Source of the DNA: Polytrichum commune
Taxonomy: Eukaryota; Streptophyta; Polytrichopsida; Polytrichales; Polytrichaceae
Assembly (NCBI GenBank): GCA_950295325.1
Contig: OX485804.1
Coordinates: 23,682,001 to 23,746,000, forward strand
DNA: 64,000 nucleotides
Reading direction: 5' to 3'
Within the stretch, counting starts at the first letter, position 1; every line of letters begins with the position of its first letter. A program made the translations under genes and the position numbers. This document shows, one piece after another, positions 1-64,000 of the stretch. The notes beneath the pieces were generated by a model. It did not search any database. It saw nothing but the letters and a program-made list of their open reading frames with translations, and was not told the DNA's origin.

Positions 1-829
1 GTAAATGTTCACAACACCTACCAACTTTTGGGAAGGGTGAAAATGTCGATTTTAATGTAGAACCGGGGGGTTATTGTATTACGCCAAAACAAACACCTAA
101 ATCATGGTAAAAAAATGTCAAAGTAGTATGTGGAGGTCAATTGGGTATAATCCAACAATAATTCAAGTCATATGGAAAGATTTTATTGCACCCTTGATGG
201 TAGGTGTTGGGGAAACAACTTTTTTATTTTTTCACTTAGAGCAAGTCACATGTCGAGTGGATGAACCCCATAGAAACTGTCGCTTTAGATTGTGGCCAAG
301 GGCCATGGCATGAAATACCAAGGGTCTCTAAAACTCATCCGACATAACATTGCTCAGCTCCACTTGCCACACATTGCTGGATTGAGGGTAATTCGGTCAA
401 GGGCTAGGAATAAGCTTGATATGATCCCAAGAAACTAACGGCTACAGTCTTAGTGCCACAGCAAGGTCTTTGTGTCATGATGTCTCTTTTATTTAGAATG
501 AGTGAGGGCGCATGAGCTTTAGTAATGTTATGGAATCCTAAACCATGCGATATGTTTAGTAAATGGAAGTCTAAATTGGGTCCTCCGTGACCTGGAACTG
601 TAGTGTAAAGACATTTGCGATGGGATCTCAACCGAATGTTGTTTCATATCCACGCATGTACCCTTCCACACAAAAAGTTTTAAATAATGAAGAATTATGA
701 GAATCTAAAGTGCCATGGTCTCTTGGTTATGTGATAGATCCACCTCTTTGAGGTGGTGCTCGACACAAAGTCCAAATTAACCATGAAACATACTTATTCC
801 CATTCATACATTATGTATGATTATGAGAC

Positions 830-900
830 CCTAACCTACCGGGTGGTAGTGGAGAGGTACTCATTTCCGAATGAAGTGGTTGGCGGTTCGATTCCTACTA
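830..900 (+). repeat. tRNA-like head of a SINE-type repeat
   Basis: The stretch has a tRNA-like layout. A D-arm/A-box-like segment lies near 836-852 and an exact B box (GGTTCGATTCC) at 885-895. It does not fold into a full tRNA and lacks a convincing acceptor stem. I therefore read it as the polymerase III promoter head of a SINE. The body may continue to about 1080. Confidence 0.4.
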
Positions 901-1844
901 TGAGCCCTTCTCTCTCCTTGACAGGAAAAACTAGCTAGGTAGGTAAGAAGCCTAGAGCCCACCCACCACAAGGTAGGCAGTACACCCCACCCTGCACCAA
1001 GAGGATTCTTGAGCAGGGTAGGACCAATGGACTCAAATTCGCGTTGGATTGCTTGACATTGGCTATTTATTTATTTATGTACGATTATGTGTAGGTCCTT
1101 CATCCATTCAAAACTCACAAGATTCCTATGGCCCTCACAAGCTCTATTGCAAGCTCTAGTCACATAATATCCACTAGAAATACAACAACCCTACAATTTC
1201 TATACTTGGGTAAAATTGGACCCTTTTTTCTTTTTTTTTAAATTCTTCCATTTATGATCATTTTTGGTTCACTGAATTGTATAAAGGGAAACCGTCCATT
1301 AGATGTAACATAGATACATCCGTCATATTTTGAACACCACTCCTACTATTTTGTTCATTTATCGTACAATACGGATGATGAAATTGGAAATTATATATTT
1401 TTTGATTTTATAAAAGTTCCAATGCGACTAGGTGCAATGTACCTTGCCCCAAATGGAGTCCAGGTTCAATGAACCCACTTTTCATCAACCTAAAGTCCTA
1501 GTTTGGTTTCTTTCCTTCTCCGTACTACTAAGGGTTTTGCCATTGCATTATTGGGAGTTTGTACACTACAATGCCCTACCAAAATAGGTCCTCTAAGTAT
1601 ATCGGTTATTCAAATTAGTAATCCTCGATTAGTGCCACTTGGAATCACACAAACACTCTAATTTCTTGCGGAGGATGGAAAATCACCTCATCTCAAAATG
1701 TTGCAAGTTTTACAAAATGTAGACTATCTATACATGTGACAACTCCTTAAAGATTGCATCCTTAATAGAAAGCTATAGCACTACGTAACTCCCATTGGTA
1801 CTCCACAATGCACTTTTGGAATCGAGCACGGTCGAGTTTGAGAA

Positions 1845-2030
1845 ATAATCGGTTAAAGTTCACAACTTCATGAGAATTACCGACCGTTATAGAGGAATCT
1901 ATGGAATATTCCCCAATTGGTTAACAAGAACCGGAAGATCACAACATGTAACCGGTTGCACTTTGGAAACACTCACAAATTTGGCCGATTACGTCCAAAA
2001 ATCTCCCCTTCAAACACCGAACCCAGTGGT
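1845..2030. repeat. Dispersed repeat family A, copy 1
   Basis: This stretch aligns by eye with 5478-5650 through a series of shared blocks. These include CGGTTaAAGTTCA, GACATGTAACtGGT-like and CCAAAAATC.TCCCC motifs in the same order and spacing. Divergence is high (roughly a third of positions). It is an old dispersed repeat of unknown class, and no coding content was recognised. Confidence 0.4.
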
Positions 2031-2078
2031 GGTACTATGTTGCATGAAATTTGGCATGAACATTTAATGGGTTTTCAA

Positions 2079-2216
2079 GAGGCAATATAATAAAGTATGT
2101 GTGAAATTTCAATTAATGATGCTTGAGGCAATATATTAAAGTATGTGTGGAATTTCAATTAATGAAGCTCGAGGCAATATAATAAAGTATGTGTGGAATT
2201 TCAATTAATGATGCTC
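2079..2216. repeat. Three tandem copies of a 46-bp unit
   Basis: The units start at 2079, 2125 and 2171, each with GAGGCAATAT. They differ at only a few positions, so the array is fairly young. It has no coding potential. Confidence 0.9.
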
Positions 2217-2493
2217 GGCATGTCCTCCATGGCATGCATGATTGGTAGGAATAGAATCTCATCAACCAATGCAATTCGTATGTGCAACATTCTAGGACAA
2301 AGTTCAAGGGACCTCCCCATGCAACACCAAAACAAGCGCGTTTCGTATGGCATCATGTAGTAAATCGAAGGGAGGAAACAAACTCTAAGGAGTATGCAAA
2401 ATAAAAAAATGAAATGAAAATAAATTCTTTCATAAATATGAAAATTGTTACAAATTTTGAAGTAGTACAGTTAGGGTAACACAAAGTCAATCT

Positions 2494-2545
2494 ATAGGTT
2501 AACCCACAACCTCTCATCTAAATTCTACCGCTTGGCTATGTTAGT
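2494..2545 (-). repeat. tRNA-like SINE head (minus strand)
   Basis: On the minus strand an A-box-like TAGCCAAGCGGTAGA is followed about 30 bases later by a B-box-like GGGTTAACC. The spacing is tRNA-like but the arms do not pair well, so a SINE fragment is likelier than a working tRNA gene. Confidence 0.35.
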
Positions 2546-2826
2546 TGTCAAAACACTTATGAAAGTGATGAAGCACAAGCCGCAACCACATAATCCTTAA
2601 CTTTGTTAGCTTATAAAATATGGATCTCATCCATGTTGACATCACACGACCCTAGTGAGTGGTTAAATGGACCTAGTTTGACTACGGATGCCTCGACCTT
2701 AAATACCATAAAAAATGTAGAGTTTAAAGCTAATTCCGTCGCCCAAAAACCTACAAATAGTCACACATGGGTTGCATATGATTTTCAGGTTTTTATGACA
2801 TATATAAGAGAGGTACTCAAATGGGA

Positions 2827-2852
2827 TCTCTCTCTCTCTCTCTCTCTCTCTC
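2827..2852. repeat. (TC)n microsatellite
   Basis: Uninterrupted dinucleotide TC run of about 13 units. Confidence 0.9.
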
Positions 2853-5477
2853 CATGTGGTCAAGGTTAGAATGAATTGGATTGTATTTATGAAGCCTAGA
2901 TTAGGGAATGGGTTTTATATGTGGAGCATGTAGATACGCTTTGTGTGCTTAAATTTGTTCCATTCAATGTTTATACTTGAGTCCAAGATATTACATACAT
3001 GACTACGGTTTTCAGCAACTATCCATGTGGAGGTATTGTCTCCTCCACATACTTCATGTGGTTAAATGAACCGATAATCACTAGGAGTTTAATTTTATAT
3101 ATATATTTATTTCTTGCTTGCTTTTGCTTCTATTGGTTATTTTTCCCTACTCAAGAGACAATCCTATATTGGGACCTCCTACAAGTTCAATATTTGTACC
3201 AGATATTGTTTCCACATTGATGAGGATTGTGGAGAACTCCATGTGGCACCTTAAATTTAGACTATGTTCCACACGTACATGTCGACACCAATGTTCCATG
3301 GCATCTAGGTTCAACCTGAGTTTCACAAAGGGTAGATTTTCATGAATAAAATACCCAATCCAAATGGCACCACATGGCTCGAACTTCCCCGATAGAATAG
3401 GTTTAGTGAAGATGGACGAAATTTTTTACATCTTTGTTGAAATATCCCCGTACCTTGAAATGGCACGTTGAACAAATCACGAAGACTTTCTTAGAGTCCC
3501 ATCTCCCCATGTGGTTGGAAGGAAACTTACATGGATGCTCTCGATTAGTTGTGATTTCCACTTGCGCATTGATAGAGGTTGCAGGGGTCAAGTGCAATGT
3601 GGCCTGACCTAAATCTATATACAATGAAAGACGTGATGGTAGTGATGGTGAGGTTGTTGCCCTACCGTTCCCCACTGTTGTTGCTTATAAAACAAAACAA
3701 AAAATTAAAAAGAAAAACTATCACATGTCAAAAATTCCCTCCCATAACAAACATTTGACAAAGGAAGAGGAAACAAATGTGGACATGAGGGAGGATGAGA
3801 ATTGCAAAAGGTGGCTATGGTGGGGGAAACTTGGGGGAGGTGGCAGGCATGGCATGGGTGGGGGGACATTATGGTCAGAGGTCATGAGGGGTTTATGAGC
3901 ATGGGAATGGCATGCATTTGTATGCCGGGTACACTCAAGGATAGGGACATATGGTTGCATGAGGTATAGGCTTTGATAACCCCAGATATTGATTGTTATG
4001 CCTAGGTGCAAAGGGGTGGGATGGACAATGAGTTGCTTGGATGTTAATTCATATGCACGAAAATAATGGGCTAGGACAGCAAGGGTCCAAGCTAGTGAGG
4101 ATATGCTAGAGTGTAGGTTGTTGTATCGAGTGGCTACACAATTACAAATGGAGAAGGCATGGTTTGTAGCCACCGAACCTGATATGGGAGTTAAGGTGAA
4201 GGTGGGACGATAGTTTTAGCAATGCCTCTAGGAATGTTGCTAGATTGGAATGCCAAACACGACACATAACTTGGGCATTGGAATCTAACTTTATGAAAGC
4301 AATCACATTTGTCATAATGGTTTGTGTGTCTAAAGACTATTGTGGTTGGTATTGCATTGGGACTCTCGCATTTGTGAAAGGTGTTATTCATTATTTTGTT
4401 TAACTCCTTAGTTTTTGTATATTCATGTTGGACAAACTAAAGATTTTTTTTTTGGATTTTCATAATTGATACATGGTCTTGTAAAAACATGTAGCTAAAA
4501 AAAATTTAAAAAATTGATAGGGTTAAATAAAAAAATGCTTCAAAGACCAATGTATTGTAAAATCAAGGTCATTCAAATTCCTTAACCTTCACACAATAGC
4601 CCCCAATAGGATACCCAATTAATGCAATATATAAGGGTAACTAAACCTCCCATGAATGGTTGGCTACATTTTCTCCTTCATAATAAATGACTTTGCCTTT
4701 GACCAGGAAGAAATCGTCACATATGATCATACCTCTCATCCATAACACACAAAAACCCAAACCCTTGTAGATTTATGCTTGATGCATCTCAAATGACTTG
4801 GACTAAACTTATATGAAGTCTTTGAAGCTGATTCCGGTGTCAAGCCAACTTTTTAATATAAAAAAAGTATTTTCTGAACCTCAAGGGTGTCATATAGGAA
4901 CAAGGGAATTCCCTCTCGCCATCCATAGGCACCACGAAGCTCTAGCTGAGACCAGGGTGGGAGTACAATACAATACAATACATTACAATACTATGAGTGA
5001 TGCATTAGATTAAGTTTGGACAACTCGGATTTTTCAGTGTAGACTTGGTTGCAAAGTGGAGAGTTTAGAGGTGTAGATTGCAAACCAGTCTTTCTTTGAA
5101 GGTCATCACCACACCCATTTCAAGGCATGCAAGAATCGAGTGATTGTTCACAAATTCAACGCAATGAAAAGGCTTGCCATGCATTTCTATGGTCACCTTC
5201 CAAGCATGCAGATGCACAAGTATACATGCTTATGTGACAGCAGCTGCAATCGACAAGTGGCAGTGAAGACTCAACTTCCAGCTACACTAGATTAATGTAA
5301 CTTAAGCTCAAAGCCACAGCTCTCGAAGACAAAGTGTAAGTCTTACATGATCATGTCAGCTTGAGGCTGCAGTTCTCAAAGACGCATGCATATCCTAAAC
5401 CCTAAACCCTACACCACTAACTTAGGTTCAATGAACAGGGAGGAACCGGCTGCTAGTTACAGATGTACCAGTTGAGT

Positions 5478-5650
5478 TAAATGAGCGGTTGAAGTTCAAG
5501 ATCTTGGGGAAATCACCAATCGTTTTAAAATGATTTCTGGAATATAATTTGATTTAATAGAGAAAAATTGAAAGATGTTGACATGTAACTGGTAGGACTC
5601 GGAAACCACTAGGATCTCGACCCAAAAATCCTCCCCGGACACTGCTTGAG
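5478..5650. repeat. Dispersed repeat family A, copy 2
   Basis: Second copy of the repeat seen at 1845-2030, in the same orientation. The shared blocks run from a GCGGTTGAAGTTCA segment to CCAAAAATCCTCCCC. Both copies are strongly diverged. Confidence 0.4.
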
Positions 5651-5744
5651 TTCGCTTTCCATTTGAGGTATGCGGATGTCATTCGGTTCATTTTTCATGT
5701 TCTTTGACACCTTCTACAGATTAGATTTATGAAAAGAAACTTCT

Positions 5745-6010
5745 GCTACATGAAGTTAGACATTCGTGATGAGGCATCAACAAAATTTGGATTGAACATC
5801 GTACATTCTCTGATTAAGTTATGACTATCAGAAGTGCATGTGTGTTGATTCTTTGAATAAAATTCTAGGTCTTCTCCATTGTGTTGACTATTAAGTCTAG
5901 AACACATATCTCTTGTTGGTTTTATCTTAAACATATCTCTTGTTGGTTTTATTCTTAGATCTAACCTAACCACACATCATTCAAATGTAGGTACCTGATG
6001 AAGACAAATA
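5745..6010. repeat. Dispersed repeat family B, copy 1
   Basis: Shares ordered blocks (for example TTATGACTATCAGAAGTGCA, CATTGTGTTGACTATT and GATCTAACCTAACCACA) with 14930-15140 and, more weakly, 43180-43380. It is probably an old transposon fragment. Class unknown. Confidence 0.35.
5904..5957. repeat. 27-bp tandem duplication
   Basis: ACATATCTCTTGTTGGTTTT starts at 5904 and again at 5931. The two units are essentially identical and lie inside dispersed repeat B. Confidence 0.85.
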
Positions 6011-7372
6011 ATTGTATAAGGCCCACATACTTTAGGGTCCAATCCAAGAAACTTGAGGTCCAAAACACCCTTTGATGGACTTCACTTTCAGAGTCAATAT
6101 TGGACCGAAGTTGGAGAAACTAAGAGGAGCATTTTCTTGAGGACAAAGTCTTGCTCCTCTTACTTTGATTTGTTAGGATGATACTTCGAGACAACCACAA
6201 TGAAGGCTTAAGGTTAAAGGCTTATATTATTAGCCAACAACTCACTATCCCTCCATTTAGCATGGTGTCCCAATGTGAAAAGTGTTTTTAATGGGAGCAC
6301 TAGAAACAGAGAAAAATACAATCATCTGATGGTTGTTAGTTCATTGAACCATGTGAACCTCAAGGAGGAACTACCACTTGCAACAAGTAGGTCATTGACT
6401 CTCCGGTCAAATAATCACTGCAACACTTATATACTTCAAGATGAAATGTGGCTACCAAATAGGTTAGTTGTTATAACATTCAAATCCTTGAGAACAACCT
6501 TCTTCAAGAAGACTTCTTCTTTGTGCTTGAGCCAGGTGACCAGATAAGACTCTTCTTTTTGTCATTGGATCCCTTCTTTTTTCTCCTTCTGCTAATACAT
6601 TTTGTCAAAGGATAGGGGTATCAGTGCTAATGAATGTTTTTTTGATAGGGAGTCCCAATGTGAGTCAAAACATCATCCCTAGATACAAGTGTTCTTATTA
6701 TTCAATCCATACAAATATTAAGAACGATTTTACATTTCTTTTTAAAATTTAAAGTTCAGAACCTGCTACCCATCAAAGCTGAGCCACTTGGCTTTACCAC
6801 TCCGGAAGAAAAAACATAAATGCAGAAGGCTTGCTTAAAATGGTCTGATGAAAACAAATGAGAAGCGAGCAATTTTCTATTGTGAATGGAATGGTGACTG
6901 ATGCTAATCAACTTCTTCACAATGTCAGCATTTCTTTAACCTATATCTCTACAGTCTGAAACTAGAATGCAGGATAGGTAGAAATTTCTTCCTATTTTCA
7001 TCCTCAGAGAAAAGTAAGCTTAGTATGCGCAGAAAGGTCCAAAGTTAATGATATTGTAGATTGTCAGAAAAGCTAAAATCTGACACTTCAGAAGTGAGAT
7101 TGTGCAATTAATCATACATTTGACCTAGTCATGTGGATACAATCCTCTCATACAGACCATGCAGTGATGATTCTTCTCTTCAACATGAGTGTGCAATGTA
7201 AACAAAACCTGAACTTCAGGAGGCCACATAAATGACTTACTGCTCGGTTTGTCTGAAATATTCTACAGCTGTAATACACTTAACCCTCAAAATTAACTGA
7301 AAGCGTGGTAGTCTGATCTCGGACTATTCATATGCATGTCAATCATTATTTGGGCATAAGGGCTTGGTGAAA

Positions 7373-10300
7373 TCAAGGAAAGAGAGGCTGCTGAAGGAGG
7401 CCACAATCCTCGGGACAGCCCATCATGAGGTTCAAGTTCTGCAGAGCTTGGCCTGACGCACCTTTGACAAGGTTGTCAATCTGCAAAAAAAATCTTGTAA
7501 GTTTCAAGATGAGGAAAAACTCTTGAAGGTGTGTTTACACAAAACCTCTGTTCCAGTGGTTGATGGTTGCAGTATACATTCTTTGTTCGATTTTCGAGGG
7601 ATAAGAAGGAAAAAGGTGCATTGATGACAGCCACAACCACAACTTACTTGCCCAACTACGATACAAGGTGTAGTTGGGAGTAGTTACGAAGGTTGTAGTT
7701 TACTGCTTTGGTTCTATTTTGTTTGTAGTTACAATGTGTCACCATAAACGTCAAGGCCAAAGCATGGGAGAGGTTTTGTAGGAGGCAATTACTCTTAGAC
7801 AAGCTTTCCAACTGAATCCATGAATTGTTTGTCTCCAGTCCATGGATTGCACCAATAGGAGGAACAATTATTAAGATCAAATCTACTTGTTGCTTTGAAC
7901 AATTTAAGTTTGACTAACAACAAAATAAAACTTACCACGGAGATGATGATAGCCCTGCCAGGGATGCGATCTTCAAAAACATTCAGTAAGCAGTAGTTTG
8001 AGCCTCGAACATGACGGGTATGTGGTGCTATGCCCTTCTGTAATACTACCACAAATTCCTCATCCTGCACCAGACCCAAACAGAAATTGTAGATACATGA
8101 TTCTAAGGAACATTTTTGAGTTCTTGCCACACAAATCAGATAGAAAACCATAAAAGTGGAGATGGGCGTTTGAGGTTGTTGAAGATCTGACATTTGCAGC
8201 AAAACAGATGTGGAATTGAGCACAGAGAAAATGATGAAGATAATACAAGAAAAGTATCTAAGACTAATGCAATTTACCTGAAACCGATCAACCAGGTGCT
8301 GCCGCAAGTCATCTACTGATACGCCCTTCTTCATTTCAACAAACATGGTGGACATCATACCTCGGCTCTACACAATGGCATCACGAAACAAGGTCAGATG
8401 CTTTGGCAAAAACCACTAGATGGCAAAAGTACTTGGAAGTGGGCATTAAATTACCCCAGAGAACAACAATCAGCAGGCACCACAATTTTAAAGGGAAGTT
8501 GAAGTTCGAGGAGAGGGACTTAATCACCTCTCTTTCTAAAATTAGAAACTGACTTTCATTTGACTGGGAATAAATCGACTTGCATAAACCTGTTGATATG
8601 GACCCCAGATTGTTGTATTTTACACCAAATGTTTCATGGGGGCATATTCTTATAATACAAACCTTGCCCAAAGTTTTCAAATATTAGGACTTAGTTTCAT
8701 TTTTCTGAAATCTCAAGATATAAAGTGCAATGAATCCACTCGTGCAACATTCAAAATGATTAGATGCTTACCATGGGCATTAGGTTTGGAGTGAAGCTGA
8801 TGGTAACCTCAGAGCCAACCGCATCACTTAGCCCTTGCTCAATTTCAGGAACTGCACAACAATGGCAAATATATGAGGTGTGTTGTCCACTATCTCATGA
8901 CCATATATCTGATGTCCAAACATCTAAGTAAACAATGTTGAACTTTAAAAAAGTGATGGCAGGCCATGTAGGCACACCTGTCCACATTGACAATTCATAA
9001 ATTCAATCCACTGGTCTTACATGGCATACTTGAAATGCTTCAAAAGAAATGAAGAATTACCATGACGATGTCTCGTGATTCCATATGGATGGATGCCCTC
9101 ACAAATTTCAGTGTACAGGTTTGCTTCCTTAGCAGAGCGACCTGACCATCAAGAACTGGGTTCCTCAGTTGTCTTCAAGAATCCCCTATTCATCTATTGC
9201 AATTATTTCAATCACTTTGCAGGACAATTCTCTAGGATTAGCATTGGTTTACTAGGATAACATATATAATTTTATTACAGGAAGAACCTCCATGATGAAA
9301 ATATCAAAAATCTAGTGTGATGTTTTACCTGCGCCACTGACACCCGAGTTTGCATTGATTATGATGTTGCTCTTCTCAATCAATCCAGACTGTAAACAAC
9401 ATCAACTGTGAGCAACTTACATTCCAATCACCTCTGGAAGGATACAATTTAGTGCAAGGAGACATTGGGCGACCATATGATATTGCACAGACAATAAAGT
9501 TATCCTCTAACTCAACATGAGTATTGGTCTGGAGTAAGTTGTTTTGCATACAACACCTTTCATGTCTTTGGGTACGTTCTTGGTGCATGCTTGGAGTGTG
9601 GAGGTTTGAACAAAGAACATTTTTTATCGGATCATTGAAGTTCAAACTCATTTTGGCATGCCAAGAGGAGCTAAAATGATTTTTACCCTCAATGAACCGA
9701 AATAGGTTGCTCTTCATTCAAATCCAAACACTACCTCCGAGCATGCACCACACCTATTGATATTTAAGCAAAACAACCAATGAAAAATTATAGGGGACCA
9801 GCTCCCAAGGAAAAGTCCCAATAAGCTAAGGATAACTCTAAGGAACACTATAGCAACAGGAAATTAGCTTGGTGATGTAAACACACCTTGAGCAAAGGAA
9901 TGAGAGGAAGCTGGATAGAAGTTGGGTAGCAACCAGGATTTGCCACCAATCTTGCTGACCGCACCTCTTCCCTGTGGATCTCTGTTAGACCATATACAGC
10001 TTCAGTCTGAGCAACACACAACAGACATTATTAGTTCAATATGTTTTGAGCACAAATTCCCTGCTCGAAAGAAACTTCTTATTTGAAGACATGTTTCCAC
10101 CTTGCAAGTCCATGGTAGAGTACAAACTCATCATCACCACATATTCATAATCTAGGATGTGGAAACATAGCAAAACATTCTTAAGTAGCCTATTTAGGTT
10201 CTAGTGCAGATGGAATAATTCTTAGGTAATCCAGATAACCTAAGAATGGTTCCATTGGAGATACACCTCTTCAATTTAATCTTGGTAGATCGAAAAAATA

Positions 10301-13300
10301 ATTGTGTGCGAGAATAAGCAACAATGAGGTGTCAACCAATGGCAGCTTGCCACATGACTATACTCCGCACTCAAGCTTGTACTCAAGGACCTTCATTCTT
10401 GAAAATTTATTCTAGAAGTTAGAATAGAATAAGAACGTCCTTGTACACGCTTAAGAATGCTATGAGTCCATATAATTGACAACTTCCAGCCTCCATGTCA
10501 ATTATGTAAAAGGCATTTCAGAGGACAGCAATCAATTCGCATCTCTTTTCAACTCTCATATTTCTCATTGTTGCATACTTGGAGATATGTCACTCAACCC
10601 AAAGTGCCAAGTGGCTGACATACATTCAACAGGAGGTTACAAAACATATAAGCGAGGTAAGCAATCCTTCAAAAATGTACAAAAACAAAACAAATCATAG
10701 ATGTGTTCAAGGGAGAGATAAACCTGCAGCTCAGGGGCACGATGAGCTCCATTGTACCACTCTTCATAAGTTTTGGTATTCCTCAAACGGAAGTCCTGTA
10801 TTAGAACACTCCAACTAATTTATCATTTTTGTATTCCACAACTTTTCACATATCAAATCCCTCCCATGCCATACTTCTATCAGCCACCAACAATGCTCCA
10901 GTTCCTTATGTTTTCTAATTGCCAGAACTCAAACTCATGTATGGGTTCAATGCACCTTCAAGAGTACCAGTTTAATTTTCATTTTGATAAGACCATCACC
11001 TTAACAAACAATTCCAGGACTTTAAAGACCATGCAATTTATGAGATTCAGTGCTTACTTCTTTACAGAAAAGTAATGTTAGTCAATTGACCTGGTATATT
11101 TACAAGACAGTGACAAAAGTACAAGACTTCTGCAGAGCTTACCGCTGACAAGTCTACCACCTTCAAGTCCTTAGGAAGTGCTGCAATGATCTCCTGAAAC
11201 TCCCACCATCACCACATCAACAACTATCTACGGTAAGCAGGCCTATCATGGCCGCTTTTTTCTGATCGGACAGCTATATTTGAGTGGTGTGTGGTTAGGA
11301 TTGGATGTAAGAACGGACACCAAAAAAGACAAGTGTTTAAAAGAGATTGAACTCCATGCTCAAAATATGTTGACTGTTCTAGGCTCATTTGTCAACATAA
11401 CTGGGGAGGACATATATGACCATTTGATGTCCATAGGAATCTTCACTTTGACAATAAATAGAATAATCATATGAGCTCCGTGAATTATGAGGAAAATGGC
11501 TACAGGTATGGTTTGGGGTTGGCAATGATCTCACACATATTGAGTGTTTCACAACTCATGAGAAATGGGTGCAGAGCTTAAAGTGACCATTTAACACCTG
11601 CTTACCTTAAAAATGCCAATATTACAGAATTCCCCTCGATTATAAATTTCACACTTACATGGAAGCAAAAGGAAAAGCAAATCGATTCTATTATGGACAT
11701 TGAGTATCAACAAAAACAACGTCAATGTGCTTCCATATTCACCTGGGTTGTTCCGTGAGGAAGACAACAGAACACAGCATCCACCTTCGAGAAATCAGCA
11801 TCTTTGATGGCCACCATGTCAGGCAAATCCTGCATTAAACCATCCATGTCAATTTACAATTCAATTACATCCTGGCCTCTCATGTGCCTATTGATTTCCA
11901 TCATAAAAAGCCCTCCACCCAATATTGAAACCCATGAACATGAATATATAATATGTCCAAGTAATTTGCCCTTTACAGACCTGAGTGATAAGATGGGGAA
12001 AGACGGAGGCAAGGGATTGTCCTGCTTTGCGGTCGGCTGTCATCACGGTCACATTGAACACTGGATGCGTTGCTACCAAACGCACGATCTATCCATCCAT
12101 GTCACCCACACAAACCAATCCACCACACTTAAAACCTCAAACAATCTTATCACAACATTGCAGGTTGTGTAGCCTCTGATTGTTAACATGTTCCTCACAC
12201 ATGACCCTATGTCTGGGAAATGCAGAGCAGATACAACAGTTCAATACCTATTTCCAATAATTGGGATCCTCTTCACTCAAATTTGATGCAAAGCAACCAT
12301 TTCTTGTGTGAAGGCAGTTTGTGGAATTGAAGGAGGAACAAAAACAAAACAATTTCCCAGATGAGAATGTTGATGACATCCATACCTCAGATCCTGTGTA
12401 CCCGCTGGCACCAAGAACAGCCACTCGGATGGTCTCCTTCTGATCCCCTTTCGAGAATTTCACTGCTTCTCGATTCCTCGGTGCCGATGTTGCAGTCATG
12501 CTAATACGGTGGCCTTTAGAACCTGCAAGGCTTTCGCTTACAACAGCCTTACCTGCCATTGATGACTTCAAGGCCCCCCCACAAACCTGCATCATAGCCA
12601 CATACACACAAAACCTTAAGCCCATGATCCATCACGGATTCAAGGAATCCATAAACCAATGGCATCAACTCCTAATCACTCTCATTGCACTAGTTTAGGG
12701 ATTACAGTGGTCCGAGACCATAAGAGAGGGTCCAAGGTCTCCAACCAGGAAGTCTATGACAAAAATAGAGCCCTATAATCTCATAGATATTTTGGCACAG
12801 AAAGGACATAACCTCAACCTCAATCCCACTGAGACTCTATACATTGCAGAAGTGGCTGCAGATACTATGCAAAAGGGTGCCAAGCTACACAGACACTATG
12901 CATCCCAAACTATGCATCTGACAAGGAAAGAAGGGAGAGAGGCTAAATTGGTGGCAACCCACATCAAAAAATGGTTAACTGAGAACTTCACAAACACGAT
13001 GTTCCAGAGCCCCAAAACAAAATGCCACTCAATTTGCAAATTACACCTGTCAGAGGGAATGTCAAAAACCTTAAACCTAAAACCTAAAACCCTGCTCCCA
13101 AGTGTGGTTATCCACTCATTGGGTTGAAATTCCTAGCTCAATAAAGTGTTCCAGAGCACACAATTCAATTGACACCAGGTCATTAGTGGGTAACAAGTGG
13201 AACCCAAAGAATAAACTGTTGCAACGAAAAAGATATAACAGCATTCTACAACCCTGGCACTAAATCGGTTACAATCCACATTGAAAAATGGTCAACTGAG

Positions 13301-14212
13301 ACTCCCAATTCACGTCACATCCCATCACAGCTCTTGAAGCCCCCCATGCATCTCCAATTCATACAAATACACCCATAGATGGTACAAACCCATATTGGAC
13401 CAGTATATAGGCGAATGCATGGTATCAATAATCAAGCATCAATAATGGCATCAAAGACCCTACCCGTGAATATCAAAAATGTAATACCAGCCGAATATTG
13501 ATATCTCAAGGTGAGAGAATCTTTGTATAACTGAGTTATTATTTGGGTCGATAACATTCTGAACAATATTGATGCTAGGGCAATTTTACCCATGTATGAA
13601 GATTCTTGCATGTTATATAGATCCGTATGGTATTAAAAACAAAAAATATCTCATTTTAGTAATATTTCTGATACCCTACTGGTATCAGAAAATTTACAAT
13701 CCTCATTATAAAAATGATATATAAAAAAGATGGTAGCAATTCCACACTGATGGAAACCATGCCAATTTCCTACTTGGCATTCCAACTTCCCACTCCCTCG
13801 GCTCAGGGGTTTCCACAGGGTTTTACTAGACACTGAGAAATCCTGCTTCTTTCACACACAAACAAGCACATTGCGACGCACTTACCATAATTCGGCAAAA
13901 AATTGAGGGAAACGGCAGGGCCCTGATAAATTAGTCACTACATTGCACATACAGCAATGAACTCCCAAATGAGCAGCGGAGGAGAGAGGCCCCAAGCAAG
14001 TCCTTATCAAGGAATCCCAGAGCATCTATCTCAAAGCAAACAAAACAATCTAGATGCTCCTTTGATGGCTCTCCCCCCCGCCCAATCAATGAATCAAATT
14101 CAAGGTTATTGAAGTCATCGGAAGTTGTGGAGTAAGTAAGCACCTCGAGAGCAGAGACTCGGGAGGCTGAAGTCGTCCCAGCTTGCAAGGCCGTCGCCAT
14201 GGAAGCTGCCAT
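7373..14212 (-). CDS. argC: N-acetyl-gamma-glutamyl-phosphate reductase, plastid precursor
   Basis: This enzyme reduces N-acetylglutamyl-phosphate to N-acetylglutamate semialdehyde with NADPH, the third step of arginine synthesis in plant plastids. I read 13 exons with GT..AG borders: 14144-14212, 12386-12586, 11981-12088, 11743-11829, 11143-11193, 10724-10795, 9887-10006, 9329-9389, 9061-9141, 8772-8851, 8278-8367, 7936-8064 and 7373-7480. They keep phase throughout and give 418 residues, close to other plant enzymes. The Rossmann motif GASGYTG lies near residues 82-88. TADRKAGQS and SVFPHL follow. The catalytic cysteine is in NPGCYPTS (about Cys222), then [10 protein letters not shown] and [12 protein letters not shown]. 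The first two exons (about 75 residues, Ala/Ser/Thr rich, poorly conserved) look like a transit peptide. An in-frame ATG at 14245 could add 11 residues. I chose 14212 because its context leads straight into a transit-like sequence. Exon 1 is the least certain. The 1.5-kb first intron contains a MITE. Confidence 0.95.
13381..13758 (-). mobile_element. MITE-like element in argC intron 1
   Basis: This 378-bp stretch is homologous, in inverted orientation, to 24088-24458. Shared blocks include GAGAGAATCTTTGTATA, TTATTTGGGTC.ATA and CTTGCATGkTATATAG. The ends are imperfectly inverted (GGTaCAAACC.. at left, ..GATGGAAACC at right). It has no coding capacity and no clear target duplication, and looks like an old non-autonomous DNA element. 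Confidence 0.6.
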
Positions 14213-14929
14213 TCCTACAACACAACCCTGGAATCCCAACAACAAACCTCTTTAAACCCAAAATCCCAAAATCCGCAATCCGCCAATCGAACAACTTCGA
14301 AACCGGAATCCAACTTTTGGCCCTTAAACCCAAAACCCCAAAACTCAAAACAAAAAATCTGCAGTCTGCCAAAACCTCCTGCAATCGATCACCCTGCTGG
14401 CAACTTCGCAACCGGTGACTACAAATTTCTCCGTAGCTCGGTGTGCTAATTTATGATTGCCAACAAGGCAGGAGGAAGGGAGGGAGGGAGGGATGATCGA
14501 AGAAGAGAACAAGTTTCAGTGAGCATCGAATAAGTACAAGTGGTGAAGAAGAAGTTCGTTGCAATCCAGAGTGTTGTGTGTCCCGAGGCAGCAGTGACAC
14601 TGGCAGGTGGCCAGTGAATGGGAGATGCGGCTTCTTGAGAGATTATTGGAATCTGGCTATGGCCGAACCCATTGGGGTGGAGAATCGTCTCACTCTCTCT
14701 CCCTTCGTCGCCTTGGTCTTCTCCCTCATTCCTCCTCCCTCGGGAGCGTTTCTTTCCGGGATGATTCCGTCCTTTTCTTCTCTCTGTCTTTCTAGCTTGC
14801 TTTTCTTTCCAATAAGGCTGGGTTTAAGGTGGTCTGGTGTAAGGGATGTGGGTTCCTTTTCCATGTTCTCCAACTTCTACTAATTAGATTAACATAACAA
14901 TACCCGTGTTGCATTACCAAATCTACAAT

Positions 14930-15140
14930 GAAGCATGCGCAAAAAACAGATTGAAAGTCGAATCTCCCTTGATTTAGTTATGGTTATCAAAAGTGCAAGT
15001 TTGTTGATTTTTTCACTAGATACATAGGACCTCCCAATTGTGTTCATTATTGAGTGTAGAGTAGTTATTCATGTTTGAAGACGTTGTCCAATCTCTTTTA
15101 AACACATGTCTTTACGATGTTTGTTCATTGATCCTCACTG
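14930..15140. repeat. Dispersed repeat family B, copy 2
   Basis: Aligns with 5745-6010 in the same orientation. Matching blocks around TTAGTTATGGTTATCAAAAG and CAATTGTGTTCATTATT are followed by a segment resembling TCCAATCT..TTAAACACATGT that also occurs at 43288-43310. Confidence 0.35.
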
Positions 15141-16761
15141 AACCACGTACCGTAGTACCTTTACCATTTGGCTATTTATAGACAAATAATTATTATAGTT
15201 TCTTTTATAATCCTGATTTTAAAAGAAAAATAAAATCAAATTTCCTTTAAATAATTTAATAAGTGCTGAAGTGGTAAAGGCACTATGGTACCAATCAAAT
15301 ATAGGGGTCCCATTAAGAAAACAAGCCACTTAAGACCCATCCACCTTATATATATGCAAATGAATGGTATTCACAATCAACATCAATAAGGAAAATTAAA
15401 ACTAGTCAAGAGCAGAATTTGGGACCCAAGGAGACTTCTCTATGAGTTGGGTCCAAAGACTCAAAAAGGAGTGGCGCTAATGTGGCATCACTTGCCTGTC
15501 AAATCTTGGCAATGTCCACTCAACAAAATATTTCTCCTAGTTTGAGAAATCGATCTTCAAGATTGAATCCAATCTTGAGTCTAGAAGTAAGGTTCATTAA
15601 GGGGAAGGGGTGGATTGAACCCAAGGCCTTGACCTGGCCCTTTAATATCAATTTCTCACTGAAATAGGGTCTTCGTTGGGAAAAAAAACAACTACATATA
15701 CACTTATATAGCTTCAAATACATAGACAATATTTGAAATGCCCAACTTGGGCTCCTTGGGTGTATAAGGGTTGATGACCTAAAAGTCCCAAAGTGGGATT
15801 GTTAGTTACCAAAATACTTGATCATGTATTTTGAGTATAATTTTAGCAATTTGTTTCTTCCATTGGTGATGAATTGTTGTGTTTCCGTGTAGATATAAGT
15901 GTAATTTATGGTTTGGTTTGGTCCTAAAGACATGTGATGTCAATTATTTTGAATGAATAGCTTTAAACGTTGAATATGATGTTTGGGTGGGCGGCTCTTT
16001 AGAATAGTCCGATTTGTTTGTACAATGTAGGCAAAGTTGACCAATTCTCAAACGTACATAGCTATCATAAGTATTGTGGTATTGTGGTTGTTTCAACATT
16101 AGTTCTTTCAACTTAAAATAGTAAGTGTCATGTGTCACAAAACATTCAACCTATGATCAATACAACAAGGACTGCAAACAAATTATGATTGACATGTGAA
16201 GTGTACAACTTTGATACTACATATAGGTTGTTGACAATTCTTGATGTCCTTTCAAAACAGAGGGTCAAGGGACATAATGGTGGACCTAGTCATATTTTCA
16301 AAAGGATTGAAATAAGTGTCCTTATGCAACTTAAATGATGCAACCTACTTTAACTCATCATCAAAATTCAAAGTAATAGCCATTTATGAAGGAGGGGAAC
16401 CTTTTATCTAAAGAGGTTCTAGAAAATACACATCATAAATTGGTTTTGGTCTTTGTGATCTTTACAGGGTCATTTACAATTCAGTTGTGTATTATTGAAT
16501 ATACTTTCAAAATTCATGATTTGTTGCAAACTTAAACCATAACTTGAGATGTGTTTCCCTACAAATTGTGCATGTGCAATAAATTTGATGTGACAATAGA
16601 GTTATCCGTTACCCAAAAGGTTAGGAATTGGGTGGCGCTCACTATGAAGAGACATGGGATAGGATGGTGCCATAGTAGTTTGTCGGGTTGGCTAAGTTTA
16701 GGCCCTTGCAAACTCGTTTTTTCTTCCTAGGTACATGCTTAAAACTAGTCTAACCCTTCAT

Positions 16762-16822
16762 CCCCTGTTTCTGAGTGGGTGAAGGTCGGCCTCAACATGG
16801 ACACGGTTCAAATCCGGCTCCT
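16762..16822 (+). repeat. tRNA-like SINE head
   Basis: An A-box-like TTCTGAGTGGGTGAAGG is followed by an exact B box GGTTCAAATCC at 16805-16815. No paired acceptor stem is visible, so this is a SINE fragment rather than a tRNA gene. Confidence 0.4.
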
Positions 16823-16879
16823 AAGCATATGTGAGGGGTCCTAGCACCCTATCGGGTTTCTTTCTCAAATTATGGTCCA

Positions 16880-17125
16880 AGAGGAGGTTGAGAGAGGATA
16901 CTACCGAAATGAGTTTCAATGTGTAGTTTGGAGGTAGAGGAGGATGTTGTCATAGTGAGTTTCAATGTGTAATTCGGAGGCGTTGAGAGGATGTTGCCAA
17001 ATGCAAGTTTCAGTGTGTCATTAAGAGGCTTTGGGAGGATGCTAACAAAATGAATTCTAGTGTGTAATTCGAAGGCTTCGGGAGGATGTTGCCAAAGTGA
17101 GTTTGGGTGTCTAATTCAGAGGCTA
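16880..17125. repeat. Degenerate tandem array, unit about 47 bp
   Basis: Five units carry a GAGTTTCAATGTGTAATTCGGAGG-like core, split here as GAGTTTCAATGTG and TAATTCGGAGG. They begin near 16911, 16957, 17004, 17052 and 17099, and a GGAGGATGTTGCCAAA block recurs between them. The units are clearly diverged from each other. Confidence 0.75.
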
Positions 17126-18992
17126 GAAGGTGTTGGTGGCTAATGGTTCGGATGCTTAGAGGTGAGTTACGTGAGGTTGATAGTGATGTGCATCTAAGTG
17201 TTTGCTTGATCAACATCGATCTTCAACTTCGATCTTCAAGTTCGACCCACACTATGTTTGGGGAGCAACAACCTCCTCTTTGGCTTTGGATACGGGAGCT
17301 TCAACAACCTTGAGTATGTGCTTGAGGATCAACACCAAGTCCTTTATGAGCACTAAGTGCTTAAGCTTGTGATGTGCATATGAGTGACTTGCTTAATCAA
17401 CATTGATTGAGGATCATCACTGAATTGAGGTTCAACTTGGATCATTACCAATGGAGGTTGAACTTAGATTTAGGATCATCATCAATTGAGGTCAAACTTG
17501 CATTCGGGATTAGCACCAAATGCTCATGCATTTCGGGCACCATTCAAACACGTGCAACCTTTGATTTCACTTTGACCCAAACTGTGCTTGGGGAGCAACA
17601 CCAAGGAGGAGCAAACTTTGATTTGCTCCAATCTTTGTATGTTAGTTTTTGCCATTGGTTGGGTAAAATTTTGGCTTTTGAATCCGCTCAGAGAATTTGG
17701 TTTTTGTGGGTAAAACTTGGATTGAGATTTGATGCTTGGATTATCAATTGGCTGCATGTTTGTCTTGAGCTAGTGCATATCTTTGGTGTTGCATATTGCT
17801 GGGTTTTTAGGGCATAATGGTTGCACTTGAGGTTATACAATGGTCCCAATCCTTAAGACGCATATTTTGATTTTGGTTGCAATTTGGCTCATTTTGGTAT
17901 CACATATTGCTAGTTTGTAAGGGTACACCTATGGACTTTGAGGCTAGCTCTGATGATATGATACTTTTTAAATTCATGACGTGCACTTTAAAATTTGTGT
18001 CCCACAAGTCTAGCCGTATGCACAAAGATGGTCCTCTTAGAATGCTCTACTTTGCGATTGGTCAATCTTTGTGGACTTGAATGCCCCATAATGTTTGAAT
18101 GTCATAATACAGTCTAAATGTGCATCATGATTTTAATTTGTAACAATGCTAATGACTCCCTTGCCACCTAGTCTGCATGGTGTTCTCATCATTGTGGATT
18201 CTTCCAAGTCCACCCTTTGTTAGCACCGGCTTAGGATGGGATGCATTACCTGACTCCACATTGGTTCCACCACCGGCTCCCTCTCTTGGTGCATTGACAC
18301 CCTCGATGTGTGTTACATACCAGGGTTGCCAAATGAAATGGTGGTTGATCACATTTGGCCAAAGTTGATAGTTGGTATCAATCGTGTTGGTTTAGGGAAA
18401 CATCACCACATGAATCAACTATGGGTGCTAAGGTCCATCAATAGGGAGTGGAGGTGGTTTGTTGGCACATCCGTACATTATGCCACATTTTGACTTGCAA
18501 ATGATGCAACAAACAATGCTTAGTAGGTTTAGTTTAGGAAATGTGGCATCATCATTTAGTGAATTGTTTTGGGCCTTCATCATGCATGTCACTATCTATT
18601 TTTCATATTTTGTAGCTCCTACCATTCAAGTTATCTTGGATTCTACTATGGCGCACACATGAAGTGCCAATGTTGGAATTCTTATTGGTACAATTTATGG
18701 ACCTTGTAATTTGTTGGAGTTATTTTGGTGTCTTGGTTTATGTTGTTGGAATTTCATATGTGATATGTGACAAAATTAGTCCATGACCATCTTTTGAGTG
18801 ACTTATAACTCACTTTCGTTTGTCTTGAATTGTGTAGCTCCTTCCCAAGGTTTGGATGCATTGTCCATGGAGGAGGACATTGTTGGCGAGACCTCTAGAT
18901 CGATACACAAGGAAAAGGATCCACATTGCATAATGGACAATGAGATTTAGAACTCCTTTTGTGCAAGTTAGTACACACACTATGCTACTTAT

Positions 18993-19681
18993 TTGAGGGG
19001 ACGTAAGCAAATTACACAACTAGTGCCTAGTCTAGTGTGGAAAACAATCTATGCGGAATACTTGCAAGAAAATCATGAATCCACTTTTGTTGAAGATACA
19101 CTTAAGGACCAGTTGAGAGATACATTGAAGGAAATCAAGACTGATACAAGCAATGAACCCAATAGCAATGTAGCCACTTTGCAAAGCGATGAGGTTATGA
19201 CACAATTGAAATTGATTGATGGCCATGCAAACATGAATGTATTGAAGTGTAGGCAAAGTCTCATAGAAATGTTTTCTCCATCCAATTTTGTCCCTAACAC
19301 CATAGCTGGTGTGGAAACTATGGATAGGACTTTCACAATAAAAAAAACACCCGTAGTTGTCTCATCACCCACCTCCATGATAGAGAAACCTTTGATGAAG
19401 GCATAAATGTTAGCAAGGACTAGCAAGTCCATATGCAACTTTGGTAGATCACGTTGCAGGGGGTGTCAACGGCAAGGCGGAGCTAAAGAGGTAAAAGAAC
19501 TTGAGCTTCAATCCAAGGCATGGCCTTCAATGCAAAGGAGGAATCCAAGAAAGCCAAGGCCTTGTTTATAAATGAGAAGATTGATGCTCAAAGGATCCAC
19601 AATCTAGAAAAAACAAAAGAACTTGGAATTGCTAGTAAGATAGAATTCACGATGAGATGTGTTGAACTGTTGATGTTGTGA
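18993..19681 (+). pseudogene. Broken unknown coding region, possibly transposon-derived
   Basis: I do not recognise this protein. An open frame of 137 codons (18993-19406) is charged and polar. About 110 bases further on, in another frame, 19520-19681 encodes a 53-residue Lys/Glu/Ala-rich, coiled-coil-like segment (it starts MAFNAKEESKKAKAL). Together they look like parts of one charged, transposon-associated or DNA-binding protein disrupted by frameshifts. No splice sites clearly join them, and chance open frames are a real alternative. Confidence 0.25.
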
Positions 19682-22600
19682 AATTGATTTCATATGAATT
19701 GGAGAACAATATTGAATGCATTCGTCACTATTGCTCTTTGGTATGATGAGTTAAATTTTGTATGGTTTGAGGGCTAATTGTATGATCCTTGGACGCTTTG
19801 TGTTTGAAATGCATGTTGTTGGGAATATGTAGATTCCCCTTTTTATTAGATACTATCATTTTATTTTGAAACTACAGTAGAAAAATGTCATTGTTTGTAA
19901 CAATCTCTCATTTCTCTTGCATCCTTGTTTTGGCATGGTTTGGGTAGTAGAGTTTAATTTTTTTTTCAAAACATTGAGGGATGTATTGTTGATGAGGGGT
20001 TATGTAGAATCGCAAGGAAAATGATCATCGAATTCACAATGCATGCAAGAAAAATAATTCCAATTTTCAAGAGTAAACAAGCATTTATTCATCAAATGTT
20101 GCATGGTTCTAATATGCTTCCATCTCATTCTAGTACATTTCATCTCCCTCCAGTGACATCTATGTTCAATATTTTGCAACGAGGTTAATTAAGCGGTCCT
20201 TATGGAAATGAAATTTTCTAAGAAAACAAATTTGGCAACAACTACAAAGAAACAACGTGTTGGAAAAAGAAGAAGACAATCAACCAAAAAAATGAAAAAG
20301 ATGAAAAAAAACTGATAAAAAATGTATAATTGAGGTTGAAGAAGAAGAAGAAGAAGAAGAAATGACAAAAATGAAGTGGAGATATTTTAAGTATATCATT
20401 TAATTGCTATTCAAGGAGAGATGGACACGGAATTTGCAAGAATAAGAAAAAAAAAGGTAAAAAATTATATCATCATTTTTTTAACAAAAAATGAGGTTGC
20501 ATAAGGATGTATGGAATGTTATGTGGGCCATATGATATAGCCGTAAAAGGCCTTGGCCTTAGCCCCTATGCCCCCTTCACCCCAAAGTCAAGTCGACTGC
20601 AGTCATGGGGCTTCACCGTTTACATACTACATTTAGTTGTTTCTGCACATGAGAGGGTTTAAACCCGTCTATTTCCATTCAAAATATTCCACCTCCTCTT
20701 TTTAAATACTAACCCATCTCATATTTTCCATCATCCCTATCTACTCACATTACTCTCATATACAACATGCTCTTAATTTTATTATGTTAATTTTAAATAT
20801 GAAATTAAAATATGTTTATTTAAAGGTTTGATATTTTGTAGATGTTACGTCTTTGATAAAACTACAAATTTGATTAATGGGCATAGTTAAAGGTTTCAAA
20901 AAAATTATTATGCAAAATAAATACATTTTCATTTTCATGTAATATAAGACTAACAAAAGGGCTAATGAGATTTCAAAAAACAATAAAAAAGAATAATATA
21001 GGTGGTTTGAAAAAATGAATGACATGACATCATGAAAAGTGTGCATGACCAAATCATTGCAATTGCTACAAAATTATGAAAAAAATATGGCATTTCTTCT
21101 GCACCTACATTATGTCAAACAACTATTGTTACACCACCAACCGTCACCCCATCAACTACTACAACACAAAATAATATTGAACATGTTATGCTATAATACA
21201 AAATAATTATGTTAGAACATGTTGTTGGTAATTCTGGGAATTTTTTGCATCAATCGAAGAATGCAAATTTTTTTTTTTAAAAAGCATGAATAAAACTTTG
21301 CTACTTTCTTGGATAAATTTTAATTATTCTTCTCTTATATTATTTCCACTATCACCATTTATTTATGTAATGCTAATTTTTTTCCCCGTATTATGTACTA
21401 TGACAAACTTTCTATTAGTGTTTCATGCATCATTGTAGCTTTCAAAAGAAAGTCATTTGTCTTATTAATTTTTCTCAATAAAAAAATATTTATTTCTACA
21501 TCATTTATTTTATCTACAACTGTAAAATCTTCTTAGTTGGAATCTTTGTTTTTACTTTAACAAATCTTGTTTCTTTCCCCATAATTCACTACCTTCTTGT
21601 ATTTTCTGTTACTAACTCTTTTAAATAATTCATTTTCTACTTCAACATTTCATTCATCTTCAATCCCTTTGATGTTTATAATGCAAAATTTGTACAATAC
21701 TATATAAGTTGCTACAATATCAGGCATGTTCCTTAAAGATACTTCAAATCGCTTCATTATTAGCCTTCATATATGTACATTAAAATCCCAATTGTTCTTT
21801 CCACTCACATTCTAGTTGAAGATTTAATAAAAATTTAATCTACTACGTTCCCGGATAATGCCACTTTTCATCCTTGATATGACAATACATCTAAGGCCTC
21901 ACCAAATATTCAATGTCTTTTATAAAATTTATATGCATGAACCTTATATTCTATGTATGTACATCTAATTCTTGTAACATGAAAAACAACCCAATCGTGA
22001 AGATTTCATGCCTAGCCAAACTCATAATCCCATAATGTACAATATGGTCTAATAACTCCCTATAAAATTGTTGAATGATTCAAGTGTTCGCTCTTGAATT
22101 TTTCATACTCTTGTCATTCCCAAAATGGAAATCCATTGTCATTGAAGTCGTTTCTCTTGAAGGCGCGTCCATTGTTCCTCCTTCAATGCTCCCCTTCAGC
22201 ATCCACAATTCTTGCACGTCCATTCATTCCACATTGCCCTTCGGCTTCTCAAAGCACATAATGTGCACAGATTGGAATTCACAAACATAATCGGGAGTCT
22301 AGACACAAAAATTCTTGCCTTCATAGTGCCCACCACACTTTCTTGATCAATGTGCTGACACATCCAATTGCAATTACTTGGAGAGGAGCCTGACACGAAT
22401 ATTATTTCTTATAAGCTCAGTGAGGTTTACATCGCACAGAAGTGTGGTAAGACGTTCATGCCGTCAGAGAAGTCCACAAGATCAAGATGTGAAATAATCT
22501 GCCTCCAATGCAATTAAGATCGTTGTCAATTGCAGAAAAACTCCCTCTCAAAAACCAACTTGTTTGACTCTTAATTCGCATGTAACATAAGAGATTTTTC

Positions 22601-23612
22601 GATCTCACAAGCCAGCGCCAATCCCGACAATCATCTCATTGGTCCATCGCCGTATGAAGTTCACCATGCTTTACATGAGAATTTACGACCCCTTACTGGA
22701 TTACTAATTGAGTCTGCTCGAATGTAATTGATGGAATAGGTCTAGTGGCCAACCAATGTGTAAGGTGGTAGGAAATTCCAAGTTTCTCTTCCATGCACCC
22801 CAGGGCAGTAAAGGGTTGAAGTAGCCACCGAACACAAAGTGGAGCTTTACAAAATGAGCCTTTTATACTAAGCTTATTCCCTAGCCTTGAGAAGAGAGAT
22901 GATTTCACAGCCAGGAATTGAGCCGCCAACCACTCCATTTGATTTTGTGCTTATTTCTCAAGAGTAGTTAATCAAGGTTTTAAAGGTTCCAAATGATGCT
23001 GGAAACATAAGGTCCTGGAGTCCTTTGTCCTTATATACCAGCAGCAACTACTGTTTATTGTTGTCAGTATAGAGCCACAATGCAACAGCGAAAAATGTAT
23101 TGGCCACCACAATCAACCAAGAACATAGAAGGAATCCACATGACCTCAACAGCATAACCCACCTTTGCCATTAATCCCTGACAAAATCGTTATCTAACAT
23201 GTCATGTAACCATCAGACAAGGCAAAGAGAGATGCTATTGGAACTGGTAACAAGCATCTAGACAAGACACCCTACAGTCCAACAAGAAATACAACAAGTG
23301 CCCAGAATGATTGAGTTTTCTGAGAGATTACTCCAACAATTTGTAACATTTGATAGATTTCTAATCACTAGAATGGGTGCTGTGCATTCTTAGCGTAGTT
23401 ACCTTCTGCCTGCCTCTCTCTATACCTCCCTCTAAGTAATCTATAGTAGCAGCCAAAATTGTTTCGAGTGTACTCTTCGATGTACAAACATGTGACTGGA
23501 AATAGCTGCGTACCATTCAGCATAGCCACCAACTCTGTCAAGGGATATGCTCACACACACACGCACGTCAAGGAAGAAGATGCACATTCAAAAATCAAGG
23601 CAAATAATCTGT
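19682..23612. other. Gene-free AT-rich spacer
   Basis: No gene was recognised. A GAA trinucleotide microsatellite lies at 20335-20361. The 20.7-21.9 kb part is very AT-rich with homopolymer runs. The last kilobase leads into the 3' end of the oxidoreductase gene. The open frames present show no family signature. Confidence 0.6.
20335..20361. repeat. (GAA)n microsatellite
   Basis: About eight GAA units in a purine-rich stretch. Confidence 0.85.
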
Positions 23613-26600
23613 CTAGAATTCCCATGAAACAATTTGCTCCTTTGGAATGCCTGCTTCCTCCAGTAGGTTCATCACCTCTTGCCTTGCTTCCTTTTCCACG
23701 CACACAATTGCACCGGTCGTGTTGGGGTTGTACTCTAGGTCATCCTCATCCCACAGCGAGGTCAATGAGCCGACAGCCCCTTGCCATTCTTCTCCGGAGG
23801 CATCATCCACCATTGTGCGCACCTTCACGTTCCTAGACTCCCAGTATGCAAACTTGTCCTGCAAGCCAGAATCAGTATGTCAACACAACTGTTCTTGAAA
23901 CCCTGATACAGTTTTCAATTGACATGAAAACTGCTCTAGTGCCGGAACTGGTTCAACATTCTTAAGACATCGATTTCTATTTCAAAACAATGTTGACATT
24001 ATTGATGTACTAAACATGCCCTCCAGAGATGCATTGGGACAAGTGCTACAGAGGAGACCCCATCCCTCTTGCCCACCATCTCATTGGGTTGCCACCAGTG
24101 TTGATCTGGTATCATCTTTTTTTTTAAACCGGTTGATTAACTATGATGAGGATTTCACATTTTCGGTACAAGTAAGGTATGGGTATTTGATAGCAGTTTT
24201 GCATTCAGGACTATATACCATGCAAGAGCTTTCACACCTAAGCAAAATCACTCTAGTATCAATATGGTTTAGGATGGTATTGACCCAAATAAGAACTCAG
24301 GGTATACAAAGATTCTCTCGACTTGACACACCCACCAAATATCAATCTTTGACTGGTATGAAAACCGTGATACCCATGGGAAGGTTTTTTTGATACCATT
24401 ATGGATGTTGATTATTAAAGCCATTCACCTATATATGAGGCCAACACTGATTGCCACCTCCTGCAACTTCTAATCTCACAACCTTCCTACTGCTCGCCTT
24501 CTATCTGCTCATTGTTTACTATAAAAAACCAAAAAAAATGTGGGATCAACCCTTGAGGTTCCCTCCAAGACCCTTAAATCACCTTAAAACAGGACGGCAT
24601 GCACAGCCGTTTGGCCTTTACAAACCCTCCGGAGCAGAGGGAGTAGCTCGGTAGGGTTTGCAAGTTAGGTGCAAGTGACCTACCCCAAGAAACTAAGGGC
24701 AGAGAGAAATGGCGTCCCGTCTCTGGCACTCTACACGAAGAAATATTTAAAGCACTGCAGCTTGAAGAGATATAGAAAGTATCTGCTGAGAACCTGATAA
24801 GCAAGCTGTGATGGTTTGGGTGAAGAATAGAATAGTCGAACTTCGTCACGGAAGGACAAGTTCATGCTGCCATTGTCACCATCCTTGGCCTCCAGAATAG
24901 AGCGGGCTACAGCAACACCCAACCCTTGTGCGAAAAAGACAAGGGTGGGGAAGCGGGACAGGTACAAGATGGGCCTCAAGTCCAGTCCTGCTGAATCAAA
25001 TGGTCCTACTTCCAGCTCTTGCCCTGGTAACCCAACCCCCAACAAAGTTCATCCAACATGTTAACCATAAACATATTAAAGAAAACAGCCAACTCCAAGC
25101 AATAATCTAATGGAGAGAGTAAACTCTTGTACTTGAACAGATCAGCTAATTTAATGCGAACTATCACAGTGTCCTTCACAGTAATTGCTGAAATTGTAAT
25201 TTCCATCGGGACGAGATTTTATGTCCTCCACTCAGTTTCTTAGGGTCAACCACACAATCAAACATATCCACTTTATTCAGAAAATGTCAAATGGTCCAAC
25301 AGAATGTTTGCAAAGTTCTTGAATGATGTGCACAACTTCCTCCCAATGGTAATGAAGTTAGTTTATGAACATTGGGTGGCCAGGTCCACCAAATGGCCAT
25401 CATGGCGGTGATTTTATATTATTTTATTTTATTTTCGGTGCAAAAGCAGCATACAGAGCTCAAAAATTATACGAGACATGGGTACTCCAATGGTCATAAG
25501 TTTTTTTTTGTTTTTTTTCTTTTTTCACCTTCAGCAATATTGTACAGCTCTGGAGTTGTGGCTTCTTCAACATGGAGCTCCAGGTTAGCCTTGACAGAGA
25601 GTGAATATGCGGGCAGCTTAGTGGTCCCTGCAGGGATGTCACCTCGAAGCTTGTACAGCACCGGTGCATTGATCTCATCCGAAAATGGGGAGCATGAAGG
25701 AACTGCCTTCAACTCTTTCCCATTCAACCGCACTAGGGCGGCCTGTCCGGGCTTAGTGTATGCATTCTCTAGTGATACGAGCTGCGACATCATCACCAGA
25801 GTACGGGTAAGATCCTTGACCCTTAAAAACTATCAACATTTGAGTACTAGAAAACATATCCCTGTAAGTGTCGATGTTCAAACAAAACTATCAGATAAAG
25901 GTAACCAGTATATCATAGAATAAAAATCAAGAAATTTATTTAATCCAAAGCTATTAGAGTTACATACTCAATAGAAAGCAATGAAAAGGAAGTAATCAGA
26001 TATCAGAATGAAATAGAAAACAAATCGCAGATCTGGCAATAGCGAAATGGTGGCAAACCATTTGAACAGGGGCCATCCACAACAATTTTCTGCAAAGAAG
26101 AAATCCCCTTCCACTTCATCCTCACTGATTTCATCATCAGTTCTCGAAAGTGAACCCTTGTCTTGAGTTTCTCCTACTGATCTCTAGAGGTAACGAGAAG
26201 ACTCAAGGAGATTGTTGTATAGTATGTGTACTAAGACCTCATTTACTACACAAGGAAACCAAGAAAGGTAAGACAGCACCCTAAGAGGGAGTAAACTTAA
26301 GAAATTAAAATAAAAACATTCAGCCTGGAAACATTTAAGCTGCTCCTGAAGTTCGTTTCAAGTGGAATTTTGACTCTGGATAAGTGCTCCGAGTGAAGTA
26401 CTGAGTTAGACGGCAGGAGCAAGAAATTACACAACGAAGACCACGCTGTTCACAAAATTGCAAAATGTTGCTCATCGATTAAACAAGTCCAAATTCCCGT
26501 GAGCAGAGCGGTAATTATGTGCTGCAGACCAGTTTTCGATTATCTCCACCACACAATGTGCTTATTTATAAAGCCAACCCTGAATGCAGCTCCAAATTGC

Positions 26601-27483
26601 CTCTTCAACCGCATCTTGACAATGAAAATTTGAAGAATCAAGGCCTACCAACCTAATTAACTCACAAAATCATTTGTCAAACAAAACATTCAGAAATAAT
26701 TTGTTCACTTTCCATGAGCAGAGTGTTGACTAGATACTCCAGGCAAGCTTTTTCTTACTCCACCGCGCAATGTGCATATATATGCAGCCAACCCAGTATG
26801 CACCTTTAGATTGCCTTAAACCCTCGATATTCTTGCCTAAGTTTCCAAAATTCTCAAAAGGGAAGTTTCAGTCGTACATAAACCCTGACAGTTTGAAGTC
26901 GCAGCTTCTCTCTGCTTCTTCTGTCGCCTCTTGAATATGAAAATTTCAAAAATCATCAAATCCTGCCAACCTCAATAGCTCATCACAAAATCGTCATAGT
27001 CCAAAACAAAGATTCAAGAAAACAATCGTTCACCTCTCTGGAGACCTCAGTTTCCACGGTGACGCACCGGACGCCCGCCGCCACGTCCCGGACGCCGACC
27101 ACCTTGCTCGAGTGCCAATCCTTGTACCCGGTGGTCTCGACCTCCGTGACAACAAACGGCCTCGACTTCTCCTCCGCTTGCAAGATGGCCTTGCGCTTCG
27201 CTAGAAGATCGGTTTGCTCGGCATTCATGGTGCTGTAATCCACCGGAATGGCCTCCGCAGCGCTCGCCCAAACATTCACAGACCTTTGTTTCTTCTCCGA
27301 AACCTGCCTCTTCTTCATCTGCAGTTTCGACCCTGAGATGGATGATCCCAGGGAGCAGCTACTACGGCAGCACACTTGGAGCTGCTGTGTAGGGCTCCTA
27401 GTTCCTGCGACGCCATAGCCCGAGTTTCTCTGCAACGCCGTCTGGGCCGTGAGCTCCGACACAGCACGCAGCGAGGTCGCCAT
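23613..27483 (-). CDS. pKIWI502-like FAD/NAD(P)-binding oxidoreductase, probably plastid
   Basis: This is a plant protein of the ferredoxin-NADP reductase fold, known as fruit protein pKIWI502 or FAD/NAD(P)-binding oxidoreductase. Its physiological substrate is not well defined. Four exons keep phase: 27034-27483, 25529-25781, 24794-25023 and 23613-23858, giving 392 residues. Residues 1 to about 75 are Ser/Arg/Gln rich and transit-like. The conserved core begins at EKSRPFVVTEVETTGYKDWH. The flavin-binding beta barrel follows (about 115-240), with YTKPGQ near 158-163 and RGDIPAGTTKLP. The nucleotide-binding half (about 250-392) begins LDLRPILYLSRFPTLVFF and contains AQGLGVAVA, then FRDEVRLFYSSPKP and LWDEDDLEYNPN. 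It ends with VSWEF and a TAG stop. The ATG at 27481-27483 is the first that gives a transit-like leader. Intron 3 holds a MITE. The upstream region is locally duplicated. Confidence 0.9.
24088..24458 (+). mobile_element. MITE-like element in an intron of the oxidoreductase gene
   Basis: This 371-bp stretch has imperfect terminal inverted repeats. The left end reads GGTTGCCACCAGTGTTG and the right end, reverse-complemented, reads GGTGGCAATCAGTGTTG. The interior matches 13381-13758 in inverted orientation along its length. It has no coding capacity, and no target duplication could be made out. Confidence 0.65.
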
Positions 27484-27565
27484 CGGGGAATTCCGTCTGC
27501 TCGAATGTACGAACAAGGTGTGGGGAATTCTACAGGCGACGCAGCAGAGGAAACTGGTCGGCGAA

Positions 27566-27808
27566 TGTAACCCACATCGCACAATGTCACCTTCGCATTG
27601 CTTCGCTTCTCTTCTGCCAATGCCAAGTGCGATCCTTCGTCGGTCACACTGGAATGCGATTATCCCCTTATCTTCTTCAACTCCAAGCGGGTCCCACGTG
27701 ATGGGAACCCGGCCTGGCCCGGCCCGGCCCGGCCCGGGATTGCGAAATATCAACAATACCTCTTGAAATATCTAGTATATAACGGAGCATATACATGGAG
27801 GTGAAGCC
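27566..27808. repeat. Upstream duplication of the oxidoreductase gene, copy 1
   Basis: This stretch overlaps the 5' flank of the gene starting at 27483. It shares TAACCCACATCGCACAATG, the CTTCTTC..CTCCAAG region, CCCA(C)..ATGGGAAC, AATATCAACA and a GGAGGTGAgGCC end with 27974-28202, in the same order. The two copies are about 400 bases apart and diverged. Copy 1 alone contains the GGCCC array. Confidence 0.7.
27709..27738. repeat. GGCCC pentanucleotide array in the promoter region
   Basis: About five GGCCC/GGCCT units lie 226-255 bases upstream of the oxidoreductase start codon. The array is a sharp GC island in AT-rich surroundings. GGCCC resembles plant site II-type promoter elements, but a regulatory role is inference only. 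Confidence 0.6.
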
Positions 27809-27973
27809 GTTGTCCACCGTTCCATTTCAATTGATACTAATTCCAAAAGAAAAACGTGTGGGATTATTTGGAGATGATAAACATTTTTTAACCAAAATCA
27901 ACATTCATTTTTCACATAATTTTCATGATATGATTATCGTTTTTCTAAATGATCATATGAAATTGGTTGGCAA

Positions 27974-28202
27974 CATAACCCACATCGCACAATGCCATCT
28001 TCTCATCTTCTTCTTTTTTTCAATACAAGTTTGTTTTTTCATAAGTGACACCAGAGTTGTGATCATCTCCTTGTTTCTTCCATCTCCAAGGATGTCCCAC
28101 ACAATGGGAACACAACCCCCGCATGCCTCATGTTTGGAAAATATCAACATACCACTTGAAAAATGTAATATACAATAGGGCGTGTGCACGGAGGTGAGGC
28201 CC
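27974..28202. repeat. Upstream duplication of the oxidoreductase gene, copy 2
   Basis: Distal copy of the duplicated block (see 27566-27808), beginning with the same TAACCCACATCGCACAATG and ending GGAGGTGAGGCC. Small insertions, including a T-rich run near 28010-28040, separate it from copy 1. Confidence 0.7.
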
Positions 28203-29470
28203 CAACCCTCAAGAAAATGGAAATCTAGAATTTGGGAAATAATTCATATTTGATTCAAGGACCCATGTAGCATTATAGCTGGTATGAGTGAGTGATGTTA
28301 TAAAACAAGCTTAGACACAATGCTTAGTGAATGGGTCTTGGTGCTTGCAAGTTTACTTTGCGGGCAAGGGCAACCACGCGGAAAATTTATTAGTTCCTTG
28401 TGTCTCTATATCCTTTCTCGTGGATGATTGATGGAGTTTAAGGCCTTCATCAATTTCTGATGACTACAAGCAATCTAATGCTTTGCCTTCTACAATTGCT
28501 TCTAGTATTATATTTCTAATGACTACAAGCAATCTATTCTTCCACTGTCAATACATCAAACACCATTTTGGTCCTCCATCCACCAACCTCCAACCAATGT
28601 GAAGGATCGATAAGAAACCTCAAACCCTACATTGATTGAATATAAGAGTGCATTCATATCAATAGTGTCCAACACCATCCCATATGCTCACAAATGGCTC
28701 ACTAACAAAGACCTCTACCCCAAAACATCAAACACATTTAGGGACACCCACTAGATAACGGATATGCAACTTTTCATAATTACTCGAATTCCAATATGGA
28801 CAATGTATGGGCAACTACTGAAAAAGCACATACTCAAGCATGACATCTCCCCATTATGCAACCTATATAATCTAAAAGAAAATGACATATGCATACTCCT
28901 ACTATCATGTTGCACAAACATACACATAAACAACCTTAGAATAAATCGCCATAGTAAAACCATGCATGCACTAGCCAACACCCTTGGTATATTGACAATT
29001 TCATTAATTATCCATTTGCTTGCAGAACAACTTCAAACCCCACCACCACAACATCATGTTACCATGTACATATATACCAAATTCATTGACAATATATATA
29101 AAAAAAGTATGGTCAAATAATGCGTGCACCATAACAATACTAAAAACAAATGAGATTTTCAATATCATCTATGTGTGCGTACTCCACCACACACTACCTA
29201 ACAATATAATATGTATGCTATACTTATGTGTGTAGGCTAGGAACTGCAATAAATATAGCAAATTATTTGCATGAAACTTTGTCAAGCTTTGGGCTCCACC
29301 ATCTTTTTTCCTCTGGAGCCTGTAGATAGCTACCATGTCAGCTTGTTGGCCTCCACCTTCCAATTCGGTCCACCTCTGCCCCCGACACCCTCAACATACA
29401 ATGAGTTGTTTCCCAAGTAATAACAACATGAATTTCTGGCTATTTGAGGTGGCAACACCCTACAACACTT
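28203..29470. other. Spacer without recognised genes
   Basis: AT-rich sequence in which I see no gene and no clear repeat structure. Confidence 0.5.
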
Positions 29471-29863
29471 AGGGCCGGTTCACATGGGTTCCAAGTCCCA
29501 AGTCCCACTCATGTTAGCAAGCCCCCACATGAAGGTACAATCCCAACTTTTGAGTCTTGAGAAAGCATTAAAATATGGTTAATTATCATGAAAGTTGGAT
29601 CTTAATTATTTTATGCAGAAATATTCATGGGACTTGTGTTGAGACTTGGGTCTAGCTTGTTGTTCGATCCAACTCTCAACACAAGTCTTGAGCTTCACCT
29701 CCAAAAAAGTGTTGACATGTAGACATCCATGTCATACTTGAAACTTAATATTTGGAACCATGTGTGAAGTGGTAAGTCCCCAACTTCCATACTCTCAATG
29801 GCTAAGATTGCACGGATTGACCTCAAGTGACTGGAAGCTTAGGACTTGGGACCCAGCCCTTGT
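29471..29863. mobile_element. Foldback MITE-like element
   Basis: The ends are imperfect inverted repeats. The left reads AGGGCCGGTT...GGTTCCAAGTCC and the right, reverse-complemented, reads AAGGGCTGGGTCCCAAGTCC. A central inverted pair, ACTTGTGTTGAGA and TCTCAACACAAGT (about 29630-29690), would extend the hairpin. No coding capacity was found and no target duplication identified. Confidence 0.45.
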
Positions 29864-29924
29864 TAATTAAGGACTTTCTAACAACAAGAAGAACGTGATT
29901 GTCAAAAACTAACCAACCTCATAA

Positions 29925-30195
29925 AAGAGAAAGGATAGAAAGTGTTGGCCAATGTGCCATGTAGGAATGAAACAAACTGCAATCAGTGACATACACTCCA
30001 GCTCACTTAAACATTGTCCATGTGGGATTATGAAGCGTGGGGCCCAATGAGGGCTCAGTGCATTGTAGGACCACATCAGACCAGTCACACCTCCATTGAC
30101 CAATCCCAAGATCAGCATCATCCAGCTGAGCCAAGTTCCGAGCCACGTGCGATTGTCTCAAGCGACGATCAATCAGGAGCCCTCTCTTCCTCTTG
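29925..30195. repeat. Duplicated block upstream of ERD2, copy 1
   Basis: Contains ordered blocks AAACATTgTCCAtGTgGGATT (at 30009), GGgCCcA, AGTGCATTGTAG.ACCAC, CATCCAGCTgAGCCA and CAATCaGGaGCC. They recur about 285 bases downstream at 30205-30475. Copies are clearly diverged. Confidence 0.65.
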
Positions 30196-30204
30196 AAGCA
30201 CCAA

Positions 30205-30475
30205 TCATGTCATGTAGGTGTGAGTGACCACCGCCCGTGTGGTTAGGCCCTGAGCCTTTACACACTGCAACGGGTGACATATTGTCCAACTTACTGAAAC
30301 ATTCTCCACGTCGGATTTTAAAATGTTGGGTCCAGTCAGAGCCAATGCATTTGTAGTGCCACTTCGGATTGGACATGCTTCCAACCAAGATCACCATTAT
30401 CCAGCTCAGCCAGTTCGTGTCCACGTCGGATTGTTGGCGAGTGAGGGGCAATCGGGGGCCGTCTCTCCCCTCGGG
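30205..30475. repeat. Duplicated block upstream of ERD2, copy 2
   Basis: Second copy (AAACATTCTCCACGTCGGATT at 30297 and following blocks). It lies about 1.4 kb upstream of the ERD2 start codon and is followed directly by a (GA)n run. Confidence 0.65.
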
Positions 30476-30476
30476 A

Positions 30477-30504
30477 AGAGAGAGAGAGAGAGAGAAAGAG
30501 AGAG
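30477..30504. repeat. (GA)n microsatellite near the ERD2 5' region
   Basis: Nearly perfect GA run. Such runs are common in plant 5' UTRs and promoters. The transcription start is not known here. Confidence 0.85.
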
Positions 30505-31804
30505 CACTCTCACGATCGCATCGAATGGGAGCATATGCCATCGCCATAGCCAACGCACATCGCGCCTGCATGCTCACCCGCCGGATTGACACACGTCCGC
30601 AATCTATCGCCGCTCTAGTAGGTGCGCATTTTGACGACGTCTTCCGTCGGCCTGTGGCACCCCTTCCATCGCCATTGTTTTCTACCCACTTGTAGCTCCC
30701 GGGAACGTGCGCTACATTGACTTCAATCCGACTCATTCCTAGGGTTTGGTGTGTAACCCTCGGTGCAGGGGTGCAAGCAGGAGCCGGTCGCGGAGTGGTT
30801 GATTTGATTCTCGGAAATTGTTGGTCGGCTTGGGAGCTCGGACCTCTGCGCATTGTGTAGGACGGCCGTGGGGGCCACATTTCGTGGTAAGTTCTTGAGA
30901 TCGCCGCGCAATTGGCTCAGGTTTGTTCGACTGTATGTAAAATTGATGTTGATGTTGATGTTGTTGTTGAATGTTGAATGTGACGTGGTGATTGCTTGTC
31001 TACAATCTCCAGAGGTCGTTTGAGCCTTGGATCGGAGTTTTTTTGTTGTGACCTAAGAGAGGTCCGGGGTTTGTTTGATCCCATTGTGTCTGGCTGTCAC
31101 TCTGAGGTTGTTATTTTGTTCTTACTTTAGCCGTAGCCTGAGATGCTTAGCTACGCGAATGTTGGAACCTCTCTATGCTTTTGATAGTGCAGCTGTTTTA
31201 CGAAAAAATTGACTTCAATGCCGTTTTGGCACAGGCGGCGTGGTGGAGCTCAATTTTTTGCGAATACTGCCTGGAGTTCAATCCTGTGGCGTTGAATTTT
31301 GAATACATTGTCGTGTTTTGGCCTTGGAGAGGCTGTGGCTGGTTCTGTGTCCTACTTAGGGTTTGGTCATCTCGCCTTAGGGTTTGGAGCATGAAGGCAT
31401 GCGCATGTTGATCTTCTGTGCTCATTTGGTGCAATTTCTGTTGCGCTAGGGCCTCAACAACAAACCGGGGCAGGTAAGTTGTGGAGGATTTCTTTTTGGT
31501 GTTCTGGGCCGACAGTATCAATCTAAATTAGACGGGTCAGTGAGACATTTAACACTGTTATTTTTTTGTAGTGATGTGTCTCGGAAGTTAGAGAGGGTTA
31601 GTGAGTAAATTTATCTCTGATATGCTCTAGAAATCTATCTGATTGAAACATGTCGTTGTCTGTTACTGGTCAGCTAAGGATTGCATGCATATGTTGATGT
31701 TACATTAATGGATTTTGCATGGTAAGGTGTGAGTAGCAAGCATGTGATATCCTCTGAAGTGTAGAATTGGACACAGGGTCAACTCCTGTCAAAAGGCAGT
31801 CACA

Positions 31805-34296
31805 ATGAATATCTTCAGGCTTGCTGGGGATTTAACGCATTTGATGAGTATAATTGTGTTACTATTGAAGATTCACACCATCAAGTCGTGTGCTGGTACA
31901 TCATCTAACTCTCTGCTTCTATTGATGGATTGTACTGCTACATATGTGATGTGACATTGTTGTTCTCAGTGTCTGTGTCAAATTTGACCTGGATATCAAA
32001 ATGTCTATTTATGCTGTAGAGTTCCATCTGTGACTTCTTCTTGAGCACTGTAGGTGATAAGCAGGTTCGACACAAATTAATTCAGAATTTGAGCAAAGTA
32101 TTATGTGTCACTTTTGTATCATTCAGAACTTCTACAAAATCCCATGTGTCACCTCAAAAAATTATCATTTCAGCTTATCACCTATGGTACTCCAGGAATG
32201 CCAATGGATCTTAAGAAGCACCATAGATTTGTAGTCTAGGTCTTTGCAGGACTAGTGCAACTTGCAAATTTTTGACTACTAGATTTCTGTATGAATATTA
32301 TATTATCAAATTCAGCATAACAATGCATGGTGTGTTGTGAATGAGGTCTTTATGTTATTCAAACTCAATTAGTAATCAAACTGGTGCAGGACAGATCTCA
32401 TTACAAATTAAACTTATCAGCTTTGTTCCTGGCTTCTTAACCTGTATTGCAATTGAATTTCTTTGGCTGATATTGGTATTTATGTGGCTGTCCATGTGTC
32501 TTGAATTAGGTATTTCTTTGAAGACCCAGGAGCTGTATGCCCTTGTATTTGCCACACGGTACCTGGACATCTTTGTAAATTACATATCACTGTACAACAC
32601 TGTGATGAAACTAATCTTTCTTGGTACCTCCTTCTCTATCGTGTGGTACATGAGATACCACAAGGTTGTGCGAAAATCATATGACAAGGACCATGATACT
32701 TTCCGACATTATTTTCTGGTCTTGCCGTGCTTTGTCCTGGCCCTGCTGATCAATAACAAATTCACTTTTCTTGAGGTTGCACGCTTAACCTTCTCCTGGG
32801 ACTTTTGAGATATTATATTGTTTATGCCTCTTGGTTGCAATTAGTAGTAGAAACTTGCCCTGTCTTAATAATCTTCAAATCTTCATTTCTGTACTTCCAG
32901 TTCTTTCATCTTTCATTCCTCTTTTGGTGCAAGTACATAACTCCTGAATGTGTGTACTTGGGAAATGAGAAAAACTATGTCCACAATTTGCACTCTTTTG
33001 AAGTAGCAAACAATCATCCCCATATCTTTGTTTCTACAGTTCTTTTATTTCTGGAATTTTCTGTGACAATATATAATCTGAAAAATCTGTTATTGTACCC
33101 AACTTTTACCTCTGTAGTGTGTATATCAGGGCTTGAAATTGTGGCAGTATAGTTCTCCAGACAAAAGTTGATAGAGTTCAGACCACGCTAATTTTGTAAT
33201 GCTTAACCAAATTAGATAATTGTGAATCTTGTATTATTGGATTCCTCCAAGTGCATCATTGGCATTGAGTTATCAGATTCTGCATGATAGGGGTTTTGGC
33301 GTTGCTGAATGATCATCATGAATCTAAGATTGTGTATTAAAACAGGTCCTGTGGACATTTTCCTTGTACCTGGAGGCTGTGGCCATCCTGCCTCAGTTGG
33401 TCCTGCTTCAAAGATCAAGGAACGTAGACAATCTTACTGGCAATTACGTTTTCTTCCTTGGGTAGGTTCCATTATTTTTCTTGATAATTTGAATGTTGGT
33501 CTGTCTTTTACTTTGGAACATAAGGGGTTGAAGTGCAGTCATAGAAAGTCCTTGGCATTGTGGTGCTCCATATTTCTGGGTTGTTCCATTTTGGCAGTAG
33601 GAACATGTTATAAGCAGCATGTACCTTCCTTATGAATTTGTAATATCTGCATCCAAAAAGATGGCATTCTCTAAAGGCCAAAGCTTTGGAATAGCTGGTG
33701 AATTGGAGTTTTGGTTTTCTACTACAGGGCCTACCGTGGATTATATCTCTTAAATTGGATCTACCGCTTTCTCACAGAGACTCACTATAGGCGATGGATA
33801 AGTAAGTAAATTTGCTACAATTCAAAGTCTTTACTATGTCAATTTTTCACATTGGTGCTAGAATTGTGCACACTGCACACTGCTTATGATGTTTTTCGAC
33901 CAATTCATCTTTTTATCTAGGTTGTTTTTGTGAGTTAGTCTGATATTCAGATGCCTTTACTGAGAACTGGTTTCTGGATTGCAGCATGGACTGCAGGAAT
34001 TGTTCAGACAGCCTTATATGCAGATTTTTTCTACTACTACCTGAAAAGGTAAAATGTAGCATAGGTTTTTTTTTTTGGTTTCTAACCAGGTGACAGTAGG
34101 ACTGGTTTTCAAAATTTTGCATTTTTGCAACCTCTGTGTGGGAAGTAGGGATCATCTGCCCTTGGTGTCAAGAATTTTGTGGTCATTACATTGCTTAGTT
34201 TGTTTGCAGCAGGTTTGCAACTCACTAATACCATCTATTGCTGGGCTTGTGTTATGCAGCTGGAAGAACAATGAGAGGCTTCAATTACCGGCTTAG
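31805..34296 (+). CDS. ERD2: ER lumen protein-retaining (KDEL) receptor
   Basis: This seven-helix membrane protein captures escaped ER residents by their K/HDEL tail in the early Golgi and returns them in COPI vesicles. Six exons keep phase: 31805-31895, 32510-32775, 33346-33461, 33728-33801, 33985-34048 and 34260-34296. They give 215 residues, the family's usual length. It begins MNIFRLAGDL. Arg5 and the segment TRYLD (Arg47, Tyr48, Asp50) match residues known in the family to bind the signal, and GISLKTQELYALVF, SYDKDHDTFRHYF and NVDNLTGNYVF are signature stretches. AYRGLYLLNWIYRF (from 159) carries Arg161, Tyr164 and Arg171, which should match the remaining ligand-binding residues. The C-terminus is NNERLQLPA. 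No defect is visible. A long 5' leader, probably with introns, lies in 30.5-31.8 kb. Confidence 0.97.
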
Positions 34297-35528
34297 AGTG
34301 ATATGTATTCAGGGAATCTGTGCATTACAGATGGGATCCTTCCAATTTACTGAAAGGAAATATTTAAATTGTTTTACCGAGGCAAATTGGTCCTAATGTC
34401 CAAGTGTGTTTTGTGTTGATAGCTCTTTTGCTTAGTGGTGATTAGTATAGTATCTGATCTTGAAATTTTCAGTTTTATATGACTCTACTAAGGTCATTTA
34501 GCTTCAGCATCTAGGAGCACTTTCTCACTGATCCTAGACTTTTTTTTTTTCTTAATTTTTTTAAAAAACAAGGTATCGACTGTGGCTCATGGCTTTAGCA
34601 CCTATGTGTGATTAGCTTATTGGCCTTTTAACCATTAATTGTCCAGATGATTACGTGGACCCTGGTAAGTGTCATGTGTGGGTATGAAAAGGAGCTGTTG
34701 GTTGTCTGTGTAAGGTGCCATTCAAGGACGAAGTTCCATGGTCAGAGTTTTCATCCTCAGTCAGTACTTCAAATTAGAAGGTCGTGCTGGCATAACTCGA
34801 AGGGTGCACTCTGAAGCATATTTAAGTCATTTGGCATAATCAGACTTTTCACTGTGGTGTGACATGCCTTTGTTTTTTGAATCACTTTTCACAGCACCCA
34901 TACGCGGCTGTCTGCAACGCATCTCTGGTTCATCTCTGGCTCACACCCTCTAGTTACCTGCAGTGCTCTGCCCTATTCCTCAGAGCCTGAAAATCACACC
35001 TGAAATTGTTTCATGCTAACAATGCCAGCCATGCTGCATGTGTTTTGTGTGAGTCTTTCGGTTTGTAGTTTGGAATAAGGGTAAATTATGGGAAACAAGT
35101 GTCCTTTGCTTTAGTGGATGGAGCAAAAAACCGGGCAATGACAGATCCCTCATGTTTGTGCTGCCTCTGGATTAAGTATCATTGAATATGATAAAGAGAA
35201 AACTTTCTGTCCTAAGGCATTCGTGTGGACGATGGGGGTTTGATTTTCTCCTGGCACACAAGTGAGGGTTGTGTCTTAGGGTATCACATAGTCATGGAGT
35301 TGAGGCACATGTTTGTTTCCACATGCATGTATTTTCAATGAACATTTGCTTAAATGGCCTACACAAGTTCCCTGGTGTCATTATGCTGGATTCTGTGAGT
35401 TTGGCTGCAATGCGTTGACATGGTACACAGTGAATTGGGGTTCAGGTAGGGAACCCTATTAAGACATGAAGACAAGAAAAGTAAGTGGATGGTGGTTTAT
35501 ACTTTGAATTCTGTAGATTTTCATTAAT
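34297..35528. other. Spacer and 5' region of the RPN2-like gene
   Basis: No gene was recognised in the 1.2 kb between ERD2 and the RPN2-like gene. A possible 5' UTR intron (TTCAG^GTAGGG at 35445/35446 to CTGTAG at 35516) would end just before the start codon. This is tentative. Confidence 0.4.
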
Positions 35529-38500
35529 ATGGCAATGTCTCGAACAAGGCTCCCCCCTGGGGATTTAGAAAAGGGCAAGTTAGGGAGGGGGAGGGGCAGG
35601 AGGAGGAAGAGGAGGCTCTTGTCTGACAATCTTACAAGCAATTGTCAAGACCAGAAAACGATAGTGCTAAGCACGGCCAGCGGATTGTTGGCCATGCTCA
35701 AGGAGCAACACCCCATACTAAAACTTCATGCACTCAACAACCTGAATGCATGTGTTGACAACTTTTGGCCAGAAATTTCTGTCAACATTAATCAGATTGA
35801 GGTGTTGTACGAGGATGAGCATTTCGAGCATCGAAATCTGGCAGCGTTGGTGGTTTCTAAAGTTTTTTATTATCTTGGAGAACTCAATGATGCTTTATCA
35901 TACGCCCTTGGAGCAGGTTCTCTGTTTGATGTCTCTCAAAACTCTGAGTATGTGCAAACTATGGTTGCCAAGTGTGTGGATGAATATATCTCCATAAACT
36001 TGAGGCAGGAGAAAGGGGAAGAAGAATCTCTTTCTCTGGATCCAAGGCTTGTCTCTGTTGTGGACCGGATGCTGGATCAGTGTTTGCTTGATGGAAAATG
36101 CCAACAGGCCGTAGGCATTGCTCTCGAATGCCGACGGCTGGATAAGCTGCAGGAGGCATTACTTTGCAGCCAAAATCTGGATGAGAGGTTATCGCAATGT
36201 CTCAAGCTTTCACAAACTTTCGTAAGTTGTCGTGAGTTCCGCTGCGAAGTACTTCGGCTCTTGGTTGACAATTTTCAGAAGTTGCAGGAACCCGATTACT
36301 TGAGCATTTGTCAATGCTTGATGTTGTTGGATGAGCCTCAACAGGTGGCAACAATTTTGGAGGAGCTTCTGCAGGGTGGTAGTTCTCAAGTGTTGTTGGC
36401 CTACCAAGTGGCTTTTGATTTATTTGAGAACGAGAACCAAAGGTTTTTAACAAAGGTCAACGATCTTGTTCATGCTTCAGCTTCTAGGCCAGTGAGTTCC
36501 AATGTGACCATGGGTGTAAGCCCATCCAGTGAAGTTTCTCCGCATGTTAGGGTTGATCCTCCTGAGCAAGGGCAAAACACCATGGAAATTCCTGATGAAA
36601 ATTTGCGGCAAACATGCGACTGCGTCGTAACAACTCCCCCTTCCACCTCACAACCAGACTTGCAAAGGGTTAGAGAACGCTCCAAAGGTGATTCTGGAGA
36701 GGCAGAGCATGATGTTGGACATGGCCCCAGGAGAAAGGAAAGAGAAACCTACATAAAGAGATTGAACAAACTGAAGGGCATTCTTATCGGGGATGTACCT
36801 ATCAACCTAACTTTGCAGTTTCTACACAGCCACAATAGGTGAGACTATTCATTTCAGCCGCTCATCCCACAATGAAATGATATTGAGTTTCTTGTGATCT
36901 TTGATTGAACAATTTTTCAAACCTTGGGTACATGTTTTCAAATGATCTTTATTTGGATCTTAGCAAGCATATGTCTAAACTATGCATCGAAGAGGCACAG
37001 TGTTGAAGGCTTTGAACCTTGAGCATCTTGGGGCTTCGTAGTGTCTAACCTTTCAAAGAGGAGCTCAAGGTTCAATGCTCAAGTATGATCTGATTTGTTG
37101 TAAGTCGATGTATGTCCATTTTGAAAGGGTCGAAGTTTTAAATAGTGTTTTTTTGTTTACACTGTTAAGGCGGAACATCAAATTGTTCACATAGTTTGTA
37201 GCATGTTAATATTGAAGGAATTTGTGCATAGTACCTCTTGAAGGCACGACATGATCCCCACATGCATGTAAGGAGTTGAAATTGAAATTTGGATTTCCAC
37301 TATCTTAAGCTATTTTTTTTAGTTCTTAGAAGTGCTTCTTAGAAGTGCTTCTTAATGTGTTGGTGTCAGAAGTCAATTTCTCCTTGCTTGTTCAAGATTA
37401 TACATCAAACACTTGTATGACTTGATGTTATTATATGTCTTGTCACCTTGTTCTCAAGGATATTTTCAAACTCAACATCCACATGACATTTGAAAATGGT
37501 TATTATGGACAGGTCTGATCTCATGATTTTGAAGGCCATCAAACATTCTCTAGAGTCACGGAATAGCATTTGCCACGGTGCCACGATATATATGAATGCT
37601 CTCATGCACACCGGCACCACAGTGGACACGTTCTTAAGAGAGAATCTCGATTGGTTAAGCCGCACGACAAATTGGGCAAAGTTTAGTGCAACTGCAGGGT
37701 TAGGAGTTATTCACAAAGGGCATCTCCTGCAAGGAATCTCTTTGTTGGCTCCTTACTTACCTCAACCAAGAGGTAGTCCATTTTCAGAAGGGGGTGCATT
37801 GTATGCTTTAGGTCTAATCTATGTGAACCATGGAGAAGGGATTAAACACTTCCTTGTTGAGTGTTTACGAAACGCGACACACGAAGTCGTCCAGCACGGA
37901 GCCTGCTTGGGGCTTGGTCTTGCAGGCATAGGGACGGCGGATGACGAGATTTACGAAGAATTGAAAGGGGTTTTGTATGCAGATAGTGCAGTTGCAGGTG
38001 AAGCTGCAGGGATTGCAATGGGGTTGTTATACGCTGGAGCTGGGCCCATGAAAGCAGGGGAAATGCTTGCCTATGTGCAAGACACACAACATGAGAAGAT
38101 AATACGGGGGATTGCGTTGGGGATTGCCCTTACAGTCTACGGGCAAGAAGACGAAGCAGACCCCTTAATTGAGAGAATGACAAGAGATCAAAGTGCATGT
38201 TTACGATACGGAGGGATGTTTGCATGGGCAATGGCATATCGAGGAACTGCAAATAACAATGCAATAAGGCGCTTGTTGCATTTTGCGGTGTCCGATGTGA
38301 GTGATGATGTGAGAAGAACAGCAGTGATTGCCTTAGGGTTTGTTCTCTGTACAGAGCCTGAGCAAACCCCGAGGATTGTGTCACTCCTCGCGGAATCTTA
38401 CAATCCGCATGTACGTTATGGGGTGTCCCTTGCATTGGGAATTTCTTGTGCCGGATCGGGATCCAAAAGAGCAATTGCTTTGCTTGAAACCCTTGTGGTT

Positions 38501-39610
38501 GATCCAGTTGATTTTGTCCGTCAAGGAGGACTAATGGGTATGGCTATGGTGTTGTTGCAATGCACAGAAACACAAGACTCACATGTAGGATGGTTCCGCA
38601 AGCATATTGAGAAGATCGTCAATGACAGGCATGAGGAAGCTATGACCAAAATGGGGGCCATTCTCGCACAAGGAATACTTGATGCTGGAGGTCGCAATGT
38701 CAGTATTTTGATGCAATCGAAGAATGGCCAGTGCCGTATGACTGCTATAGTGGGCATGGCAGTCTTCTGTCAATTCTGGTATTGGTATCCCCTCATCTAT
38801 TTCATCAGCCTCTCCTTTTGTCCCACATCTTTCATTGGCCTCACCGAAGAGCTTCGCATTCCGAAGTTTAACTTCATTTGTGAAGCCAAACCTTCCGTGT
38901 TCGCGTACCCTCAACCACTGCTTGTCCAAGTTGAGGCTCCCATGGCCAAATTCCCCGCTGCAGTACTCTCTGTTGCCGCAAAGAAAGTCCAGCCACTATC
39001 AGAACAGGATCAGAAAATGGAGAGCGTCAAAAATGGAAAGAGGATCATGGAAGAGGCAAGCACATCATATGCTCCTCTATCCAACTCACCCACATTCAAT
39101 GCAAGTACAATGGCTTTTCAAGGTGATTGCAGTATGACCACAAAGGGCGATACTGTGGGGATGCAGTCCCAAGCTGAACAACAGCCTCCTCCTCAACAAC
39201 CAGAATCTATTGCAACAGGCGAGTCTTCGAGGGGCCCGTTCCATCCAGCAAGCTCCATGTCTAATGTGAAGGCAGTCGACCAGGATGATGATGATGTTCA
39301 ACCATGCCAAAGTGCACACTCAGATTCACCTGAACCTAAGTTTCAGGTTCTCCAAAACCCAACTCGTGTAGTGCCGCCACAGAAGAGGTATATCAGTTTC
39401 CCAGACGACTGTAGATTTGTGCCAATACAACGCAAGAAATTACACTCGGGGTTTGTGATGCTACAAGATCTATCACCTTCTGAACCTGCAGAGTACGTGT
39501 GGGATGTGGATGTGTACACTGCAGGGAACTTTCGCAACCCGTTTGGTGCACCGGGAATCGTTCAGGAGAGTAATGACACAAACCTTGTGAACCCCTTTTT
39601 GCATCATTGA
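35529..39610 (+). CDS. Divergent, nearly intronless 26S proteasome base subunit RPN2 (PSMD1)-like protein
   Basis: RPN2 is the large scaffold of the 19S base, built of proteasome/cyclosome repeats, and it docks RPN13. Two exons, 35529-36838 and 37513-39610, join in phase to give 1135 residues. The family starts are clear: SGLLAML near residue 50, DNFWPEIS, LAALVVSKVFYYLGELNDALSYALGAG, ECRRLDKL and YLSICQCLM. After the intron come RENLDWLSRTTNWAKFSATA, SEGGALYALGLI, VQHGACLGLGLA, DSAVAGEAAGIAMG, DTQHEKIIRGIALGIALTVYG and FCQFWYWYPLIYF. Odd features are a Met plus about 45-residue N-terminal extension with a basic run (GRGRGRRRKRR), a Gln/Pro/Ser-rich linker, and a C-terminus that keeps FQVLQNPTRVVP and SGFVMLQDL but ends NPFLHH. 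It lacks the acidic PFEY-type tail. Plant RPN2 genes usually have many introns, so a retrocopy that stayed open and diverged is likely. I use no gene symbol because it may not be the main RPN2. Confidence 0.9.
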
Positions 39611-42135
39611 TTTTTGTTCCATTGTCTAGTTTTTCTTCAGGTTGTTGCTTGATGCAGGCTTTTTGGGCTTGAGGTTTAGGGAAGAGACGTCTTCATCATG
39701 ATTGAATCAACCTTGTAAAAGAATAACAGGACTCGTGGAATGAGTCCATTTAATCAGGTCATATTTACATTTGTTCATACTCCAACTAGCCCAATTCAAT
39801 TGAGAATAGTTTCTTTTGAATGAATCCGTGTTTCACTAATTGTGAAAAAGGTTTGTAAATGATCGTATGATGATTGAATAATGATTGTTTCAACCTCCAA
39901 AAAGTGGCTGCAGTGCTGATGCACCTTGCATATGTAATCACGTGAGTACACAAAGTTGGGTATCGATTGGACATCTACCATACATTGTACACAAGGGAGG
40001 GATGTTTATAGAGCCAGGTTTGAATGTGTAGGAGGGTTATTATGTGAGGTCTGAAAAATGAAAACTTAAATCAGGGCTATGCTTAGCCTATGTAGGGGCA
40101 TCTGTTCAGTAACTTTGTGAATGAAAAATAGGGTTCGTCTTCTGTATGATGACTACCTTATCTCTATATGTGCATCATGTCCCTGTTGTATACATATCTT
40201 AGAATCAAGATTTAAGTAAATATGGACAAAGTACTTGTCTAAAATTAATAATGCTTGTGAGGTTTTAATTTTTGTAATTTTTTTAATGATCTGTTGCATA
40301 GTGGAGACACGCACGGTGCAAAACAAATTCAATGGGGGAATTAATTAGAAGAATATGTTGAAAATCTTAATAATACATATTTTAAGGAGCAATTTGATCA
40401 ACAAACTTTGGAAAACTATAGAGAGAAAATTGTAACACATTATATTAATGCATGCATTTTTCTACACGTACAATTTGCACAAGGTTTAACATGTCTTTGG
40501 TTTTTTTTAAATTTCATTTCATTTCAATCATAAATTTATGTATGGCATCGAAAGTCCCTAGGGCTGCACTCATTGTAAAAGGTCAAAATCCGTGAGCATG
40601 AAAATTTGGGAATACCCCCTAAGGTAAATGAACAAATCTTCTTTTTAGGATCCAAAGTTTTGAATATTTTCTTGTAACTTGCAATTCTTTCATTTGATGA
40701 AAAAACATCCAAACAGATATAAGAATGAAAGTGGCTTTCAAAACTTGGGTGAAAGCTTAAATTGAAATATCTCATTGTTAACTTTGAAGGATTATGGAAA
40801 ACAAAATGCACAACACATTGTGAATGAAATTGTGACTAGGTTCAACACAGAGTGCAAGCATGGCAAAGTGGATCAAAAAAATCCTCCGGTATCTAAAAAC
40901 CTTAAATTTTTTTGGTCAAACGCCTAAACGTAGTAGCAAAATGTTGTTTAAATTGAGTATTTTTTCATGGTGACCTCTATTGTTATGCTAGGTATTCAAA
41001 TGTAGAATATCAAGATGAGATCTTCAAAACTTATCGTTAAAGATAATGCTCAAAATTAAATGGCTAAATTTGGTTTTGGATGTAAATTTCACAACCTTAA
41101 TTATTTTGAACTTGATTTTTTTTTTCTTCATATTTGTTGAATTCATTATACACTCAAGGTCATCATCAAATAATTTTGTAGAAATTCATCAATTCAATCC
41201 AATTTTATCATATTTAAAATAAATCATTGACAATTACTTGTTCAATATAATGACCGCTTGCACACCCACTTCCACTGTCTTCTAAAATATGTGGACTCTC
41301 TTGAGATTGTTTTTATCAACATAAATTGCTTGGCTTTGTAGATCAATATGATTCAAAAATGTTTATGATCTTTTTTTTCAAAGAATCCAAAGTTAGTATA
41401 TCATTTGGAATCATTTTCATTTAACACTTGTGCAAGGATCAAGAGTTGTCCACTTTACCATGCTTGCACCCCACTGTGTACGTTATTTTTCATAATTTTT
41501 CATACCAGTTATGAATGTGCATGGGGTTTAATCCCGTATTAAAATTACACACTCACCTGCTTTTTGGCCCTTTACATTAGTGCACCCCCCGAGTCAAAAG
41601 TACAAACTCATGGAGTACCAACCCTCTACTTTGACGTGGTCATAATATACAAGCCTTCAAGTGTAGTGTAAAGACAAACGCAACCATGCTCTCAACGAAG
41701 CGATATAATTTCATTACCACCCTACTTGTGTGGGCCCTTTTACATCATAAGAAATCAAGGGGGTGGTATGAGATTTTGAACTTCATGTTCTCCTAGTTTT
41801 GTGTTGGACTGACCTCTTTAACCTAGGGTGATGTAGAACTTGATAGACCTTGAAACATCATCCAATGCATGCCCATGTAATAGGTTGACTCCAAGTAGGT
41901 TGTCATCCATTCAAACTTCTTTGATCCCTTATTAGTCCCTCAAGCTCTAGTGTAAAATGCTCCTAAATGAAAAGTTGATGGGTCCTTTAACACTATGTAT
42001 ATGAGACTTTACAAATTGCACAAATACCGATCCCTTCACATGGAGTTGCCCTAAAAGGGTGTAGTAGGCACAAGAATTGCTCGCCTTCCCCTTGCACTAC
42101 GGTAGTTGACCCCTAATAACTCCACTACAGTGTAA
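39611..42135. other. Spacer downstream of the RPN2-like gene
   Basis: AT-rich sequence with no recognised gene, repeat array or RNA gene. Short open frames here show no family signature. Confidence 0.55.
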
Positions 42136-42157
42136 GATAGATAGATAGATAGATAGA
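42136..42157. repeat. (GATA)n microsatellite
   Basis: About five GATA units directly left of the 161-bp tandem duplication. Confidence 0.85.
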
Positions 42158-42160
42158 AAC

Positions 42161-42482
42161 TCCAACCCCTTTCAAGCAAGGGGCCGGCGTGAATAAAGTG
42201 TCCGTTCGTAATGCCATGACCCGATGCCCATTGGACGAGGGGACATTGGGACAAATACTACTCTCCCCTCGAGGATGGACACTATAGTGACACACTATAC
42301 AAGTTCCTAGCTAGCCACTAGTCCAACCCCTTTCAAGCAAGGGGCCGGCGTGAATAAAGTGTCCGTTCGTAATGCCATGACCCGATGCCCACTGGACAAG
42401 GGGACATTGGGACAAATACTACTCTCCCCTCGAGGATGGACACTATAGTGACACACTATACAAGTTCCTAGCTAGCCACTAG
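42161..42482. repeat. Near-perfect 161-bp tandem duplication
   Basis: The two copies start at 42161 and 42322 with TCCAACCCCTTTCAAGCAAG. By eye they differ at about two positions (ATTGGACGAG versus ACTGGACAAG), so the duplication is recent. The unit contains several short inverted pairs (CACTATAGTG; CTAGCTAG) and no coding frame. Confidence 0.93.
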
Positions 42483-42690
42483 TGCCTTGAAGATACCGGA
42501 CATGGTATCCCCCCAAAGGGCTTTGAGGTACCCATACAACAAGGTCCAAGGACCCCCCACCATAGTTGGGTGGACTAAGGTGGTGAGCACCATGCCGGCA
42601 TGGGGAATAGAACCCACAACGTCCTCATTGGAGGTCATGGGCCCTGACCACCAAGCCAAGGCCCGTGGTGCCTCTACAGTGTAACCTATT
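42483..42690 (-). mobile_element. SINE-like element with tRNA-derived head (minus strand)
   Basis: On the minus strand, GCCTTGGCTTGGTGGTCAGG resembles a tRNA D-arm/A box, and GGGTTCTATTCCCC about 40 bases later resembles a T-arm/B box. A non-tRNA body follows toward 42483 and contains CACCTTAGTCCACCCAACTA. The arrangement matches plant SINEs of the Au type in layout. I cannot confirm family membership. Confidence 0.45.
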
Positions 42691-44519
42691 AGAGAAATAA
42701 GCAAATAGAATGAAGTGGATGTTTCCTCGTGGCAGCACTTGAGCGGCAGTATATGTGTGTGGTTTTCCATTTCCTTGGGAGACGATCCAAGTGTCACCGT
42801 AAAATTGGAGAGAGGAACAAAGTCTCGTAACACTGTAAGGATAAGTCACACTACAAAGGACTTATTACATGCTTAATGTGGTGTCTCCGTGTCTCTGCCA
42901 CTCTTGGGCACAGAGTGAGAGCTGCCCATGGGAATTCATCGCAAATGTGACAACTTCTCAAGAAATATGAGTAATAGGTGTGGCTACAGAGAGGGATCTG
43001 CCTGATGAGATTCTGTCGAATGTGGCGATGTACTAAGGTGGATGTGTGTTCGTTCGGATACTTCTCTCTTTGCACCCACTTCTTGTAGGATATGAAACAC
43101 ACCATTTGCGAGGGATTAGCAAACTTCAACCATGCCCATAGCCATGGATCTCATAATTCTCGGAACTCATATGAATATCTAATTCATAATCAAAGTGAAG
43201 ATTCTCGTGCTCTTTAAGTGGTAGTATAGATCCCCCCAATCATGTTAACTACTATGCTTAGAATGGTTAGCATACTTTCAGCATGTAGTCCAATCTATGT
43301 TAAACACATGTATTTTCAATGTCTGTTCTTAGATCCGCACCTAACCACAAAATACCCAATTATAGGTGTCCAGATGAATTATTTATTCCTATGTTGGAAT
43401 TATGTCCCCTCCCCACTTGACTTTAGCGAAGCCTAAAAGTTGGTTCTAAAAACACGGCCTCCACACATCGACATTATCTAGTGCCGAGCCTAGTTGGCAA
43501 ATGATGTGGCATGGCTTAAAAGTGGAGGTTTTAAGCCTTGAGCACCAACCCTCCCATCAGTACCTAGACATGAGGCAAGAATATAGGACTTTTAAAAGTG
43601 TCGCCTCCCGCCCTTGTGATTGGTTTCTTTTTAGTCTTAGCTATGAGGGCACGAGGATCTCCATTAGACATTTGGGGATGGGACAAAAAATATCCAACAT
43701 TCATTGCTTGGTAGATAAAACCATGAACATGTGTGAAAGCTACTTAACTAAAACCTACTAAAAAATCTCCGGAGCAAGTTCTTGTAAGTGCATTGGGATA
43801 GGCAGATGCCTCTGCTATAACCGAGGGAGCTTTACCCGGGTTTTAGGAAAGACTTGGTTATTTGGTGAAGTCAGGTGGGGAGGGGCCACTAGATTCGTGT
43901 ATCCTTAAGCCTGCACCTGACGAAGGGCATCTCTGAGTGTCCGAACCTCGATCGCTTTCCATATTGCCTGCCTGCCTGGCCCCTTGTGGGTAGCTGCAAA
44001 CAAGCAGGACGACTCAGCATCCTTTGGATTGTCATTTGGCCAGTGCCTCCCGTCTCAGCTTAACTTTGTCCTGCTTCTGCTTGTGGTCCGGAAGACAATT
44101 TCAAGGTGAGACTTCTCCCGCGCATCCCCAGGCTGTCGATCTGTAAGCTATTCTCTCCCAGTGATTGGTGCTGCTATTCATGGCCGCTCTAACTCTCCAG
44201 TTTGGCAAATCTTATGTGCCTTTTCCGCATCCGAACTTGCGGGGTTCGTTGTGTTGCAAGGACTGGCTTGTAAAGATATCATGTGACTGGCCGGCTAGTG
44301 TTGTACTTGCTGTTTTCTGGTCAGTTTTGGCGCTTGGGCCTCGTTTGATATCCAAGTGAGCAGAATTGTGATAGTAAGCGTGTTTGTGAAAGTAGTTCCA
44401 AGGTTATAGCGTGACTAGTTGGTCAATTTAATGAAGAATTTTGGATTTATGTTGTTTTCCACATTTGTTAACAAAGGTAGTCCATAACGCATTAGTTCAA
44501 CACCCTGAGACACCTTGAA
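42691..44519. other. Spacer with repeat remnants
   Basis: A weak third copy of dispersed repeat B lies near 43180-43380. An open frame near 44180-44340 (starts MAALTLQFGKSYVPFPHP, with a hydrophobic segment) might be an exon of the unidentified gene to the right, but I could not connect it. Confidence 0.35.
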
Positions 44520-44895
44520 ATGGCCACCTCAGACTACTCTGCCGACGGAGTCACAAAAGGAGTATCAAACCCTCACAAGAGCTATTGCACCAAAAATCGC
44601 AAGGTGAGCTATGCGAAATTTTTCCAGAAGTCTTGTGGTTGATACATATGTAGCTTGCCCTGTTGGAGTCTTTGAACATACTTCATCTTCATGTTTGTTG
44701 GTGATGTAGAGAAGAGAAAACTTTCTGGTGAGGACTTTGTATCAGACATATGTTCCATACCTCCTTCCGGTTGAGAATGGTATATGGCACAACTTGCTTA
44801 CAGTACATGAACATATTAATTTCGTTCTGAATTACAGGGTAGTTAGGGCTCAAAGGAGTCGGTTGGATTTGCATGAGCGCATAGTCTCCATTTAG
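44520..44895 (+). CDS. Unidentified small two-exon gene candidate
   Basis: I do not recognise this protein. Exon 1 (44520-44603) encodes 28 residues from MATSDYSADG and ends CGCAAG^GTGAGC. Exon 2 (44710-44895) follows a TAG acceptor and continues in phase as RRENFLVRTLYQTYVPYLLP to a TAG stop, giving 89 residues. In-phase joining at plausible splice sites is the only support. It could instead be the 5' part of a larger transcript ending with the 311-codon frame at 45555-46490. Confidence 0.25.
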
Positions 44896-45554
44896 TGTTC
44901 CACACTCACTTCAGGTAGAACAAGTCCTTCAAACAATTTTGAGTGTCAGAATGAAAAGGGTCCTGAAGTCCATCACCTATGTCCAGTATCTAGGATAAAG
45001 GTAGATGCTAACCACTGGTGAAAGTGGTACACCTGCCATCGTCCTAGATTTTGAGACAGAGGTGACATCTGCCCCCCCTGTGAATGATAGAAATTAGAGT
45101 GTACAACTCTCATGGATTAACTATACAAAGATACTTGCATCTTATGGACCCTCTAGAATTTTGTGTCCACGTAAACTTATGAGTTTTTAATGGGTCACAG
45201 CCATGATGATATCCACCTCCCGGCTGCAATCTTGGAGTTTGCTAATCCAGCTCTTGGATTTCGATGTTTTAAGTACCTTAAGCTTTAGTGTGACCTTGGC
45301 ATAACCTTTGTTATATGAGGTTGTTTTCTGGTTTAGGGCGAGACTAATCTACTTTGATACTGACGGATGAGTGCTCGGTCACCAAACTTATGATGTATTG
45401 AAGTTCCCATGTGAATTGCGTGTTCAATTATATTATATTGGAGAGTCATCTGACCCTATCAACCCCCTAGGACTTGCTATTTTGGAGGACCAAAGTTCAG
45501 AGAAAGCGAGTGAGTAAAATATGACTAAATTATTGCGCCGGTATCCTGCAGAAA

Positions 45555-46490
45555 ATGAACCTACTAGCAGTCTTGATTTTCTTTGCCTCTTTAGAGGCAA
45601 TACTGGAGGAATATTACAGCACCAATAGGAGATGGCGGATCAAGTTATTTACAGTAGTGATGTCACTTACTCTAATCCCCAATCTCGTCGCTCTTTTCGA
45701 GTTTTTTACCTCCCCCAGGTCTAAATTGCTAAGGATCCTAGATGCCCTCCATGATTACCTTCATGGCGGTAGCAAAGAGAAGTATTATGATTATCTTTGC
45801 ACCATCGGCAAGCCCATGTTCTGCAACCCTTTCAGGCAGAAGAGCATGAATTGTAGGCACTATAAAATCATGACTGAAGAGATTTTAGAAGAAGGGAATG
45901 ACATATTGTTCCCAGACACCGATTCTCTAAACTGTAGAATAGTGGTATCAAACCAGGAAGAAGGGGTCATTAAAAACCTGACTCAAGAGGGATACGTCCT
46001 TTACGACAAAGAAGATGGGGTATATCAGTTTTATTGCAAGACAACAAAAAGTATGTCTTATCTCAACATTGAACCAGGGATGGAATGCAAGATTGATTAC
46101 AACATAAATCTCCTTGACTCTGAGGTGGATTTGCTGTATGACTTCTATAACGAGACACTTGTGTGTACGACAGTGAAGCCAACGGGTTGCTCGTTCTCAG
46201 ATTCATTTCATTGCAGCTGTGATGATGCAGTCAATGTGATAAAGTTCCTGGAGTTTGTTAAATTCACTGGCAGAGAATGTTGTTTTACCGTGAAGTCTGT
46301 GTTGAGATTCAAGAACTCATCAAGGCTGCACTGCCACAGCTTGAAGGAGGCAGTGAGTTTGGTAATAGGCAAGAAGAGATTCATCTTCACAGTTTTGTCT
46401 GGCGATAAAGTGGCTGAAGGAGGTGGAGGTGAGACAGCACTGCACAAGGTTGTGGACATGATACTCCAGGAGATCATGTACCTAGCCTGA
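45555..46490 (+). CDS. Unidentified 311-residue protein with N-terminal membrane segments
   Basis: This uninterrupted frame is far longer than chance frames in this AT-rich region. The N-terminus has two hydrophobic stretches (about residues 1-17, LLAVLIFFASLEAIL, and 32-52, LFTVVMSLTLIPNLVALFEF) separated by a basic YSTNRRWRIK. The rest looks soluble and is cysteine-rich, including HCSCDD and GRECCF. It ends ILQEIMYLA. I cannot assign a family or role. The start codon lies just after a CTGCAG, a possible acceptor, so an upstream exon may exist. It lies about 290 bases left of dead gypsy sequence, so a transposon-associated origin cannot be excluded. Confidence 0.45.
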   Translation: MNLLAVLIFFASLEAILEEYYSTNRRWRIKLFTVVMSLTLIPNLVALFEFFTSPRSKLLRILDALHDYLHGGSKEKYYDYLCTIGKPMFCNPFRQKSMNCRHYKIMTEEILEEGNDILFPDTDSLNCRIVVSNQEEGVIKNLTQEGYVLYDKEDGVYQFYCKTTKSMSYLNIEPGMECKIDYNINLLDSEVDLLYDFYNETLVCTTVKPTGCSFSDSFHCSCDDAVNVIKFLEFVKFTGRECCFTVKSVLRFKNSSRLHCHSLKEAVSLVIGKKRFIFTVLSGDKVAEGGGGETALHKVVDMILQEIMYLA

Positions 46491-46578
46491 GCATCGATCG
46501 ACGCTTAATGAGGTGCACTTCTATTATTGAGCAAAATTTTGTGCAATATATCATCAATTTCCAAGGTTTGGAGGTTCA

Positions 46579-46598
46579 ACAACAACAACAACAACAAA
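46579..46598. repeat. (CAA)n microsatellite
   Basis: About seven CAA units downstream of the 311-codon frame. Confidence 0.85.
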
Positions 46599-46784
46599 CT
46601 GCATGTTTGCTATGTATTGTTACGATTAGTAAGCATAGTTAGGGTTTCGGCATTGTTAGAACGTAGAAGCTAAAAGCTTCGTAGGTGGAAACTTTTGGAA
46701 GCTAAGTTGTTACCATTTCACTTAGTATTGATATCAAGTTCTTAGGTAGTTTAATTTATTATTGCTATGATTGGTAATGAGACA

Positions 46785-49519
46785 ATGGGGATTGCGTTTG
46801 TACCATGGCAAGTGCAAGTTTTTCCATGACCGACTAGCATATCTAGGTCATATAATTATCCCAGGAGGTTATGAGCCCAAAACAGTGCTCACATGTGTTC
46901 TTAACCTTTAAAGTGCATTAAAACTTAGGCTTTGATATTGCATCAATTATTCTAAAACATAAAAAGAGTGGTGGTTTTGAGTTTAGATTAAAGATAAATG
47001 TAAGGGTAGGTTGTTAGAGTTTTGGTGCTTGTAGGGTGGAATTATTAATTTGGGAATTAGTTAGTGGGTTTATTAAGTTTAAGAGCCTAGGTTAAGTAGA
47101 GTTGGGTTTGATTTTGATTGGAATGGGATCGGTCACTGTTCATTTTGGGGGAGAACACAGTGTTCGCCCTAGCAATTTTCGGATCACTGGATCGGGGCCG
47201 GTTGAGGTGGCTGCCTTCGGCATTCAAACACACACTCGACTAGGACCCGGGGGAGGAGGTGAGCGGCGAAGCTCCACCGCTGGGAGCGTTGCGGCCAGGG
47301 CCTAGGTGGTGGAAGCCTGGGATTGCGGGAACGAAGACTGAGTGATCGTCCAGTGATAGAGGGGCTAAGCTCAACCGAGGAAGGGAGTGAGCGTCTCTGG
47401 ACACGACTTATTCTTGGCCAAATTGAGTAGATAAGAAGCGGCAGCTGGTTGAATCAAGGAGGACAGTAGCTACGGAGGAGTGATTGAGTAAGCTCCCTTC
47501 AATTCCAACAAGATCACTGGCCATTCGAGTGACAGGTAGTGAGGCCAATGCAGGCAATACCGCTCACATTACAAAAATTCTGCCGCCAAGAGTAGTCAGA
47601 CTAGTTCCAAGAATTATATTGGGAGCATGGGGGAGAAAATTCACTGTGCATTCGAGGACAAGATGCCATCATGCCTGCCTGAAGCAAGACATTTTACTCA
47701 CCAAGGCTACCGCCAAGGAGCTGGATTCGGTCAACTAAGGTGTGGTTCAAATTTCCTTGAGTTGGGTCCGAGGAGGAATGAGGTGTTGGGTTCGGCAGGA
47801 GCCGAAGGATGACCCAGGTGAGGGGGTCGCAGGAGGAAGGAGCGAGCAGTCAGTTGAGGCTGCGGTAGGACTGGAAGTAAAGGGGGGCAGATACTCTGGA
47901 GGGAAGGGTCACCGAACTCCCAAAGGCCAGGGAGGTGATAAAAGCTTGGACAGGGGCAAGACGGCGTTCCAGCTGGCCGAGAGTTGAACAGAATTGGACC
48001 CTGTAAGCGGTGACCAAGTATTGAAGTATTATGTGGAATTTAACAAAGTGATAAGGTAGTAAGTGTTGGACTAATTAATGGCATTGCCACCTCAATTATG
48101 GAAGTGGCTGGCATTGATGTTATAAGACAAGTGTTTAGGCTAGTTGGTTAGTTCATAATGTGGGCTTGTAGTGATTAGGGGGTGTAGGAAGTTGCTCATG
48201 GCATGAACCATTTGGGGATCGCTACGAGGAAGGGGAGTATTTATAAATGCTCTTAGCCTTATGTTCTTGAATAAAGTTGTGTGTTCAATGTTCAAGCGGT
48301 GGAAGTATTGGGAATTGGTTCAAGCTCTCAGGAGTTCTAGTAAGCATATGTGAGCCATAGGCTCTCACCCGGACTACGACGCTTAAGGGTGGGGGTTTGT
48401 GGCTGACAGAGGTCTTGAAATGCAACAAACTAAGGTGGATGCTTTACAAAAGATCCCGGCACCAGTCGATGTGCCAAGACTTCGTTCTTTCTTGGGCTTG
48501 GCGAATTACCATTGTTGATTTGTCAAGAACTTTAGCTTGATCGCCAAGCCTTTCAGCATTTTTACGAGCAAGGACCAACCTTGGACTTGGAGTTGTGAGC
48601 AACAACAAACATTCAAGACATTGAAGCAGAGACTGGGTGCCATTCCAGTGCTTAGACGTCATGATGTCTCCAAATCTTTCTAGTTGCACACGGATTGGAG
48701 TTCATTGGGTTTGGGAGCAGTTCTTACTTAGAAGGATGACATTGGCTGGGGGTATGTTGTTGGTTATGCTTCGCAAAGTAACAACATTGCGGAGGCTAAT
48801 TATTCATCCTACGAGGGAGAAACGTTGGCGGCGGTGTGGGCTATTGTCCATTTCTGGCCATATCTCTATAGTCAACGCTTTATTTTAGTGACTAACCATC
48901 ACCTTTTACAGTGGCTCATGAAGTCGTATAAGCTTACTAGCAATCTCGCCAAGTCGGTTTTATTGCTCGAGGAGTACAACTTTGAGGTGGTACTTTGTGC
49001 TAGGATTGCCAACTTGGATGCAAATGGATTCTCACGCAATCTAAGTCCTTTAGATGACGACTTGACTGGAGCCAGGTGGCATGGGGATTGTAATCGAGAG
49101 GCAATTCCAAGTTGGCATGCAATTGCTTACATCATTTTGTTTTCTAGCGTTGCTGTTGAGGTTTTGATTCAGGGCTCAGATGTTGGGACTGATCGACCTC
49201 AAGTTATTGTGGATATTTGGGAGGATCTTCCCGTATTACAGAAGCTTCAGTAAGGGACCTTTCCCTTCTCTATCTCGGTGATGGAAAATGATAGGATTGG
49301 ACATCGAATAATAAACTTCCATTGGGAGAACGGTTTGTTATTTCGATTATGGTTGGATAGACAATGCGTATTGTTCCTAGACCGGACTAGCAGGCCTCCT
49401 TGGTACGGCAAGTGCACAAGGAACTTTGACATTCGGACATATGTAGGACACATTTGATGTTGCGTGGCCAATATTGGTGGACTGGCACGTATCAACAGGT
49501 AGCTGCTTATGTCGGAAGG
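46785..49519 (+). pseudogene. Dead Ty3/gypsy pol fragment: reverse transcriptase, RNase H, integrase zinc finger
   Basis: Gypsy reverse transcriptase sequence reads up to 46869 (LAYLGHIII), is split by the element 46870-48408, and resumes in frame at 48414. Then come RSFLGLANY (RT thumb), an RNase H region with LHTDWSSLGLGAVL, SSYEGETLAAVWAI and TNHHLLQWLM, and an integrase N-terminal zinc-binding stretch (HLMLRGQYWWTG, VAAYVGRC). At 49519 the next element begins, so the integrase core is missing. In-frame stops at 48516, 48681 and 48729, and further lesions near 49430, show it is inactive. The left end is truncated: no gag, protease or LTR was found. Confidence 0.85.
46870..48408 (+). mobile_element. 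TG..CA-type LTR insertion (E1), probably a solo LTR
   Basis: This 1539-bp insertion splits the gypsy frame and is flanked by 5-bp direct repeats GAGGT (46865-46869 and 48409-48413). It starts TATGAGCCC (TG mutated to TA relative to the related TGTGAGCCC at 50951) and ends GGCTGACA. Near the right end is CTCACCCGGACTACGACG, shared with the other E elements. A possible polyadenylation signal AATAAA lies at about 48271. No protein-coding region was found, which suits a solo LTR. The interior is much richer in G and purines than its surroundings. Confidence 0.8.
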
Positions 49520-50209
49520 TGTCGCAACCCTTGCTAGCCCCCTTAACAATTTTACCAATTTCATTTCTAGCAAAGGTTATGAACGCTAAGCCTTTGCATT
49601 CCGCCATGCTAATGGTTAGCTCCTCTTACCCCGGGCCTTAAAGTTCATAAGAGGGGAACCAACCCTCTTACTTTGCTTTCGGGACTCACCCATCAATCGG
49701 TAACCAATTCTTAGATGTGGACTTCCATCCATGTAAATCCCATCTTATGTTGATCATCGCATTGCCGGAGCAACACTACAACAACCCGAACCATACTAGG
49801 CAACTATGGCCTCACATTGGGCCAAAGTCCATGGAGGCTGTGCCATTCGGCCTCAGGTGGGTGAGGCCACACCACCTCACCCATATAAGCCTCTAGGACT
49901 CTACGCGGGGCCCCTACCCCACCGTCAAGAAACCTTTTGTCTCTCTACCAAGAGTTGGGGCCAAGTAGACATCTTTCCTTGGCCGTTGGGCCTAGAAGCC
50001 CTCAGCAGCTTCAAACCATCATAACTTCCTTGTATGATGTCTGATGCTAACAATAAACCACTCCATCTTTATCTACGTTTCACGTAGATGCCGATGCACT
50101 TCTCACTTGCCCCATTTAGGCAAGTATTGAGGAGTTATGCCTGTTCGAACCTTGGCAATTTTGGGAATCACTCCCAGGCATTGCTGTACCAAGGCGTTGT
50201 CCTGGGACA
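49520..50209 (+). mobile_element. Left LTR (690 bp) of a short LTR retroelement
   Basis: Begins TGTCGCAACCCTTGC and ends GGGACA, so it has TG..CA ends. It aligns over its full length with the right copy (50605-50950 plus 53730-54074) at roughly nine in ten positions by eye. CCCATATAAGCC near 49880 is a candidate TATA box of the LTR promoter. It interrupts the integrase zinc-finger sequence of the gypsy element. Confidence 0.8.
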
Positions 50210-50604
50210 TCGCCCCACTCAAATTGCCATAACTCCTAGCTTATACCTCCGATTGAGGTGTTCTTGAGCATTCTAGAATCTACATGCTATAAGCTACGCA
50301 TAGCTCATGGCCCTACACTCATACCTCTTAGTCTCTGTGGGTGGGGGGCGTTCCCAACGCCCATGGCCCTCACCCACACTAGGATCACTTGGGTCCTCTC
50401 ACCAACGGCGCCACAAGTCTTGGGTGTCACTCCGGGGTCCCCCTTGTGCCCATGGTGTTTCAGACACTCCTCATGGAGAGGTGCGCGACACTCACCCCCA
50501 CCAAATAGAATCGATGCCCTCATCGACTATACTCGTAGTCGACACACCAATTCTCAAGTTGCAATCCTCTATGGTGTGGCATTGTGTTTACCTTAGGGCG
50601 TGAC
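50210..50604 (+). mobile_element. Internal region (about 395 bp) of the short LTR element
   Basis: Lies between two 690-bp direct repeats. It has no recognisable gag or pol and no obvious primer-binding site, so the element is non-autonomous and TRIM-like in layout, with long LTRs for that class. Confidence 0.6.
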
Positions 50605-51320
50605 TGTCGCAACCCTTGCTAGCCCATTAACAACATTACCAATTTTCATTTCTAGCAAAGGTTACGAGCGCTAACCCTTCGTATTCCGCCATGCTAATGG
50701 TTAGCTCCTCCTACCCCGGACCTTATAGTTCATAAAAGGGGAACCAATTCTCCTACTTTGCTTTCGGGACTCACCCCTTAATTGGTAACCAATCCTTAGA
50801 TGTGGACTTCCATCCATGGAAGTCCAATCTTTTGTTGATCATTGCGTTGCCGCAGTAACACTACAACAATCCGAAGCGTACTAGGCAACTATGGCCTCAC
50901 ATTGGGCCAAAGCCCATGGAGGCCGTGCCATTCGGCCTCGGGTGGGTGAGTGTGAGCCCGAAATCGTACTCACATTAATCCTTAATCGCAAAAACATGGC
51001 TAATACGTTGATTTCACGCTTGATGGAATTATCAAGTGATGAGAAAGGTGAGGCGTTGAATATCTTGGTAAAATTAGGCTAAGAGGTAATTAGGAGCTAG
51101 AAGTGAAATTAACCTTAGAGGAGAAAGGGGATGTGAAGACATAAGCGTTTAATGGAGAGTCTAGTAAAAGCGTACTTAGGAAAACCAAGAAAAACCAATA
51201 GAATAAAGGAGGGGTCATAATAATGACCGTTATTTATTGAACGATAGTTACATGAATAGCTCAGGAGAATGGGTAAGCGCCGGTTGGTTGGGTACTAATT
51301 TCCTGCCTAGAAATCACTAG

Positions 51321-51434
51321 CCAAGTCATGTGTAAGGCACTAAACGGTCAGACAAACTCAACGGGAATCGAACTCGGACCGTCTAAGTGTAATACTAACA
51401 TCCTTCCTCAACCAACCGAGGAAACATGACTTGG
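51321..51434 (-). repeat. tRNA-like sequence framed by a 10-bp inverted repeat, inside E2
   Basis: On the minus strand, CTCGGTTGGTTGAGG (A box and D-arm, with pairing CTC/GAG) is followed by GAGTTCGATTCCC (B box and T-arm). The stretch is bracketed by CCAAGTCATG (51321-51330) and CATGACTTGG (51425-51434). The anticodon stem is poor, so a functional tRNA is unlikely. It is probably a SINE or tRNA-derived insertion. Confidence 0.45.
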
Positions 51435-51515
51435 TGACCACAACCACAACGACTCACAACTTATACCATAACATGAGCGTGATTACTTGGTAACAACTAT
51501 GGGGGATTACTTTTA

Positions 51516-51567
51516 TCTTATCTATCTATATATCTATCTATCTATCTATGAGTTTTATTTATCTATG
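51516..51567. repeat. (TATC)n microsatellite
   Basis: TATCTATC run with a few interruptions, inside E2. Confidence 0.8.
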
Positions 51568-54075
51568 AGGCTAGGGGGAGAAGAAGTCAATGGAAGAAAA
51601 GGGAAAGTGGGGTTGAAAGGGGGAGAGGCCAAGGGAAAAGGTCTCAACCCGTTTTTTCTCTCGGGCGGCCCGAAAGATGCCGGGCAACCCAGGAAAAAAG
51701 GTAGAGGTTGGAGGAGTCTTGGGAGGTAGGAGGTAGGGAGCTCATAAGGCATGTTTAGAGGTAGTGGGGGGGGGGGGAGAGAAATAGCAAGAGGGCGAAG
51801 CCCTGCTCCTTGGTGGATCGAGGCATGGGTGTGGAGTAGAGGAGAGGTCTCTGGAGACGATGCAAAAAAACTCTGCCGGACTGTGGTGGGGCGTCTGGGA
51901 GGTGGAAGGAAGAAGACCCATGCCGTGAGGGCGAGGATTAAGCAAGGCGGATCGGGTAGACACGGAATGCAGACTTTTCGATGGACACAAGCAGAAGCAG
52001 CAACTCACGCCGGAGTTCTCTTGTGTGGGAACACTCTCAGGGTGTATGGTGGGTGGATGATAGAGATCACATGAGGCAGAAGTGATGTTGGGCACGTGAG
52101 GAGAGAAAGTTAGCAGTGCGGTGGATTAGTGCAGGAGTCCAAGGACTCCAGGGACGGGTAAGACTTCGATGCAAAATGTTGGTATGATTATGTTATCTTT
52201 CGGCCGAGGAGTAGCCTATCGTCTCAACCCATCTGGTTCCCGGAAGTTTGGAGGTGGGGAACGAGTATCGCAACTCCGCTATCAGGACGACCTCCGAGAC
52301 GATCTCCTAACGAACAGGGTGACAACCGATGGGAGACGGATAAGGTGAAGGACTCCGGAGGCTACTGGGTTACTGAATCAGGGAGGGTCAATTGATCAAC
52401 GGCGGAATCTCATCGGGATATGCGCGCGCGCATGGAGGTACTGCTGAAAGGGGGGAAGGTAGTGACAGATCCTTAGCGCCAGCAGCGGAGCAGCCTCACC
52501 ATGCAGTGAACCAGGGTCTCCTTGGGATTTGGGACTGGACACACCCGCATATGTAGTAAACGCGAGGCTTGTCACAGCAGGGTAAGGTGACGAGGTTGCA
52601 GAGGGGTCCGGAGGAGCAGGGAAGGTCTTCTGCGCTACCCTTCGGGGAGGAACTGGGGTGCCGTAATTTTCGCCAGTGGGGGAGGTGTTGATGCCGACCA
52701 TTGTGCTAGCAAGGAATTTGCTGGGAAGAATGGCAACAAGGAACGCAACGTGAATGACGATTCATGCAATCCCTTGAATGTGTGAATCCTCGCTCACGAT
52801 TCGGTCTGGCGTTCACATGTAGTAAGCCGGCTTGACCACCAGCAAGGTCAACCTGAAGCGAGCATGGCGAGTATACTATTGTGTGGGTGGAGATCAGGGC
52901 ACTATCGGGCCTACAGGAAAGCGGAAATCGCAACCGGCAGAGCAAGGGCACCGCATTGCTGCCGTCTGGGCTCATCGGTATACCAGGTTGGGAATTCATG
53001 CTGTAGAAATTGGTGAATCACGGTAGGAGCAAGTAGTTAAGAGCCTTGGGTTGGTGTGCAGATAGCTCAGCTTCATATGAATTAGTGCATAGACTTGCGG
53101 GTAGGAGGTGCACACACCCAGTTTCATTCTCATCTATAGGATAGGCTACAGAAGGGGAGAACGGGAGGAAGGACCGACACAGCTGCTACAGGCTGAGAAG
53201 ACTCTGCCACCCTCAGCCAGGAGGTTTGGGTATGAGCCACAGCGGCACGATTGAATCAGCCGTGGTGGTGAGTGGGATTGGGAGGTGTTGCTCGAACTTG
53301 GAATAAGCAGGGTGAAGATACTACAACCGGGCGGAGCCTCATTGGTCAATCAACCCTTTCTCCAAGGTAGAGGAGGGGGGCAGCAAGGTGCGACCAGGCT
53401 GCGGAGCAGAAAGACGAGCGGGATGTTAGTGCAAGGAATTAGGTGGTTGTGGACAGAACTTCCCAAGTAGGAAGGAATGATGGAATTAGGTTGGAATGCA
53501 GCAAGGTCACCATTAGTTCATTGATTAGCCACATTGTAAGGTTCTCTAGCATTTGTGAATGCTTGCAAGTGTAATAAAAAGAAAAGAAAGAAAGGTGTTA
53601 TACACACCACTTCTCCCAATCCTTTCTCCTTGTGTGCACGTGTTACTTGCATATTTGAATGTAGCCCTTGAACCCTCACCCGGACTAGGACGCAATCGAA
53701 GGGTGAGGGGGATTTGTGCTTACAGTGAGCCACACCACCTCACCCATATAAGCCTCTAGGACTCTACGCGGGGCCCCTACCCCACTGTCAAGAAACCTTT
53801 TGTCTCTCTACCAAGAGTTGCGGCCAAGTAGACATTTTCCCTTAGCTGCTGGGCCTAGAAGCCCCCAACAGCTTCAGACCATCATGACTTCCTTGTATGA
53901 TGTCTGATGCTAACAAGTAACCACTTCATGTTCATCTACGCTTCCCGTAGATGCCAATGCACTCCTCACTTGCCTCATTCGGCCAAGTCTTGAGGAAGTT
54001 AGGCCTATTCAAACCTTGGCAGTCCCAGGAACCACTCCCAGGCCATTACTGTACCATGGCGCTCTGCCGGGACAG

Positions 54076-54430
54076 TGTGAGGCCAAACCACCCACCCTTA
54101 AGCGTCCTAGTCCGGGTGAGGGAATGGATATCACATTCGTGTTCCCATAACTCTATCTTACCAACTTCGTAAAAATCCATTACATTTCCCATCAACTCTT
54201 GCACACCAATTTATTCCATAATATGAGTACAAGCATTGAAAAATGCTCTTCTCTATTTGTTCCCTTCTACCTACACTAATTACAATTCAACCCTCAAATC
54301 CCTACCAAAAGCTCCTCCCCTTATACTACCCTCTAATTTATATGAGGCCACCCGTTCTAATTCACTAGTGAGTGGAATCCCTAGTCTAATCCCTCTCACA
54401 GATGAAGCTATTTTGCGAGCGGTGAGCGGT
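54076..54430 (-). mobile_element. Partial E-family element (E3) in inverted orientation
   Basis: Starts TGTGAGGCCAAACC and continues CACCCTTAAGCGTCCTAGTC, the reverse complement of the right end of E1/E2. It abuts the right LTR end at 54074. The other end (expected GGGCTCACA) was not found, so it is truncated or diverged. The right limit given here is approximate. Confidence 0.55.
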
Positions 54431-54856
54431 GAGCGGTAACTTCCGAGATATTTTGATTAAAATGTTATTTTAAGCAGTAAATTTATGGTATTGTTGGACT
54501 AAATTTATTTTTAGTAATTTATTTTCTAAACTTAGTGAACAGTGTGACCTATGACCGTGGACAATTAAGGGCTCTGATACAAGAAAAAATGTTATTGTAT
54601 CAGTGAAAAATATGGTTTAGGGTGTTAAATTGAACATTTGGAACTAATATCAGTAATAAATATGGGTTTGTCTCAAGTCAAACACGTAGTGTTTCAGTAT
54701 AATGAGAATTAGTGGTACTCTAAAAAGGTCACGCAACTTTGGAACAACGAAATACATGTGGTGCGTCAAATGTCTTGTAGTGGCCCTTTTAGTCTCACTA
54801 CATCATGATTATAACAAATCTTACATACATATGTTTCTTTAAAGAAACAGAAAACT

Positions 54857-55335
54857 CTAAGAGTCAAGGTACTTCAGCAAACCACCTTCCAAAACTTGCT
54901 TCACTTCGTTGAAGCTAAAACTAGCTGCATGAATGAACGTGTCTGATTCTGAGTCCAAACCACAGACTACAGTAAACAAATAGTACAAATGCTTACAGTT
55001 GGCCCATTGACCCTTTTTTCCAATTGCTTTAGTCGCCATGTCCTTGAAGTTAGGACAAGTGCATGCTGGCAGCTGCGAAATCGTCAAGTAGTATTGCTGA
55101 ACCTTTGGGGGCGTGCCGGAATCCAACGAGACGATGCATCCTAAGGCAGGGGCTGGAAGCATGCACAATTTGTGCACTTTGGCTTTCAGTGATAGGGCTG
55201 AGGCACAATTATTGGCGTGTTTTGTTGACGGGGCCTTCTTGTTGCGCCTAATCAACTTCCCTGAACGCCGGGTGGGAAACTCATCCGGATATGCAGGAGT
55301 CGTGTAGCTTGCTAAGTCCAAAGGTAACGGGTGGC
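54857..55335 (-). pseudogene. C-terminal part of a SWIM zinc-finger protein, cut by the CACTA insertion
   Basis: A 3' frame ends at a stop at 54857 and reads DLASYTTPAYPDEFPTRRSG, a basic KLIRRNKK stretch, and then a SWIM-type zinc finger of CxC..CxH form (PACTCPNF, about 18 residues, ANCKHLYYLF). SWIM domains are typical of MULE transposases, FAR1-like proteins and some plant regulators, and bind DNA or protein. The frame stays open right up to 55335, where the CACTA terminus begins, and then meets a stop within the transposon end. The N-terminal part is not visible elsewhere in the window, so the gene is broken. Confidence 0.7.
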
Positions 55336-55552
55336 ACTACAAGAAAATCGACAAAAAACGACTTTGTTTATGATTATTTTTTTAGTCGTTGAGGACAGAA
55401 ATGACTATTATTTTTTGTGTTATTACGGACGAGTTGTAACGGACAGTCAGTCGTTTTGGACGTGACGTCGGAACGCGGATGATATAGTCATTGAGGCTAG
55501 TCGTAAACATGGATGAATGACGTGGCTGACTGTCTATGATGTATGCATTGCG

Positions 55553-55742
55553 TGGCGTTACGTTGTATCCACGTCGACATCCTAGTTGGCACGGGTGCCA
55601 TGTCACCGAACACGTGGCGTTACGTGGAATCCACGTCGACATCCTAGTTGGCACGGGTGCCATGTCATCGAACACGTGGCGTTACGTGGACACCACGTCG
55701 ACGTCCTAATTGGCACGGGTGCCATGTCACCGAACACGCGGC
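55553..55742. repeat. 62-bp subterminal tandem array rich in CACGTGG motifs
   Basis: CCACGTCGACATCC recurs at 55569, 55631 and 55693 (period 62). Each unit holds GGCACGGGTGCC (palindromic) and CACGTGGCGTTACGTGG. Such arrays bind the TnpA-type protein in En/Spm elements. That role here is inference. Confidence 0.85.
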
Positions 55743-56460
55743 GTCCAGGTCAATTGGCCACGTCATCCAGCCACGTGGCATGAATGGTATATGTCGGTGT
55801 GCGGGTTCACATGTGGGCAAGTGATATATCGCCACGTGTCCATTATGTAGTCGTTTTGTAGTTTTTATGTAGTCGTTTTGAAGTTCTTATTTTTTTATTT
55901 TGTAGTTATTATGTGGTCATTATTTAATCGTTTTATAGTTCCTATTGAATCGTTTTATAGTTCCTATTGAATCGTTTTATAGTTCTTCTTTAATCATTTT
56001 CTAGTTCTTATGTAGTCGTTTTCTAGTTCTTAGTTAGTACTTGTGTAGTCATTTTATGGTTGTTGAACAGTACATGCCGCAGACGTGAAGTTGAATGGCG
56101 TGGCCTTCTGTGTTCTAAATGACTAAGAAATCACTATTGAACAACTACATTCTAGTTATTAGAGCTCGGGTTAATGCCATCTTTGAACACATTCAACCAT
56201 TGTTTATTCTTTTCTTAGTTGTGCATATCATTGCGTAAGCCGAGGTGAGATGGGTAGCATTGTGAATGCATGCAACCACCATTCAAACATTGCCATGCAG
56301 CCTCAATATGAAAGCATGAATCATACATGAAACACAACACATCTTTGAATTTGATTGTGGGGTTCCCAACAAAATATGTAAGAGTGTTCATATGTGGGTT
56401 CTCAGTGTTTAGTGTAGGGAAGACCTTTATCTACTCCATGCTAAGTACGTCTAAGGAAAT

Positions 56461-59400
56461 TCACGCTGCTCTCAAACTCCTCTCATTCCAAAGTGTGTTG
56501 CCTCCCACTACGTCTTTAATCACCCACTGGTCTCCATCCTCGTGTGGGTAGGCAAGCTTCACATCACCTATGTGAGCAGTTGTCACATCAACTTTATAGC
56601 AAAATTGCGGAATCACCTTGAAGTGGAACTTGTCCACACCCCCTACGCCACTGATTTTACCGGTTGCCACCTTGCGTCTCTTGTTTTTCGGGCTCATGAG
56701 GTGCACACATTGCCCAACATTAAATTGTACCTACACACCATCCTCACAACAATCAAATGCACACCCAATGAACTGTAGTGATCATTACAACAATGTTTCA
56801 GCAATGGATGCCACTACTAGAACATGTATTGCCCAACATTGAACTGCACCCATACACCATCCACAACACAATCAATGGCATACCTCATACAATGTAAGTA
56901 CCTCATACAATGCTGAATGACTGCTTAAGGACGGCTTAAGGACTGCTGAATGACTGCCGAATGACTGCCGAATGACTACTGAATGACTGCTCAATGACTT
57001 CCAAAAAGTTCAGGGATGGATTGGACAAACCGGACGTGCAGGCAATGTTGCATTGCCTGATGTGCTATCCCCTGTTTTCGCACCCCTTCCCCGCAATTCC
57101 ATCCTGTTTGAACCACCAATGTCACCTATCTTACTTGGTAACACGATCTTGGGGTTTTTGCTCTCAGATTCCGGAGATTCTCCCTCCCCCACTGTCGCAA
57201 CAAGGGGGGCATCCTCAGCCAACACAACAACTTCTCCGCCCTCTACATGCTCACTCTCCACAATTTGCTCCAGCCCTTTCCCTCCTCCCAAACTCCCACC
57301 TCCACCACTGATGCATTCCCCACTCCCACCTACCTTCTGTGCTTCTCCCCCATTTGCGTTTTCCACATTCTCTCCCTTCCCCCCCCCCCTCTCCACATTC
57401 TTCCACCCCACTCCCACCCATTGCAATGTTGGGAGGGCGGGTGCCATGTTCTACAACCCCACCTACAAGAGCTCCAACTTCCTGCCTCCCCTCATCCGGA
57501 GTTATTGGCTGCCCAGTGGCCTCCGCTGCTGCAGCTCGCCTCTTCACACCTCTCTTTGTTGTCGTCCCTTTCTTTGGTGCATTCTCATTTGCTCGGCCCT
57601 TGCTTCCCACATGGCTGTCCTCTTGAGACATGGTAACCCCTTTCAACTTGGCATCTTTGCTTCTAGTGAACCTAGTATATACCAAGGGCTCGTGCTCATC
57701 TTCGCTACGAGCGTCTGTGTCATCCACCACATCTATTGGCAACGTAATGGAGGTTCCTATGCCAGCCGGGCGGGATTGGGCTTGATTCTCGCACGTAGAC
57801 TTAGGAGCGCTTCCATGAATGCCCTCGTTGTTGACTGCCGTGTTGGGGTCGCTCACAATGGTCTGACCCCGTAGTGTAGTAATTAGGCTCGTCACCATAG
57901 TAGCCAAGCTATTCAACGTCAGCGTGTTTGCTTTCAGAGTTTGCTCATTGCTCAACATCACCTCAGACATTTGATGCCTAAACTCGTCCTGGGTTAGCTC
58001 CATGGCAGCAATGCGTGCTGACATCCTTCCTGACAGGGCTTGCTGTGCACGCCACAAACAAAGACTTCCAACCTTAGAGTGGGATCCAGTTGGGGTCTGC
58101 TTTAGCATTCATTTCAATACAATTTCACCACTATACAATGACACGTGGACTACTGACTGCAGCTACACAATGACTCATTAAGCACTAGGTGCAACTACCC
58201 AATGACTTAAATACAACTGTCAATACATTGCAACAACAACACATACAGCAGGATCTACCATTACATAATGACACATAAAATACATGATACGACTAAACAA
58301 TGACACATAAGACATTGAATTACGACTGCACAATGACTAGTATTGGCTACTAGAAACGACTACACAATGACACATATTGTGTAGGATACAACTACAGAAT
58401 GAAACAAGTATCACTCCATACATACAACTGAACAACAACAAGTAAAATGCACATGCAAACATTTTTTGGATCTTACAGAGGTGCATGCCCCAATCTGCTC
58501 TGATTCCTGCAGTTCCTCCGCTATTTCCGTAATCCCGGGACTCCTCTGTCTCTTCTTCCTCTGTGATCATGAACACACGCTCAATTAGTGGCCCACATTT
58601 CAAAGGCACCAAGCCCAGTCCAACATAATGGCGAAGGGACACTAGAAAGTCATTACTAATCATTGCATACACAACACTTACCAACTGCGCTTCTTTCCCA
58701 GCTTTGCCACCCCGCCCAACATTGGACTGGTTCTTCACTGACTTCCTTGCATTTGCCATTCTCATTGCCTTTTGCTCCGTTTCTGGTTTGGACCAGTACT
58801 CACAAAGACGTGCCCACTGATCGGGCTCAATGTAAACCGGGCATTGTTTTTTTCCACTCAAAAACCATGCCTTCATTTTAGACCTCTCAGTCTTCATCTG
58901 CCTCTTTACTGCATTCTTGAATCCCCTCTCTGATAGTTTGTTCCCCACATATTCAAACTCATTGTCCAAAGCATTCCTTAGTTTCTCAATGTTGCAAGGG
59001 GATTGGTCCTTCCACTCCACACAACTCACGTCCAATATCCTAGGGATGAGGCTCCTAAGTGCTTCGTCAAATTCATTCTTACCTTCGCAATCTCCATCTA
59101 TGCCTCCACCTGCCTTGACACTCACCTTCTGCGGTTTCTGTCCCACAGCTTTCCTTGCATCCACTGACTCCTCTATTTCCTTCTTATGCGCTCTCCTCGC
59201 TGCCCTTGCCTCGCTCTCTGGCTTCAATGTGGGACCCTCGTTATTAGGGGCCGCGGGAGCTTGTTGTGGCTGCATCCAAGGTCCAGGAAATTGTTGAGAC
59301 ATCATCCATGGGTTGGGCTGACCCATCATCCACGGGGCCTGTTGCCCCATCATCCACTGTTGTTGTTGTGTGGATGGCGGCGCCATCCATGGTTGTTGCA

Positions 59401-60646
59401 TCCAGGAGGAATTGGCCGGGGGTGCGGCTTCAGTTTGAGGAGGAGCTGTTGTTTTTGGTTGGGAGACGTGCGCCTTCTACATTGAACCAACATTCTCATG
59501 AGCTACTTAATGACTGCTTAATGACTCAGAGACTAACCGGCAATAAAGCATGGAAATTACCTTTTTGGCTGGGCTCTTCAATATTTGCCTTGTGCGCCTC
59601 CTTGTTGCACTTGACCCTGGCAGATCCGAGGTGCCTCTTCGTAGTGAGTGAACATCTTCATCTTCTTCCTCATCTGCAAGTGGCTCACCAACCACACAAT
59701 CAGGTGCGTACGCACAGTTGCGGTGGCAATGACGATCATGCAGGGTAGAGAAAAGTCACCGTCCAGAAATGTACCGAAATTGGAGCCACTAGAATCTGCC
59801 GTGCCTGTTCAATCAAAAATTGCAACGTGGTTTAGAGGGGTCGCTTCAAAGGGATCAGCTCTAGTGCTCAGCCAATAAAAGATGTTAGTTGAAGGCTACA
59901 AACCCTTGTATATTGTTCCACCTTTGTGAATGTTGCAATGTCCCGGCTCCATGAATGCTGGAGCTCATGGAAAATGTCAGTTGGTCAACAGTCCCTACGC
60001 AATATATGATGTAGGGATCATATAGGTGCGGTTGGTCCTAGGATTTAGGGAATGTCTGGGTTTTGAATGACTATGAAATACTACTTAATGACTAGTTTGC
60101 AACTAGTGGATGACTGTTGAATGACTGCTCACTGAGTGGTGAATGACTGCTGACTAATGCTGAATGACTAGCAAATGACTAGCAAATGACTAGTTGGATA
60201 TGCAGGCAATGACTAGTTAAAGACCCTAAAACCACATGCATAGTCTCAATCCAAAACTTAATATGAAAAATACACACTATGATAGTGCTAGTGTAACAAC
60301 ATTGAAAAGCTATAAATCCATGCCAAAAATTGTATCAATGTTGCAATATTGTGGACTTACAAAGCTGTATCTCCATTCCAAAAATTGTAGACCCCTTCTC
60401 CACTCACTTACCCATGTTCACATTTCATATCAACCTCGTCATGGTTGAGGACGCTCACCTGGACTGTACTCGTCCTCAGTCTTTGTGTCTAGTGATTCCT
60501 CCGAAAGATGCACCATATCTTGAAGATCTTCCCGAGCCTCCAAGGTTGCAGTTTTCCGCAGTACTCTGTGGCTGCGGCGCACTCGTACCCCCGGTGCCGC
60601 CTGCCTAGCGATCGAAGCTGACTTCACTGCGCCGAAGCTGTCACGC
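56461..60646 (-). CDS. En/Spm-type (TnpA / plant transposase_24-like) gene of the CACTA element, partial model
   Basis: Three consecutive exons join in phase: 60459-60646 (ends EDEYSPG), 59561-59673 (an acidic DEEEDEDVHSL stretch, then RRRTRQILKSPAKK) and 58477-59476. The last encodes a Gln/Met/Trp/Pro-rich low-complexity region (WMMGQQAPWMMGQ), a basic segment, and a domain with FKNAVKRQMKTERSKMKAW, WARLCEYWSKPETEQ and MRMANARKSV. The last stretch resembles the plant Ptta/En/Spm transposase family. Further frames at 57251-58072 (MELTQDEFRHQM, then KKGTTTKRGVKRR) and 56461-56706 (NKRRKV, VIKDVVGGNTLW) are probable downstream exons, but I could not fix their borders. Exons upstream of 60646 are not identified. 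Intactness is unknown. Confidence 0.6.
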
Positions 60647-61267
60647 CTGCATTGAGCACAATGGATAGCATGCAACAATCTCTCAATAATTGAACGATAC
60701 AAAATGAACAATACATAATGAACAATACAAAATGACATGTACATCATGACCGATACAAACCTTCATCACACCGCATTCTCAGCATATCAAAATCACCCCC
60801 TAAATCAGCTAAGCATCGCTTGCTTATGAGCAAATAATTGTGTCTTCACTAAGAAAAAATTCAAGACTAAGTTGAATGTGGGATATTTTTGTAGAATATC
60901 CACTTTTCCCTGTCAAAGCATGCCAGTTGCCACATGGGTCAGAAAAGAAATTTAGAGGACTGCAAATTTATGGGGCTTTAGGACAACAAATTTAGAGGAC
61001 TGCAAATTTAAATGGCTTGCTCCCTAAGCATAAATACACACCAATCATGCTAGATATTCCATATAACATACAATCTAAGGTGCTTATAGGTTAATCAACA
61101 AATGAATTAACCACTTCGTTTCAATACGAACCTAAACAGAAAAAGACCAGCAAACACTTTGTACACTCAGCAAATGTCCATCTACAAGAACTGTAAAGCA
61201 CTACATAGTAATCCCAGAGAATACAGAATTGCAAATCTGGAGTATTCAAAAAGCACAAAGAGCTTGC
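60647..61267. other. Sequence between the transposase exons and the host-gene fragments
   Basis: No gene was recognised. AAATTTAGAGGACTGCAAAT occurs twice (about 60950 and 60988). No CACTA right terminus is present here. Confidence 0.5.
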
Positions 61268-61377
61268 CTTCAGTCTAAATGCCCATAAGAAGTGACTCTG
61301 TTCCAGTCGAGGGATATTTCAATTTTCGAGCCTCCAACTCAGCCATGCTAAATGACTTGACAGCTCTTGCTTCCCAG
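61268..61377 (-). pseudogene. Single exon of a plastid Clp-N (ClpT1/ClpT2-type) protein, with a premature stop
   Basis: On the minus strand a GCAG acceptor is followed by WEARAVKSFSMAELEARKL and then KYPSTGTESLLMGI. This is the start of the Clp N-domain of plant ClpT/ClpC-type proteins, which associate with the plastid Clp protease. The codon after LLMGI, normally Leu, is TAG (61275-61277), one base from TTG. The frame then continues TEG into a possible GC donor (GAAG^GCAAG at 61268/61267). No other ClpT exon was found on either side, so this is an isolated, probably captured fragment. Confidence 0.7.
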
Positions 61378-61659
61378 CTGCAATGAATAAGAAAGTAGTG
61401 AGGCTAATAATGGTTGTGCCCAACTAAGCTAGGTGATCGAGCAGTCTACCAATCCTCAACCAATTGTTTTTAATTATGAATATATTATAAAGTGTACCAA
61501 CATAAGTTCTTTGGGAGCTGTAGAACAGATCCATACGTGCATTTACATGCTACTATGATAATGAGAATATCGCATGAGTCTGGCTTAGACTATTTCTCTG
61601 CATTTATCCAGTTTTTTTAATTGGAGTAACAACAATCTCTAAGATGTCCCATTCTTGTA

Positions 61660-61736
61660 ACGACAAAGGGAAAAATAATGTACTTACGGATACTATTGAA
61701 GGGCAATTGTATCTGAGTTTCTGCACAGCACACCAC
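61660..61736 (-). repeat. Duplicated exon-like segment, copy 1
   Basis: About 76 bases nearly identical to 62979-63056. On the minus strand it looks like an exon: GCTGTGCAG acceptor, a short open frame (KLRYNCPSIVS), and GTATCC^GTAAGT donor. I do not recognise the peptide. Confidence 0.6.
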
Positions 61737-62194
61737 CAACAAAAAGTCACAATTTGACCAAAATAATGCATTTAGAATCTACAGCCTAAACCATTTGTTG
61801 ACCCTTGATCTACACTCCAATAGGAAGAAGGTGTAATACAGCTTCCACGTTCATGGCTCATTCTTTGTGTGCCCAAACCAATTCTGCATAGTATAATTTG
61901 AGGGTAATTTAGTTTCAAGAAGTTATACTCCAAGTAATGTAAAGGAAGTACAAAACTTGTATACAGGAGACAGGGTAGACAAAGGTAAGTTGGATTGCAC
62001 ATCGGTGGATAAATATGAGTACCCAGGGAAGAAATACATTTTGTTGCCTTGATTTGAATGAGCTATTTTCCCATTTCCTGTGCATCGTCACAATCACAAC
62101 GACTGTTAAGTACATAATCGTAGTAAAATGATGGGAAATCACTCTGCTGGTAGAACACTAACAAAAAACATTTGCTGACTCACACTACACCTGC

Positions 62195-62380
62195 ATCACC
62201 TACTAGTGTGGGTTACCATTTGGAGTTACTCATTGCTATAACTTTTTAAAAGTTATATCATGTTCCTGGATGTGCAGAGTCCAGATTAACTATTTAAGTT
62301 ATATGTGTAAAAACTTATATACTTGTTATGAAGTTATAACATTGTGTAAATCTAGATGATAACCCACACTAATAGGCGAT
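62195..62380. mobile_element. Small MITE with about 25-bp terminal inverted repeats
   Basis: The left end reads ATCACCTACTAGTGTGGGTT and the right end, reverse-complemented, reads ATCGCCTATTAGTGTGGGTT. A further inverted pair inside (AACTTTTTAAAAGTT; GTTATAAC) suggests a foldback. It is AT-rich with no coding content. No target duplication was seen. Confidence 0.65.
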
Positions 62381-62588
62381 ACCAGTGTACTTGTGTATAT
62401 TTAAATCTAAACTACAGTGACACACTTCCAAAATTCCAAGAGTATGATCAAGAACATAATTGCAGAGTCTTGATTGTTGATTTACATAATTAAAAGATTT
62501 TTTGGCCCGCTTTTGCTGTGCTAATGAAGAGTAGAAGTGTGTGTCTAAAAAGCAGGAACAGGAAAAGGAAAAGGAAAAGGACACGCAC

Positions 62589-62675
62589 CAAGATCAACAT
62601 CTCGAAATGGGCTACCACTTGCAAAGATGATATCATGTCCGGTGTACTGAAAAGCTTCTTTCGCTGTGCATTCAG
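62589..62675 (-). pseudogene. Single exon of a malic enzyme (NAD-ME-like)
   Basis: On the minus strand, CTTGCAG^CT opens a frame reading (A)ECTAKEAFQYTGHDIIFASG and then SPFRDVDLG, with a GTGCGT donor after G at 62589. This is the malic enzyme segment around the conserved FASGSPF. Malic enzymes decarboxylate malate to pyruvate. The form is closer to plant mitochondrial NAD-malic enzyme by my reading. No neighbouring malic enzyme exon (such as NQANN..FPG) lies on either side, so it is an isolated fragment. Confidence 0.75.
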
Positions 62676-62978
62676 CTGCAAGTCACTCCAAAGGTATCAA
62701 GATCAAATTCCATAATGCAACTCCTTGCACTAAATCAAACCAACAAACATACTTCAGATGCTATAATCCAGATATAATCAAATAAGGAGATGCCAAGGTA
62801 TAGAAGGAGCACCGTTTGTAGTAGGGTGGCAGCCCAAGACCAGCTAGGACATTGCCCCTAGAACCTGTATACATTCATAAAGTAACAGGTTCCTTAAATA
62901 GATTCTGTAAGTTTGAACTGGTAGATATCTGAAACTTACGCCAATAATGCCAGCAGAAGCCCACAGTGCAACCAAATA

Positions 62979-63056
62979 AGGACAGAGGGAAAAATAATGT
63001 ATTTACGGATACTATTGAAGGGCAATTGTATCTGAGTTTCTGCACAGCACACCACC
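62979..63056 (-). repeat. Duplicated exon-like segment, copy 2
   Basis: Near-identical to 61660-61736, but the donor is changed (GTAAAT instead of GTAAGT). Directly downstream on the minus strand, up to a GTAAGT donor at 62939, a frame reads LVALWASAGIIG. This recalls a membrane segment of CURT1-type thylakoid proteins, but it is too short to assign. Confidence 0.5.
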
Positions 63057-63332
63057 TTTGTAGACAATCAAAAGGACAACTTTCTAATGCAAATTGCTTC
63101 CGAAAATGAAGAGAGCACTCACAAGAAGTGTCTAACAAGTGGGACCTCTTTAGAACATGCTCATTTTCAAAGAGGTTATTTAAGAAATTCAATGCATGCT
63201 TAATGTATTTATACATTAATCTAAATACCTACAGAAACAAGTGTAGTCAATTTTACTATCTGCATACCAATTCACTCAGTACAATTCTGTTACTCAATTA
63301 CATTAGATAATCTGAAATACAGACAATGGTAC

Positions 63333-63479
63333 CTGCGAGATAAGCGGCTCCGCTTCAGTTCGTTTCACGAAATGAATGGAATTGCGTAATAAGGAAGTTG
63401 ATTGATCACCCAAGAGCACCTCCCCAATATCATCCAGCACTCTCACTTGAATATATGGATCTTTTGGTGGTGAAGCATC
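63333..63479 (-). pseudogene. Single exon of GINS complex subunit PSF1 (C-terminal B domain)
   Basis: On the minus strand, ATATTCAG^ opens 49 in-phase codons, DASPPKDPYIQVRVLDDIGE, then VLLGDQSTSLLRNSIHFVKR and TEAEPLISQ, and closes at ^GTACC. This is the C-terminal domain of PSF1, part of the GINS ring that activates the MCM helicase at replication forks. Its own sequence looks undamaged. However, the exon-like sequence just upstream (ending GGCG^GTAAGT at 63552/63551) does not encode PSF1, and the expected last exon (GLMEE..) is not visible to the left. It is either a captured exon or an exon of a gene with long introns running past 64000. Confidence 0.7.
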
Positions 63480-64000
63480 CTGAATATAAATATTTTTCAG
63501 AACAAATGAAGAATATATCCTATGATTAGTTCCACTCATTGTGAACTTACCGCCCACTTAAGGCCACTTTACACTATGGCCAAAGGCTGTGAGGGCCCTT
63601 GAAACTCATCCAAAGGCTGTATGATGGTAAAATGTTGGAACCTAAATTTCCTTCTCCACTCTGAGAGCATGAAATGTACAGTTCTGAATGCCAAATCAAT
63701 TCAAGTCCGTAACATTCAGAAAAATGTAAAGCAATTCTAAGGGCTTACTTAAGAACCCAAATATGACCAAGGTGTAAGTGGAGTTTCAGTATTTGTATAT
63801 CTTATAAGTGGAGTATTTTCCATTCAAATATGTAGATGTTTTGAAGATCCCTTGAAGATCCCTTGAAAGATTCTAAACAACACACAGCATAAAGATGTTG
63901 TGTGATGATCAAAGAACAAACACCATAAAGACCACACGATGTTTGAAAGAGATTGGAGTACTACGTCCTCAAATTCTATCATCTACTTCACACTCGATAG
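63480..64000. other. Right edge of the window
   Basis: No further PSF1 exon was recognised. A short duplicated GAAGATCCCTT occurs near 63843-63865. Confidence 0.5.

Follow-up and report, generated by a model that had tools for sequence, protein, structure and literature searches.

CACTA elements that carry fragments of host genes are already known. Tgm-Express1 in the wp allele of soybean, a CACTA element of 5.7 kb, holds five unrelated host gene fragments, for which chimeric splicing was shown (PMC1947982). The CACTA elements reported from Chenopodium combine coding domains with captured gene fragments in a preferred region, and captured tandem repeats are reported as well (PMC8978399). Pack-TYPE elements are described as non-autonomous, without transposase, and as explained by a model of neighbour fusion (PMC8903248). 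The soybean CACTA element Tgmt* has a length of 20.5 kb and one large gene with tnp2 and TNP1 domains (PMC2613891). As to the route of capture, the Pack-TYPE paper and a review favour the fusion of neighbouring insertions (PMC8903248; PMC13317346), and the Chenopodium paper cites for fragment capture a published mechanism by Rubin and Levy (PMC8978399). Templated repair in CACTA capture is not claimed here as unpublished. The mechanism of Rubin and Levy is reportedly abortive gap repair.

The window that we analysed is a stretch of 64,000 nucleotides from Polytrichum commune (C2:23682001-23746000 of a 408 Mb assembly with 64 contigs). The block of gene fragments is close to the right-hand border of the window; the genome beyond was included, with the window numbering carried on past 64000 (window-frame coordinates). 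In a DNA search of the assembly with the 2501 bp query 61200-63700, we observed among the best 40 of 1000 candidates at least five places where the whole query was matched at 99-100%: the window itself (copy A of copies A to E), C5:6.99 Mb, C5:27.87 Mb, C4:22.83 Mb and C2:45.22 Mb. Further partial matches, among those listed, each span a part of the query. The gene-fragment block is a multiplied unit and no local oddity; over 4430-4441 aligned bases of the stretch 61050-65490 the five copies differ pairwise by 0.405-0.745%. Very probably, the block is the mosaic cargo of a CACTA element, built stepwise within the element by break repair and then spread by transposition.

Like Tgm-Express1, our element is a CACTA with unrelated host gene fragments that include exon and intron parts; however, the soybean element has 5.7 kb as compared with the 19.6 kb of our copy D with its TNP2 domains, and chimeric splicing, shown there, is a possibility here. 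The Chenopodium elements share with it the coding domains and the preferred region of captured gene fragments, but in the account given of them each has one or two short pieces of a single gene, whereas the mosaic described here matches six or seven loci. Pack-CACTA elements are alike in having CACTA-type ends and captured host gene fragments in the interior; still, Pack-TYPE elements are said to be without transposase, whereas copy D has (possibly active) transposase domains, and the joins in our cargo lack the neighbour-fusion pattern. Tgmt* is similar in size and in having tnp2 and TNP1 domains; its abstract makes no mention of a mosaic cargo, and the single gene reported there is to be compared with a TNP1-like ORF and TNP2 domains on opposite strands here.

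The carrier is a CACTA element. Comparison of flanks placed the left terminus CACTACAAGAAAATCGAC, common to the copies, at window position 55335; the right end GGTTTGTTGTAGTG, common to copies D and E, is situated 19.5-19.6 kb from the left end. Searching with this right end also located its counterparts downstream of copies A, B and C; 37 of the 42 listed matches reach the last base (40 of 84 candidates scored). The terminal inverted repeats (TIRs) are of the CACTA type (CACTACAAGAAAATCG left, GTTTGTTGTAGTG right), agreeing exactly over the first 8 bases and partially after that. Target site duplications (TSDs) of 3 bp were perfect in four of the five copies (A TGG/TGG, C TAA/TAA, D ATG/ATG, E ATT/ATT) and imperfect in copy B (CCC/CCT). 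In copy A the TGG at 55332-55334 is matched by a TGG behind the right end, which is located at C2:23766440, some 20 kb beyond the window; the left part of the element occupies 55335-64000 on the plus strand. The right CACTA terminus, which the sequence-only reading had expected beyond 64000, has thus been located. Copy A (C2:23737335-23766440, 29.1 kb) is longer than copy D through later insertions, C2:23762001-23766299 being outside the stretch read.

Either CACTA or Helitron had been named initially as the carrying transposon, and the TIRs together with the 3-bp TSDs identify CACTA. Helitrons are not known to have TIRs or TSDs; their ends are 5' TC and 3' CTRR with a hairpin. As the mobile unit carries both TIRs and 3-bp TSDs, a Helitron is not needed to explain the carrier.

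TNP2 transposase domains were found in copy D (19.6 kb); Pfam matches on the plus strand of its right part are Transpos_assoc (2.5e-8), Transposase_21 (9.4e-61), DUF4218 (3.2e-32) and DUF4216 (1.2e-11). A TNP1-like ORF on the minus strand at 58337-59476 shows a weak match to Transposase_24 (Ptta/En/Spm) with an E-value of 0.0025 and 18.4 bits, below the cut-off of 28.7; this ORF and the TNP2 domains are on opposite strands. The CACTA transposase-like exons seen previously in the window sit inside the element. The stretch 55335-60960 is a backbone common to relatives with other cargo: seven relative matches end exactly at 60960, and a relative at C2:56.3 Mb extends slightly beyond. On the far side of the cargo CACTA-type sequence is found from 65554. 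Repeats of 11-22 bp at 56911-56999 and 60110-60193 are candidates for subterminal repeats.

Several other features of the region were recorded. A repeat of ∼975 bp at window positions 49519-50490 and at window-frame 75060-76032 occurs beside or inside copies B and C, also inverted. Inside the element, a tandem array with units of ∼190 bp is located at C2:23748800-23750660 (L001 from about 4800; window-frame 66800-68659); similar array sequence (up to 92%) was seen towards the ends of C2, C3 and C4 as well as on the small contigs C62 and C64, and the array-like sequence recurs with a spacing of ∼13.8-14.1 kb. The idea that the tandem arrays at window-frame 66.8-68.6 kb are rDNA spacer found no support, as 5.8S rRNA matched two places, neither of them there (39 of 8957 candidates scored). 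Immediately to the left of the CACTA end, where the element is inserted, the ORF 54857-55336 has a SWIM-like zinc-finger pattern and is presumably MULE-type transposase-like. Two long plus-strand ORFs in 35517-39610 (441 and 707 aa) appear to resemble proteasome subunit RPN2.

We found that the cargo is a mosaic matching six or seven separate loci, so that the claim of at least three unrelated host gene fragments in the block holds. The matched bases make up 4710 of the 4882 in the slot between 60960 and 65843 overall, and 4301 of 4882 if only loci other than CACTA are counted. The likely source loci are 91-99.4% identical to the pieces, with introns kept; since introns are kept in the pieces, these were copied as DNA. 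Further malic enzyme, CURT1-like, ClpT-like and PRPP-synthetase-like exons are readable in the source loci. Capture of host gene pieces, as first proposed, is supported by this picture: a search for the source genes across the assembly led to loci elsewhere that hold further exons of the same genes, and the flanking introns match those preserved in the captured pieces. An arrangement of the remaining exons nearby with long introns was not found; the other exons are distant, the nearest (malic enzyme) being 2 Mb away.

The PSF1 exon recognized by the sequence-only reading is present on the minus strand at 63479-63333, with a Pfam PSF1_C match (E-value 6.3e-22) and its own AG/GT splice borders intact. 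Together with flanking introns it makes up a piece at 63125-63629, whose parts match L021 (C5:18.38 Mb) at 97.6% over 413 bp (63217-63629) and at 96.7% over 90 bp (63125-63214), 174 bp of the donor being absent inside. L021 also has an upstream PSF1 exon with a sub-threshold Sld5 match (E-value 0.00087). A genome-wide Pfam search, in which genes match exon by exon, found nothing for the Sld5 domain; the PSF1 donor was found by DNA search.

The malic enzyme exon is likewise confirmed, at 62675-62589, within a Pfam Malic_M match (E-value 3.7e-6 for 62682-62545). The piece to which it belongs (61867-62904, minus strand, ∼1.04 kb with introns included) is 91.9% identical to L023 at C2:21740909-21741963, and presumably derives from an NAD- rather than an NADP-malic enzyme. 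It contains the consecutive exons 62675-62589 and 62077-62023, both with intact AG/GT borders, and the first bases of a third (61883-61868). The statement that no fragment has its normal neighbour exon was therefore wrong for malic enzyme. A Pfam search of L023:2309-2551, a badly placed stretch, returned one weak irrelevant match only. At 62393-62184 the malic-enzyme intron holds a MITE-like repeat with inverted halves, with dozens of listed matches at 66-96%.

A shorter piece, 62901-62976 on the minus strand, matches L022 (C5:39596575-39596650) at 98.7%, i.e. with one mismatch in 76 bp. It corresponds to the segment noted as possibly CURT1-like; we take the exons of L022 to be CURT1 from their sequence features, and Pfam gave no match for the one L022 CURT1-like exon searched.

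On the minus strand at 61050-61868 there is a ClpT-locus piece with 97.9% identity to L025 (C2:28505451-28506269) and 93.5% to L027 (C2:15.56 Mb). The ClpT-type Clp-N exon described initially is confirmed as a ClpT-like exon: 61377-61268 is 99.1% identical over 110 bp to L025 and L027, and the next exon of L027 gives a Clp_N match below threshold (E-value 0.011). Pfam gave no match either for the exon 61377-61268 or for the ClpT exon L027:2968-3246, and the name ClpT is in part an assumption from sequence features. An 80 bp ClpT-locus duplicate on the minus strand at 62977-63056 is identical to 61658-61737 at 77 of 80 positions. In L025, L026 and L027 the counterpart of both 63056-62977 and 61737-61658 is located upstream of the ClpT exon; the unknown exon described initially as duplicated is indeed a duplicate, but of ClpT-locus DNA without signs of an exon.

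Next to this duplicate lie 69 bp (63055-63123, minus strand) of what is presumably a PRPP-synthetase-like intron, 100% identical to L025 and L028 and 98.3% identical over 59 bp to L029 (C6:21.77 Mb). The possibility that the join of 63123-63055 with 63056-62977 is a spliced exon pair, i.e. an RNA-level capture, was rejected, because L025 has no GT after the first part. A second mosaic, with PRPP-synthetase-like sequence joined to ClpT-locus sequence, was observed in L025 (C2:28502000-28510000) and L028 (C1:36800500-36803000), which are 99.4% alike over 1.2 kb across that join. The ClpT and PRPP-synthetase pieces may be second-hand, from the existing mosaic L025 rather than from genes, because both resemble L025 more than they do intact genes.

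The rest of the cargo begins with sequence at 63629-63757 common to a related CACTA region (L034, C6:19.196 Mb; 94.6%). It is followed by two pieces of a C3 locus (L033, C3:44.53 Mb) at 63756-63844 and 63897-64222 (91-96%), which start inside the window, and by two plus-strand pieces of a BTB gene (L032) at 64226-64849 and 64850-64994 (99.4 and 99.3%); another exon of L032 has a Pfam BTB match with an E-value of 5.2e-16. Then the C3 locus is re-entered (65020-65559), its identities overall being 91.1-95.5%. Within the C3-locus piece, a short repeat at 63901-64000 had 28 further matches at 79-85% (40 of 1328 candidates scored).

With the BTB gene included, co-orientation of the fragments, another claim made for the block, is incomplete: of the six gene pieces to which a strand could be assigned (C3 is not among them), five are in minus and one, BTB, is in plus orientation. 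Co-orientation is weak evidence. The malic-enzyme piece (91.9%) and the C3 pieces (91-96%) differ from their presumed sources by up to 8-9%, as compared with ∼1-3% for neighbouring pieces. They may be older captures, or the true sources may be elsewhere; an older malic-enzyme capture fits poorly because the ClpT piece that encloses it differs from L025 by only 2.1%.

Of the 13 joins that we counted, four are skips inside a single donor. Eight joins are free of filler, with overlaps of 2, 4, 0, 2, 1, 2, 0 and 6 bp, and five have fillers of 1, 2, 3, 25 and 52 bp. The overlaps, taken from BLAST ends and accurate to a base or two (the last one adjoins an alignment gap), sum to 17, where random blunt joining at equal base frequencies would give 5.3 (P = 0.0006, or P = 0.019 with the five filler joins counted as zero). 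The 52 bp filler has a 17 bp stretch in common with the beginning of the BTB insert. In the 25 bp filler there are stretches of 11 and 10 bp from both of the pieces joined; similar matches of 8-10 bp to other loci were seen, and the 11 and 10 bp matches may be due to chance. Two donors were re-entered behind the point of exit: the C3 locus around BTB, where the insert is flanked by a 230 bp C3-locus duplication (identical at 226 of 230 positions), and the ClpT locus on either side of malic enzyme and CURT1, where the flanking sequence is the 80 bp duplicate.

These joins and flanking duplications suggest templated break repair, through either template switching or the repair of staggered breaks, a mechanism that we infer from the scars. 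The mosaic would have grown stepwise within the element, in a central slot that has the TNP1-like gene on one side and TNP2 on the other. In the repair of double-strand breaks or excision gaps there, short stretches of unrelated loci would have been copied in and joined by microhomology or templated filler; transposition would then have carried the finished patchwork to at least four further sites. Twelve of the 13 joins are within the aligned stretch 61050-65490 and are common to the five copies; given that the copies differ by so little, assembly preceded spreading.

The backbone is common to many places in the assembly. The slot was viewed in three relatives (F at C4:8.55 Mb, C2:67.43 and C5:38.17) and in part of C6:19.19, with donor searches made for F and C5:38.17. 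Relative F has CACTA ends, with ATA on both sides, and matches copy A on both sides of the slot; the slot itself holds 5.4 kb of other DNA that matches several loci piecewise, a different multi-locus mosaic. One locus matching the cargo of F, at C3:1.53 Mb, is apparently a second copy of much of the F mosaic. In the relative at C5:38.17 Mb the slot holds 3.15 kb matching C3:41.5 Mb. From these few cases, i.e. two relatives, the slot appears to have been filled recurrently with captured DNA.

A different history is offered by the Pack-CACTA route, where two related elements happen to be close to each other and their outer ends mobilize both, along with the DNA between. The neighbour model was proposed for elements whose interior holds less-repeated, presumably captured DNA, as is the case here (PMC8903248), and the single 3.15 kb piece in the C5:38.17 Mb relative would fit one event of neighbour fusion. 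However, in the five copies and F (A, B and C being read in part) a scan in both orientations showed exact CACTACAA or TTGTAGTG at the ends only; with two mismatches allowed in 13 bases, there were a few internal matches, and those in the cargo of copy A (62728 and 62814) fell within the malic-enzyme piece, not between pieces. One join of neighbours predicts neither pieces from separate loci nor pieces of only 69-90 bp, and re-entry of two donors behind the exit point would be unexpected from it. For our mosaic we regard this route as unlikely.

We give a lower probability still to the cargo having formed first as a Helitron, a Pack-MULE or another element that was later inserted into the CACTA. 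The join shared by L025 and L028 (99.4% over 1.2 kb) does point to another, possibly mobile, mosaic in the genome. Nevertheless, all five full-length matches among the candidates scored are inside CACTA elements, and the sequences around the cargo ends (250 and 200 bp) did not share any exact inverted match of at least 8 bp. The best direct match between them is 8 bp, a length reached by 161 of 292 random pairs (55%); the control started from 300 draws, and 292 remained after application of the distance rule, a number calculated back from the fractions.

Selection on the chimeric cargo as a functional gene or a source of regulatory RNA is more improbable again. The AG/GT borders of PSF1 and of two malic-enzyme exons are intact, and if the two malic-enzyme exons and the ClpT exon were spliced, native frames would be kept as far as the nonsense codon of ClpT; by chance a join keeps native frames about one time in three. 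The fragments of Tgm-Express1 in soybean are reported to be spliced into chimeric transcripts (PMC1947982). Against this, the ClpT exon has a nonsense codon in five of five copies, with a second one in copy D, none of the three frames stayed free of stops when PSF1, both malic-enzyme exons and ClpT were spliced in silico, and the malic-enzyme exons do not continue the PSF1 frame. A nonsense-bearing cargo is common to recent copies, and such sharing needs no selection. We saw no indication of a working chimeric gene, and the cargo most likely has no function as protein; chimeric RNA through splicing, or a supply of small RNAs, is the most that it might yield.

An assembly artefact with wrongly joined contigs, an outcome that had been named as refuting the first interpretation and for which we found no supporting point, is highly improbable, as the same joins are present at five separately placed chromosomal sites with different flanks and target duplications.

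The break-repair reading of the cargo suggests a wider idea for the family, which we put forward tentatively and which may well prove wrong: its slot could be a repair-prone, standing site of exon assembly, where template switching among unlinked loci would create mosaics that are then broadcast by transposition, with the transposase kept.

For gene annotation the element carries a warning, in that intact PSF1 and malic enzyme splice borders exist inside a mosaic with a nonsense codon. The route by which CACTA elements capture gene fragments is less clear than the existence of such elements. With 13 readable joins, source loci, varied slots and five copies, both models of capture can be compared join by join, and the element is an unusually clear example of how such patchworks may arise.
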